From Cyanobium sp. NIES-981 (GTDB lineage: Bacteria > Cyanobacteriota > Cyanobacteriia > PCC-6307 > Cyanobiaceae), in NCBI GenBank assembly GCA_945901765.1, contig CAMDLO010000007.1, forward strand, positions 1-56,417: DNA of 56,417 nucleotides, read 5' to 3'. The position numbers and the translations under genes are program-made. Below are positions 1 to 56,417 of the stretch, in pieces. Each line of letters opens with the position of its first letter. Position 1 is the stretch's first letter. The notes beneath the pieces are model-generated. The model searched no databases, was not told where the DNA came from, and worked only from the letters and a program-made list of their open reading frames with translations.

Positions 1-53
1 TCGAGCATGCCGGCAGCGGCCTGCTCCCGGATCCAGCGGTCGTTCTTGAGCAT
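1..53 (-). CDS. dcd: dCTP deaminase, N-terminal fragment (runs off left edge)
   Basis: Minus strand reads MLKNDRWIREQAAAGML..., matching the recalled N-terminus of picocyanobacterial Dcd (MLKND.WI.E.A..G); only 17 codons visible. Confidence 0.6.
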   Translation of the reverse strand, partial: MLKNDRWIREQAAAGML

Positions 54-63
54 CGGCGGACGG

Positions 64-696
64 CTAGAGGCCGCGACGGAGCTGGGTGACCTGATCGGCC
101 ATGGCCATCAGTTCCGGCGCCATCGCCGGCCCCGTCAGGATGACATCCATCCGGGCCGGACGCTGCTCGAGGGTCTCCAGCACGGCGGCAGCACGGAGAT
201 AACCGAGCTCCACCGCCAGAGCCAGTTCGTCGAGCACCATCAGATCGACCGCATCCGCCAGCAGCTGCTCACGGCTGAACTCCCAGAGCTCCGCCACCGC
301 CTGCAGCACCTCCTGCGGATGGGCAGCCGCCGGCTCGGCCAGACAGGCCGGCACCGCCGGGCGCAGCCAGCGCAGGCGGCCATTCAGCCACGGACTCGCA
401 CCGACGCCCTGATCGACGCCGCCCTTGAGAAACTGACAGATCAGCACGCGGCTGCCGAGGCCCGCCGTGCGCAGGGCCTGACTGAGCACGGTGGCGAAGC
501 TGCCCCTGAAGGGGGCGGTGTGGATCTGCAGCAGCCCCTCCGGCTGGGCCACCAGGCGCAGATGGGCGACACCGGCGGGGCCAGCAGCCGGGAGGGGGCG
601 ATGGGCCGGGGTGGCGGGAAGCGCCCCCGGTGCAAGACCCGCCTGGGCCAGGGATGGACGGCGCGCCGGCACGGAGGCGGGAAGACTGGCGGTCAT
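64..696 (-). CDS. cobO: CobO/BtuR-like P-loop protein (cob(I)yrinic acid a,c-diamide adenosyltransferase family)
   Basis: ORF with QIHTAPFRGSFATVLSQALRTAGLGSRVLICQFLKGG and VDLMVLDELALAVELGYL, typical of the CobO fold; P-loop is degenerate (TAPFRGSFA). Confidence 0.75.
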   Translation of the reverse strand: MTASLPASVPARRPSLAQAGLAPGALPATPAHRPLPAAGPAGVAHLRLVAQPEGLLQIHTAPFRGSFATVLSQALRTAGLGSRVLICQFLKGGVDQGVGASPWLNGRLRWLRPAVPACLAEPAAAHPQEVLQAVAELWEFSREQLLADAVDLMVLDELALAVELGYLRAAAVLETLEQRPARMDVILTGPAMAPELMAMADQVTQLRRGL

Positions 697-818
697 GCGG
701 TCGTGGCGACGCAGGCCTGAATGTAGCGGCCGTGTGCGTCATCACAAGCGGATCACACCATCCCTGGTGCATACGTTTGCACTACCGGCCCTGCCCCCAC
801 TGGCGGCGGTCCCAAAGC

Positions 819-860
819 GTGTGCGTTGCTACAAGGGCAAGGGAACACGATCCTTAAGGT
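819..860 (+). promoter_or_regulatory. Putative class II NtcA-activated promoter of ntcA
   Basis: GTG-TGCGTTGC-TAC (819-832), 22 nt spacer, TAAGGT (855-860), ntcA ATG at 885; compare consensus GTAN8TAC-N20-24-TAN3T. Confidence 0.55.
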
Positions 861-884
861 CCGGCCATCTGCCAGCCCGTTCTC

Positions 885-1628
885 ATGGTCGGCGCCACGC
901 GCGGCGGGTTCAGCCGCACCGCCAGCACGCCCAGCACAGGCGCCCCCGGCGCCGTCACCGGCATCGGCAGCGCCAGCCAGGGAACCCCCACCCTGCTGGA
1001 GGTGATCCGGGATCTGAACGGCAGCAGCGTCGACACGATCGAACGCGGCAAGACCATCTTTTTCCCCGGCGACCCTGCCGAGCGGGTGTACCTGCTCCGC
1101 CGCGGGGCCGTGCGGCTCTCCCGGGTGTACGAGAGCGGCGAGGAGATCACCGTGGCCCTGCTGCGCGAGAACAGCCTGTTCGGGGTGCTGTCGCTGCTCA
1201 CCGGCCAGCGCTCTGACCGCTTCTACCACGCCATCGCCTTCACCCGGGTGGAGCTGGTCACGGCACCGGCCACCTCCGTGCGCAAGGCGATCGAGCAGGA
1301 CGCCAGCGTGGGGCTGCTGCTGCTGCAGGGCCTCTCCTCGCGCATCCTGCAGACCGAAACGATGATCGAGACCCTCACCCACCGCGACATGAGCTCGCGG
1401 CTGGTGAGCTTCCTGCTGGTGCTCTGCCGCGACTTCGGCGTGCCCGGCAACGAGGGCATCACGATCGACCTGCGCCTCTCCCACCAGGCAATCGCCGAGG
1501 CGATCGGCTCCACCCGGGTGACCATCACCCGGCTGCTGGGGGACCTGCGCCAGGAAGGGCTGCTGCAGATCGACCGCAAGAAGATCACCGTCTTCGACCC
1601 GATCGCCCTGGCCAAGCGGTTCAACTGA
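885..1628 (+). CDS. ntcA: Global nitrogen regulator NtcA (CRP family)
   Basis: [53 protein letters not shown] and [28 protein letters not shown]. Confidence 0.97.
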
Positions 1629-1676
1629 GCGGCGGCGGGTGAAGGCGGGAGATACTGGGCCCACTCGGGCAAAGCC

Positions 1677-2927
1677 GTGTCGGGCTGGCTGCTGATCCTG
1701 GCGCTGCTGCTGCTCGGGGGAGTGCTCTCCACCCTGGGCGACCGGCTGGGCAGCCGTGTGGGCAAGGCCCGGCTCAGCCTGTTCAACCTGCGGCCCAAGC
1801 ACACCGCGGTGGTGATCACCGTGCTCACGGGCAGCCTGATCAGCGCCATCTCCCTCGGCCTGATGCTGCTGGTGAGTGAGCGGCTGCGCACCGGCCTGTT
1901 CGAGCTGGACCGCCTCGAAGAGCGGGTGCATCGCAGCCGCCAGCAGCTGGCCACCAGCCAGGCCCAGCTGCAGGCCAGCCAGGCCGAGGTGGCCGCCAGC
2001 CGCACCCGGCTGCGGGCCAGTCGGGCCGAGGTGGCACGGGCCCTGCAGGGTCAGCAGCGGGTGCGACAGGAACTGCAGCAGGCCCAGCAGCGCTCGGCCC
2101 AGCTGCGGCAGGAGCTGGCCCCCCTGCAGGCGCAGCGTGCCCGGCTGGAGCAGGAGCGGGCGCGGCTCAGCGGCGAAGTCCAACGGCGCGACGGTGAGAT
2201 CCGCAAGACCGAGACCCAACTGGCGGAACTGACCCGCCGCATCGCCACCGGCTCCAAGGAGCTGGAGGCACTCGAGCAGAACCTGATCGCCCTGCGCCGC
2301 GGCGATGTGGTGATCACCAGCGGCCAGCCGCTGGCCAGCGCCAAGGTGAAACTCGAGCGGCCGTCCCAGGCGCGGGAGGTGATCACAGCCCTGTTGCAGC
2401 AGGCCAACCTGAATGCCTTCCGCAAGGTGCTGCCCGATGAACCGCCGAACCGTCAGATCCTGCTCGTGCCCACCAGCGACATCAACAAACTGGAGGAGAT
2501 GCTCAGCCTGCCGGGCAGCTGGGTGGTGAGCATCCGCTCCGCCGCCAACGTGCTGCTGGGGGAGAAGCAGGTGCTGGCCTTTCCCGATCTGCGGCCGAAC
2601 CGGGCGGTGGTGAGCGCGGGCCAGAGCCTGGCGAGCACCACCCTGGAGGGCGATCTGCGCGATCCCGTTCAGATCGCCCGGCGCCTGAACCTGCTGCTGG
2701 CCGCGGCCTATGCCCGGGTGCAGCGACAGGGCAGCCTGGTGGATGGCCTCCAGGTTGATCCGGGTGGCCTCACCCGACTGACCCGCACGCTGAGCGACCG
2801 ACCTGCCGGTCAGATGGTGCAGGTGGAGGCGGTGGCCCTCAGGGCTGCGGAGACCCCCGACCCGATCAGCGTTGAGCTGCGTCTGGGCCGTGACGGCGAT
2901 CCGCGCCCGGCGCCACTGCGGCCATGA
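1677..2927 (+). CDS. DUF3084 domain-containing membrane/coiled-coil protein
   Basis: GTG start; GWLLILALLLLGGVLSTLGDRLGSRVGKARLSLFNLRPKHTAVVITVLTGSLIS followed by a long coiled coil. Confidence 0.85.
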   Translation: MSGWLLILALLLLGGVLSTLGDRLGSRVGKARLSLFNLRPKHTAVVITVLTGSLISAISLGLMLLVSERLRTGLFELDRLEERVHRSRQQLATSQAQLQASQAEVAASRTRLRASRAEVARALQGQQRVRQELQQAQQRSAQLRQELAPLQAQRARLEQERARLSGEVQRRDGEIRKTETQLAELTRRIATGSKELEALEQNLIALRRGDVVITSGQPLASAKVKLERPSQAREVITALLQQANLNAFRKVLPDEPPNRQILLVPTSDINKLEEMLSLPGSWVVSIRSAANVLLGEKQVLAFPDLRPNRAVVSAGQSLASTTLEGDLRDPVQIARRLNLLLAAAYARVQRQGSLVDGLQVDPGGLTRLTRTLSDRPAGQMVQVEAVALRAAETPDPISVELRLGRDGDPRPAPLRP

Positions 2928-3391
2928 ACGCTCCGGCACCGCCGCGACTGGCCGGACTCGACCCCGGCAGCAGCAAATGCGGCCTGCTGCTGGCCGACCG
3001 CGACAGCCGCACCGTGCTGGCAGCGGCCATCCTGCCGCCGGCGGCGGCGCTGCACCAGCTGCAGCTCTGGCAGGCGCAGGGCATGGCCCTGGTGGTGCTG
3101 GGTGACGGCACTGGCAGCGCCAGCTGGCTGACCCCGCTGCGGTTGAGCGGCATCCGCACCGAGCAGGTGGACGAGCGCGGCACGACCCTGGCAGCCCGCC
3201 AGCGCTACTGGCAACTGGAGGGCCGCCGCAGCTGGCAGCGCTGGCTGCTGCCGGCCGGATTGCGGTTGCCCCCCCGGGACATTGACGACGTGGTGGCACA
3301 GCTGCTGCTGGAACGGCACCTGCACCACCCCCTGAGCCGTGGCCGGATCACGGTGGACCGCCAGCTGCGGGGCAATGCCGCTGCGCCCTAG
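2924..3391 (+). CDS. RuvC/YqgF-like RNase H-fold protein
   Basis: LAGLDPGSSKCGLLLAD, VDERGTT and DIDDVVAQLLL acidic motifs; 4-bp overlap with the upstream gene. Confidence 0.65.
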   Translation: MNAPAPPRLAGLDPGSSKCGLLLADRDSRTVLAAAILPPAAALHQLQLWQAQGMALVVLGDGTGSASWLTPLRLSGIRTEQVDERGTTLAARQRYWQLEGRRSWQRWLLPAGLRLPPRDIDDVVAQLLLERHLHHPLSRGRITVDRQLRGNAAAP

Positions 3392-3645
3392 AAACGGCCC
3401 CGTACGGTGAAGGCATAGTCACCACCAGGCTCCAGCGCGTAGTCGCTGCGCAGCAGGAAGCGCAGCAGGGCATCCTGGATCAGGGCCCGGCCCAGGGATG
3501 GCTCGACCTGCAGGTCACCGCGATCGAATGCCCAGCGGAAGCTCCAGTGAAAGCTGCCCGCGCTGACCTCCCCCTCCAGGACCCGTTCGCTGAAGCTCTG
3601 GTGCAGCACCCTCAGGCGGGCGGTGGTGGCAGGCAGGCGGGACAT
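3388..3645 (-). CDS. DUF3146 family protein
   Basis: 85-aa ORF resembling the conserved cyanobacterial DUF3146 family; convergent stop overlap with 2924..3391. Confidence 0.7.
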   Translation of the reverse strand: MSRLPATTARLRVLHQSFSERVLEGEVSAGSFHWSFRWAFDRGDLQVEPSLGRALIQDALLRFLLRSDYALEPGGDYAFTVRGRF

Positions 3646-3663
3646 CGGTTGGGGCTGGAGCGC

Positions 3664-4299
3664 TCAGGCGGGCCCGGGCTGGGGGCGAAACCCGTTCAGT
3701 CTGTTTCCAGCCCGCTCCAGACCGAGCCGCTGAATCAGGCCGATGCCGGCGACTACTTCCGTGAGCACATCCCGCAGCAAAGGCTGCTCGGCCGCGGTGA
3801 ACCGGCCGAGCACGTGACCGATCGTGCGGGCGCGGCGCTCGACCGGATCGGTGGCCGGCGCGCCGATGCCGATGCGAAGCCGGGGGAAATCCTGGGTGCC
3901 CAGATGGCTGATGGCGCTGCGCAGGCCGTTGTGGCCGCCGGCACTGCCACCGGCACGCAACCGCAGCCGGCCCAGGGGCAGATCCATGTCATCCACCAGC
4001 ACCAACAGCTGGGCTGGCTGCAACGAAAACCAGTCGAGGGCCGCACGGATCGAACGGCCGCTCTCATTCATGAAGGTCTGGGGCATCAGCAGTCGCAGGC
4101 GGCTGGAGCCCTGGCCCACATCGGCGCACAACCCCTGCAGGCGGGCATTGAACCGAAAGGAGCCGGCGTGGTCGGCGGCCAGCTGCTCCAGGGCCATGAA
4201 ACCAACGTTGTGGCGCGTGCCGGCGTAGCGATCACCGGGATTGCCGAGGCCGACCACCAGCCTGAGCTCGGACGCGGCCGGATCAGCCGGCTGGGGCAT
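3664..4299 (-). CDS. pth: Peptidyl-tRNA hydrolase
   Basis: LVVGLGNPGDRYAGTRHNVGFMALEQLA, VLVDDMDLPLGRLRLRAGGSAGGHNGLRSAISHLG; start placed at MPQPADP. Confidence 0.95.
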   Translation of the reverse strand: MPQPADPAASELRLVVGLGNPGDRYAGTRHNVGFMALEQLAADHAGSFRFNARLQGLCADVGQGSSRLRLLMPQTFMNESGRSIRAALDWFSLQPAQLLVLVDDMDLPLGRLRLRAGGSAGGHNGLRSAISHLGTQDFPRLRIGIGAPATDPVERRARTIGHVLGRFTAAEQPLLRDVLTEVVAGIGLIQRLGLERAGNRLNGFRPQPGPA

Positions 4300-4684
4300 C
4301 GGACCCTGCCGATGGGGAAGGCGACGGAGCAGGCCCGTTGTGCTCCTGCCCCGGTTCAGCCAGAGGGTCGCCACCGACCCGTGTCGGCTGGAGAACAGCA
4401 GAGTAAGGGGGTTCGGCCTGAAGCGGCTCGGCTCCAGCGGTGACTTCGACCAAGGCCTCAGCGGTGGGCTCGGCGGTGGCTTCTACCGTGGATTCGACCG
4501 AGGCTTCGACCGTGGCGATCGCCGTGCGGAACTCCTTCTCGAATTCAGAGGAGGCTGATTGGAACCCCTTGAGCGTGCGCCCGAGGGTGCGCCCCAGCTC
4601 GGGCAACCGCTTGGGGCCGAACACCAGCAGGGCAATGGCGGCAATCACCGCCATCTCGGGCAAGCCGATACCGAAGACGTTCAT
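4283..4684 (-). CDS. tatA: Sec-independent translocase TatA/TatE-like
   Basis: MNVFGIGLPEMAVIAAIALLVFGPKRLPELGRTLGRTLKGFQ, followed by a low-complexity TAE/VEAT tail. Confidence 0.93.
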   Translation of the reverse strand: MNVFGIGLPEMAVIAAIALLVFGPKRLPELGRTLGRTLKGFQSASSEFEKEFRTAIATVEASVESTVEATAEPTAEALVEVTAGAEPLQAEPPYSAVLQPTRVGGDPLAEPGQEHNGPAPSPSPSAGSDAPAG

Positions 4685-4714
4685 CGCAACAGAGAACCGG
4701 GCGGGCGGAGCGGA

Positions 4715-4915
4715 TCAGCCTGCGCCGTTCCAGTTGACCTTGATGCCTTCCAGCAGCAGCGACTGGTTGTACAGCTGCAGGATCACCAGCAGGAACACCA
4801 GGAAGAGAACCATGAACAGACCCATCACCGGGGTGGTCCCCCAGCCGGGCACAACCTTGCCGTACTCGGAATTGAGCGGACGCAGCAGATCACCGAGACG
4901 GGTGCGTTGAGCCAT
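4715..4915 (-). CDS. psbH: Photosystem II protein H
   Basis: [66 protein letters not shown]. Confidence 0.97.
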
Positions 4916-5038
4916 GACTGCTTGGGCCTCTCAGGCAGGGAATCGCGCTGGTTACTGTAAGGGCCAAGTCCGCCCGAATGGGGGGCTGTCGAGACTCTTG
5001 ACGCTCACCGTTCACAGCCCACCCTCCCCTCTGCCCTG

Positions 5039-5188
5039 ATGGATCCCAGCAGCACCGGCTCTCCCGCCCTGTCCGTGGCGATCACCGTGCTGGTGGTTCT
5101 GCTGGGTCTCACCGGCATGGGGATCTATCTCGCCTTCGGCCCCCCTTCCAAGGGCTTGACCGACCCGTTCGATGACCACGACGACTGA
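5039..5188 (+). CDS. psbN: PsbN protein (49 aa, below the ORF-track size cutoff)
   Basis: Translated by eye: MDPSSTGSPALSVAITVLVVLLGLTGMGIYLAFGPPSKGLTDPFDDHDD; divergent from psbH. Confidence 0.95.
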   Translation: MDPSSTGSPALSVAITVLVVLLGLTGMGIYLAFGPPSKGLTDPFDDHDD

Positions 5189-5218
5189 CGGGAACAGGGC
5201 AGCGGCGCGCCCCAAGCC

Positions 5219-5338
5219 GTGACTGTCAACAGCCGTGACTGTCAACAGCCGTGACTTTCAACAGCCGTGCCTGTCAACAGCCGTGCCTGTCAACAGCCGT
5301 GCCTATCAACAGTGCCTATCAACGGTGCCTGTCAACAG
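5219..5338. repeat. 16-bp tandem repeat, about 8 units, GTGACTGTCAACAGCC
   Basis: Units 1-5 are 16 bp (5219, 5235, 5251, 5267, 5283); 6-8 are truncated or degenerate; internal palindromes TGACTGTCA and CTGTCAACAG. Confidence 0.95.
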
Positions 5339-8325
5339 GGTCGCAGCCGCCAGAAGCCCAGGCCCCAGGGAGCCAGCTCCAGGCAGGGCCCGCTCCGGCC
5401 GCCGGGCGGCAGAGCCTGATCCAGTCCATCCAGGCGCGCCTGCATCGCCCAGTGCGGGCCGACGTCGATGCGCAGGCGGCAGGGGGTGAGATTGGCAAGG
5501 CTGATCACGGCTTCGCCGCCGGCCAGGGGGCGCAGACCCAGGAATTGCACGCCGTTCGGCAGGGGCGGCAGCCCGTGGCGCCGGCCCTCAGGCCGGGGGC
5601 GATCCCCCACCAGCGGCCGCAGCCACAGGGGCTCCCGGAAAGCCTGCGCCTGCTCGGGCACTCCGGCGGCACACCAGCCGGGCGCACAGGGCAGCAGGGC
5701 CAGGCGCTGCCGCACCCAGCCGTTGTCGGCGCCGGGATCGGGCCAGGTCGGCCCCCGCAGCAGCGACACGCCCAGTCGATCAGGGCTGGCTGACACGCCC
5801 TGGGGACCGTCCAGCAACAGCGCCAGTCCGGCAGCGGGGGTGCAGGAGGCCAGCCAGCTCACGGCCGCCACCTCCCAGCGCGCCTGCTCCCGAGGGGTGA
5901 CCGCCTCAGCTGGCCGCTCCAGCACGCCGCCGCTGGTATCTGCGGCCCAGCGGTCAGCGCGCCTGCCCAGCGGCACCTCCAGCCGCAGCAGTTCGTGGCG
6001 CTGGCGCCAGTGCACGCTCAGCACCAGCTCCAGCCAGGGCGTGCCCGCCAGCAGCCGGCCATCGAGCCGCACCGGACTGTCGCCCACCCGCCCCCGCCAG
6101 CTGAAGCGAGCGCAGAGAGGCCCCTGCTCCAGCCATTGCGGCTCGTCGTGCCAACGCCAGGGCAAGGGTCGATCGCCGTAATCGGTGGCCAGATCCCAGG
6201 CGTCCCAGAACTCACCCCGATCGCCGTAACGGCACCAGGCCAGGGGCGCCGCCAGCTGGCCCGCACCATGGCGATCAAACACCTGCTCCACCCCGGCAGC
6301 ACCGAGCTGCACGCTGATCAGCCCATTCCCCGCCCGCAGGCCTTCCACCCACACCGGCGCCTCGATCGGTGACATCTCGAGGGGTGACTTCTCGATGGGT
6401 GACTTCTCGATCGCTGGCGCCGCCCGGCGCTGCAGCGACAGGGCGGTGAGTCCGCCGAGGGCAGGCAGCTGCACCCAGGTGCCACCGCCCGGGGCCGGCT
6501 GCGCGGGCAGCGGTTGTCCATCCGCCCACCAGGTGCCGGCAGGCAGGCGCAGGGTGCGACGGCGCGACTGCAGGGGCTGGAGCTGCGCCACCCACCAGCC
6601 TGCCGAGCCAAGCCAGATCTGCAGGGCCCGGTCCCGCTGCTGACGGGCCTGGCGCCGGGCCGCACGCCATTGCGGTTCCGCCTGCGCAAACACCTCCGGC
6701 ACCGAGGTGCCGGGCAGGATGTCGTGGAACTGCTGGAACAGCAGCGGCCGCCAGTCCGCTCCCGGGTTTGCGCTGTGGTCTCGGGGGCCGGCCTTCCCAG
6801 CTGCCAACCCAGCTGCCAACCCACCGGCCAACGCCGCTGCCAGATCGGCCTCGCGCAGCAACCGCTCCAGCGTGCGGTTGTGGCGCTTCTGATCGGGCCG
6901 ACTGGTGGCGCAGCCGCGGTGCAGCTCCAGATACAGCTCATCGCGCCACACCGGCAACCTGCCGGCATGAACCGCCAGATCCGCGAGATGGGAGCGCAGG
7001 CTGCCGTGACGCTGCGGAGCCGCCTCCGGCTGGCAATCCCAGAGCGCCAGCTGCTCCAGCATCTCGGCGGTGGGCCCACCACCGTGGTCGCCCATGCCGG
7101 GCAACCACAGACAGCGGGCCAGGCCGGTGCCGGCCTGCCAGGCCAACCTCTCCCGTTCCATCGCCAGCGGGTCGCCATCGGTGCCGATCGGAGCGGTCAT
7201 CAGCGCCAGGGTTTCGCTGCCGCAGCGGGCGCGCCAGCGGAACAGCCGATGCGGAAACGGATTGGTGGCGTTCCAGAACAGCTTGTGGGTGCAGAACCAG
7301 CGCACCCCGGTTGCCGCCGCCACGGCGGGCAAGCCGGCCCCGAAGCCGAAGCTGTCCGGCAACCAGGCCAAAGCGTGGCTGAGCTCGGGGAAGCGACGCC
7401 GACTGTCGGTCTGACCCAGCTGGAACTGGCGCAGCAGGGAGGCGGTGCTGATCAGCACGCAATCGGTCTCCACCCAGGGGCCGTTGATCGGCTCGAAGCG
7501 TCCGGAGCGCACCGCCTGCTGCAAGCGCTGCCACAGGGCGGGACGGTGCTGCTCCAGCCAGGCGTAGAGCGCGGGGGTGGAGTGGGCGAAATGCAGCTGG
7601 GGGAACCGCTCCAGCAGATCGAGCACGGAGGCGAAGGTGCGCTCCGCGGCCTGCCAGGTGTCGGCCACCGGCCAGAGCCAGGCGAGATCGAGATGGGCAT
7701 GACCCAGCACGTGGAAGCCGGCGCCGGCGGGCGGCAGCGGTGGCTGGCCGGCCTCCTGCCGCAACCGCACCAGCTCCCGGCGGGTGGCGGCCAGCACCCC
7801 CAGCGGATCGGCCGGATCGAGGGGCTCCAGCTCAAGACGGCTGTGGATCAGGGCTCCGTCGTCGTGGAGCGGGCTGCGCAGGCGCAGGCACAGCTCAAGG
7901 GCGGCCCCCTGCCACCAGCGCTGCGGCAGGGTCCAGCGGCAGGCCGTGTCGAACAGATCGCCGTGGTGCGTCGGCACCCCGTCGACCAGGAGCTGCACCT
8001 GATCGGCCCACCAGCGCAGCACCAGCCGGGCGCGCAGCGCCGCCTCGGGTGGCTGCAGGGCTGTCCAGGCGGGTGGGCAGACCAACCGCAGCCGCAGCAG
8101 GCGCCACTGACCGCCCCGCGGCCAGATCACCAGACCGCGGGCATGCCAGTCGGGGCGATGGGTCTGGCCCCAGGGGTGCGACAGGGCACTGCCGACGTCC
8201 CCATCCGGCTGAATGCAGCGCCACAGCGGCTGCAGATCCCAGCTGAAGGAGCCGGCAGGAGGACCGGCCTGCGCGGGGAACGTTTCAATTTGGGGAGAAA
8301 GCCCGGGGGCGGGGGCCTCGGTCAT
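5332..8325 (-). CDS. Glycoside hydrolase family 38 alpha-mannosidase
   Basis: HVLGHAHLDLAWLWPVADTWQAAERTFASVLDLLERFP, NGPWVETDC, LPDSFGFGAGLPAV. Confidence 0.9.
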   Translation of the reverse strand: MTEAPAPGLSPQIETFPAQAGPPAGSFSWDLQPLWRCIQPDGDVGSALSHPWGQTHRPDWHARGLVIWPRGGQWRLLRLRLVCPPAWTALQPPEAALRARLVLRWWADQVQLLVDGVPTHHGDLFDTACRWTLPQRWWQGAALELCLRLRSPLHDDGALIHSRLELEPLDPADPLGVLAATRRELVRLRQEAGQPPLPPAGAGFHVLGHAHLDLAWLWPVADTWQAAERTFASVLDLLERFPQLHFAHSTPALYAWLEQHRPALWQRLQQAVRSGRFEPINGPWVETDCVLISTASLLRQFQLGQTDSRRRFPELSHALAWLPDSFGFGAGLPAVAAATGVRWFCTHKLFWNATNPFPHRLFRWRARCGSETLALMTAPIGTDGDPLAMERERLAWQAGTGLARCLWLPGMGDHGGGPTAEMLEQLALWDCQPEAAPQRHGSLRSHLADLAVHAGRLPVWRDELYLELHRGCATSRPDQKRHNRTLERLLREADLAAALAGGLAAGLAAGKAGPRDHSANPGADWRPLLFQQFHDILPGTSVPEVFAQAEPQWRAARRQARQQRDRALQIWLGSAGWWVAQLQPLQSRRRTLRLPAGTWWADGQPLPAQPAPGGGTWVQLPALGGLTALSLQRRAAPAIEKSPIEKSPLEMSPIEAPVWVEGLRAGNGLISVQLGAAGVEQVFDRHGAGQLAAPLAWCRYGDRGEFWDAWDLATDYGDRPLPWRWHDEPQWLEQGPLCARFSWRGRVGDSPVRLDGRLLAGTPWLELVLSVHWRQRHELLRLEVPLGRRADRWAADTSGGVLERPAEAVTPREQARWEVAAVSWLASCTPAAGLALLLDGPQGVSASPDRLGVSLLRGPTWPDPGADNGWVRQRLALLPCAPGWCAAGVPEQAQAFREPLWLRPLVGDRPRPEGRRHGLPPLPNGVQFLGLRPLAGGEAVISLANLTPCRLRIDVGPHWAMQARLDGLDQALPPGGRSGPCLELAPWGLGFWRLRPC
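6361..6415. repeat. 15-bp in-frame repeat within the GH38 gene (IEKSP-type pentapeptide)
   Basis: CTCGATCGGTGACAT / CTCGAGGGGTGACTT / CTCGATGGGTGACTT / CTCGATCG...; encodes AIEKSPIEKSPLEMSPIE. Confidence 0.85.
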
Positions 8326-8438
8326 CGGTGGATAGCCGGCCAGGTCCCATAGGATGATGGGACTGCCGGCGGGCTTGTCAGCCCTTCAGAACGGCACGTC
8401 ATTCCCTGTCACCTGCTCGCCTCCCGCAAGACCGAACC

Positions 8439-8558
8439 ATGCTGGCTCTCAAGATCTCGGTTTATTCGGTCGTGTTCTTCTTCATCGGGATCTTTGTGTT
8501 CGGCTTCCTGGCCAGCGATCCGAGCCGCACCCCCAGCCGCAAGGACCTGGAAGACTGA
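8439..8558 (+). CDS. psbI: Photosystem II protein I (39 aa, below the ORF-track size cutoff)
   Basis: Translated by eye: [39 protein letters not shown]. Confidence 0.96.
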
Positions 8559-8599
8559 GACAGGGAACTCAGGGGCGGTGTCTCCGCCCTGTTGATCCT

Positions 8600-8710
8600 G
8601 CGCAGGCAGAACTCAGCCCCCCGAGACGCAGAATCCGGTCTCGGGAGACCCAGAACATTGTTTTGCGAGACGCAGAATCCCGTCTCGCGAAACACTGAAC
8701 ACTGTTCCGT
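8600..8710. repeat. 22-bp tandem hairpin repeat, 4 clear units plus 1 degenerate
   Basis: GAGACGCAGAATCCGGTCTCGG / GAGACCCAGAACATTGTTTTGC / GAGACGCAGAATCCCGTCTCGC / GAAACACTGAACACTGTTCCGT, preceded by CGCAGGCAGAACTCAGCCCCCC. Confidence 0.9.
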
Positions 8711-8889
8711 AAGCCAGCGGTCGCTCCCAGACCATCGGGCCCGCCACACCCTCCCTGCTTCGGCCCCACCCATCCGCAGCAGGCCAAGGCCCTGTCCATC
8801 GGGGCGATGCCATTCCCCGCTCTGGATCCACCCGGCCTGAGGTTCGGTTCGCTGCCATAAGGTCAGCTCGTTCAGGCTGTCCTGCCCCG

Positions 8890-11274
8890 ATGCCCCTGCC
8901 CGAAGGCAGTCGTCCGTCCTGGCTGCGAGCCGCCGTGGGACGAGCCCGGATCGCGCCGCTGCTGCTCGCCCTGGTTGCGGCCCACAGCCCGGTTGCCGGC
9001 CAGCCGGCGCAGCAGGAGCCAACGCCGGCGGCCGCCACCCCATTCCTGCTGTTGCGGGCCGATCAGCAGGCGGTGGATGGAGATCAGGGGCGCCTGGTGG
9101 CGACCGGCAATGTGGAGGCCCACTTCGATGGCTGGCGGCTGCAGGCCGACCGGCTGGAGGTGATGGAGGCCAGCCGCACCGTCTACGCCAGCGGCCGGGT
9201 GCGGTTGCAGCGCGGCAATCAGACCCTGCAGGCCAGCCGGCTGCGCTACAGCCAGCTGGAAGGCAGCGGCGAGCTGGAGGATGTGTATGGGGTGATCGAT
9301 CAGGAGGGCATCGAAGCGGAGCTGGAGCGCCTGAAGCCGCCCGGCAGCCGACCGAAACCCGCGACCCGCAAGGCCGCGGCCCCCGCCAGGGCCGCCCAGC
9401 CCCTGGCGCAGCCACAGGACTTTGCCTGCCCGCCGCTGCAGAGCCAGCCGGGTGAGCGGCCGCTGCTCAACCTGCTGCCACCTGGCCGCACAGCCCTGCC
9501 CACGCTGCCCGCTCCCCGCGGCTGCCCGGGGGCAACGACGGGCCAGCGTCCCCGCAGCCTGCGCGAGGTGCTCACGGATGTGGCCCTCGAACCCGCAGGA
9601 GCCGGCAGCAGGGCCAACCCCGCCGCCGCTCCACCCCCAGAACCAGCCGCAGCGGCTGCCATTCCCCAGCGGGTGGCAGGCGTGCGCTTCCGCCAGAGCG
9701 TCGACACGTCGATCAAGCTGAATCTTGCGGCGGTGATCGACACCGATGAGGAGGCCAGCAATGCCGGGCCCTCCGGTGCAGCCGTGATCCGCCGACCCAA
9801 GCCGGGACGAGGCGAGCTGAACAGGCTGCGCTTTCAGGCCTCCAACGTGATGCTGCGCGGCGACCGCTGGACCGCCGACCAGGTGGCCTTCAGCAACGAC
9901 CCGTTCACTCCGGCGCAGTCGTGGGTGATCGGCGAGCAGGTGGAGGCACGGCTGGAGGCCGGGGGCGTGACCCGCATCCAGGCCCGCCGCACCCGCATCC
10001 TGCTCAGCAACCGGCTGGCCGTGCCCGGCATCCGACGGGCTGCCATCGGCGAGGAGGCTCTGCAGTTCACCCTCGACACCGACCAGCGCGATCGGGATGG
10101 CATCTACCTGGGCTACAACCTGCCGCCCCTGCGCCTGGGTGAACGGGGCAGACTGGAGCTTCAGCCCCAGGTCCTGCTGCAGCGGGCGATTCAGGGCCGC
10201 ACGGACAGCTACACCGCCCCCGGCAGAAGCCTGGCAGGCCCCCGGGTGAACCAGGACCTGCAGGGCGGCGATCTGTTCGGCCTGGTGGCGGTGCTCAACG
10301 CCCCCCTCGGCCGCTTCAGCCTGAAGGCCGACACCAGCCTCTCCACCTTCAGTCCCGACAACATCGCCGCCGGTACCCGCAGCATCGTGCGGCTGAGCAC
10401 TCCCCTGGGGCTGCCGGGCCACACCAGCTCCCAGGGCCAGCTGTTCGGCGCTTACCGGGAGCGGGTCTACAACGGCAGCCTCGGCCTGCAGACCGTGGTG
10501 TACGCCTACGGCGGACAGCTGGAGGGAGGCCTCACCCTCAATCCCGATCCCGCCGACCGGGCCGGGGATCGGCGGCGCACCCCCTATCTCGGTCCGTGGA
10601 GCATCGACTGGCGGGCCGTGGCCGGCGATTACCAGGCGGCCCTGTTCCGCAGCGACGAACTCGACACGCTCTGGCGGGCTCGCTTCAACGCCGGTGTGAA
10701 CGGCACGCTGCGGCTCTGGGACGCGGAACCGGATCCCGACCGGGAGGCGCTGCCGGCGCTGCGCTACTCAGCGCTGCCGATCCGGCCCGGAGTCGCGCTG
10801 GATTTCGGCCTGGCCACATCGCTGGCCCGCTACGAAGACGGCGCCCGCCAGAACACCCTCACGGTCTATGGCGGACCGGCCTTCACCCTGGGGCGGTTCC
10901 GTCAGCCCTGGTTCGACTACACCCAGGTGGCCGTGCTGCTGGGCGGCACCAGGCGCGACGGCCTCAGTCCCTTCGGCTTCGATCGGGCTGTGGACCTGCG
11001 CACGCTGAGCTTCCGCGCCGCCCAGCAGCTCTACGGGCCGCTGGTGGTGGAAGCGGGCGCCACGGTGAACATCGACGACAGCTCACGCTTCTACGGCGAT
11101 GTGAGTTATTCCTACGTGGAGCTCAAACTGCAGCAGCGCTCGTACGAGCTTGGGGTGTACTACAGCCCTTACGACGGCATCGGCGGGATCCGCATCAAGC
11201 TCAACGACTTCAGCTTCAGTGGCAGTGGCAGCCCCTTCGTGCCCAGGCCAGCGGCTGAGCTCAGACCGCGCTGA
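8890..11274 (+). CDS. DUF3769 / cyanobacterial LptD (OstA)-like outer-membrane protein
   Basis: Signal peptide, OstA-like N-terminus (LLRADQQAVDGDQGRLVATGNVEAHFDGWRLQADRLEV...), beta-rich C-terminus. Confidence 0.85.
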   Translation: MPLPEGSRPSWLRAAVGRARIAPLLLALVAAHSPVAGQPAQQEPTPAAATPFLLLRADQQAVDGDQGRLVATGNVEAHFDGWRLQADRLEVMEASRTVYASGRVRLQRGNQTLQASRLRYSQLEGSGELEDVYGVIDQEGIEAELERLKPPGSRPKPATRKAAAPARAAQPLAQPQDFACPPLQSQPGERPLLNLLPPGRTALPTLPAPRGCPGATTGQRPRSLREVLTDVALEPAGAGSRANPAAAPPPEPAAAAAIPQRVAGVRFRQSVDTSIKLNLAAVIDTDEEASNAGPSGAAVIRRPKPGRGELNRLRFQASNVMLRGDRWTADQVAFSNDPFTPAQSWVIGEQVEARLEAGGVTRIQARRTRILLSNRLAVPGIRRAAIGEEALQFTLDTDQRDRDGIYLGYNLPPLRLGERGRLELQPQVLLQRAIQGRTDSYTAPGRSLAGPRVNQDLQGGDLFGLVAVLNAPLGRFSLKADTSLSTFSPDNIAAGTRSIVRLSTPLGLPGHTSSQGQLFGAYRERVYNGSLGLQTVVYAYGGQLEGGLTLNPDPADRAGDRRRTPYLGPWSIDWRAVAGDYQAALFRSDELDTLWRARFNAGVNGTLRLWDAEPDPDREALPALRYSALPIRPGVALDFGLATSLARYEDGARQNTLTVYGGPAFTLGRFRQPWFDYTQVAVLLGGTRRDGLSPFGFDRAVDLRTLSFRAAQQLYGPLVVEAGATVNIDDSSRFYGDVSYSYVELKLQQRSYELGVYYSPYDGIGGIRIKLNDFSFSGSGSPFVPRPAAELRPR

Positions 11275-11911
11275 AACCAGCCAGGTAGGGCAGGCGAGCG
11301 GCGGTATCGCCCAGGGCGGCAGCGTTGGCCAGCAACTGACCGGTGGCATCCCACTGGCCGCTCACCAGCATCTGGTGGGGGCCGGGATCGAGGTGCACCC
11401 GCCAGCGGTTGACGCCCACGAACTCGCTTTCCAGCTCCACCTCCAGGGTCTCCAGATCCAGCAGCAGCTCGGCGCCGGGGTCGGCGGCGATCGCCTCCTG
11501 CAGGGCGCGCACCGCAGCTGGCTCGGCGCTGAGGCAGGGGATGCCCAGGGCCAGGCAGTTGCCGAAGAAGATCTCGGCGAAGCTCTCGCCGATCAGGGCG
11601 CGGATGCCCCAGCGCATCAGCGCCTGGGGGGCGTGCTCGCGGCTGGAACCGCAGCCGAAGTTGCTGTTCACCACCAGCACCGAGGCCTCCCGGTGCTCCG
11701 GTCGATCAAAAGGGTGGGGGCCAGCCGCAGCGTTGGCCAGCTCGCTGCGGTCATCCGCGAAGGCGCCGCAGGCCAGATCGTCGAAGGTGACGCACTTGAG
11801 GAAGCGGGCCGGGATGATCCGGTCGGTGTCGATGTCGGCCCCCACCACGGCCACGCCGCGGCCGCGATGGGTGCGGATCGGGCCGGTGGGGAACGGGGCG
11901 GAGCTGGCCAT
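11261..11911 (-). CDS. leuD: 3-isopropylmalate dehydratase small subunit
   Basis: VVGADIDTDRIIPARFLKCVTFDDLACGAF and NFGCGSSREHAPQAL. Confidence 0.95.
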   Translation of the reverse strand: MASSAPFPTGPIRTHRGRGVAVVGADIDTDRIIPARFLKCVTFDDLACGAFADDRSELANAAAGPHPFDRPEHREASVLVVNSNFGCGSSREHAPQALMRWGIRALIGESFAEIFFGNCLALGIPCLSAEPAAVRALQEAIAADPGAELLLDLETLEVELESEFVGVNRWRVHLDPGPHQMLVSGQWDATGQLLANAAALGDTAARLPYLAGFSAV

Positions 11912-11977
11912 GGCAGGGGAAGGGGCAGAAACGATCCAGAACGGAGCGGGGGGAAGAGGACGAGGCAGCCGGCGCAC

Positions 11978-13402
11978 TCAGGTCTGCAGCAGCGCGCGCA
12001 CGTCGGTGACGCGACCGGTCACGGCGGCGGCGGCCACCATCGCCGGACTCATCAGCAGGGTGCGGCCCGTGGCCGAGCCCTGGCGGCCCTTGAAGTTGCG
12101 GTTGGAGGAGCTGGCGCTGATCTGGCGGCCCTCCAGGCGATCGGGGTTCATGGCCAGGCACATCGAGCAGCCGGGCTCACGCCACTCGAAACCGGCCTCC
12201 ACAAACACCTGGTCGAGCCCCTCCGCCTCAGCCGCCGCGGCCACCTGCTCGCTGCCCGGCACCACGAAGGCCTTGATGCCGGGGGCCACCCGGCGTCCCC
12301 GGGCCACCGCTGCGGCGGCCTGGAGGTCGCTCAGACGGCCGTTGGTGCAGCTGCCGATGAAGCACACATCCACCGGCGTGCCGGCGATCGGCGTGCCGGG
12401 CTGCAGATCCATGTAGCGGTAGGCCTCCTCGGCCAGGGGCCGCTCCTCGGGCGGGGTCTGCTCCACCGTGGGCACGGCCTCGTCCACGCCGATGCCCTGG
12501 CCGGGGGTGATGCCCCAGGTGATGGTGGGGGCGATGGCGGCGGCATCGAAGCGCACCTCGTCGTCGAACACGGCCTCGGGCCCGCTGGCCAGGCTGCTCC
12601 ACCAGGCCACGGCGCGCCCCCAGGCCTCGCCGCTGGGGGCAAACGGCCGGCCCTGCAGATAGTCGAAGGTGGTCTGGTCAGGATTCACGTAGCCGCAGCG
12701 CGCCCCGCCCTCGATCGCCATGTTGCAGAGGGTCATGCGCTCCTCCATCGACAGGGCCGCAATCGCCGGGCCGGCGAACTCGTAGGCGTAACCCACGCCA
12801 CCCTTCACCCCCAGGCTGCGGATCACGTGCAGCACCAGATCCTTGGCGAACACCCCCGGCTGCAGCTGGCCGTCCACCCAGATGCGGCGCACCTTGAGCT
12901 TGTTCATCGCCAGGCTCTGGCTGGCGAGCACGTCGCGCACCTGACTGGTGCCGATGCCGAAGGCGATGGCGCCGAAGGCGCCGTGGGTGGAGGTGTGGGA
13001 GTCGCCGCAGGCCACGGTCATGCCCGGCTGGCTGAGGCCCAGCTCCGGGGCGATCACGTGCACGATCCCCTGGCGGCCGCTGCCGATGCCATGGAGGGTG
13101 ATGCCGTGCGCGGCGCAATTGGCCTCCAGAGTGGCCAGCATCTGCTCGGCCAGAGGATCGGCAAAGGGCCGGGCCTGACTGGTGGTGGGCACGATGTGAT
13201 CCACGGTGGCCACCGTGCGCTCGGGATGGCGCACCGGCAGGTCCAGATCCTTGAGGGCCGCGAACGCCTGGGGGCTCGTGACCTCGTGGATCAGGTGCAG
13301 GCCGATGAACAGCTGGGTGGAACCGCCCGGCAGCTCCGCCACCCGGTGCAGATCCCAGACCTTGTCGTACAGCGTTGCCGCGCTCACCCGTGGCCCTCCC
13401 AC
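11978..13402 (-). CDS. leuC: 3-isopropylmalate dehydratase large subunit
   Basis: [49 protein letters not shown]. Confidence 0.97.
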
Positions 13403-13592
13403 AAGAGCTGACCGACCACCCTAGGCGGCGACGCTGAAACCGATCGCCGCGCCAGCCGATCAGGGTTCGGCGACCGGGCATCACAGCACCGCCGCACCGG
13501 CTGCAGAATCCTGCGCAATCCATTCCCATCCCAGCCGCTCGGACGCTGTTCTGCCCAGATCCGCCGGCCCCCGGTCCCGCCCGATCAGACCG

Positions 13593-14687
13593 ATGCGCAT
13601 CGCCCAGATCTCGCCCCTCTACGAGAGCGTTCCGCCCCAGCGTTACGGCGGCACCGAGCGGGTCGTCCATTACCTCACGGAGGAACTGGTGCGGCGGGGC
13701 CACGACGTCACCCTGTTCGCCAGCGGCGACTCCCAGACCAGCGCCGTGCTGGAGCCCTGCGTGCCGGAAGCCCTGAGGCTGGCCGGCTACGCCGGCGATC
13801 CGCTCGTGCCGGAACTGATCCAGCTGGATCGGCTCGCCGGCCAGCTGGAGCGCTTCGACGTGGTGCACTTCCACACCGGCCACCTGCACTATCCACTGCT
13901 GCACCGGCTGCCGGTGGCCTGGCTGAACACCATGCACGGGCCGCTGAATGCCGCCGACAAGGCGGCCCTGTTCGGCCACTTCGAGCGGGTGCCGCTGGTG
14001 TCGATCTCCGATGCCCAGCGCACGCCGGTGCCCAACGCCCACTGGCTGGGCACGGTGTATCACGGCCTGCCGCTGGAGCTGTACCAGCCGGTGGCGGAGC
14101 CGCAGGAGTATCTGGCCTTCATCGGCCGGGTGTCGCCGGAGAAGCGGCTCGACCGGGCAATCGCCATCGCCACCGCGGTGGGGCTGCCCCTGAAGGTGGC
14201 CGCCAAGATCGACAGTGTCGACCGCAGCTACTACGAGAGCGCGATCGCGCCCCTGATTCAGGGCAATCCCCTGGTGGAGTTCATCGGTGAAGTGGATGAC
14301 GCCGGCAAGCAGGAGCTGCTGGGCCATGCCCTGGCCCTGCTGTTCCCGATCGACTGGCCCGAGCCCTTCGGCCTGGTGATGATTGAGGCCAATGCCTGTT
14401 CCACCCCTGTGATCGCCTGGCGCAATGGGTCCACCCCGGAGGTGGTCAGGCCCGGCTGCAACGGCGAACTGGTGGAGTCGATCGAGGCGGCCGTGGCGGC
14501 GGTACGCCGGATCGATCGGCTGCAGCGAAGCGCGGTGCGGGCCGATTTCGAGCAGCGTTTCAGCGCCGCCCGCCAGGCCGCCGACTACGAACGGCTTTAC
14601 CTGCACCAGATCCAGGCCCGCAGCGACCTCAGCCTGCGCCGCCTCCCCCTGCTCGATCCCATCGATCCGCTGCGGTATGCCGCATGA
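13593..14687 (+). CDS. Glycosyltransferase family 4
   Basis: MRIAQISPLYESVPPQRYGGTERVVHYLTEELVRRGHDVTLFASGDS and FIGRVSPEKRLDRAI. Confidence 0.9.
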   Translation: MRIAQISPLYESVPPQRYGGTERVVHYLTEELVRRGHDVTLFASGDSQTSAVLEPCVPEALRLAGYAGDPLVPELIQLDRLAGQLERFDVVHFHTGHLHYPLLHRLPVAWLNTMHGPLNAADKAALFGHFERVPLVSISDAQRTPVPNAHWLGTVYHGLPLELYQPVAEPQEYLAFIGRVSPEKRLDRAIAIATAVGLPLKVAAKIDSVDRSYYESAIAPLIQGNPLVEFIGEVDDAGKQELLGHALALLFPIDWPEPFGLVMIEANACSTPVIAWRNGSTPEVVRPGCNGELVESIEAAVAAVRRIDRLQRSAVRADFEQRFSAARQAADYERLYLHQIQARSDLSLRRLPLLDPIDPLRYAA

Positions 14688-16773
14688 CCAGCTCTCCCCG
14701 TTCGTGCTCAAGAACGGGGAAACCTTCGCGATGCTCGACGGCCGTGGCGAGATCTGCCCGGCCACCCATCCGGATTCCGGCCTGTTCCACCGCGGCACCC
14801 GCCACCTGAGCCGGTTGGAGCTGCGGCTATGGGACCGCCCAGCAGCGGTGCTCAGTGCCACCGAACGGGGCGAGATGGGAGTGCACATCAGCCACCAGAG
14901 CGATGAGGCCGGACGGGTGCACCTGGAGCGCACCACCGTGCTCACGCCCACGGCCTGTCTGCAGCAGCTGCGTTTTCACAGCTACGCCCACCACAGCCTG
15001 CGCGTGCCGATCCGGATCAGCCTCGATGCCGACTTCCGCGACATCTTCGAAATCAGAGGGGCCCAGCGGCCCCGCAGGGGCTGCACGGTGCGCAGCTGCA
15101 GCCGGGAAGGGCTGGAGCTGGTGTACAGCGGTCTCGACGGGCAGGACCGCCACACCCTGGTCCGGCTCGGCGGCCCCCTGGAGGAGGTGAGGGACCAGGA
15201 GCTGGTGCTGGAGCTCGCCCTCGAACCCAGGCTGCCGCGGCGGCTGTGCCTGGTGTTCGACCTGCGGCCCGGCGGCGATGACAGCACTGCCGAGCAGGCC
15301 TTCGACGGCGCCCTGGAGGCGACCGTCGACCGATTCCGGGAGGCGCGGCGGCTGGCGGCCGAGGTGAGCAGCGACAACCCGGCGTTCAACACCTGGATCG
15401 CCCGCTCCTTCTCCGATGTGCATCTGCTCTCCAGCCAGCTGGAGCACGGGCTCTATCCCTATGCCGGCGTGCCCTGGTTCAGCTGCCCCTTCGGCCGCGA
15501 TGGCCTGATCACCGCCCGCCAGCTGCTGCTGTTCGAGCCGCGGCTGGCCCGGGGCGTGCTCGGCTTCCTGGCCGAGCATCAGGCCAGCCAGGGCGACCCG
15601 GCCAGCGACGCCGAGGCTGGCAAGATCCTGCACGAGGCGCGTCTCGGCGAGATGGCGGCCCTGGGCGAGGTGCCCTTCGCCCGCTACTACGGCAGCGTCG
15701 ATGCCACGCCCCTGTTCCTGATCCTGGCGGGCGACTATCTGCTGCGCAGCGGCGACAGGGCCTTCATCCAGCAGCTCAGGCCTGCCCTGGAGGCGGCGAT
15801 GGCCTGGATCCACCGGGCCGAGGCCCGGGAACCCGACCGCTTTCTGCGCTACCTGTGCGCCGCCCAGGGGGGCCTGCGCAACCAGGGCTGGAAGGACTCT
15901 GACGACGCGGTGCATCACAGCGACGGCCGCTTGGCCGAGGGCTCAATCGCCCTGTGTGAGGTGCAGGCCTACAGCTACGGCGCCCGGCGGGCGATGGCCC
16001 ACATCGCCCGGCAGTTCGGCGACGCCTCCACCGCCGAGAGCCTGCTGGAGGAGGCACAGCAGCTGCGCCGCCGCTTCCATGAAGCGTTCTGGAGCGAGCA
16101 GCTGGGCACCTATGCCCTGGCGATCGACGGCGAGGGCCGCCGTTGCGACGTGCGCAGCTCCAATGCCGGGCACTGCCTCTGGACGGGCATCGCCAGCCGC
16201 GACGCCGCCGCCGCCGTGGCCCGCCAGCTGCTGGCGCCCACGAGTTTCAACGGCTGGGGCGTACGCACCCTTGATGAGCGGGAGGCCCGCTACAACCCGA
16301 TGAGCTACCACAACGGCTCGATCTGGCCCCACGACAACAGCCTGATCGGCCTGGGGCTGGCCGGTTACGGCCACACCGGCGGGGCGATGCGGATCCTGAT
16401 GGGCCTGTTCGACGCGGCCCAGGCCCTGCCCCTCTGCCGCCTGCCAGAGCTGTTCTGCGGCTTCCCCCGCCAGCTGGAGCAGGGGCCCACCCTCTATCCG
16501 GTGGCCTGCAGCCCCCAGGCCTGGGCCAGCGGCGCCCCCTTCGGCCTGCTGGAGGCGATCACCGGCATGGGCATCGGCCGCGATGCCGGCAGCGGCCGGG
16601 TGCAGGTGCTGTTCCGCAACCCCGTGCTGCCGGAGCGGATCAACCGGCTGGAGATCCAGGGACTGCGGCTGGGGGAGGAGGAGATCGATCTGGCCCTGCA
16701 CCGGGGCGAGCAGGACACCGGTGTGCTGGTGAAGCGGCGCACCAGCGGCGTGGATGTGGTGGTGCACAAGTGA
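14677..16773 (+). CDS. Amylo-alpha-1,6-glucosidase / glycogen debranching-like enzyme
   Basis: N-terminal GDE-like domain (LKNGETFAMLDGRGEICPATHPDSGLFHRGTRHLSRLEL), catalytic half WFSCPFGRDGLITARQ, NGSIWPHDNSLI; ATG at 14677 overlaps GT4 stop by 11 bp. Confidence 0.87.
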   Translation: MPHDQLSPFVLKNGETFAMLDGRGEICPATHPDSGLFHRGTRHLSRLELRLWDRPAAVLSATERGEMGVHISHQSDEAGRVHLERTTVLTPTACLQQLRFHSYAHHSLRVPIRISLDADFRDIFEIRGAQRPRRGCTVRSCSREGLELVYSGLDGQDRHTLVRLGGPLEEVRDQELVLELALEPRLPRRLCLVFDLRPGGDDSTAEQAFDGALEATVDRFREARRLAAEVSSDNPAFNTWIARSFSDVHLLSSQLEHGLYPYAGVPWFSCPFGRDGLITARQLLLFEPRLARGVLGFLAEHQASQGDPASDAEAGKILHEARLGEMAALGEVPFARYYGSVDATPLFLILAGDYLLRSGDRAFIQQLRPALEAAMAWIHRAEAREPDRFLRYLCAAQGGLRNQGWKDSDDAVHHSDGRLAEGSIALCEVQAYSYGARRAMAHIARQFGDASTAESLLEEAQQLRRRFHEAFWSEQLGTYALAIDGEGRRCDVRSSNAGHCLWTGIASRDAAAAVARQLLAPTSFNGWGVRTLDEREARYNPMSYHNGSIWPHDNSLIGLGLAGYGHTGGAMRILMGLFDAAQALPLCRLPELFCGFPRQLEQGPTLYPVACSPQAWASGAPFGLLEAITGMGIGRDAGSGRVQVLFRNPVLPERINRLEIQGLRLGEEEIDLALHRGEQDTGVLVKRRTSGVDVVVHK

Positions 16774-16791
16774 CCCCGCAAAGGGGGGCCA

Positions 16792-18039
16792 TCAGGGCTC
16801 CAGCAGCCGGCGTCTCAGCCGGTCGAGCGCCTCACCGGCCGTGAGCGACTGAATCCACTGGCGGCCGCGACTGGAGCCGAAGCGCACGGGGCCGGCCACA
16901 CAGCCATCCGGACCGGCCACGGCGATGTGCACCAGGCCCACGGGCTTATCGGCGCTGCCTCCAGCGGGGCCGGCGATGCCAGTCACGGCGACGCCCCAGT
17001 CGGCCCCGGTGCAGCGGCGCACCCCCTGGGCCATCGCCTCCGCCACCGGATCGCTCACCGCTCCGTGCGTCGCCAGCAGGTCGGCCGGCACCGCCAGCAG
17101 AGCCTGCTTCAGGGCGTTGGCATAGGCGATCACCCCGCCCAGAAACACGTCCGAAGCTCCCGGCACCGCCGCCAGCGCCGCACCGATCCCACCACCGGTG
17201 CAGCTCTCGGCCACCGCCAGGCTCTGGCCGCGCCGGCGCAGCTCCGCCAGCACCACGGAGGCCAGGCTGTCGCCGTCGGCGCCGAAACAGTGATCGCCGG
17301 CCCGATGGCGGATCTCCGCCTCGAGCGGCGTCAGCAGCACCTGGGCGTCCTCCGGCGTGGCGGCCCGGGCGGTGAGCCGCAGCTTCACCTCACCGGCACC
17401 GGCATAGGGAGCAACCGTTGGATTGCCCTGCTCCAGCAGATCGGCCACCCGCTCGGCCAGGCTCGATTCCGAGACGCCCCAGAACCGCAGCATGCGGCTG
17501 GCGAACACACCCTCGGCCAGACCGGCATCCCGCAGCCACGGGGCAGCCGTGGCGGTCCACATCGCCTGCATCTCGCTCGGCACCCCCGGGAAGGTGAGGA
17601 TCGTGAAACCGGGCTCCGGGCTCCAGATCATGCCCGGCGCCGAGCCGGTGCCATTGGGCAACACCGCCGCGCCCTCCGGCAGCAGCGCCTGGCGGCGCAG
17701 GCTCGGGGTGACGGGACGGCCGCGGGAGGTGAGCTTGGCCTGGATGTCGGCCCACACCTCCGGCCGCTCGCGCAGAGGCGTGTCGAAGGCGGCAGCGATG
17801 GCTTCGGTCGTGAGGTCATCGGGGGTGGGGCCGAGGCCGCCCGTGGTGATCAGCAGCCGGCAACGGCCAGCCGCTTCGCGCACGGCAGCGATCACGCGCT
17901 CGCGGTTGTCCCCCACCACCTGCTGACGGTGATGGGCGATGCCGAGAGCCGCCAGCTGCTCGGCAATCCAGCGGGCATTGCCGTTGGTGATGTTGCCCAG
18001 CAGCAGCTCGGTGCCGATGCAGAGGATCTCAGCGCTCAT
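16792..18039 (-). CDS. cinA: CinA family protein (molybdopterin-binding/nicotinamide-nucleotide amidase)
   Basis: [30 protein letters not shown] and [35 protein letters not shown]. Confidence 0.95.
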
Positions 18040-18043
18040 CGGT

Positions 18044-19147
18044 TCACGGCCGCGTGTCCTGGCCACCATCGGCCTTCTGCAGAGTCCTGCGGGTGTTCAC
18101 CAGCACCCAGATCAGCACCGCCGTGGCCAGGGCCAGCCAGAGGAAGCGCATCTCGGCGTTCACCAGCACCAGGGCGAGGGCGGCCAGCCACTGGGTGAAG
18201 GCATAGATCACCAGCACGGTGCGACGGTGGCTGAGGCCGGTGCGCAGCAGGCGGTGGTGCAGGTGCCGCCGATCCGGGTAGAAGGGTGAATGGCCCTCGC
18301 TGAGGCGGCCCATGATCACGGCCGACATGTCGGCGAGGGGCAGCGAGAGAATCAGCAGCGGCAGCAGCAGGCTGACGCTGGTGAGCCCCTTGGCCGGTCC
18401 AACGATGCTGATCGCCGCCAGGGCGAAACCGAGGAAATAGGAACCACCGTCGCCCATGAAGATGCGGGCGGGGTTGAAATTGTGACGCAGGAAACCCAGA
18501 CAGCTGCCGGCCAGGGCCGCCGCCAGCAGGCCGGCGGCGGGCTGGTGCAGGCTGAAACTCACCGACAGCAGCCCCACGGCGGCGATGCCGCTCACCCCGG
18601 CGGCCAGGCCATCGAGACCATCCAGCCAGTTGATCGCATTGGTGATGCCCACCATCCAGATCAGGGTCGCCAGCAGGCTCAACCAGGGCGGCAGCACCAG
18701 CAGGGCCTGGGCCTGCTCCCCCCAGCCGAACGGCAGCTCGATCGTGCCGATGCGCACCCCCTCGAGCCAGGCGGCCATTGACACGCCGAACTGCAGCACC
18801 AGCCGCGGCAGGGGGGGCAGGGCGAAAAGATCATCGGCCAGGCCGATCACGAAGAAGCACAGACAGCCCGCCAGGGTGGTCCAGATCAGCTGGTCCTTGC
18901 TGGGTTCCAGATCGGCGAACCCACCGAGCAGCCAGGTGAGCGTGAGAGCCAGACTGAAGCCCAGCACGATGCCGATGCCGCCGAGGCGCACCATCGGCCG
19001 GGTGTGCTGCTTGCGGGCATCGGGGGTATCGGTCAGCCCCCAGCGCAGACCCAGCCGACGCACCACCGGCACGATCAGGGCGGTGAGCAGGGCCGCCACC
19101 GCGAAGGTGAGCAGGGCTGCAGCGTTGGGGCTGTAAGCGAGGGTCAC
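18044..19147 (-). CDS. MraY/WecA-family undecaprenyl-phosphate glycosyl-1-phosphate transferase
   Basis: [68 protein letters not shown]. Confidence 0.93.
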
Positions 19148-19213
19148 CGCGACTGGCCGGAGGAGCAGATGGAACGTCCTCCCATCGGCGCCACCTTACG
19201 GAGGCTGGGCCGA

Positions 19214-20497
19214 TCAGGCTGGTTGCAGGATCCGGTTCGGCGCGTAGAGCGGGAAGCGCTCACACAGGCTGGCCACCCGCTCGCGGCAGCGCTGCTCGAT
19301 CGCGGCGTCTTCCGGGTTGAGCAGGCGATCGGCGATCACATCGGCCACCTCGAGGAAGGCGGCCTGATCGAAGCCGCGGGTGGTGCAGGCGGCGGTGCCC
19401 AGCCGCAGGCCGCTGGTGACGAACGGCGACTGGGGGTCAAAAGGCACGGTGTTCTTGTTGGCGGTGATGTGCACATCGCTCACCAGCAGGTCGGCCACCT
19501 TGCCGGTCATGTTGATGCTGCGCAGATCGAGCAGCACCAGGTGGTTGTCGGTGCCGCCGCTCACCACGGCGATGCCCCGCTCCTGGATGCGCTCGGCCAG
19601 CGCCCGGGCATTGGCCACCACCTGCTGGCTGTAGGTCTTGAAGCTCGGCTGCAGAGCTTCGCCGAAGGCCACGGCCTTGGCGGCGATCACATGCTCGAGC
19701 GGGCCGCCCTGGCTGCCGGGAAACACGGCCTTGTCGAACTGCCTGGCGAACTCGGCATCGCGGCAGAGGATCAGGCCGCCGCGGGGGCCGCGCAGGGTCT
19801 TGTGGGTGGTGGTGGTCACCACATCGCAGACGGGCACCGGGTTGGGGTGCACGCCGGCGGCCACCAGGCCGGCGATGTGGGCCATGTCGGCCAGCAGGTA
19901 GGCACCCACCTCGTCGGCGATGGCACGGAAGGCGTGGAAATCGATGGTGCGCGGGTAGGCGGAGTAGCCGCACACGATCAGCTTGGGCCTGTGCTCCAGG
20001 GCCAGCTGGCGGATCGTCTCGAAATTGAGCTGCTGGGTGGCTTCATCCACGCCGTAATGCACGGCCTTGAACCACTTGCCGCTCACGTTCACCGGCGAAC
20101 CGTGGGTGAGGTGGCCGCCATGGCTGAGGTCCATGCCCAGGATCGTGTCGCCGGGCTGCAGCAGCGCCAGGAACACCGCGAAGTTGGCCTGGGCGCCGCT
20201 GTGGGGCTGCACGTTGGCCCAGGCGGCCCCAAAGAGCTCCTTGGCGCGCTCAATCGCCAGCTCCTCAATCGCATCCACGTGCTCGCAGCCGCCGTAGTAG
20301 CGCTTGGCGGGCAGGCCCTCGGCGTACTTGTTGGTGAGCACCGAGCCCTGGGCCTCCATCACGGCCCGGGAGGCGAAGTTCTCGGAAGCGATCAGCTCCA
20401 GATGGGTCTGCTGGCGCTCCAGCTCCTTGGCGATCAAGGCCGCGATTGCCGGATCGCCGGTCGCCAGGGAGTGGTTGATCGCGGCGGAGTCGGCCAT
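19214..20497 (-). CDS. glyA: Serine hydroxymethyltransferase
   Basis: [62 protein letters not shown]. Confidence 0.97.
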
Positions 20498-20600
20498 CGG
20501 AGGCAGGGTTGTGGAGATGGGCTGTTCAGAATCGTAAGGATGCGACTGCGGCGCAGCCGACCCAGGGGCCAACCGCGGGGGCCGCAATCAGGATCCGAAC

Positions 20601-20632
20601 AAAAAACCGCCCCGCCGGAGCGGGACGGTGTC
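20601..20632 (-). terminator. Rho-independent terminator of the tRNA-Arg gene
   Basis: Minus strand CCGTCCCG-CTCCGG-CGGGGCGG-TTTTTT, immediately 3' of the tRNA. Confidence 0.85.
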
Positions 20633-20640
20633 TTGAAAGC

Positions 20641-20713
20641 GCGCCTGGAGAGATTCGAACTCCCGACCCTCTGATCCGTAGTCAGATGCTCTAATCCGCT
20701 GAGCTACAAGCGC
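20641..20713 (-). tRNA. tRNA-Arg(ACG)
   Basis: Minus strand GCGCTTGTAGCTCAGCGGATTAGAGCATCTGACTACGGATCAGAGGGTCGGGAGTTCGAACTCTCCAGGCGC; anticodon loop CTACGGA; cloverleaf arms pair. Confidence 0.95.
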
Positions 20714-20996
20714 AGATGCTTTTGGGGGATCCTAATCCACGGACCTCTTGAGCTGACACTCTGGAGACCGAACGAATCAGATCGATGAAAACCCGATCCT
20801 GATGCTGAAAAGCTGCAGATCGGTTGACCATGGAAGGCCGCAGAAGACTGCGACTGCCCGATGGGGTGATTCAGCCAGCTGGCAAGACCAGACAGATGGT
20901 CCGGATGGAACAGCAAACCCTGGCGTACCAGGAACAATCAGCTCACGGAAGCTGAAGCGCCGAAAAATGGCGATTGGCTGGATTAACCTGATGAAT

Positions 20997-21170
20997 AACC
21001 ATTAAATGGAGAACATTAAATGGAAAAACATTTAACGGCTAACCATTTGCTGGTGGGTCACCTGATAGCGGACCACTTGCGGCGGTCCACTTGAAGTGGA
21101 TCACTTGGCGGCCCACTTGAAGTGGATCGCTTGACGGCGATTCGCCTGGTGAATCAGCACAGGGTGCTGG
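20997..21170. repeat. Array of about 12 contiguous mini-palindromes, about 14-16 bp each
   Basis: CCATTAAATGG, ACCATTTGCTGGT, GGACCACTTGCGGCGGTCC, TCCACTTGAAGTGGA (21086-21100), CCACTTGAAGTGG (21113-21125), ATCGCTTGACGGCGAT (21126-21141), ATTCGCCTGGTGAAT, CAGCACAGGGTGCTG (21155-21169). Confidence 0.9.
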
Positions 21171-21324
21171 TGTGACCGACGCCTGGCTGGGATGGGCCTG
21201 AGCGTGAAAGCGTTGACCGGAGCCAACCCCTCAACCACCCAAGCATTCTCACCGCACAGGGGGCCCTTCCGTCAACCAGGCCACGCGGCGCGATGATTCG
21301 GAGGTCGTTACGGCTATTCCCCCC

Positions 21325-21570
21325 ATGCCGATCCGCTGGTACGGCCCGGCCGACCCCGCCGACCCCACCTATCGGCATTTCGAGCGGATCGTGAACCTCA
21401 CCCTGCACGCCGCCCTGTTCACCGCCATCAACAGCGGCGCCTGGGTCGTGCAGGAGCTGCGTCACCCCTGGGATCACCTGAACTGGTTCAGCTTCAGCTG
21501 GCTTGTTGCGCTGCTGGTGCATGCAGGCATGGTGGTGGCGCTCCGACCGGCTCGCCCCCCCGAACCATGA
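21325..21570 (+). CDS. Small membrane protein, function unknown
   Basis: 81 aa, two hydrophobic segments; stop overlaps the start of the next gene by 4 bp. Confidence 0.65.
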   Translation: MPIRWYGPADPADPTYRHFERIVNLTLHAALFTAINSGAWVVQELRHPWDHLNWFSFSWLVALLVHAGMVVALRPARPPEP

Positions 21571-21857
21571 CGCTCTCCGCCACAGAACTCAAGGATCTGG
21601 AACTGGCCCTTGCCGACCGGCTCTATCTCCAGGTGGCCGGTTGGCACCTGTATCTCGGGGACGCCGGCCTGGCCCAGGCCCTGGCGATCGAGTGCGCCGC
21701 GCGCCTCGGCGAAGGAACGGCAATCTGTGCCCGCCAGGCCCTCGAGGCAGTGCTGGTACCGATCGGCAACGGCAGCACGCGCCTGCCCCTGGCCAGGCTG
21801 GTGCCTGCCGGGCAGCTGCAGGATCTGGAGGAGGTGCTGGAGCCCTTTTGCCGATAG
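21567..21857 (+). CDS. DUF3181-like cyanobacterial protein
   Basis: LSATELKDLELALADRLYLQVAGWHLYLGDAGLAQALAIEC; coupled to the upstream ORF. Confidence 0.65.
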   Translation: MTLSATELKDLELALADRLYLQVAGWHLYLGDAGLAQALAIECAARLGEGTAICARQALEAVLVPIGNGSTRLPLARLVPAGQLQDLEEVLEPFCR

Positions 21858-21884
21858 GGTTGCCCATGCCACGCCCGGGCGTCC

Positions 21885-22157
21885 GTGTTGCTGATCGAAG
21901 TCACCAACGCCCGCGAGGTGATCGGCCAGCGGATCGGCCGGCTCGGCAGCCGGCTGATCGGCAAGGTGGTTGACGCCGAGGCCCAGGTGGAGAAAGCGCT
22001 CATCCAGGAGCTGGAGACCGCCTTCCGAGACTTCGGCATCGAGGCCCGCATTGCCTCGGTGGAGGGAGCGAGCCTGATCGGCCGTTCCCACCTGGAGGTG
22101 CCCGTGGAGGTGAGGGAACTGCGGCGAGTCCGCAATGCCCCCCCCAACGGCGACTGA
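21885..22157 (+). CDS. Conserved hypothetical protein
   Basis: GTG start; LLIEVTNAREVIGQRIGRLGSRLIGKVVDAEAQVEKALIQELETAFRDFGIEARI. Confidence 0.6.
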   Translation: MLLIEVTNAREVIGQRIGRLGSRLIGKVVDAEAQVEKALIQELETAFRDFGIEARIASVEGASLIGRSHLEVPVEVRELRRVRNAPPNGD

Positions 22158-22177
22158 GGGTCGCGGGCGCCGGAGGC

Positions 22178-23785
22178 TCAGGCCCGCCGTCGTTGCAGCA
22201 CCCGCAACAACTGCTGAGCTTCCGGCACGCCGGCCACCGTGGCCAGCAGCCCGTACAGCCCCACGGCCAGGCCGGCACAGATCGCGTTCTGCAGCAGCAG
22301 TCCGGCCAGCCCGGCAGGCCAGCTCACCCCGTTCGACAACCACCAGCAGGCCAGCGCACCGGCCGCCGCTGCCAGCAGCAGCTTGCCACTGTCGAGCGCC
22401 CAGACCCGCAGGGGCAGCCCTCCCAGCTGCCGCTGCAGGGCGAGCAGAAGACCCACACAGGTGATCAGATTCACGGCCACCGTGGCCAGCACCAGCCCGG
22501 CGGCACCGGCATTGAGCATCGGCAGCTGCAGCCCCCAGGCGGGGGTGGGGCCGCCGGTGAAGGCCCAGCAGAACACCGCATTGAGACCGATTCCCCCCAC
22601 CGACCAGCGGAACGGGGTGTTGGCGTCGCCGAGGGCATAGAACACCCGTACCAGTACGTCGCGGGCCAGGTAGGCCGGCATGCCGATGCCGTAGGCCATC
22701 AGCAGCTGACCCACCAGGTCGGCGGCGCTGCGATCGAACGCCCCGCGCTCGTAGATCAGGGCCACGATCGGCACCGCCAGGGCCACCATCAGCGCCCCCA
22801 GGGGCAGCATCGAGGCATTGGAGAGCATCAGGCCCTGGCGGATGCGGCCGATCAGCTCGGGCCGGTCCTCCGGCGCCGTGAGCCGGGCGTACACCGGCAG
22901 CAGCGGCACCAGCAGGGCGTTGGAGAGCAGGCCCAGGGGGGTCTGCACCAGCAGATTGGCGTAACCGAGGCCCGCCGCCGCCGCCGGCATGCCCGAGGCG
23001 AAGAACAGCGACACGAACACGTTGATCTGCAACATGCCCGACGACAGGGTGGCCGGCCCCATCACCTTGAGCACCTCCTGCACGCCGGGATCCTTCCAGT
23101 CCCACACCAGCTGCAGCTTGTTGAGGCCTTCCTTGGCCAGGGCCGGCAGCTGGATCAGCCACTGCAGCACCGCCCCCACCGTGGTGCTGGCCGCCAGCAC
23201 GATGCCACCGATCACCGCCGTGGCGGGCAGGGTGATGCTGCTGCCCAGCTGCCACCACAGCAGGCCGATGCCGCCGATCACCGCCACGCTGGAGAGCAGC
23301 GGGCTCACCGATGGCAGCCAGAACACATCGGCGGCGTTCAGGGCCCCGAAGCCCAGACCGATCAGGCCAGCCAGCAGGGCCATCGGCGCCATCCAGCGCA
23401 GCTGCAGCACGGCGATGCGGTGGCGCTCAGCATCGAGGGCCGGGCCCACCAGGCCGATCAGCGGATCGGCGAACAGCACCAGCAGCAGCGTCACCACGAT
23501 CAGACCGGCCCCCACGATCGTGTTGATCGCCGCCAGCACATGGGCCCCCTCCTGCCGCGGCCGGCGGGCCAGCACGCTCACCATGGCGCTGTGGAACGGG
23601 CCATTGATGCCGCCCAGCAGGATCAGCAGGAAGCCCGGCAGCACATAGGCGTAGTTGTAGGCGTCGTAGGCGGCGCCCACCCCGAAGGCGGCGGCGATCA
23701 CCTGCTGGCGCACCAGACCGGCCACCTTGCTCAGGGCCGTGGCCACCGCCACGATCAGGGCGATGCGTCGCAGGGATTTCGCCAT
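22178..23785 (-). CDS. murJ: Lipid II flippase MurJ/MviN family
   Basis: MAKSLRRIALIVAVATALSKVAGLVRQQVIAAAFGVGAAYDAYNYAYVLPGFLLILLGGINGPFHSAMVSVL. Confidence 0.95.
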   Translation of the reverse strand: MAKSLRRIALIVAVATALSKVAGLVRQQVIAAAFGVGAAYDAYNYAYVLPGFLLILLGGINGPFHSAMVSVLARRPRQEGAHVLAAINTIVGAGLIVVTLLLVLFADPLIGLVGPALDAERHRIAVLQLRWMAPMALLAGLIGLGFGALNAADVFWLPSVSPLLSSVAVIGGIGLLWWQLGSSITLPATAVIGGIVLAASTTVGAVLQWLIQLPALAKEGLNKLQLVWDWKDPGVQEVLKVMGPATLSSGMLQINVFVSLFFASGMPAAAAGLGYANLLVQTPLGLLSNALLVPLLPVYARLTAPEDRPELIGRIRQGLMLSNASMLPLGALMVALAVPIVALIYERGAFDRSAADLVGQLLMAYGIGMPAYLARDVLVRVFYALGDANTPFRWSVGGIGLNAVFCWAFTGGPTPAWGLQLPMLNAGAAGLVLATVAVNLITCVGLLLALQRQLGGLPLRVWALDSGKLLLAAAAGALACWWLSNGVSWPAGLAGLLLQNAICAGLAVGLYGLLATVAGVPEAQQLLRVLQRRRA

Positions 23786-23859
23786 GGGCGGCCCGGGCTC
23801 ATCAACATCGAGCGGCAGTATGGCCGCCGTTCCTGCCGCGGCCACGCCGCCAGCCGCCC

Positions 23860-24645
23860 ATGGCCACGCCGATCCTGCCGACCGGGCCACTGGTGGAGGG
23901 TGTGCTGCTCAGGCGCTACAAGCGCTTCCTGGCCGATGTGGAGCTGCTGCAGCCGGGCCCGGACGGCTCGCCGAGCGGCACTGTGGTGACCGCTCACTGC
24001 GCCAACACCGGCCCGATGACCGGCGTGCTGATCCCCGGCGGCCGGGTGCGCCTGCGCCACGACCCCTCCCCCAGCCGCAAGCTGGCCTGGACCTGGGAAC
24101 AGGCCGAGGTGCCGGGCGCCGATGGCCCGACCGTATGGGTGGGCATCAACACGGCCCTGCCCAACCGGCTGGTGCGAGCCACGGTCGAGGCCGGTTGCCT
24201 GGAACCCTGGCTGGGGCCGATCGACACGATCCGGGCGGAAGTGCCCTATGGCGCGAACCGCCGCAGCCGCATCGACCTGCTGCTCACCCCTGCGGCCGGC
24301 GCACCCGATCCACGACCGATCTACCTGGAGGTGAAGAACACCACCTGGAGCCGCGGCGATCTGGCGTTGTTTCCCGACACCGTCACCGAACGGGGTCAGA
24401 AGCACCTGGAGGAACTCACGGCGCTGCTGCCCGAGGCGCGGGCGGTGCTGGTGCCGTGCCTGAGCCGGGCCGATGTGCGCCGCTTCGCCCCGGGCGACGC
24501 GGCCGATCCCCGCTACGGCGAGCTGTTCCGTCGGGCCTTGGCGGCGGGCGTGGAGGTGCTGCCCTGCATCTACGCCTTCAACGGGCCGACCATCGCCTGG
24601 CTGGGCCTGGCCGCGGTGCAGGGGTGCGATCCGGCCGTCGACTGA
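23860..24645 (+). CDS. sfsA: DNA/RNA nuclease SfsA family
   Basis: LLRRYKRFLADVEL, VTAHCANTGPMTGVLIPGG, YLEVKNTTWSRGDLALFPDTVTERGQKHLEEL. Confidence 0.93.
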   Translation: MATPILPTGPLVEGVLLRRYKRFLADVELLQPGPDGSPSGTVVTAHCANTGPMTGVLIPGGRVRLRHDPSPSRKLAWTWEQAEVPGADGPTVWVGINTALPNRLVRATVEAGCLEPWLGPIDTIRAEVPYGANRRSRIDLLLTPAAGAPDPRPIYLEVKNTTWSRGDLALFPDTVTERGQKHLEELTALLPEARAVLVPCLSRADVRRFAPGDAADPRYGELFRRALAAGVEVLPCIYAFNGPTIAWLGLAAVQGCDPAVD

Positions 24646-24685
24646 GCGTGCCCCATAGAGTCTGGTGGCCCAGCTGCGGCATGCC

Positions 24686-25906
24686 GTGGATACCCGAGCT
24701 TTCAAGCGCTCCCTGCATCACTCGGAGCGCTACAACCGCCGCGGTTTCGGGCTGGGCGACGAGGTGGCCGGCAGCCTGCAGACGGCCTACCAGAGCGACC
24801 TGGTGGGCCAGCTGCGCAGCCATGGCCACCGGCTGGAGCAGGGCCGCCTCACCGTGCGGCTGGCGGAGGCTTTCGGTTTCTGCTGGGGGGTGGAGCGGGC
24901 CGTGGCGATGGCCTACGAAACCCGTCGCCACTACCCGAGCGAGCGGATCTGGATCACCAACGAAATCATCCACAACCCCTCGGTGAACGATCATCTGCGC
25001 GAGATGAATGTGCAGTTCATCCCGGTGGATGAGGGCGTGAAGGACTTTTCCGATGTGGCGGGCGGCGATGTGGTGATCCTGCCCGCCTTCGGTGCCACCG
25101 TGCAGGAGATGCAGCTGCTGAGCGAGCGCGGCTGCCACATCGTCGACACCACCTGCCCATGGGTGTCGAAGGTCTGGAACACCGTGGAGAAGCACAAGAA
25201 GCACAGCTTCACCTCGATCATTCACGGCAAGGTGAAGCACGAGGAAACCCTGGCCACCAGCAGCTTCGCCGGCACCTATCTGGTGGTGCTCGACCTGGCC
25301 GAAGCCCAGCTGGTCTGCGATTACATCCTGGCCGGAGCTCAGGCCGAGGGCCCTTCGGCCGCCCAGCGTCAGGCCTTCATCGAGCGATTCGCCAGAGCCT
25401 GCTCACCGGGCTTCGATCCCGACCGCGACCTGCTGCGGGTGGGCGTGGCCAACCAGACCACCATGCTCAAGAGCGAAACCGAAGAGATCGGCAAGCTGTT
25501 CGAGCGCACCATGCTGCAGCGCTTCGGCCCCGCCGACCTCAACGACCACTTCCTGGCCTTCAACACGATCTGCGACGCCACCCAGGAGCGCCAGGACGCC
25601 ATGTTCGCCCTGGTGGATGAACCTCTGGATCTGATGGTCGTGATCGGTGGCTACAACTCCTCCAACACCACCCACCTGCAGGAAATCGCGGTGAGCCGCG
25701 GCATCCGCTCGTTTCACATCGACACGCCGGAGCGCATCGGTCCTGGCAACCGCATCGAGCACATGCCCCTCGGCGGCGACCTGGAGCTGGAGGAACCCTT
25801 CCTGCCGGAGGGGCCGATCCGGGTGGGCATCACCTCGGGTGCCTCCACACCGGACCGGATCGTGGAAGCGGTGATCGAACGGTTGATCGCCCTGAGCGAG
25901 GCCTGA
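24686..25906 (+). CDS. ispH: 4-hydroxy-3-methylbut-2-enyl diphosphate reductase
   Basis: [61 protein letters not shown] start chosen. Confidence 0.96.
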
Positions 25907-26007
25907 GGGGAGCGGTGGTGGCTTTACATTGGTTCACTTCGGGCCGGTGGCCCAGGGGGGTGTGCCACTCACCCCGTTTCACCTGCCCTCGTCGGTGTGC
26001 CCGCTGA

Positions 26008-26688
26008 GTGACGTTGTCGAGCCCGCCGCTGTCATCCTCCGATCCGGAACAGGTCGCTGCTGACGCCGCGGCGACCCCCCTGCTGCGCCACAGCGACGAC
26101 AGCCGGGTGCGCCGCTACGCCAGCCAGTTCGCCGATCTGATGGAGATGCGGGCGCCGGCAGAGCTGGTGGCCGCCTATCTCGATCGACACGAGGGCTGGT
26201 TCCGCCGCTGTGCCGCACCGATGACGGTGGAGCCGCTCGGCAGCAATGGTTATCGGCTCACCCTCGGCCGGTTCGGCAACTTCGGCTTCGAAGTGGAACC
26301 GACGATCGGCCTGGAGTTGCTGCCCCAGAGTGAAGGCATCTACCGGATCCTCACCGTGCCTTGCGGGATGGAGGGATCGGCTCTGGCCGGTCTGTACGAC
26401 GTGGAGTTCAACGCCTCCCTGGAGCTGGATGAAGAGACAGCCGAAACCCGGAACGACGCGATCGCACCGGAGACAACGAAGGTGCGCTGGCAGCTCGACC
26501 TGAGCGTGTGGATCCGGCTGCCGGCTGTGATCACCCTGCTGCCGGACAACCTGGTGCAGAGCAGTGGCGAGCACCTGCTGCGCCAGATCGTGCGCCAGAT
26601 CTCCCGGCGGCTCACCTGGAAGGTGCAGGAAGATTTCCACGCCAGCCACGGGCTGGCTTGCCCACCGCGGCGCCGAGCCCAGTTCTGA
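26008..26688 (+). CDS. DUF1997 family protein
   Basis: ORF with GTG start, YRLTLGRFGNFGFEVEPTIGLELLP, WQLDLSVWIRLP; cyanobacterial DUF1997 pattern. Confidence 0.75.
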   Translation: MTLSSPPLSSSDPEQVAADAAATPLLRHSDDSRVRRYASQFADLMEMRAPAELVAAYLDRHEGWFRRCAAPMTVEPLGSNGYRLTLGRFGNFGFEVEPTIGLELLPQSEGIYRILTVPCGMEGSALAGLYDVEFNASLELDEETAETRNDAIAPETTKVRWQLDLSVWIRLPAVITLLPDNLVQSSGEHLLRQIVRQISRRLTWKVQEDFHASHGLACPPRRRAQF

Positions 26689-26721
26689 AGTGCGAATCGC
26701 GTCCCAACGGGGGACGCCCGC

Positions 26722-27186
26722 TCAGGCCGGACGGTTCTCCCAGATCTTGTTGACGATCTGCATGCCGCTGACGGCCTGCCAGAGGAACAGGGTCATCATC
26801 AGCATGTTCAGCCCGACGTGGGCCTTGCGTGCAATCAGGTTGCCCTGCTGGATCAGCGGGATCAGCGCCACGGCCAGGGTGATCAGGCAGGTCATGCCGA
26901 TGCCCACCAACAGATGGGGCCCCACAAACAGCTTGCCGTTGTTCAGGTAGGTGACGGCCATGCCACCGAAGGTGCCCAGCACCATCAGGGCCAGCAGCAA
27001 GGCACCGATCTGGAAGTGGCGCTTGCCGAACTGCCCCTTGATCAGCTGCTTGCGGGTGTCGGCGTCAGCGGTGCGGGTTTTCTTGGTCTTGATGCCGAGC
27101 ACCATCGCGTATCCGCTCAGGCCGAACAACACCCACATCAGCAGCGGGTGCACGAAGTTGAGATTGAAGGCGAGCGACTCAGACAT
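26722..27186 (-). CDS. DUF4079 family membrane protein
   Basis: FVHPLLMWVLFGLSGYAMVLGIKTKKTR and hydrophobic segments. Confidence 0.8.
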   Translation of the reverse strand: MSESLAFNLNFVHPLLMWVLFGLSGYAMVLGIKTKKTRTADADTRKQLIKGQFGKRHFQIGALLLALMVLGTFGGMAVTYLNNGKLFVGPHLLVGIGMTCLITLAVALIPLIQQGNLIARKAHVGLNMLMMTLFLWQAVSGMQIVNKIWENRPA

Positions 27187-27298
27187 CTAGGACTCAGGAA
27201 TTCGGACGCGGGGATCGGACGCAGGACTGGGACTCCAGGACCGCAGAGCGGCGCAGCCGGGAATGGAAGCCGCGAAAGCGAACCTAGCGGGGCCCCCG

Positions 27299-28858
27299 TC
27301 AGTGCAGAAAATGACGGCGGCCTGTGACCACCATCGCCAGCCCCAGCTCGTTGCAGGCCCGGATCGACTCGGCATCCCGCACGCTGCCGCCGGGCTGGAT
27401 CACGGCGGTGATGCCCTGACGGGCGGCCAGGCGCACGGTGTCGTCGAAGGGGAAGAAGCCATCGCTGGCCAGCACGGCGCCACGGGCCCGTTCCGCCGCC
27501 GCCTCCAGGGCGATCCGGGCCGAGCCCACCCGGTTCATCTGGCCCGCACCGATCCCCAGGCTCTGGCCGTCGCGGGCCACCGCGATCGCATTCGAGCGGA
27601 TGTGCCGCACCAACTTCCAGGCGAAGGTGAGATCCTCCAGTTCGTCGGCGCTGGGCTCGCGGTCACTCACCACCTGCCAGGCGCTCGGATCGGCAGGTTG
27701 ATCATCAAGCTGCTGGGCCAGCACACCCCCCAGCACGCTGCGCAGCTGCTGGCGGGAAGCCCGGCCGATCGCCGCCGGCTCCAGTTCAAGCAGCCGCAGA
27801 TTGGCCTTGGCGGCCAGCCGCTCCCGGGCCTCCGGTTCAAAGCGCGGCGCCACCACACATTCGAGGAACAGGCTGGTGAGCTGTTCGGCCGCCGCCGTGT
27901 CGACCGTGGTGTTGAGGGCCACGATGCCGCCGAAGGCCGACAGCCGGTCGGCGTCGAGGGCGCGCTCCAGGGCCCTGGCGGTGCCGGCGCCGGTGGCGAC
28001 GCCGCAGGGATTGGTGTGCTTGACGACCACGGCCGCCGGCTGGGCATTGGTGCCGTAACCGAACTCCCGCACTGTGGCGAGCGCGGCGTCGAGATCGATC
28101 AGGTTGTTGTAGCTGAGTTCCTTGCCCTGCAGCTGCGCGGCGGCACCCCAACCAGCGCCGGGCTCGCTGAACCAGGTGGCCGGCTGGTGCGGATTCTCGC
28201 CGTAGCGCAGCAGCTGGCGGGGCGGCAGGGCCAGCGCCAGATCGCCGGGCCGGGCCGCGGCGTCCGGGGTCTCAGCGGCGAGGCGCTCCGCCAGCCAGGA
28301 ACTGATTGCGGCGTCGTAGGCCGCTGTGTGCGCGAAGGCTGCCAGGGCGAGGCGCCGGCGCAGGGCCTGGTCGATCCGGCCATCGGCCAGGGCGGCCAGG
28401 AACGCCGGGTATTGCTCGGGGCTGGTGAGCACCGTCACATCGGCATGATTCTTGGCGGCGGCGCGCACCATCGCCGGGCCGCCGATGTCGATGGTTTCGA
28501 TCGCCGTCTCGAAGGCCACGGCGGGATCGGCCACGGTCTCCCGGAACGGGTAGAGGTTCACCACCACCACATCGATCAACGGGATCGCCTGGGCCTGCAG
28601 ATCGGCCTGATGGGCCGGATCCTCGCGCCGGGCCAGGATGCCGCCATGGATGCGTGGGTGCAGGGTCTTCACCCGGCCGCCCAGGATCTCGGGAGCGCCG
28701 GTGTGGTCAGCCACCCGGGTCACCGCCAGCCCGGCCGCCTGCAGCGCCGCAGCCGTGCCGCCACTGGAGAGCAGCTGATATCCGGCCTCCAGCAGCCCCT
28801 GGGCAAGCGGCACCAGACCGTCCTTGTCGGACACGCTCAGGAGGGCCGTGGGCGCCAT
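27299..28858 (-). CDS. purH: Bifunctional AICAR formyltransferase/IMP cyclohydrolase
   Basis: [55 protein letters not shown]. Confidence 0.97.
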
Positions 28859-28914
28859 GGTTCGCGATCGTGAGGTTGAACGGCCAACCTACGCAGCACC
28901 CCGCCCCGCGCCCG

Positions 28915-29586
28915 ATGCCCGAGCCTGCAGCCATGGATCCAGATGCGCTGGTGCGCGGCCCCGCCGCGGCCGACCGGCGACTGGTGCTGCTGCACGGCTG
29001 GGGGGCCGACGCCGACGATCTGCTCGATCTGGCCGAGCTGCTGGTGCCGGGGGACGTGAATGTGGTGTCGCTGCGGGCACCACAGCCCCATCCGGCCGGC
29101 ATGGGCCGGCAGTGGTACCCACTGCTGTGGCAGGCGATGGTGCCGGAGCCGGACTGGCCCTCGGTGCCGGCCGCCCGCGCCGCCCTGCGTCAGCGGCTGG
29201 AGCGGCTCGCTGAGAGCGTGCCCCTTGAGCACACCGCCCTGATGGGCTTCTCCCAGGGGGCTGCGATGGCCTTGGACGTGGCCACGGGGAGCGGGGGCGA
29301 TGGACCGCTGCCGCTGGCGGCGGTGATCGGCTGCAGCGGCTACCCCCACCGCGACTGGCAACCCGGGGCGGGGGCCACGCCGGTGCTGCTCACCCACGGC
29401 CGCGAGGACCCTGTGGTGCTGGACGACCACGGCGACATGCTCCAGCGACAGCTGGAGGCGGCGCACTTTCCGGTTCTTCGCCAGGACTTCAGCGGCGGCC
29501 ACGGCATTGATCCGGCCCTGGTGCCGGTGATGCGGCGGTTTCTGAGCGAATGCTGGGAGCAGGCGGGAGAGCACAGACCTGGCTGA
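28915..29586 (+). CDS. Alpha/beta hydrolase (carboxylesterase/phospholipase family)
   Basis: LVLLHGWGADADDLLDLAELL, ALMGFSQGAAMAL, LTHGREDPVV, GGHGID. Confidence 0.88.
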   Translation: MPEPAAMDPDALVRGPAAADRRLVLLHGWGADADDLLDLAELLVPGDVNVVSLRAPQPHPAGMGRQWYPLLWQAMVPEPDWPSVPAARAALRQRLERLAESVPLEHTALMGFSQGAAMALDVATGSGGDGPLPLAAVIGCSGYPHRDWQPGAGATPVLLTHGREDPVVLDDHGDMLQRQLEAAHFPVLRQDFSGGHGIDPALVPVMRRFLSECWEQAGEHRPG

Positions 29587-29628
29587 GACGGGCCTGAGGG
29601 AGCAGCCAGGTCTCAGCCAGCCTGCCGA

Positions 29629-30000
29629 TCAGACGAAGGCGTACTCGTACTCCTCCATTTCCTCCCAGTCGTCGGCGGCCAGCGCCTCGATTCCCTCGAA
29701 CAGCACCTCTTCACCGATCCTGTCGACGATCTCGCGCAGGGAGGGGAACAGGAAGTGGTTCTCTTCGGCGTACTGGGCGCTGAACAGGCCCTTCTCGCCC
29801 CAGAAGAAGCGGTCGGTGGTGTGTTCGTTACGACGCACGTTCAGGATGGCCGGCGGCACCAGCGTCTGCTCGGCGATGTAGCGACGGGCTGCGGTGACGG
29901 GCTTGTGGGAGCCGGTCTCGAGATTGAAGGTGGGGACATGGGCGAGGACCCGCTGGCCGGCGAGACGGCGGCGGCTGATCCGCTTGCGCTTCTTGGACAT
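29629..30000 (-). CDS. DUF3155 family protein
   Basis: MSKKRKRISRRRLAGQRVLAHVPTFNLETGSHKPVTAARRYIAE. Confidence 0.82.
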   Translation of the reverse strand: MSKKRKRISRRRLAGQRVLAHVPTFNLETGSHKPVTAARRYIAEQTLVPPAILNVRRNEHTTDRFFWGEKGLFSAQYAEENHFLFPSLREIVDRIGEEVLFEGIEALAADDWEEMEEYEYAFV

Positions 30001-30419
30001 GGAGCAAGTCCCGGAGACGGGACGATCGAGTGGGGACGGAGATAAGGGGTGGGACCCACCGGCCGACGCCATCACCCGCCGGGAGGGCGTGATGGCGCAC
30101 GGCAACGGTCAACGCCCTACCAGCTGGATGCCGTCTGAGCCCCGGGAGACGCCGACGTGCTGCGGGTGAGCCGCCCATTCGGCCCACCCAGCTGCTGGGA
30201 CGATCCGGATGGGGCGTTGACCGCCTGCCGGACACACCTCTGCTGTAGCTTCGATTGCGTGAGAACGCAACTGAGAAGCACACGTCGAGCGACCCTGGAG
30301 CCTCGCGGAACCGCGCGGTAGTGGTCGATACGAACACCTTAAGACTTTTTTCCGGATTTTTTCCGGGTGGTCTGTGAATTTTTTCCAGACGGCTTCCAGA
30401 CGTCAGCCTTCAAGCGCAG

Positions 30420-31526
30420 ATGCCCGTCTCCGAGCGGTTTCTCAGCCTGGTGACCCAGCAGCTCAACCAGTTCGCTGACCGTCCGGATGTCACAGCGCTT
30501 GTCGTTTACGTCACCGAACCGGCCGCGGCGGGGCCCCCTGATCTGGTGCCGGTCGGGCACTGGCCCCCCAGTGCCCGGATCCTGACATCGCTCAGCACCG
30601 ACACCAGCCTGCGCCGGCCGGCGGACCGTCGCCGCTGGTTGCCCCTGCGCCACGGCGGCGTGCTGCTGGGGGCCCTGCAGGTGGAGACGGCGGCCCTGCC
30701 CTGGCCCGAGCCCCTGCGGCAGCGCCTGCACGCGGCCAGCCTCTGTCTCACCGAAGGGCTCTGCCTGGATCTGGAACACCGTCGACTGCTGCTGCGGCTG
30801 GAGCGGCAACAGCAGCAGCTGCAGGTGCTCCTGCACCAGCTGCGCAACCCTCTGGCAGCGCTGCGCACCTTTGCCCAGCTGCTGCTGCGACGGCTCGAGC
30901 ACGATCCCCGCAACCGGTCCCTCGTGGAGGGGCTGCTGCAGGAGGAGCGACAGCTGCAGCGCTACGTGGAGGCGATCAGCAGCCTCGAGGAGAGCGAGCC
31001 CGCACTCCCCTCCTCTGCGGACGCCATGCCCCTGCTGCTGCCGCCCAGCCTGAACGGCGAACGGCAGCTGCCGCTGGCGCCCCTGCTTGAACCACTGCTG
31101 CAGCGCGCGGCAGCCACCGCTGCCCTGCAGAGCAGGCCCTGGCACGCTCCGGAACGTCTGCCGGGCTGGCAGGGGGACAGCGGGGCGGTGGCCGAGATCC
31201 TGGCGAACCTGCTGGAGAACGCCTTCCGCTACAGCCCCGCCGGGGCAGCGGTGGGGCTGGATGTGCAGGGACAGCCGGACGGGGGCTGGGTCCTGGCGGT
31301 GTGGGACGGCGGCGAACCGATCCCGACCGGGGAGCGGGAGCGGATCTTCGAACCGGGGCAGCGGGGCAGCCGCGGCGCCGCGCGGCCCGGCACCGGTCTG
31401 GGGCTGGCGCTCGCCCGGCAGCTGGCCACCGAGCTGGGCGGTGCGCTCACCCTGGTGAACGGCTCACCGCCGCGGGGCAACAGCTTCCAGCTCACCCTGC
31501 CAGCTGCACCAGCACCAACCCGCTGA
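30420..31526 (+). CDS. Sensor histidine kinase with N-terminal GAF-like region
   Basis: H-box LLHQLRNPLAALRTFAQLLLRRL, N-box LLENAFRYSP, G2 GTGLGLALARQLATELGG. Confidence 0.87.
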   Translation: MPVSERFLSLVTQQLNQFADRPDVTALVVYVTEPAAAGPPDLVPVGHWPPSARILTSLSTDTSLRRPADRRRWLPLRHGGVLLGALQVETAALPWPEPLRQRLHAASLCLTEGLCLDLEHRRLLLRLERQQQQLQVLLHQLRNPLAALRTFAQLLLRRLEHDPRNRSLVEGLLQEERQLQRYVEAISSLEESEPALPSSADAMPLLLPPSLNGERQLPLAPLLEPLLQRAAATAALQSRPWHAPERLPGWQGDSGAVAEILANLLENAFRYSPAGAAVGLDVQGQPDGGWVLAVWDGGEPIPTGERERIFEPGQRGSRGAARPGTGLGLALARQLATELGGALTLVNGSPPRGNSFQLTLPAAPAPTR

Positions 31527-32211
31527 GCAGCAGCGCCAACGCCTCCACCCACTCCACGCAGGCGCCGTAGCTGTCGCCGCTGTGGCCGCCGAGCCGGCGC
31601 CCCAGCCAGTGGGGCACCAGCAGGGTGGGCGCCAGGCCGATCCACGCCGCGGCGGCCCCAGCCGGCGCGGCAGCAGCGGCGGCCAGCAGCAGGGGCACCC
31701 CGAGCGCCAGGGCGGGCCGCAGTTCCCGCCCCAGCCCACGCCAGTGGCGGCGGTGAAAGGCGGCCGTGCCCCCGGCCCGCAGATAGGGGTAGGCCTGCAT
31801 CGCCAGCAATGGTGAGACCCGGCCCCAGAAGGCGGCCGCCACCAGTGCCACCCCGGCCGTCCACCCTGCCGTCTCCAGCAGGCACAGCAGCCCGGCGGCG
31901 CGCAACAGGGCCAGCTGGGCGGCGGCGAGCACGGCGGCGGCACCCACCCGGCTGTCGGCCATCGCCTCGAGGCGACGTCCCGGCCCTGCAGCGAGGCCGT
32001 CAGCCGTGTCGAGGGCGCCATCGTGGTGCAGGCCGCCACTGAGCCAGAGCGCCAGGGCCATCACCAGTGCCACCCGTGCTCCACCTGGCAGCCGGTCTGC
32101 GGTGGCCAGCCACAGCAGCGCCTGCAGGCCGCCCAGCACCAGCCCGATCAACGGCGCGAAGCGGGCGATCCGCGCAAAGCGGGGGGTGATGCCAGGCCAG
32201 GCCGGCAGCAC
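31492..32211 (-). CDS. cobS: Adenosylcobinamide-GDP ribazoletransferase
   Basis: [40 protein letters not shown]. Confidence 0.93.
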
Positions 32212-32253
32212 CGAATAGAAGATCCAGGCTCCGGCCAGATCAGCGAGCCAGCC

Positions 32254-33507
32254 GTGGGCCGACCCTGCCGGCGGTGTGGATGGGGGGGGGGGAGCAGCGG
32301 CGGAGATGGGAGGACAACCAGGCGACCACTAGCGTCGGCACAGCACGGCACCGGCGCCATCAGCTTTTCACCCCAGCCATCCCCAGCGCCGTTCTCGTTC
32401 GAGATCAGCGCCCGGTGCCCCCGCACCCGGGCGCGCTGCGGCTGCTTCCACACCCCGCATGGGGTGGTGGAGACGCCACGCTTCATGCCGGTGGGCACCC
32501 TGGCCACCGTGAAGGGGGTGCTGACCACCCAGCTGCAAGAGACCGGCGCCCAGATGGTGCTGGCGAACACGTTCCATCTGCACCTGCAGCCCGGTGAGGA
32601 GATCGTCGCCGCAGCGGGCGGCCTGCACCGCTTCATGGACTGGGACGGACCGCTGCTCACCGACTCCGGCGGCTTCCAGGTGTTCAGCCTGGGGGACATC
32701 AACCGGATCAGCGATCAGGGCGTGGTGTTCCGCTCCCCGCGGGACGGCAGCCGGATCGACCTGACCCCGGAGCGGTCGATGGCGATCCAGATGGCCCTCG
32801 GCGCCGACGTGGCGATGGCCTTCGACCAGTGCCCGCCCTACCCCGCCAGCGAGGCGGATGTGGCGGCAGCCTGTCGCCGCACCCACAGCTGGCTGGAGCG
32901 CTGCGTCGCCAGCCACGACCGCAGGGATCAGGCCCTGTTCGGCATCGTGCAGGGGGGCTGCTTTCCGCACCTGCGCGCCGAGTCGGCCCGGATGGTGGCG
33001 GCGATGGGCTTGCCCGGCATCGCCGTGGGCGGGGTGAGCGTGGGCGAGCCGGCGGCGGAGATGCACCGCATCGTGCGCCAGGTGGGGCCGCTGCTGCCCG
33101 AGGCGGTGCCCCACTATCTGATGGGCGTGGGCACCCTGCCGGAACTGGCCATCGCTGTGGCCCAGGGCTTCGATCTGTTCGACTGCGTGCTGCCGACCCG
33201 TCTGGGGCGCCACGGAGCGGCTCTGGTGGGGGGTGAGCGCTGGAACCTGAAAAACGCCCGCTTCCGCCACGACCACAGCCCGCTCGATGCCAGCTGCAGC
33301 TGCCCGGCCTGCCGCCGCCACAGCCGGGCCTATCTGCACCACCTGATCCGGGCCGACGAGATGGTGGGCCAGATCCTGCTCAGCCTGCACAACCTCACGC
33401 AGCTGCTGCGCTTCACCCGAGCCATGGCCCAGGCGATCCGCGACGGCTGTTTTGCAGAGGATTTCGCTCCCTGGCTGCCCGACTCCCCGGCCGCTCACAC
33501 GTGGTAG
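32254..33507 (+). CDS. tgt: tRNA-guanine(34) transglycosylase (start uncertain)
   Basis: [54 protein letters not shown]; no in-frame ATG near the conserved start, GTG 32254 is a candidate. Confidence 0.93.
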
Positions 33508-33538
33508 CGTCCGCTCCACGCGACTCATGAGTGACGGG

Positions 33539-33682
33539 ATGGCCGCTTACGCCCTGCACACCCTGGCCCAGCTGCCCGAGGCCTACCAGGCCTTCGCCCC
33601 CCTGGTCGACATCCTGCCGATCATCCCCTTCTTCTTCCTGCTGCTCGCCTTCGTGTGGCAGGCCTCGGTCGGCTTCCGCTGA
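33539..33682 (+). CDS. psbK: Photosystem II protein K
   Basis: [47 protein letters not shown], found inside a longer track ORF. Confidence 0.95.
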
Positions 33683-33700
33683 GTCCTTGGCCGCCCAGGC

Positions 33701-34447
33701 TCAGCCCCCCCGCAGCACAGCCCAGGCGAAGGCCGGCAGCGCCAGCATGCGGCGCCATCGGCTCGGTTCCTGGATGAGCCGGTACAACCATTCAATCTGA
33801 AGGGTTCCCATCCAGGCGGGAGCCCTTTTTTTGACGCCCGCCCAGACGTCGAAACTGCCGCCCACCCCCATCCACAGGCCGGACTGGCGGCCGGGAAGAT
33901 CGGCGATCCAGGTTTCCTGACGGGGAACGCCGAGGGCCACCAGCACCAGGTCGGGCTCGGCAGCCAGCAGCTGCCGCTCCAGATCGGGCCAGGCCTCCGG
34001 CGGCTGGTAGCCGTGGGCGCAGAACACAGGCTGCAGACCCGGGATCTCCGCCGCCAGCCGCTGGCGCAGCCGTTCCATCACCGGCGGGGCGGCGCCCAGC
34101 AGCGCCACCCGCCAGCCCTGGGCGGCGCCATGCTCGAGGAGGCGCCGGGCCAGTTCGATGCCGGGGCTGCGGCGCACCCGCAGGCCCTGGCGCCCGAGCG
34201 CCCACACCACGCCGGCGCCGTCCGGGATCACCAGCTGGGCAGCGGCGATGGCGCGCCCCAGCTCGGGCAGGGCCCGGGCAGCCATCGTCATTTCAGCGTT
34301 GAGCGTCACGATCTGACCACCGCCCAGGCGTCGCAAGGCCAGGGCGGCGGCAAAGGCATCGCTGCACGCATGCACCGGCACGCCGAGCACGCTGGTGCGG
34401 CGGGCCTGCGGGAGCGATCCCGGGCCGTCGGTTGTGGTTGCTGCCAT
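33701..34447 (-). CDS. WecG/TagA/CpsF family glycosyltransferase
   Basis: QIVTLNAEMTMAARALPELGRAI, VIPDGAGVVWALGRQG, LVALGVPRQETWI, GVGGSFDVWAGVKKRAPAWM. Confidence 0.93.
   Translation of the reverse strand: MAATTTDGPGSLPQARRTSVLGVPVHACSDAFAAALALRRLGGGQIVTLNAEMTMAARALPELGRAIAAAQLVIPDGAGVVWALGRQGLRVRRSPGIELARRLLEHGAAQGWRVALLGAAPPVMERLRQRLAAEIPGLQPVFCAHGYQPPEAWPDLERQLLAAEPDLVLVALGVPRQETWIADLPGRQSGLWMGVGGSFDVWAGVKKRAPAWMGTLQIEWLYRLIQEPSRWRRMLALPAFAWAVLRGG
33800..33832 (+). terminator. Intrinsic terminator downstream of psbK, inside the antisense wecG-like CDS
   Basis: GGGTTCCC-ATCCAGGC-GGGAGCCC followed by TTTTTTT. Confidence 0.6.
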
Positions 34448-34551
34448 CGGTGGTGCGGCTGGGAGAGAGAATCTATGGCTGGTGCTCCTTCGGTTTTCCT
34501 TTGGGATTGCCGGCCGGGGCCCTTCCGCCGCCTGTCCGCCGCCCGAAGCCG

Positions 34552-37500
34552 ATGCCGCGTTCCGAGATGGCCAGTGCCCCAGCCGCTGCAGCAGGGAGCG
34601 AATCGGGGGAGCGCGATGGGCAGGCCATGATCCTGCTGGAGGAGCTCGACCGCCAGATCGAGGCGGTGGTGCTGCAGCGCCAGCATCCGATCACCGGCCT
34701 GCTGCCGGCCAGCACGGCCCACACCGTGCATGGCAACTACGGCGATGCCTGGGTGCGCGACTGCGTCTATTCAATCCAGTGCGTCTGGGGTCTGGCCCTG
34801 GCCCACCGGCGCCAGCGGGGCGCCAGCCGGCGCGTGTTCGAGCTGGAGCAGCGGGTGCTGCTGCTGATGCGCGGCCTGATGAACGCGATGCTGCGCCAGG
34901 CCCCGAAGGTGGAGCGGTTCAAGCACACGCTCCACCGGCTCGACGCCATCCACGCCAAGTTCGACACCGGCACGGGCAACCCGGCGGTGCCCGACGACGG
35001 CTGGGGGCACCTTCAGCTCGACGCCACCGGCCTGTTCCTGCTGCAGCTGGCCCAGCTCACCCGCGCCGGCCTGGTGGTGGTGCGCTCCAGCCACGAGCGC
35101 GACTTCATCCAGAACCTGGTGTACTACGTGGCTCAGGCCTACCGGGTGGCCGACTACGGCATCTGGGAGCGGGGCGACAAGGGCAACCACGGCCTGCCGG
35201 AGCGCAACGCCAGTTCGATCGGTCTGGTGAAGGCGGCGCTGGAGTCGCTCGACGGGCTCGACCTGTACGGCCCCCACGGAGACGGCAGCTGCTGCCTGGT
35301 GATTCCCCACGACGCGATCGTGCGGCTGCGCCGGGCCCTCCATGCCCTGCTGCCACGGGAATCGGCCAGCAAGGAGGTGGATGCGGCCTGCCTGTCGGTG
35401 ATTGGCTACCCGGCCTGGGCCGTGGAGGATCCCCAGCTGGCGGAGCGCACCCGCAGCTCGATCCGCGCCCAGCTCGGCGGCGGCTATGGCTACAAGCGCT
35501 TTCGCCGCGACGGCCATCAGACGGTGGTGGAGGACCACACCCGCCTTCACTACGAGCGCGAGGAGCTGGCCCAGTTCGAGCACATCGAATGCGAATGGCC
35601 CCTCTTCTGGGCCTACGAGCTGATCACCGCCTGCTGTGAGGAGCGCTGGCAGGAGGCCCGCCATTGGCGCCAGCGACTGGCCAGCGTCAGCGTGCGGGTG
35701 AACGGCCTGGCCCTGCTGCCCGAGCTGTACCGGGTGCCGCAGGCGGCGGTGGCGGCCGAACGGCTCCAGCCGGGCAGCCAGCCCCGCGAGGCGAACGAGA
35801 ACGTGCCGCTGCTCTGGACCCAGAGCCTCACCTGGCTGGGGGACCTGCTGCTGGGTGGACTGATCACACCGGAGGATCTCGATCCCTGCTGCCGCCGCCT
35901 GCCCGATCCCCCCGGCGCCGCCGAGGTGCTGGTGGCGCTGGTGCCGGGTGATGCAGCGGTGGCGGCTGCCCTGGCGGAGCGGGGCCTGCCCTGCGGCGAC
36001 AGCCAGGCGATCCGCATCGGCGGGTCGCAGGAGCTGGCAGCCTGCCTGGCCCAGGTCGGCGCCAATCCGCGCCTGGGCCTGAGCGGCCACCCGCCGGCCC
36101 GGATGGACACCATGGCCACGGCCCGGCTTTACCGCCGGCCCGCTGCCGACGGCAGCGCCGCTGAGCATCTGGCCTTTCTGCCGCCCGTGCTGGAGGAAGG
36201 CACCTTCTACCTGGCCGACGACCCGGAGCAGCTGGTGGATGCCGTGCAGGCCGAACTGCGGCTGCTGCGGCGCCACTGGCGGGGACTGGGGGCACCGCTG
36301 CTGCTGATCCCGATCGCGCCGGCTGCCTTCCGGGCCAGCCCCGACACCTTCCTGACCCTGGGCGATCAGCTGCGCAGCGGCAGCATCGACGGCGTGCCGG
36401 TGCAACTGGCGCCCCTGGCGGAGCTGGCGGAGCAGGCGGCCTGGGTGGAACTGCCCGCTGCCACGGCGCTGCCGGACGCGGCGACGGCTCCGGCCCACCT
36501 GCCGCTGCAGGCCAGCCGCCGCGAACCGCCGCTTTCGGCCGCCGAGGAGCAGGAGCTGGAGCGGCAGGAGCTCTCGGTCGGCGATCTGGCCCATCGGCTC
36601 TGGTGCAGCACCTCCCTGGCCGAGCAGGCGGAGGTGCTGGAGCAGCTGGGCCGCCGCCTGGGGGGCGACGCCCTGCTGCAAGGGCCCGGGACGGGCGAGC
36701 CGGTGGGCCTGCGCAGCCTGCAGGCAGAGGTGTACCGCCGCGGCCTCGACGCCGGCGACTGGGACGTGGTGCGGCGCATGGCCGGCCAGCTGGAGCTGGT
36801 GCATCCGCAGCTGGAAGACGCCCTCACCGATCTGCTGGTGCGCCAGAAACAGCTGGTGGTGGGCCGCAACTACACCGGCGAATCGCTGATCAGCGAACCG
36901 CACGACAGCGCCGCGATCGCGGCGAGGATCCGCCGCTTCAGCGGCGAGGATGGCCGTGAATGGATGCTGCAGCAGGAGCTGCTGCTGGCCCTCGACGGCC
37001 TGGCACGCCACGAACCGAGCCTGCTGAGCGGCAGCCTCACCCTGCAGCTCGGCCAGCTGCTGCTGCTGCTCACCAGTGAGCTGGCCAGCGAGGCCGACCT
37101 CAGCCCGATCGACGCCTTCGAACGGCTCTGCTGCCTGCCGCCCCACGCGATCCGCCGGCGGCTGCGGGCGGTGCTGACCGACACCGAGCACGCCCGTGCC
37201 GCCCTGCAGCGCAAGGAGCAGCTGCACGTGAGCGGCCGGGTGCGCTGGACCGTGCCGGATCCCCTGGCGGAGCTGGAACGGGGGGAATGCTGGCTGCAGC
37301 ACCGTCTGCGCCGCGGCGCCCTCGGCCGGGTGCCGCGCGACTTCTACGCCGGCGTGTGGGAGCTGCTGCACCATTGCCGCGGCATCGTGATCGGCGACAA
37401 GCTGGAGAAGCGCAATCGGCTCGAAAGCAGGCCGCTGCTGCAGGAGAAAACGGCCGGCGAGCGCAATTTCGCCGCCCTGGTCGACCAGCTGCTCGGCAAG

Positions 37501-37782
37501 ATCGAAGCGCCGGAGTACCGGCAGCTCTGCACCGAAACCCTGATCACCCTGATGGCCTTCGTGGAGGCCAATCCTCAGGTGCGCTTCGACGACGACCTGG
37601 CCCTCGACGTGGTGATCGGCCACGCCGTGCGGGTGGGCTGGCAGCAGAGCCACCCGCAGGTGCCGGCCGAAGCCTACGGACAGCACAAGGCCGCCGCCTG
37701 GGACCGGTTCTACCGCGCCTCACCAGCCGATTGCCGCCGCTGGCAGCTGCAGGCCCTGCGGGAGCTCAGTCAGATCGGCTGA
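34552..37782 (+). CDS. GH15 / phosphorylase-kinase alpha/beta-like protein
   Basis: HPITGLLPASTAHTVHGNYGDAWVRDCVYSIQCVWGLALA, GYGYKRFRRDGHQTVVEDHTRLHYEREELAQFEHIECEWPLFWAYELI. Confidence 0.85.
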   Translation: MPRSEMASAPAAAAGSESGERDGQAMILLEELDRQIEAVVLQRQHPITGLLPASTAHTVHGNYGDAWVRDCVYSIQCVWGLALAHRRQRGASRRVFELEQRVLLLMRGLMNAMLRQAPKVERFKHTLHRLDAIHAKFDTGTGNPAVPDDGWGHLQLDATGLFLLQLAQLTRAGLVVVRSSHERDFIQNLVYYVAQAYRVADYGIWERGDKGNHGLPERNASSIGLVKAALESLDGLDLYGPHGDGSCCLVIPHDAIVRLRRALHALLPRESASKEVDAACLSVIGYPAWAVEDPQLAERTRSSIRAQLGGGYGYKRFRRDGHQTVVEDHTRLHYEREELAQFEHIECEWPLFWAYELITACCEERWQEARHWRQRLASVSVRVNGLALLPELYRVPQAAVAAERLQPGSQPREANENVPLLWTQSLTWLGDLLLGGLITPEDLDPCCRRLPDPPGAAEVLVALVPGDAAVAAALAERGLPCGDSQAIRIGGSQELAACLAQVGANPRLGLSGHPPARMDTMATARLYRRPAADGSAAEHLAFLPPVLEEGTFYLADDPEQLVDAVQAELRLLRRHWRGLGAPLLLIPIAPAAFRASPDTFLTLGDQLRSGSIDGVPVQLAPLAELAEQAAWVELPAATALPDAATAPAHLPLQASRREPPLSAAEEQELERQELSVGDLAHRLWCSTSLAEQAEVLEQLGRRLGGDALLQGPGTGEPVGLRSLQAEVYRRGLDAGDWDVVRRMAGQLELVHPQLEDALTDLLVRQKQLVVGRNYTGESLISEPHDSAAIAARIRRFSGEDGREWMLQQELLLALDGLARHEPSLLSGSLTLQLGQLLLLLTSELASEADLSPIDAFERLCCLPPHAIRRRLRAVLTDTEHARAALQRKEQLHVSGRVRWTVPDPLAELERGECWLQHRLRRGALGRVPRDFYAGVWELLHHCRGIVIGDKLEKRNRLESRPLLQEKTAGERNFAALVDQLLGKIEAPEYRQLCTETLITLMAFVEANPQVRFDDDLALDVVIGHAVRVGWQQSHPQVPAEAYGQHKAAAWDRFYRASPADCRRWQLQALRELSQIG

Positions 37783-38762
37783 GCCAGGGTCATGCAGAGG
37801 CTGGGCTGATCGACGCACTGTTCGATCAGATCGGCCAGCAGCAGCGCCCGCGAGGCCTGCTGGCCATCCACCGCCGGCGAGTCATCGCCCCGCACGCAGG
37901 CCAGGAAGTGCTCCAGCTCGGCGTAGAGCGGTTCGATCGAGGTGGTGCTCACCTCCTCGATCACGCCGTCGGAGCGGTAGACAAGCTCGCCGTGATCGGC
38001 ACTCACCGACTGATGGCTGCGGCGGTGAATGTGCAGGGTGCGATTGAGGAAGTCGGTCTCGACCAGGCTGGAGCGGCAGTGGGCGCTGAGGCTGCGGATC
38101 TTGCGGTGCGCCATCTTGCTGGCGGTGAGGCTGGCCACCACACCGTTGGTGAACGCCAGGGTGGCATTGACGTAGTCGATCGGGCCATCACCGCTGCGCC
38201 CCCCGGCCGCCGCCAGGCGCGACACCGGCGCGCCGGCCAGCTCCAGCACCAGGTCGATGTCGTGGATCATCAGGTCGAGCACCACCGACACATCATTGGC
38301 GCGGTCGGGATTGGGACTGTGACGCCGGGCCTCGAGCACCACCACCTCCTCGCCCACCACCACCTTCAGCAATTCACGGAAGGCGGGATTGAAGCGTTCG
38401 ATATGCCCCACCTGCAACAGCACGCCGGCCTGCTCCGAGGCGGCGATCAGCTCTGCCGCCTCCTCCTGGCTGGCGGCGATCGGCTTCTCGATCAGCACGT
38501 GCCGTCCCGCCTGCAGACAGGCCAGACCGACCCGGTGGTGCAGCAGGGTGGGAACGGCGATGCACACCGCGTCCACCTCCGGCAGCAGCTCCGCAAACTC
38601 AGGCGTCCAGCGGCAGCCGAACTGTTCGGTGGCGAGGCGACCCCGCTCCGGGTTCGGATCGGCGACGCCCACCAGTTCGGCGTCCTTGATCAGGCTGAGC
38701 ACCCGTGCATGGTGCCAACCCATGTTGCCGATGCCGATGACACCCACGCGCACAGGGTTCAT
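37770..38762 (-). CDS. Gfo/Idh/MocA family oxidoreductase
   Basis: VRVGVIGIGNMGWHHARVLSLIKDAELVGVADPN, HVLIEKPIAAS, QVGHIERFNPAF. Confidence 0.93.
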   Translation of the reverse strand: MNPVRVGVIGIGNMGWHHARVLSLIKDAELVGVADPNPERGRLATEQFGCRWTPEFAELLPEVDAVCIAVPTLLHHRVGLACLQAGRHVLIEKPIAASQEEAAELIAASEQAGVLLQVGHIERFNPAFRELLKVVVGEEVVVLEARRHSPNPDRANDVSVVLDLMIHDIDLVLELAGAPVSRLAAAGGRSGDGPIDYVNATLAFTNGVVASLTASKMAHRKIRSLSAHCRSSLVETDFLNRTLHIHRRSHQSVSADHGELVYRSDGVIEEVSTTSIEPLYAELEHFLACVRGDDSPAVDGQQASRALLLADLIEQCVDQPSLCMTLAQPI

Positions 38763-38806
38763 GGGCAGGCCCGACAACCTGCCGATTATCGGTGATCGCC
38801 GCACAT

Positions 38807-40138
38807 TCAGGGGAGATCGGCCCCGTCGCTGACCAGGGGCAGCGACGGATCACTGCGCCGCTCGATCCGCACCCGCTCGATGCGCGGGCCATCCATGGTG
38901 AGGATGCGGAACTCAAAACCCTGCCAGCGCAGTCCTTCACCGGCGGAAGGGATGTGCTGAAGCCGTTCCAGCACGAAGCCGGCGAGGGTGTGATGCCCCT
39001 CCGCTTCGGGCAGGTGCAGAGGCAGCTGGCGGTTGAGCTCAAAGATCTCCAGATCCCCCGCCACCGACCAGCAGCCGTCCTCCAGCTGCAGCAGGTCGTC
39101 GTCGGGCTCGAGCGGATTGTCGTCGTCGCCGACGATCTCGCTGGTGAGGTCGGCCACGGTCACCAGCCCCTCGGTGCCGCCGTGCTCGTCCACCACCACC
39201 AGCAGGGGCTGGCCGCTGCGGATCAGCGGCAGCAGGTCGGCCAGCGGCGTGCTCTCCTGCACCTGCGTCACCGGCCGGATGTAAGGGGAGAGGGGGGAAT
39301 CGGCCTGGAGGTGCCCGCGGGCAATCGGGTCGGCCAGGTGGCGCAGGTCGAGCACACCGCGCACGTCATCGAGGGAGGTGCCGATCACCGGGAAACGGGC
39401 ATGGGCCGTGTCATGCACGGCCCGCATCAGCTCGGCGAAGGTCACGCTGACCGGCAGGGTGACCATGCCGGAACGGGGCACCATCACCTCCCGCACCAGG
39501 GTGTCGCGCAGCGAGAACACCCCTTCAAGGATGTTGCGCTCATCCGGCATCAGGCCGGTGACGCTGCCCGATTCGATCAGGGTCTCCAGTTCGGCCGCCG
39601 AGAGCACCGGCACCAGCTCATCCCAGTTGCGCGGCAGGCCGAGCAGGCGCAGCAGCCCGGCACCGAGGCGTTCCACCACGCTCAGCAGGGGGGCGAGGCT
39701 GCGGCTGATCGCCTCCAGCAGGGGGGCCAGCTGCAGAGCCGAGCGCTCCGGCCGATGCAGCACCCAGGCCTTGGGGGCCAGCCCGCCCAGCAGGGTCGCC
39801 ACCAGCACCAGCAGCAGGAACACCAGCAGGTCGAGACCGGCCTGGGGCAATCCCGCCACGCCGGCCAGAGCCAGCCGTTCGGCCAGACCGCGGCCGGCCC
39901 AGCCGAGGGCCACCAGGGCCAGCACCGTTCCCAGCTGGGTGGCCACCAGCACGCGGCGCAGGCGGCGTTGAAGCCTGGCCACCGCCTCGGCACCGGGCTC
40001 GCCGGCCTCCAGCAGCTGGCTGACGCGGCTGGGCCGCAGCCGGATCAGGGCCGTCTCACCGGCAGCAAAGAAGGCGAGCAGGCTGACAAGCAGGGCCAGG
40101 GCCAGGATCTGGGTCACAGGGAGGGGCGCAGGCGGCAT
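38807..40138 (-). CDS. CNNM/CorC-like hemolysin family protein (DUF21 plus CBS)
   Basis: LLAFFAAGETALIRLRPSRVSQL, VREVMVPRSGMVTLPVS, LLVVVDEHGGTEGLVTVADLTSEIVGD. Confidence 0.93.
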   Translation of the reverse strand: MPPAPLPVTQILALALLVSLLAFFAAGETALIRLRPSRVSQLLEAGEPGAEAVARLQRRLRRVLVATQLGTVLALVALGWAGRGLAERLALAGVAGLPQAGLDLLVFLLLVLVATLLGGLAPKAWVLHRPERSALQLAPLLEAISRSLAPLLSVVERLGAGLLRLLGLPRNWDELVPVLSAAELETLIESGSVTGLMPDERNILEGVFSLRDTLVREVMVPRSGMVTLPVSVTFAELMRAVHDTAHARFPVIGTSLDDVRGVLDLRHLADPIARGHLQADSPLSPYIRPVTQVQESTPLADLLPLIRSGQPLLVVVDEHGGTEGLVTVADLTSEIVGDDDNPLEPDDDLLQLEDGCWSVAGDLEIFELNRQLPLHLPEAEGHHTLAGFVLERLQHIPSAGEGLRWQGFEFRILTMDGPRIERVRIERRSDPSLPLVSDGADLP

Positions 40139-40270
40139 GGCGCGGCCGTGACGCGGATGCGGGGGCTACCGGACAGCAAGCGGTGGTGCCGGGGCAGATG
40201 GGGTGATTATCGCCCGCTGACTCGGCTCGGCGGGCGGATCTGCTAACAACGGCCCATCTGCACGGCCAAG

Positions 40271-40720
40271 ATGATGGTTGCTCTGCTCCCGGGCCTCCAG
40301 CCTGGTCTGCTGCTCGCCTGGGCGCACAGCCTGCTGATGGTCAGCCTGGCCCTGTTTCAACTGGTGGGGCCCGTGCCGGTCGAGCTGGGGGTGCATGACG
40401 GTGCCCTGGCCGCCTGTGTGTCGCCGGCCCACTGCGCCCGTGCCGACTGGGCGGTCGCCGATCCCCAGGCGGCTCTGCAAACCCTGCTGCCGGTGATCGA
40501 GGCGATGCCGCGCACCATGGTGGTGGACACGGCGGAGGGCTATCTGCACGCCACCGCCAGCAGCGCCCTGTTCGGCTTTGTCGACGACCTGGAGCTCTAC
40601 GCCGATGCGGCCCACGGGGTGCTGCAGGCCCGCTCGGTCTCACGGCTGGGCGACTCGGACCTGGGCGTGAACGGGCGGCGGCTGGCGGCGCTGCACCAGG
40701 CCCTGGAGGCAGGCGGATGA
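40271..40720 (+). CDS. DUF1499 domain-containing protein
   Basis: LLPVIEAMPRTMVVDTAEGYLHATASSALFGFVDDLELYADAAHGVLQARSVSRLGDSDLGVNGRR. Confidence 0.85.
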   Translation: MMVALLPGLQPGLLLAWAHSLLMVSLALFQLVGPVPVELGVHDGALAACVSPAHCARADWAVADPQAALQTLLPVIEAMPRTMVVDTAEGYLHATASSALFGFVDDLELYADAAHGVLQARSVSRLGDSDLGVNGRRLAALHQALEAGG

Positions 40721-41121
40721 TCAACAGCACCCAGGCGCCCCTGCTGGTGTTCGACGGTGGCTGTCCGTTCTGCCGTCATTTCGCCGAACTGAGCGAACTG
40801 CGCGGCGGCATCCCCGACCTGCGCATCCGCGACGGCCGGGCCGACGGGGCGCTGCGACAGCGGCTCAACGACGGCGGCTGGGCGCTGCGCGACGGAGCCG
40901 TGCTGCTGGTGAACGATCAGGTGCTCCATGGCGCCGCGGCCATCCAGTGGCTGTGCGCGCGGATGAGCCCATCGGCCGCGCTGCTGCGGCTGCTGGCCCC
41001 CCTGTTCGCCGGCCCCGCCCGCTCCCGCCGCCTCTATCCGCTGCTGCTGCTCGCCCGCCGCGCCGCCCTGATGGTGCGGGGCCTGCCGGTGGATCCAGAC
41101 GCCAGCACCGCCCCCCGGTGA
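40717..41121 (+). CDS. DCC1-like thiol-disulfide oxidoreductase family protein (DUF393)
   Basis: LLVFDGGCPFCRHFAEL; overlaps the upstream stop by 4 bp. Confidence 0.82.
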   Translation: MINSTQAPLLVFDGGCPFCRHFAELSELRGGIPDLRIRDGRADGALRQRLNDGGWALRDGAVLLVNDQVLHGAAAIQWLCARMSPSAALLRLLAPLFAGPARSRRLYPLLLLARRAALMVRGLPVDPDASTAPR

Positions 41122-41129
41122 GCAGGGGT

Positions 41130-42269
41130 GTGTTCTGGACTGCCAGAGGGCCGTCGACCATCACCAAGGATGGGGGCGTGCAGCAGCTCTGTCGCGCCGG
41201 TACCGCTCTCCTCAGCCTGGCAGCCCTGCTGGCCTGCACGGCAGCTGGAGCGCCGGCAGGCATGGCGGCAGCACCGCTGGCGGCAGCGCCCGGGCCACCG
41301 CGCTCCAGTGCCCTGCGGCTGCCCTGTCCGTCCGCTGCGGGCTGGCAGCTGGTGCGCCAGCTGGAGCTGCCGCGCCGCGGGCCCAACGACGAGGCGATCG
41401 GCGGCTTTTCCGCCGCCCGTTTCGACCCGATCAGCGGCGAGCTGCTGCTGCTCAGCGATGCCCCCGAGCCAAGCCTGCTGCGCTGGAGCGGCATCAGCGG
41501 CGGCCGGCCGCGGCTGCGGCAGGTGCTGCCGCTGCAGCGGCCAGCAGCTGCACCGCTCGATGGCGAGGCGCTGGTGGTGCTGGCCGGCCAGCTGTGGGTC
41601 GCCAGCGAAGGGCGCCGCACGGCGGAGCGCCCGGCCCAGCTGCTGCGCTACGACGCCGCCACGGGTCGGCTGCTGGCCGCGCTGCCGCTGCCGGCGGACT
41701 GGCAACCGGGCACGGGGAGGGGGCTGGCGAGCAACGCCGGCCCCGAATCGCTGGCCCTGCTGCCAGCCAGAGAGGGCGGGCAGGCACCGGCGCTGCTGAT
41801 GGCGGCGGAGCAGCCGCTGCTGCAGGATCCGCCGACCGCGGTGCGGCTGCTGCGCTGGCAATGGCCGGCGGGGAGCGACCCCCGCAGCACCCCACCGGCC
41901 GCCATCCCCCAGGGGGCCCTGCTGCTGCCGGGCCAGGGCTGGGGCCTGACCGACCTGCTGGTGGCAGCCCCCGACAGGCTGCTGGCGCTGCTGCGGCGCT
42001 TCGAGCCCCCGTTCAGCTGGCGGATCCGACTGGCCCTCTACGCGCTGCCCAGCCCGAACGCGCCGGCCCTGGCCCCTCTGGCCGACTGGGACCTGATCGC
42101 CGCCGGACTGACCCCCGACAACTGGGAGGGCCTGAGCCCGGGTCCACCGCTGGCGGACGGACGGCCCAGCCTGCTGCTGGTGAGCGACGACAACTTCAAT
42201 CCTCTGCAGGCCAACCGCCTGGCCCAGCTCAGCCCGAACCGAAACCCAGCCTGTTCCACCGCCCCATGA
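41130..42269 (+). CDS. Exported phytase/esterase-like family protein
   Basis: Signal-like hydrophobic N-terminus; GPNDEAIGGFSAARFDPISGELLLLSDAPEPSLLRW, GPESLALLPA, DNWEGLSPG...LLLVSDDNFNP; GTG start assumed. Confidence 0.75.
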   Translation: MFWTARGPSTITKDGGVQQLCRAGTALLSLAALLACTAAGAPAGMAAAPLAAAPGPPRSSALRLPCPSAAGWQLVRQLELPRRGPNDEAIGGFSAARFDPISGELLLLSDAPEPSLLRWSGISGGRPRLRQVLPLQRPAAAPLDGEALVVLAGQLWVASEGRRTAERPAQLLRYDAATGRLLAALPLPADWQPGTGRGLASNAGPESLALLPAREGGQAPALLMAAEQPLLQDPPTAVRLLRWQWPAGSDPRSTPPAAIPQGALLLPGQGWGLTDLLVAAPDRLLALLRRFEPPFSWRIRLALYALPSPNAPALAPLADWDLIAAGLTPDNWEGLSPGPPLADGRPSLLLVSDDNFNPLQANRLAQLSPNRNPACSTAP

Positions 42270-44413
42270 ACCGCCGCACCCTGCTGATCGAACTGCTGGG
42301 CCTGGGAGCCGCCGCCGCCGCGACTCCGGCCCTCGCCGGGGCAGCCAGCTCCGGCAGCCGGTCTGTCGAACTGCCGTTCGAGCCGCTGCCAGGGCCGATA
42401 CCCCTGCCCGGCGACGGCCGCACGGCGGCGCAGCAGCAGGCCTTCTACAGCCGCATAGCCATCGAAGACCGGCTGGTGCTGCCCGAGGGGTACCGCAGCG
42501 AGCTGCTGTTCACCTGGGGCGATCGGCTGGCCGATGGACGCTTCGGGTTCAACAACGATTACCTGGCCTTCACCCCGCTGGCCGACGGTCGCGCCCTGCT
42601 CACGGTGAATTTCGAGTACGTCAGTCCAAGGGTGTGGATGCAGGGGTACAGCGAAGCCACGGGGGAGACCCTGCCCTTCGCAGCCCTGATCGAGGCGCTG
42701 GCGGCGCGCGGGGGCAGCGTCGACACGGGGTCACTGGCGGCGGACGATCCCCTCAGGCAACCGCTGCTGGCGGTGGCCAGCGCCGCCATGGCTGACCTGG
42801 GCATCGGCGTGGCCGAGATCGCCCAGGGCGCAGGCGGCACCTGGCGCCCGGCGAGCGGCCGGTTCGATCGGCGCATCACCGGCCTGAGCGGCTGGCGCCA
42901 ACCGGAGCAGCGGCTGCGCTGCAGCGGTCCGGCGGCGGCTGTGTTCCGCCGCAGCCAGCGCCAGGGTTACGACGACGGCCTGGGGGATCAGGTGATCGGC
43001 AGCTTCGCCAACTGCGCCGGCGGGCAGACCCCCTGGGGCACGGTGCTTTCGGCCGAGGAGAATGTCCAGAGCCAGGTGGTGGAGCGGGTCTATGCCGACG
43101 GCTCGTCGCCGCCGCCGGCGGAGCGGCCCTTCCGCTTCGATGGCACCCGCCTCGACGGCCTGGGCAACCCCTTCGGCCTGGCGGGCAACAAGTACGGCTG
43201 GATGGTGGAGCTCGATCCGCGCCGGCCGGAGCAGCCGGCGGTGAAGCACAGCTGGCTGGGCCGCTTCCGCCATGAGGCCGTGGCCGTGCAGGCCACGGCC
43301 GGCCGCCCCCTGGTGGTGTTCTCCGGCTGCGACCGCCATGGCGGCCACCTCTACCGGTTCGTCAGTGAGGCCGTGGTGCGCGACCCGGCCGATCCAGCCA
43401 ATTCGCGCCTGCTGGAGCGGGGCCGGCTTGAGGCGGCCCTGTTCAACCCCGACGGCAGCGGCCGCTGGCTGACCCTGGCACCGGACACGCCCCTGGCGCC
43501 GCTGCGCCCGAGCCACTACGCCCGGTTCGATCTGAACCAGCCGACGCTGGTGCCGAATCGCGACCGACGCCAACCCGGTGCCGAGGCCATCAGCAGCGAC
43601 GCCGAACTGACGGCCTACCTCAGGCAGCACCGCACGCTCGCCGACCTTTACCCCGGCGGCGGCGAGGAGCGGCAGGGGGCGATCCTGATCGACGCCCACC
43701 TGGCGGCCAATGCCATCGGTGCCACGCCGGCGGCCCGCCCGGAGGACACCGACATCGATCCGCGCACCGGCGATCTGCTGATCGCCTTCACGGCCAGCGG
43801 CAGCGACGGCGACGGCCGCGCCGATCCGGCGATCTTCCGGGGACCGCGCGGCGAGGCGAGCTGGCCCTACGGCTGGGTGATGCGTCTGAGCGATGGGCTC
43901 CAGCGGGGGGATGCCAGCGGCTTCCGCTGGCGGATGGTGGCCACAGGCGGCACCCCCTGGCAGGGGGGTATGGGCTTCGCCAACCCCGACAACCTGGCGA
44001 TCGACCGCCGCGGCAACCTCTGGATGGTCACCGACCGCTCCACCAGCAGCAGCGGCCTCGATGTGTTCGGCAACAACGCCTGCTGGCTGTTCCCCGCCAG
44101 CGGTCCCCGCGCCGGCGAAGCCTTGCTGTTCGCCAGCGGCCCGATGGAATGCGAGCTGTGCGGGCCCTGTTTCGACAGCGCCGAAACCACGCTGTTCCTG
44201 GCGGTGCAGCACCCGGGCGAGACCAACGGCACACGCGAACAGGGCGCCACGGAGTTCCAGGCCCACAGCCTCGAGGACCGCGACGGCGGCCGCTTCGAGC
44301 AGCTCCGCCAGGTGCCGCTGGGCTCCAACTGGCCGGCTCGCGCCCCGGGCCGGCCGCCGCGGCCGGGGGTGGTGGCGATTTCCCGCCATGACGGCAGGCC
44401 GCTGCTGGGCTGA
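42266..44413 (+). CDS. PhoX family alkaline phosphatase (DUF839)
   Basis: NRRTLLIEL N-terminus with hydrophobic segment; FGFNNDYLAFTPLADGRALLTVNFEYVSPRVW, WGTVLSAEENVQ; starts inside the upstream gene's stop (ATGA). Confidence 0.88.
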   Translation: MNRRTLLIELLGLGAAAAATPALAGAASSGSRSVELPFEPLPGPIPLPGDGRTAAQQQAFYSRIAIEDRLVLPEGYRSELLFTWGDRLADGRFGFNNDYLAFTPLADGRALLTVNFEYVSPRVWMQGYSEATGETLPFAALIEALAARGGSVDTGSLAADDPLRQPLLAVASAAMADLGIGVAEIAQGAGGTWRPASGRFDRRITGLSGWRQPEQRLRCSGPAAAVFRRSQRQGYDDGLGDQVIGSFANCAGGQTPWGTVLSAEENVQSQVVERVYADGSSPPPAERPFRFDGTRLDGLGNPFGLAGNKYGWMVELDPRRPEQPAVKHSWLGRFRHEAVAVQATAGRPLVVFSGCDRHGGHLYRFVSEAVVRDPADPANSRLLERGRLEAALFNPDGSGRWLTLAPDTPLAPLRPSHYARFDLNQPTLVPNRDRRQPGAEAISSDAELTAYLRQHRTLADLYPGGGEERQGAILIDAHLAANAIGATPAARPEDTDIDPRTGDLLIAFTASGSDGDGRADPAIFRGPRGEASWPYGWVMRLSDGLQRGDASGFRWRMVATGGTPWQGGMGFANPDNLAIDRRGNLWMVTDRSTSSSGLDVFGNNACWLFPASGPRAGEALLFASGPMECELCGPCFDSAETTLFLAVQHPGETNGTREQGATEFQAHSLEDRDGGRFEQLRQVPLGSNWPARAPGRPPRPGVVAISRHDGRPLLG

Positions 44414-44424
44414 CAGGGCCGGAA

Positions 44425-44844
44425 TCAGCGGCTGTTGTTCTCCAGCTTCTCCAGGCCCTGGCGCAGCAGCTGCTGGCCCTGGTCGATCATCCGCTGGCGG
44501 TCGCTGCGGAACTGGCAGGCACCGCTGCGCAGCTGCACCGTGCGGCTGCGGGGCACGTACCAGATGGCGTCCAACCTGCAGAAGTTGCGGCCCTGCCTGG
44601 CCGGCAGATCCTCCAGCAGCTCGCCGCTGAGGCAGCGATAACCGCTGCGATCCTTGCCCTCGCGCAGGCAGGTGCCCAGGTTCTTCACGAACAGGGGCCG
44701 GCCCTGCGATTTGAAGGTGGCATTGGCGAAGCCGGCGAACGACACCGGGTCAAAACTGAACGGGGCGGCCTGGGCGGCGGCGGCGAGCAGGGTCAGCGCC
44801 AGGGCAGCGGCGCAGGGGCGGGGCATGGGCGGTGACAGCAACAT
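44425..44844 (-). CDS. Small exported protein, unknown function
   Basis: N-terminal signal peptide (PCAAALALTLLAAAAQA), three or more cysteines in the mature part. Confidence 0.6.
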   Translation of the reverse strand: MLLSPPMPRPCAAALALTLLAAAAQAAPFSFDPVSFAGFANATFKSQGRPLFVKNLGTCLREGKDRSGYRCLSGELLEDLPARQGRNFCRLDAIWYVPRSRTVQLRSGACQFRSDRQRMIDQGQQLLRQGLEKLENNSR

Positions 44845-44883
44845 GCCTGCGATGGTGGCAGGGGCCGGCGAACGCCGCTGGGG

Positions 44884-45882
44884 TCAGGCGCCGCCGTTCA
44901 GCACCAGAGCGATCTGATCGCGGCCGTTGGTCTGGGCGAGCGCCAGAGCCCGTTCGGCCCGGGTCAGCAGGGGCTCGGGGCCGGTCTCACCTGGAGCGGC
45001 CAGCGTGAGTCCGCCGCTGAGCCGCAGCCGGTGGCCGGCACTGCTGAACACCCCCTTCAGCGCACCAACCTCCTGGCGCAGCGCCTCGCCCCGCAGACGC
45101 GCCTGATCGAGATCCGTGCCAAGAAGCAGCAGGGCGAAGCTGTCGTCACCGAAGCGCCCGCACAGCTCGCCGGGGCGCAAGGAGGCCTGAATGACCGTCG
45201 CCACGGCGCGCAGCACCTGATCGCCAGCCGCCAGGCCCCAGTTGTGATTGATCATCTCGAAGTTGTCGAGATCCAGCAGCAGCAGCGCCACCTCGCCCGG
45301 CCGATCAGCCCTGCGGCTCAGTTCCCGCCCGGCCAGGGCCAGGAACACATCCCGGCGCAGGGCGCCACTGATGGGGCAGAGGGTGGTGAGGCGCCGCAGC
45401 TCCAGCTCCCGCAGCACCAGCTGAGCCAGATCCTGCAAGGTCTCCACCTGGAAGCGGCTGAGCTGCCGCGGGGTCTGATCGATCACGCACAGGGTGCCCA
45501 GGTTGTACCCCTCCGGGCTCTGCAGCACGGCGCCGGCGTAAAACCGGATCGCCGGCGGACCGGTCACCAGCGGATTGGTGCAAAAACGCGGATCCAGCCG
45601 GGCATCCGGCACCACCAGCGCCTCCTCGGCGCAGATGGCATGGGCGCAGAAGGCCATCTGACGCGGCGTTTCGCTGGCATCAAGGCCATGGCGCGCCAGG
45701 AACCACTGGCGGTCCCCGTCCACCAGGGAAATCAAAGCGGTGGGGGTCTCCATCACCCGAGCTGCCAGGCGCACCAGCCTCTGCAGATGGTCGTCCGCGT
45801 CGGTGTCGAGGACGCCATAGCGCTCGAGAGCCCGCTGGCGCTGCTGTTCGTCGCCCGGGATCGGGCTGTCGGGGTAGGGCAT
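44884..45882 (-). CDS. GAF domain plus degenerate GGDEF domain protein
   Basis: GAF: ALISLVDGDRQWFLARHGLDASETPRQMAFCAHAI; GGDEF: LLLLDLDNFEMINHNWGLAAGDQVLRAVA...CGRFGDDSFALLLLG. Confidence 0.87.
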   Translation of the reverse strand: MPYPDSPIPGDEQQRQRALERYGVLDTDADDHLQRLVRLAARVMETPTALISLVDGDRQWFLARHGLDASETPRQMAFCAHAICAEEALVVPDARLDPRFCTNPLVTGPPAIRFYAGAVLQSPEGYNLGTLCVIDQTPRQLSRFQVETLQDLAQLVLRELELRRLTTLCPISGALRRDVFLALAGRELSRRADRPGEVALLLLDLDNFEMINHNWGLAAGDQVLRAVATVIQASLRPGELCGRFGDDSFALLLLGTDLDQARLRGEALRQEVGALKGVFSSAGHRLRLSGGLTLAAPGETGPEPLLTRAERALALAQTNGRDQIALVLNGGA

Positions 45883-46103
45883 CAGCTGCCTCCTGCTGTT
45901 CAGGCTACGACCGCAGCGGGCGGGCGGGCGGCGGACGGCGCCGCACAGCGACGCGAAAGCCGAAGAAAAGAGAAGCGTTTCCGCCTCATCCGTTGTAACA
46001 ACCGCTACCGAACGCTTGAATGAATGCACGTTGATCCGCCGACCAGGCGGACGCAGATCGTTCCGCGCCAGGCAACGGGGACGCGGGCACTGTGGAGAGC
46101 GTG

Positions 46104-46283
46104 ATGAACGTGCTCGATCTGATCCGCACCAAGATGATCAAGGCCCAGCGCCTTGACGATGCCCAGTACCTGATGGCCAAGGCCTATCGGGGCGTGGCTT
46201 ACGTCGATGCCCACCACGACGAGCCCAGGCCGGCCGAACCCACCCGCAAACTCACGTACCGCGGCCGGCCTTACAACCACTGA
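46104..46283 (+). CDS. DUF4278-like small protein
   Basis: C-terminal RKLTYRGRPYNH motif; ATG at 46104 (or 46092). Confidence 0.65.
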   Translation: MNVLDLIRTKMIKAQRLDDAQYLMAKAYRGVAYVDAHHDEPRPAEPTRKLTYRGRPYNH

Positions 46284-46357
46284 GCCGCCGCTCAGCCAGC
46301 AACCCGGCGTCACAGCGCTCCTAGACTGACCGCTGGGTTGTCAGAGCTTCCCTGGCC

Positions 46358-46954
46358 ATGTCCCGCCCACTGAACCGCCCGGCACGGGATCCCGCCGGAG
46401 ACATTGTTCAGTTCATCATCGGCGGATGCCTGTTCGGCAGCGGCCTGTTCCTGTTCATGAATCAGGTGATGGTGCGCTCCGATGGCGCCATCCAGGGTGC
46501 GCTTTCCCCCTGGGGGCGCTACGGCGCCGGCTGGGGTTCCGCAGCGGCCAGGCCGTTGCTGCCGTGGGGCACTCCGTTGCCGTGGGGCACTCCGGGGCTG
46601 GGTCTGCTGATGATCCCCCTTGGGATCGGCGTGTGCCTGCTGTTTGCCGGACACTTTCAACGCTGGGGCAGGCTGCTGCTGTGGGGATCACTGGCTGCCC
46701 TGTTCGCGGGGGTGCTCAACAGCGTGCGCATCATCTTGATGCCTGCCACGCTCTGGCAGCTTGCTGTCTATGTGGTGATGATCGCCAGCGGCGGCGGTCT
46801 GATGTTCCGCAGCCTCTACGGCTACGACTCTGGCGAACCACAAAGGCGCTCCCCGCGTCCTGCGGAAGCAGCGGACGACCAATCCCCATCGCAGGCCGAG
46901 CTGAAACGCGAGCTGGCCGAGTTGAAACGGCGGATCGACGCCCTCAACGACTGA
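46358..46954 (+). CDS. Membrane protein with C-terminal coiled coil, unknown function
   Basis: IVQFIIGGCLFGSGLFLFMNQVMVRS, hydrophobic stretches, terminal SQAELKRELAELKRRIDALND. Confidence 0.7.
   Translation: MSRPLNRPARDPAGDIVQFIIGGCLFGSGLFLFMNQVMVRSDGAIQGALSPWGRYGAGWGSAAARPLLPWGTPLPWGTPGLGLLMIPLGIGVCLLFAGHFQRWGRLLLWGSLAALFAGVLNSVRIILMPATLWQLAVYVVMIASGGGLMFRSLYGYDSGEPQRRSPRPAEAADDQSPSQAELKRELAELKRRIDALND
46559..46594. repeat. 18-bp in-frame duplication, LPWGTP x2
   Basis: CTGCCGTGGGGCACTCCG followed by TTGCCGTGGGGCACTCCG. Confidence 0.9.
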
Positions 46955-47017
46955 GGCGGATCCGCACAAACAAGCGATTCAGCCGAGCCTGTAACCAAGC
47001 AGCTCCGCTGGGTTCTC

Positions 47018-47164
47018 TCAGCTGGGAAGCGTGAATCCCGACTGCATGCTCTTGACATCGAGCATCACCCAGGTGACCCAGAGCAGCAGGCCGATCACCC
47101 CGGAAACGGCCGCGAAACGGGCGACAGTCCGCAGCACCACCTCAAACAGGCTGATCTCTTTCAT
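47018..47164 (-). CDS. Small single-TM protein (48 aa), overlapping the GH57 3' end
   Basis: By-eye translation MKEISLFEVVLRTVARFAAVSGVIGLLLWVTWVMLDVKSMQSGFTLPS; not in ORF track. Confidence 0.55.
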   Translation of the reverse strand: MKEISLFEVVLRTVARFAAVSGVIGLLLWVTWVMLDVKSMQSGFTLPS

Positions 47165-48584
47165 CGGCGGCAGCCGGGTACGCCCCCACTATGGTCGCGC
47201 TGCCGCGGCGGTGCAGCTCGCGGGCGTAGTCGGTCCAGACGCCCTGGCCCCAGTAGCGGAAACAGCTGGTCTCCAGCAGCAGCAGGGGTAGCAGCGCCTG
47301 CTGATACGCCGGTGTGGCCGTGACGGCGGGATCAGCCGCCACCAGCGGATCAAAGTGCTGGTGAAACCGGGCGCTGAGCTCCTCCATCGGCTCCAGCACG
47401 TTGGCGTAGCCCTCCACCCAGCTGAGGTTGTTGGTCCAGGAGGCACCGGCCATGGAGAACGCGCCATCGGCGGCGGCGAGTGCGGCGATCGCCGTGTCCA
47501 CCGCGGCCCGGCCAGGACCGCCAGAGCCTGCACCGCCCAGGTGCTGCCAGAGCCAGTGCTGCTGCACCGCCTGAATCGGCGCAAAGTCGGCCTCCGTGAA
47601 GCCGGCGGCCGCCAGCAGCTCGAGATACTCGCTGCCGTTGAGGGCCGCGGTGCCGCCAGCCCCCCCCTCAGCCAGGCGCCGGTGGGCCTGGAGGAAGGCA
47701 GCGGGAAACTCGTTCATCATCACGCCGCCGTTCTCACCGTCGGCGATCTGCACCACCAGCGACGGGATCGAGCGGCCGGCCAACGGAACACGGTTCAACC
47801 CCAGGGCCTCGTAGCAGGGCTGCATCTGGCCCACCAGCTTGGTGTCGGACCCCTGGGTCTTGACCAGGGCGGTGATCGTGGCCACCTCACCGCTGGAGTT
47901 GCGGGCCACCAGCCGGTTGGGCACCAGCACCTGCTCGCGGCTGAGCGGGCTGCCGTCGGGATTCTCGACACTGTGCTCCTGTACCAGCAGCCAGCGGTAG
48001 CCGCAGTCGCGCAGCGCCTGCACGAAGGCGAACAGGGCATCGGGATGGTTGGGCAGGGCCATCTCCGGCGGGGAGAAGCCCTGCACCCGCTGCAGGGCCC
48101 CATCGCCGAACAGGGCAGCGAAGTGCTGCTGCCAGGCCTGGATCTGCAGCTTGATGTCGGGGATCGGTGTGGAGGGGGCCACGGCGTGGCTCCAGAACGT
48201 GCCCAGCCACTCCACGTGCTGCTGCATGCGGGTATCGCAGGCCAGGAAGCGCAGGGCAGCGAGGATGTCGTGGCGGCCCATCTGCTCAAAGCCCCAGAGC
48301 AGGTTGCCGGAGTAATCGAGCATGATCCGCGGCTCACAGCCCTCGGCGATCAGCTGGGGCAGCATGTCGGCCAGCCTCCGGTAGCAGTGAGCGAAGGGCT
48401 CGGCGTTGTGGTTGTCGCCCTCGCCGGGATGGTCGAACATCCACTGCAGATGGGAGATCAGCTGGCCATCCGGCCCGGCGGGGATGGTGGGCTGGTGCAT
48501 GTGCAGCGCACAGGCGAAGGCGGAACGGATCTGCTCAAATCGACCCCGATCCAGCCAGGGCGATGGCGGGGGCGGACCCTGCAT
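47142..48584 (-). CDS. Glycoside hydrolase family 57 protein
   Basis: RSAFACALHMHQPTIPAG, MLDYSGNLLWGFEQM, FSPPEMALP, LETSCFRYWGQGVWTDYARELHRR. Confidence 0.87.
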   Translation of the reverse strand: MQGPPPPSPWLDRGRFEQIRSAFACALHMHQPTIPAGPDGQLISHLQWMFDHPGEGDNHNAEPFAHCYRRLADMLPQLIAEGCEPRIMLDYSGNLLWGFEQMGRHDILAALRFLACDTRMQQHVEWLGTFWSHAVAPSTPIPDIKLQIQAWQQHFAALFGDGALQRVQGFSPPEMALPNHPDALFAFVQALRDCGYRWLLVQEHSVENPDGSPLSREQVLVPNRLVARNSSGEVATITALVKTQGSDTKLVGQMQPCYEALGLNRVPLAGRSIPSLVVQIADGENGGVMMNEFPAAFLQAHRRLAEGGAGGTAALNGSEYLELLAAAGFTEADFAPIQAVQQHWLWQHLGGAGSGGPGRAAVDTAIAALAAADGAFSMAGASWTNNLSWVEGYANVLEPMEELSARFHQHFDPLVAADPAVTATPAYQQALLPLLLLETSCFRYWGQGVWTDYARELHRRGSATIVGAYPAAADERDQPV

Positions 48585-48637
48585 CAGCGCCTGGATCTCC
48601 GCCTCACGGCCGGCGATCGGTGGCAGGGCGGAGTGGT

Positions 48638-49324
48638 TCAGCGGATTCCCAGCTCCTGTTCGAGCCGCTTCAGCCGATCAGCCCGGCCTCCGCTGATTTC
48701 CAGCACGGGGCAGCCCTGGGGACTGCGTGCGGGCAGATCGTGGCGATAGAGCTGCTTGAAGGCCGCATCCACCCAATCGCGATAGGCCGCTTCAACCGAG
48801 CGGATGCCGTCGTTCTCCATGCGGGGGTCGATGCGGGGATCGCCCGTGAGGGGCAGGAAAACAATCAGGTCATAACTGCTGAGGGCCTGACTGTCGAGGA
48901 TCGTGCCCCACAGCTCCTCGATGAAGGCGGCATCAATGTCGGAGGGGAAGGCCAAGCCGTTCTTCTCCTGCATGTCTGGACGTACCTCCAAAGTGCGCAG
49001 CCGTTGCTGGATGGGCAGGCCCTCGTTGCTCCCCATGGCGCGGGCGTAGTGGGAATAGGGCAGAAAGTCGAGGCAGCTGCGGTCGCAGATCACCGAACGA
49101 TCGGGCCGCTGCAGCCGAGCCTGGTTGATGCGATCGATGGCGTGCTGCGTCATCAGCCGGTTGCAGCGTTGGCTTGCCCGCTCGGCGAAGTGGATGCGCT
49201 CCTGACGGGCGACAAGCTCCCGGTAGGGCTCATCGAACAACAGAAAATCCGGGTGCGCCGCATGAAAATCCCGCACCAACGTGGATTTGCCAAGGCTGTG
49301 GGACCCACTGATCGCAACCCTCAT
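48638..49324 (-). CDS. P-loop AAA/NadR-like nucleotide kinase family protein
   Basis: MRVAISGSHSLGKSTLVRDFHAAHPDFLLFDEPYREL, VICDRSCLDFLPYSHY; ATG overlaps permease TGA. Confidence 0.75.
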   Translation of the reverse strand: MRVAISGSHSLGKSTLVRDFHAAHPDFLLFDEPYRELVARQERIHFAERASQRCNRLMTQHAIDRINQARLQRPDRSVICDRSCLDFLPYSHYARAMGSNEGLPIQQRLRTLEVRPDMQEKNGLAFPSDIDAAFIEELWGTILDSQALSSYDLIVFLPLTGDPRIDPRMENDGIRSVEAAYRDWVDAAFKQLYRHDLPARSPQGCPVLEISGGRADRLKRLEQELGIR

Positions 49325-50931
49325 CGCCTCACCCGGCTGGCCAGGCCAAACACCACGGCCATCAACAGATAGCCAAGGGCCCAGCTGCCGCCCACACCCC
49401 AACCGAGCCGGAGCACGGTGTCGGAGGTGGTGAAGCGCCAGGCATGAATCACCCCGAGCCAGGCACAGCCAGACGCCACCAGCGCCCACACCGCGGCGGC
49501 CTGAAAGCGCTGTTCGATCACGAACACCACCATCGCCGCCAGCAGCATCGCCGTGATGATCTGGCCCTGTTCAAGCGCAAAGGCGCCTGTGGCCCACACG
49601 TCGGCCTGCTGCAGCGGCAGCAGCAACGCCGGCGAAAACGGCTGCTGAACACTGCCGGCGCCTCCGGCCCGCAGGCCCGCCTTGAGCAGCAGGGCTCCCC
49701 AGCCTGCCAGGCCCGGCAGCAGGCCAAGCGCCACGGCCGGGGCATGGGCGCTGGGGGTGGCCTGGAAGGCCTGAGCGGCGATCACCAGGCCGATGTAGAG
49801 CAAGATCGCCATGCCCGCCTCGATCGGCACCAGCTGGCCGATCACGCCGAACAGCCCCAGCAGACAGGCGATCGCCATCACCAGGCCGTTGAGCCAGGAG
49901 TAGCCGATGCGGGCGCCCATCGCCTTCCAGGCCGGATGACCGATGTAGAGCGTCGTCGGAAAGCAGCCCCCCAGGGCGGCGGCGGTGATCGTGCCGATGC
50001 CGTTGATCAGCAGGGAGCTGCGCACGGGATAACGGTCGCCGGCGGCCTCGGCGCTCTCGATGTTCTGCAGGGAGCCGAGCAGGTTGAACAGCCCCATCGG
50101 CACGATCACCCCCAGCCAGGGCAGCAGCTGCCCGCGGGCCTGCCAGAGCGCCCCCAGCTCCAGATGGGGAGGCCGCAGGCCGATCTGGGCCAGCTGTTCC
50201 GACCAGCTGAGCGGATCGAAACGCACCAGTCCGCTGCCCCAGGCCAGAGCCGTGCCCACCAGCACCGCCAGCAGGCCACCGGGGATCGGCAGGCGCAGCT
50301 GACCGTGGTAGGTGACCAGGATCAGCGCCAGCACCGTCAGTCCCACCACCGGCTGGGCATAGGTGCGGAGCAGGAAGCCCAGGGCGATGTAGCCCAGGGC
50401 AATGCCGGCCAGGGTGGAGAGCAGGGCGGCCCGCGGCAGCCAGCGCCGCAGCAGCTGGGCACAGAAGGCTCCGGCTGCTTCGATCAGGCCCGACCCCAGG
50501 CAGGCCACCATGCCGGCCTGCCACGACAGCCGCACCGCCGTCTCGGCCGAAAGCCCGGCATTCACCGCCGTCAGCTTGACGGGCAGCATCACCAGGAACA
50601 CGTAGGCGAACAGGCTCACTGTGTTGATGCCGTAGGGGAGCGCGGTGCGATCAGCCCGGCCCTCAGCCCGGGCCAAACGGTGGGCCTGCAGGGCGTAGGC
50701 GAGGTTGCCCAGCAGCAGGCTGATACCGGTGGCGGGCAGGATCGTGCCGAGCAGCAGCGACTCCGGATAGCCGAGCACTCCCCGGCAGAGCCCGAGGATC
50801 AGCAGGATCTGGATGAGGTTGTCGAGCCCCAGGCCCAGAAAGCCATCCACATCCCCGGGCACAAACCAGCGGGGGCCCGCCGCGGAATCCGACGAAGCCG
50901 TCATGGCCGAAGCAGCGGCGAACAGCTGCAT
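49321..50931 (-). CDS. NCS2/xanthine-uracil-type permease family protein
   Basis: Multiple hydrophobic segments; TALPYGINTVSLFAYVFLVMLPVKL, GCFPTTLYIGHPAWKAMGARIGYSWLNG; start at MQLFAAASAM. Confidence 0.75.
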   Translation of the reverse strand: MQLFAAASAMTASSDSAAGPRWFVPGDVDGFLGLGLDNLIQILLILGLCRGVLGYPESLLLGTILPATGISLLLGNLAYALQAHRLARAEGRADRTALPYGINTVSLFAYVFLVMLPVKLTAVNAGLSAETAVRLSWQAGMVACLGSGLIEAAGAFCAQLLRRWLPRAALLSTLAGIALGYIALGFLLRTYAQPVVGLTVLALILVTYHGQLRLPIPGGLLAVLVGTALAWGSGLVRFDPLSWSEQLAQIGLRPPHLELGALWQARGQLLPWLGVIVPMGLFNLLGSLQNIESAEAAGDRYPVRSSLLINGIGTITAAALGGCFPTTLYIGHPAWKAMGARIGYSWLNGLVMAIACLLGLFGVIGQLVPIEAGMAILLYIGLVIAAQAFQATPSAHAPAVALGLLPGLAGWGALLLKAGLRAGGAGSVQQPFSPALLLPLQQADVWATGAFALEQGQIITAMLLAAMVVFVIEQRFQAAAVWALVASGCAWLGVIHAWRFTTSDTVLRLGWGVGGSWALGYLLMAVVFGLASRVRR

Positions 50932-50988
50932 CGTCGCGCCCCGGTCTGCGGGGCGAGAATCGACCCACTGCCGCGGCGGCTGCTGGCG

Positions 50989-52320
50989 ATGCTCTTGCTG
51001 CTCACAACCGGGGCCGAAGCCGGCGCCCGTCTGGCGGGAACCCTGTTGCCGCGGGGCTTTTTCCTCGGCCTGGGCTTGACATATCTGGCCGCCCTGGCCG
51101 TCGACCGGCTGGCAGCGCGCTGGCGTGTGCCGGGGGCGGCGGCCGTGCTGCTGCTGGGTCTGGCCATCCCCAACGATCTGCTGACCCACAGCCAGCCCCT
51201 GGGCCCGACGCTTCTGGAGACCCTGCACCGGGTGAGCCTGGCGCTGCTGCTGTTCTATGCCGGGCTGCGCACCGATCTGCGCCGCATCCGCGGCATCAAG
51301 GCCGCCGGTCTGGGGCTGGGCACGCTCAGCTTGCTGATCACGGTGCTGATCACCGGCCTGGCGCTGTACTGGCTGGCACCGGCCCTGCCGGGGGGGCTGC
51401 CGCCGGCGGCGGTCTGGCTGGGGGTGTGGTGCCTCGCTGCGACAGACAGCGGCGCCCTGGAGGATCTGCTGGAGGCCCTGCGCCACAGTGTGAGTGGCCG
51501 CCTCCGCCATCTGCTGGAGTTTGAGGCGGCCCTCAGCACGGTGATGGCGCTGCTGGGGTTCGGGTTTGCCGCCGCCGTCCTGCAGGGGCAGCCCCATGGG
51601 GAGCACCAGGCACTGCACGCGGCCCTCTCGAGTCGATTGCCGCAGCAGCTGGGGGCCCTTGCCCTGCATGTGCTGGCCGGGCTGAGTGCCGGGGTGGCGG
51701 TGGGAGCCCTGGCTCCGCGGCTGATCGACCGATTGGTGCGCTCCGACCAGCAGCTGCTGCTGGTGGCCGTGGCCCTCGCGTTCGTGGCCCACGGCTTCGG
51801 CCAGTGGCTGGGGGGTGGCGGCCTCCTGGCGGTGTTTCTGGCCGGGGTGTGCCTCTCCAACGGGGATTACCACATCAACCGCTTCGAGTCGCAGGCGCTG
51901 GGACGGGTGATGCAGCCCTTCAACACCGCCGCCGAACTGACGGTGCTGCTGCTGCTCGGGCTGATGGTGAAGCCGGAGGCGCTGCTGACGGTGCTGCCGG
52001 TGGGGCTGGGCCTGGCGCTGGTGCTGCCCCTGGCCCGGGTGGTGGGGGTTTGGCTGGTGCTGCGCCCCCCGGCCTTCGCCCGCAGCGACCGGCTGATCGT
52101 GGCCGGCTGCGGCCTGCGGGCTGCCGTGCCCCTGGCCCTGGCCGTCTCCCTCACCGAGGAACTGCCCCACCTGCGGGGCATCGCCGCGACGGCGGTCGAA
52201 CCGCTCGCCTCCCAGCTGCTGGCCCTGATCTGCGTGGTGGTGCTGCTCGATCTGGTGCTGCAGCCGCTGGCGATGCGGCAGCTGCTGGCCGCCATCAGCG
52301 CCCGTCGGCGCCTGGCCTGA
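50989..52320 (+). CDS. Cation:proton antiporter (CPA1-like)
   Basis: SLALLLFYAGLRTDLRRIRGIKAAGLGLGTLSLLITVLITG, ATDSGALEDLLEA, GGGLLAVFLAGVCLSNG, GCGLRAAVPLALAVSL. Confidence 0.85.
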   Translation: MLLLLTTGAEAGARLAGTLLPRGFFLGLGLTYLAALAVDRLAARWRVPGAAAVLLLGLAIPNDLLTHSQPLGPTLLETLHRVSLALLLFYAGLRTDLRRIRGIKAAGLGLGTLSLLITVLITGLALYWLAPALPGGLPPAAVWLGVWCLAATDSGALEDLLEALRHSVSGRLRHLLEFEAALSTVMALLGFGFAAAVLQGQPHGEHQALHAALSSRLPQQLGALALHVLAGLSAGVAVGALAPRLIDRLVRSDQQLLLVAVALAFVAHGFGQWLGGGGLLAVFLAGVCLSNGDYHINRFESQALGRVMQPFNTAAELTVLLLLGLMVKPEALLTVLPVGLGLALVLPLARVVGVWLVLRPPAFARSDRLIVAGCGLRAAVPLALAVSLTEELPHLRGIAATAVEPLASQLLALICVVVLLDLVLQPLAMRQLLAAISARRRLA

Positions 52321-52328
52321 GCCGGCGC

Positions 52329-52739
52329 CCATGGCGGGCGCTCTACGCCAACAACATGCGCTTCCACGCTCCCACCCAGGAACGGCAGGGCATCGCCGCG
52401 TGCAGCACCGCCCAAGGAGGATCTGCTGACAGGCTGCAACTCTGCTGAAAGGCTGCAACCCTGCTGACAGGCTGCGACTCTCCTGAAAGGCTGCGACGAG
52501 GTCCATCTCAGGGCCGGTGCGATGGCGATCGAGGCTGATGCGGCCTTGGGGGAAGGGAGACAGGACTGAAGATCAAGAGCAGCGAGTTGGTGTATCCGGG
52601 CACCAGCCGGCTGCTGTTCAACGGCGAGGGCAGGATCTGCGATCACCGCGACCACTTCGCTGTCGTGGGCCCCACCTTCGGGCCGGTGCCGCTGCCGGGG
52701 AGCTTCGTGCGCTGGCTCTGCAAGCGTTGTGTCGGCTGA
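52329..52739 (+). pseudogene. Remnant of an NTF2/SnoaL-like family gene
   Basis: PWRALYANNMRFHAPTQERQGIAA...[frame shift, repeats with stop]...LKGCDEVHLRAGAMAIEADA...[frame shift]...TGLKIKSSELVYPGTSRLLFNGEGRICDHRDHFAVVGPTFGPVPLPGSFVRWLCKRCVG*. Confidence 0.75.
52423..52498. repeat. 19-bp tandem repeat x4 inside the NTF2-like pseudogene
   Basis: CTGCTGACAGGCTGCAACT / CTGCTGAAAGGCTGCAACC / CTGCTGACAGGCTGCGACT / CTCCTGAAAGGCTGCGACG. Confidence 0.95.
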
Positions 52740-52774
52740 TCGAGCAGGCTGGGGCGAGTGCTGGCCCTGATCCG

Positions 52775-53491
<717 letters not shown>

Positions 53492-53641
53492 GACCGCTGG
53501 CTCCGCCGGTATGCCGATGGTCGTCGCCAGCGACTGCTGGAGCAAGACGGGGGCCGGCTCGGGAGGCTGGAGAAACCTGGTCGATCTAGGTCCACCCCCT
53601 TCGTGATGCCTATGGTCTGAGCAGAGCATCGCGTCTGCCCC

Positions 53642-55996
53642 ATGGCCCTGCAGGAATACCGTTCCGGCGCCTCTTTCCCAGGCGTGATCGGCCGCACCGC
53701 CGATGTGTCGACCCCGGCCTGGCCGATGCCCAACCGGGCGAAGGAGGGGGCGCCGAATGTGCTGTTCATCGTGCTCGATGACACGGGTTTCGGCCAGCTC
53801 GGTTGCTACGGCAGCCCGATCGCCACGCCCAATCTCGATGCCCTGGCGGCCGACGGCCTGCGCTTCAACAACATGCACACCACGGCGCTCTGTTCGCCGT
53901 CTCGCAGCTGCATGCTCAACGGCCGCAACCACCACTCCAACGGCCTGGCCTGCATCACCGAGGGATCGATGGGCTTCCCCGGCTCCAACGGCATCATCCC
54001 GTTCGAGAACGGCTTCCTCTCCGAGATCCTGCTGCAGCACGGCTACAACACCTACGCCATCGGCAAGTGGCACCTCACCCCCGCCGAGCAGACCTCGGCG
54101 GCGGGCCCTTACGAGCGCTGGCCCCTGGGCCGCGGCTTCGAGCGCTTCTACGGCTTCCTCGGCGGTGACACGCACCATTACTACCCCGAACTGGTGCAGG
54201 ACAACAGCCAGGTGGAACCGCCGGCCACGCCGGAGGAGGGCTACCACCTCACCCCCGATCTGGTGGCGAAGGCGAAGGCGATGATCGCCGACTCCAAGCA
54301 GGTGGCGCCCAACAAACCCTTCTTCATGTACTTCTGCACCGGCGCCATGCATGCGCCCCACCACGTGCCGAAGGAGTGGGCCGACAGGTACAAGGGCAAA
54401 TTCGATGGCGGCTGGGACGCCTACCGCGAGCACACCTTCGCGCGCCAGAAGGAACTGGGCATCGTCCCGCCAGACACCGTGCTGTCGCGCCACGACCCCG
54501 ATGTGCCGGACTGGAACGGTCTCTCAGCCGAAGAACAGCGGCTCTACGCCCGCATGATGGAAGTGTTCGCCGGCTTTCTCGAGCACACCGACCATTACAT
54601 CGGCGAGCTGATCGCTTTCCTCAAGGAGATCGGCGAGTACGACAACACCCTGATCATGGTGATCTCCGACAACGGCGCCAGCTCCGAGGGCGGGCCGACG
54701 GGGTCGGTGAATGAGGGCAAGTTCTTCAACAACGTGCCGGAGAACCTGGAGCAGAACCTGGCCGCCATCGATGACATCGGCGGGCCGAAGTATTTCAACC
54801 ACTACCCCTGGGGCTGGACCCACGCCGGCAACACCCCCTTCCGCCGCTGGAAGCGCGAGACCTACCGGGGCGGCACCAGCGATCCGTTCATCGTGAGCTG
54901 GCCCAGGGGCATCGCCGCCCGCGGTGAGGTGCGCTCCCAGTACTGCCATGCGATCGACATGGTGCCCACCGTGCTCGAGGCCCTCGGCATCGAGGCACCC
55001 ACGGCGATCCGCGGCGTGACCCAGAGCCCGATCGAGGGTGTCTCCCTCACCTCCTGCTTCGCTGATCCCGGCGCGCCGAGCCTCCATCTCACCCAGTACT
55101 TCGAGATGTTCGGCCACCGCTCGCTCTATCACGAGGGCTGGCGGGCGGTGTGCCCCTGGCCCGGCACTTCGTTTGTGGAATCGGGCCGGCGCTTCGGCGA
55201 TCCGATCAGCTACGACCAGCTGACCCAGCTCGATGCCCAGGGCTGGGAGCTCTACAACCTCCAAGAGGATTTCGCTGAAACCAACAACCTGGCCGAGGTC
55301 GAGCGCGAGCGCCTGATCGCCATGATCGGCATGTGGTACGTGGAGGCCGGCAAGTACAACGTGCTGCCGATCGACAGCCGCGGCACCCAGCGCTTCGCGG
55401 TGGAGCGGCCCCAGATCACCGCCGACCGCCAGCGCTACATCTATTACCCGGGCACCCAGATGGTGCCGGCCAATGCGGCGCCGCGGGTGCTCAACCGGCC
55501 CCATTCGCTGTCGGTGGAGGTGGAGGTGCCCGAAGGCGGCGCCGAGGGAGTGCTGTTCAGCATGGGCGGCAACGATGGCGGCTTCGCCTTCTACGTGCAG
55601 AACGGCCTGCTCACCTACGGCTACAACTACGTGGCCGAGCAGTTCTTCCGCGTGCGCTCCAGCGGCCCGATCCCGGCCGGCCACCACATCGTGAGCGCCG
55701 AGTTCACCCCCACCGGCGCGCCCGACATCGCCAACGGCAAGGGCACCCCGGCCAAGGTGGTGCTGTTCATCGATGGCGAGCCTGTGGGCGAAGGCGACCT
55801 GCCGGTGACGATCCCGCTCAGCCTCGGCCTGGCCGCCGGCGTGGCGGTGGGTGCTGATCCGGGCTCGCCGGCCATGCCCGATTACAAGCCCCCCTTCGCC
55901 TACGCCGGCCGCGTCAAGCGGGCCCTGGTGGATGTGAGTGGCACGCCGGTCGATGACCTCAGGGAGCAGATGCGCCAGATCCTGGCCCGCCAGTGA
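53642..55996 (+). CDS. Arylsulfatase / sulfatase family protein
   Basis: NVLFIVLDDTGFGQLGCYGSPIATPNLDALAADGLRFNNMHTTALCSPSRSCMLNGRNHHSNG, with CSPSR formylglycine motif. Confidence 0.94.
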   Translation: MALQEYRSGASFPGVIGRTADVSTPAWPMPNRAKEGAPNVLFIVLDDTGFGQLGCYGSPIATPNLDALAADGLRFNNMHTTALCSPSRSCMLNGRNHHSNGLACITEGSMGFPGSNGIIPFENGFLSEILLQHGYNTYAIGKWHLTPAEQTSAAGPYERWPLGRGFERFYGFLGGDTHHYYPELVQDNSQVEPPATPEEGYHLTPDLVAKAKAMIADSKQVAPNKPFFMYFCTGAMHAPHHVPKEWADRYKGKFDGGWDAYREHTFARQKELGIVPPDTVLSRHDPDVPDWNGLSAEEQRLYARMMEVFAGFLEHTDHYIGELIAFLKEIGEYDNTLIMVISDNGASSEGGPTGSVNEGKFFNNVPENLEQNLAAIDDIGGPKYFNHYPWGWTHAGNTPFRRWKRETYRGGTSDPFIVSWPRGIAARGEVRSQYCHAIDMVPTVLEALGIEAPTAIRGVTQSPIEGVSLTSCFADPGAPSLHLTQYFEMFGHRSLYHEGWRAVCPWPGTSFVESGRRFGDPISYDQLTQLDAQGWELYNLQEDFAETNNLAEVERERLIAMIGMWYVEAGKYNVLPIDSRGTQRFAVERPQITADRQRYIYYPGTQMVPANAAPRVLNRPHSLSVEVEVPEGGAEGVLFSMGGNDGGFAFYVQNGLLTYGYNYVAEQFFRVRSSGPIPAGHHIVSAEFTPTGAPDIANGKGTPAKVVLFIDGEPVGEGDLPVTIPLSLGLAAGVAVGADPGSPAMPDYKPPFAYAGRVKRALVDVSGTPVDDLREQMRQILARQ

Positions 55997-56008
55997 GCGG
56001 GGCGCCGC

Positions 56009-56206
56009 TCAGGGCATGCGGCCGGTGATCCCCATGGCCTGGGCGCCGTAATGGCGGGTCATGTCGGCCTGCATGTGCCAGGCATTGAGCAGGGTTTTGG
56101 CGATGCGGCGCAGCTCGGCCGGGTCATCGCAGGCATCGATGGCCCGCGACTGGGCTTCCAGGCTGAACTGACGGCTGAGGCCGAGGTCGTTACCGGGGTG
56201 GGCCAC
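56009..56206 (-). CDS. Small conserved hypothetical protein
   Basis: MAHPGNDLGLSRQFSLEAQSRAIDACDDPAELRRIAKTLLNAWHMQADMTRHYGAQAMG; looks like a cyanobacterial small-protein family. Confidence 0.6.
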   Translation of the reverse strand: MAHPGNDLGLSRQFSLEAQSRAIDACDDPAELRRIAKTLLNAWHMQADMTRHYGAQAMGITGRMP

Positions 56207-56303
56207 AGGAGCGGAGCAGACACCACAAAACGTTACAAAGCCCAGACCAGTGCTGTTGGCGGGTTGCCGTACAGGGATCTGGCGAGTGGTGCGGCGTGCC
56301 GGT

Positions 56304-56417
56304 TCAGAAGCTCTGGTGGGTCTGGCCGGCGAAGCGGCCGGCGTAGCGCTCGCTGCCCTCCAGCTTCTGAAACACGAACTGGCAGATCGGCAGCCCCGGC
56401 GCCACCGCCAGCGGCGC
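56304..56417 (-). CDS. dCTP deaminase/dUTPase-fold protein, C-terminal fragment (runs off right edge)
   Basis: Minus strand APLAVAPGLPICQFVFQKLEGSERYAGRFAGQTHQSF*. Confidence 0.55.
   Translation of the reverse strand, partial: APLAVAPGLPICQFVFQKLEGSERYAGRFAGQTHQSF

Follow-up and report, generated by a model that had tools for sequence, protein, structure and literature searches.

What kind of element is a chain of small palindromes whose arms change from one hairpin to the next while remaining complementary, and what keeps the arms paired? Such a chain occupies positions 20997-21170 of the window, that is, of the whole 56,417-nucleotide stretch of Cyanobium sp. NIES-981 DNA analyzed here. 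A sequence-only reading of this stretch had listed the individual palindromes, all of which we have found at these positions. We have investigated the genomic setting of the chain, its internal repetition, its palindrome statistics and its folding, and we have compared the locus with those of related genomes.

RESULTS

Genomic setting of the palindrome array

The orthologous loci were gathered via the small protein, with some genomes being counted twice among the 105 loci. The comparison with these loci, a check proposed in the earlier note, found the array in none of the 105. The spacer between the tRNA-Arg(ACG) gene and the small gene measures 611 bp here versus 41-215 bp in the other loci (Table 1). 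The gene glyA, which we name from its sequence and presume to be correctly identified, is a neighbor of the locus. When the genome was searched with the tRNA-Arg(ACG), the next best match reached 79% over 61 nt, and the gene seems to be single-copy in this assembly, which is 94% complete.

The promoter-like element on the tRNA side of the small gene is intact in the window. In the 78 other loci where it was recognized, it lies 6-69 nt from the tRNA, compared with 530 nt here; the gap is 23-32 nt in the closest sisters of the window and 41-69 nt in three other loci. In most picocyanobacteria (e.g., L068, L041, and L017) the element ends only 6-9 nt ahead of the tRNA, so that the start of the transcript would coincide, or almost coincide, with the mature 5' end, giving an almost leaderless tRNA. 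The distance from the element to the small gene ranges from 2 to 121 nt across loci. The near-constant short gap to the tRNA in most loci, together with the variable gap to the small gene, makes the element look like a tRNA promoter. Its position and its TTGAC and GAGAAT hexamers lead us to infer that it is the promoter of tRNA-Arg. An interval of ~500 bp between element and tRNA was absent in all 105 compared orthologous loci.

Judged from this synteny, the array sits inside a ~500-bp lineage-specific expansion of the tRNA-Arg(ACG) 5' leader. By the arrangement seen in 80 loci, the expanded DNA, read in the orientation of the tRNA, follows the promoter-like element and precedes the tRNA, as expected of a pre-tRNA 5' leader, and the conserved element suggests that the 530-nt leader is transcribed with the tRNA. 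A closer tRNA-Arg promoter was not recognized by consensus within the leader.

The sequence-only reading had placed the array upstream of the small-gene cluster at 21325 and had suggested a multi-hairpin RNA leader. The context turned out to be a different one, with the array on the tRNA-Arg side of the promoter-like element and on the minus strand. Since the putative tRNA promoter sits between the array and the small-gene cluster, an mRNA leader of the small genes was rejected; the gene at 21325 starts beyond that promoter, and the array is probably outside its mRNA. The synteny and the element positions thus retain the idea of a multi-hairpin leader for the putative tRNA-Arg precursor and discard it for the small genes.

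Table 1. Features of the tRNA-Arg(ACG) locus in window coordinates
Feature	Position	Strand	Description	Basis
Intrinsic terminator-like hairpin	20606-20629	-	Hairpin and T run just 3' of tRNA-Arg	Terminator scan
tRNA-Arg(ACG)	20639-20713	-		ARAGORN; Rfam tRNA, 64 bits
Predicted expanded 5' leader of pre-tRNA-Arg	20714-21243	-	530 nt	Synteny across 107 loci; location of the promoter-like element
Non-repetitive hairpin-rich leader part	20714-20996	.	e.g., CGCAGaagaCTGCG, GACCAgacagaTGGTC, CCTGGcgtaCCAGG, TCAGCTcacggaAGCTGA	Local fold, palindrome chain
Degenerate tandem array	20997-21170	.	~12 units of ~14 bp; arms differ and stay complementary	Near-palindromic unit CCACTTGAAGTGG / CCATTAAATGG
Secondary duplication within the array	21081-21138	.	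26 bp	90% matches (Tandem Repeats Finder)
Promoter-proximal leader part	21171-21243	-	No hairpin excess	Local fold, palindrome chain
Conserved promoter-like element of tRNA-Arg	21244-21275	-	TTGACGGAAGGGCCCCCTGTGCGGTGAGAATG (minus-strand reading, 21275-21244)	Recognized in 80/107 orthologous loci
Divergent small membrane-protein-like gene	21325-21570	+	81 aa, first of small-gene cluster	

The array is a worn tandem repeat with excess arm complementarity

Autocorrelation and Tandem Repeats Finder revealed periodicities of 14-15 and 26 in the array, which is made of constant-period, head-to-tail copies of one unit, as intergenic minisatellites are. Its core is a worn tandem repeat with a near-palindromic unit, and this ~14-bp repetition accounts for part of the palindromes. 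The units share a mean identity of ~45% and retain self-complementarity, with arm sequences varying from unit to unit (CCATT, CCACTT, ATCGC, CAGCAC).

Palindromes were scored as chains of non-overlapping perfect palindromes with arms of at least 4 and loops of 3-9. The array had a chain score of 17 versus 4.1 ± 2.1 in dinucleotide shuffles (0/500; 0/2000 in a repeat run), so the comparison with shuffled controls that the earlier note had proposed came out in its favor. Repeating a palindromic unit in tandem is by itself enough to enrich a sequence in palindromes, and hence we have chosen controls that preserve the array. Column shuffles preserving the unit consensus never reached the array score (0/1000), which was still significant (0-1/1000) after collapse of the 26-bp duplication together with another unit. 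In the half-swap control, the right halves were exchanged between units and the center was re-chosen every time. The halves formed 57 pairs within the real units and 46.4 ± 3.0 after swapping (0/5000), with a p of 0.002-0.008 when near-identical units were removed. This pairing excess stems from units 5-12, which make up the latter half of the array, units 1-4 showing none when tested alone. Finally, a simple simulation of a perfect palindromic minisatellite decaying neutrally to the observed unit identity matched the score in at most ~2% of the runs, and usually in less than 1%.

Since column shuffles, half swaps, and neutral-decay runs all fell short, the complementarity needs more than tandem duplication alone, as the sequence-only reading had held. 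Arm complementarity is higher than expected from the consensus of the units or from neutral decay as simulated. The genome comparisons, made on 850 kb of sampled stretches of this genome, ranked the region first in absolute palindrome excess among 290 intergenic regions (80-700 bp), although some GC-rich coding windows, a small number, score as high as the array; it must be borne in mind for all these tests that the stretch was selected for looking palindromic and that the array units are related by descent.

Folding of the leader and of its counterparts in sister genomes

We have computed local folds with pairs at most 32 nt apart. The z-scores were -4.2 (plus strand) and -5.8 (minus strand) for the array, -2.8 (plus) and -3.5 (minus) for 20714-20996, and ~0 for 21171-21245. 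The hairpin-rich stretch therefore extends beyond the 20997-21170 reported in the earlier note. The palindrome chain of 20714-20990 was weaker than that of the array (p about 0.012), and 20714-20996 was not recognizable as further decayed array units.

For the real leader, the expected number of tRNA bases paired with it was 0.8. Shuffling the leader raised this number to 24 ± 16, and genomic segments of similar composition put in its place gave 20 ± 13, with 6/120 and 2/56 of the respective controls reaching a value as low as that of the real leader. This is suggestive of a leader that insulates the tRNA from mispairing, an effect that would be modest, as ~4-5% of the control leaders equal it.

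In related genomes, a single hairpin tends to be present in the 23-41 nt leaders, its arms differing from one leader to another, e.g., CGGCATggcaATGCCG in L009, GTCGCggttGCGAC in L011, CAGCCgccaGGCTG in L012, and GGGCAgagcgaTGCCC in L015. The summed hairpin signal of the sister leaders was equaled in 10/2000 shuffles for all leaders and in 25/2000 for six leaders, one per lineage (p about 0.01); the sister leaders L008 and L077 lacked it. We regard this tendency to a single hairpin as suggestive only.

Searches for copies and known families

Copies of the insertion were sought in its own genome, in the genus, in phages, and in plasmids, with only short chance matches being obtained, and the array was absent from the 12 congeneric species searched. 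The open frames of the insertion had no Pfam match. In the whole window, the matches reaching the Rfam gathering score were limited to the tRNA and to a glutamine-II riboswitch, whose aptamer lies at 46026-46087. A permissive Rfam threshold over the leader returned implausible eukaryotic matches far below the gathering score.

Other short repeats were observed as well. Downstream of psbI, at window positions 8559-8710, lies an array of 22-bp hairpins (CGAGACGCAGAATCCCGTCTCG and its variants), and no such array was seen at that place in 12 congeners. In the spacer at 5215-5338, a 16-bp unit (AGCCGTGACTGTCAAC) is repeated six times and is then succeeded by three copies of a version shortened to 13 bp, with a stable fold on the minus strand only (z -4.2), and a non-palindromic 19-bp unit, TCTGCTGAAAGGCTGCAAC, occurs four times at 52422-52494. 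Elsewhere in the genome, a spacer (L195, 4758-4916) holds a 14-bp unit, TGAGTTGATGGTCA, in approximately eight copies, with TCATGA formed at the junctions. The genes of ribosomal protein operons are usually closely spaced; an apparent operon of this kind contains a ~170-bp spacer with several small palindromes (L149, 2353-2520).

DISCUSSION

Proposed origin and maintenance of the array

The explanation that we favor, to which we would give an even chance, is that the array forms the core of a minisatellite-type, lineage-specific expansion of the tRNA-Arg(ACG) leader that has been kept self-pairing for the sake of tRNA folding and RNase P cutting. A short hairpin-bearing leader, such as those of the sister species, would have expanded by slippage and duplication, a growth that would parallel that of many intergenic minisatellites of the genus. 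The old promoter would drive the long leader, which RNase P would cut off. The letters of the leader could drift freely provided that local self-folding was kept and pairing with the tRNA avoided, and this local-folding constraint, perhaps aided during replication by template switches that correct the hairpins, would preserve the complementarity of the arms. We propose that self-pairing was retained because pairing between leader and tRNA would be harmful. In this regard, one report (PMC9433436) describes leader pairing with the 3' end of the precursor tRNA as inhibiting RNase P binding.

Some observations speak against this explanation. Selection on the RNA should favor the transcribed strand via G-U pairs, and the fold energies (-55.7 kcal/mol for the plus and -56.0 kcal/mol for the minus strand) show no strand preference. 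The insertion is, by the locus comparison, shared by no relative, so that compensation cannot be traced along the tree. Besides, a closer promoter could have arisen, and the hairpin signal of the sister leaders is weak.

A mutational origin

A purely mutational explanation, possible although on balance doubtful, would combine hairpin-templated template switching (quasipalindrome correction) and replication slippage in a neutral spacer, without selection on RNA structure; the sequence-only reading had likewise raised a templated or hairpin-correcting expansion. A DNA process predicts complementarity that is equal on both strands, and on the point of equal fold energies it fits better than RNA selection. 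Template switching creates and mends hairpins (PMC8794818), with bacterial quasipalindromes having been studied as well (PMC7202029), and the array 3' of psbI (8622-8706) shows a G-C to A-T change at corresponding stem positions between units, also in keeping with such a process.

The slippage component is readily accommodated, such arrays being common in the genus. Intergenic arrays with 10-30 bp units numbered 34 in the sampled 850 kb; the congeners G007 and G002, of which 200 kb each were scanned, had 10 and 3, respectively, and shuffles had 0. The genus carries roughly one short-unit array per 20-70 kb, the unit being private to each. Our literature search found no paper on these short-unit intergenic minisatellites of the genus. 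The difficulty for the mutational explanation is that the other intergenic minisatellites of this genome and its genus show no palindrome enrichment (4/47 units at p < 0.05) and that the intergenic DNA of the genome is in general only slightly hairpin-rich, whereas a genome-wide mutational process should show more. Moreover, the relatives offer no ancestral or intermediate sequence that would reveal a switch event. The tRNA-Arg leader array in this respect belongs to a widespread class but has a property that is unusual in it.

Selection on RNA and mutation bias are two plausible processes that may act together. We also put forward, as a speculation that is rather unlikely to hold in full, that repeated template switching made and mended many hairpins while the leader grew into a 530-nt self-insulating string, the single hairpins of the sister leaders, with their species-specific arms, representing an earlier stage.

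Chance and protein binding

It seems to us improbable that the array is an ordinary degenerate minisatellite whose seed unit was palindromic by luck, with chance and post-hoc choice providing the remainder. The units are alignable at the periods found, about one in 12 units of this class is palindromic at p < 0.05, units 1-4 have no excess of their own, and the stretch was picked for its palindromic look. Nevertheless, column shuffles, half swaps, and the neutral-decay simulation remain below the observed complementarity, and the non-repetitive part of the leader is hairpin-rich too. The sequence-only reading had also considered a protein-binding array, here taken as a set of operators through which a DNA-binding protein would regulate the tRNA or the divergent small genes. 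Such an array would suit palindromic units of 11-16 bp beside two divergent promoters and is most improbable, with half-sites unconserved between units (the four arm sequences given above), an array missing from all orthologous loci, and no second array in the genome or the genus.

Significance of the locus

If the leader is transcribed, the single apparent gene of an essential tRNA would carry, in a freshwater cyanobacterium, an unusually long precursor leader built of hairpins, and the locus would lend itself naturally to asking what amount of additional RNA the maturation of a tRNA can bear. It also constitutes a bacterial case for separating selection on local RNA folding from hairpin-correcting mutation, being suited to this because the sisters retain leaders of 23-32 nt and others of 6-9 nt.

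Comparison with known systems

Insertion of a MITE or another transposable element was rejected, as the ends of the insertion have no inverted-repeat pair and no further copies were found in the genus, in phages, or in plasmids. HIP1 of cyanobacteria (GCGATCGC, PMC4390886) is likewise palindromic, but it is one fixed octamer scattered over the genome, whereas the arms of the array vary and are confined to a single locus; the array is therefore not a HIP1 element. REP, BIME, and REPIN sequences (PMC3733652, PMC3116915) resemble the array in being palindromic, extragenic, and sometimes clustered. This assignment also failed, since searches of the genome and the genus matched only the array itself, apart from short chance similarities; it has no dispersed copies and no conserved arm sequence, and its unit is about half the size.

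The array shares with quasipalindrome or template-switch hotspots the short inverted repeats and the arms that match beyond independent mutation. It differs from them in that many hairpins follow one another within a single spacer, where the switch event itself is not observed. The array also resembles bacterial intergenic minisatellites or VNTR arrays, which likewise consist of short head-to-tail units (~14 bp here), are intergenic and lineage-specific, and have a unit private to the locus. What sets the array apart from these is that its units stay self-complementary at ~45% mean identity and that it lies between the putative promoter of a tRNA and the tRNA itself.
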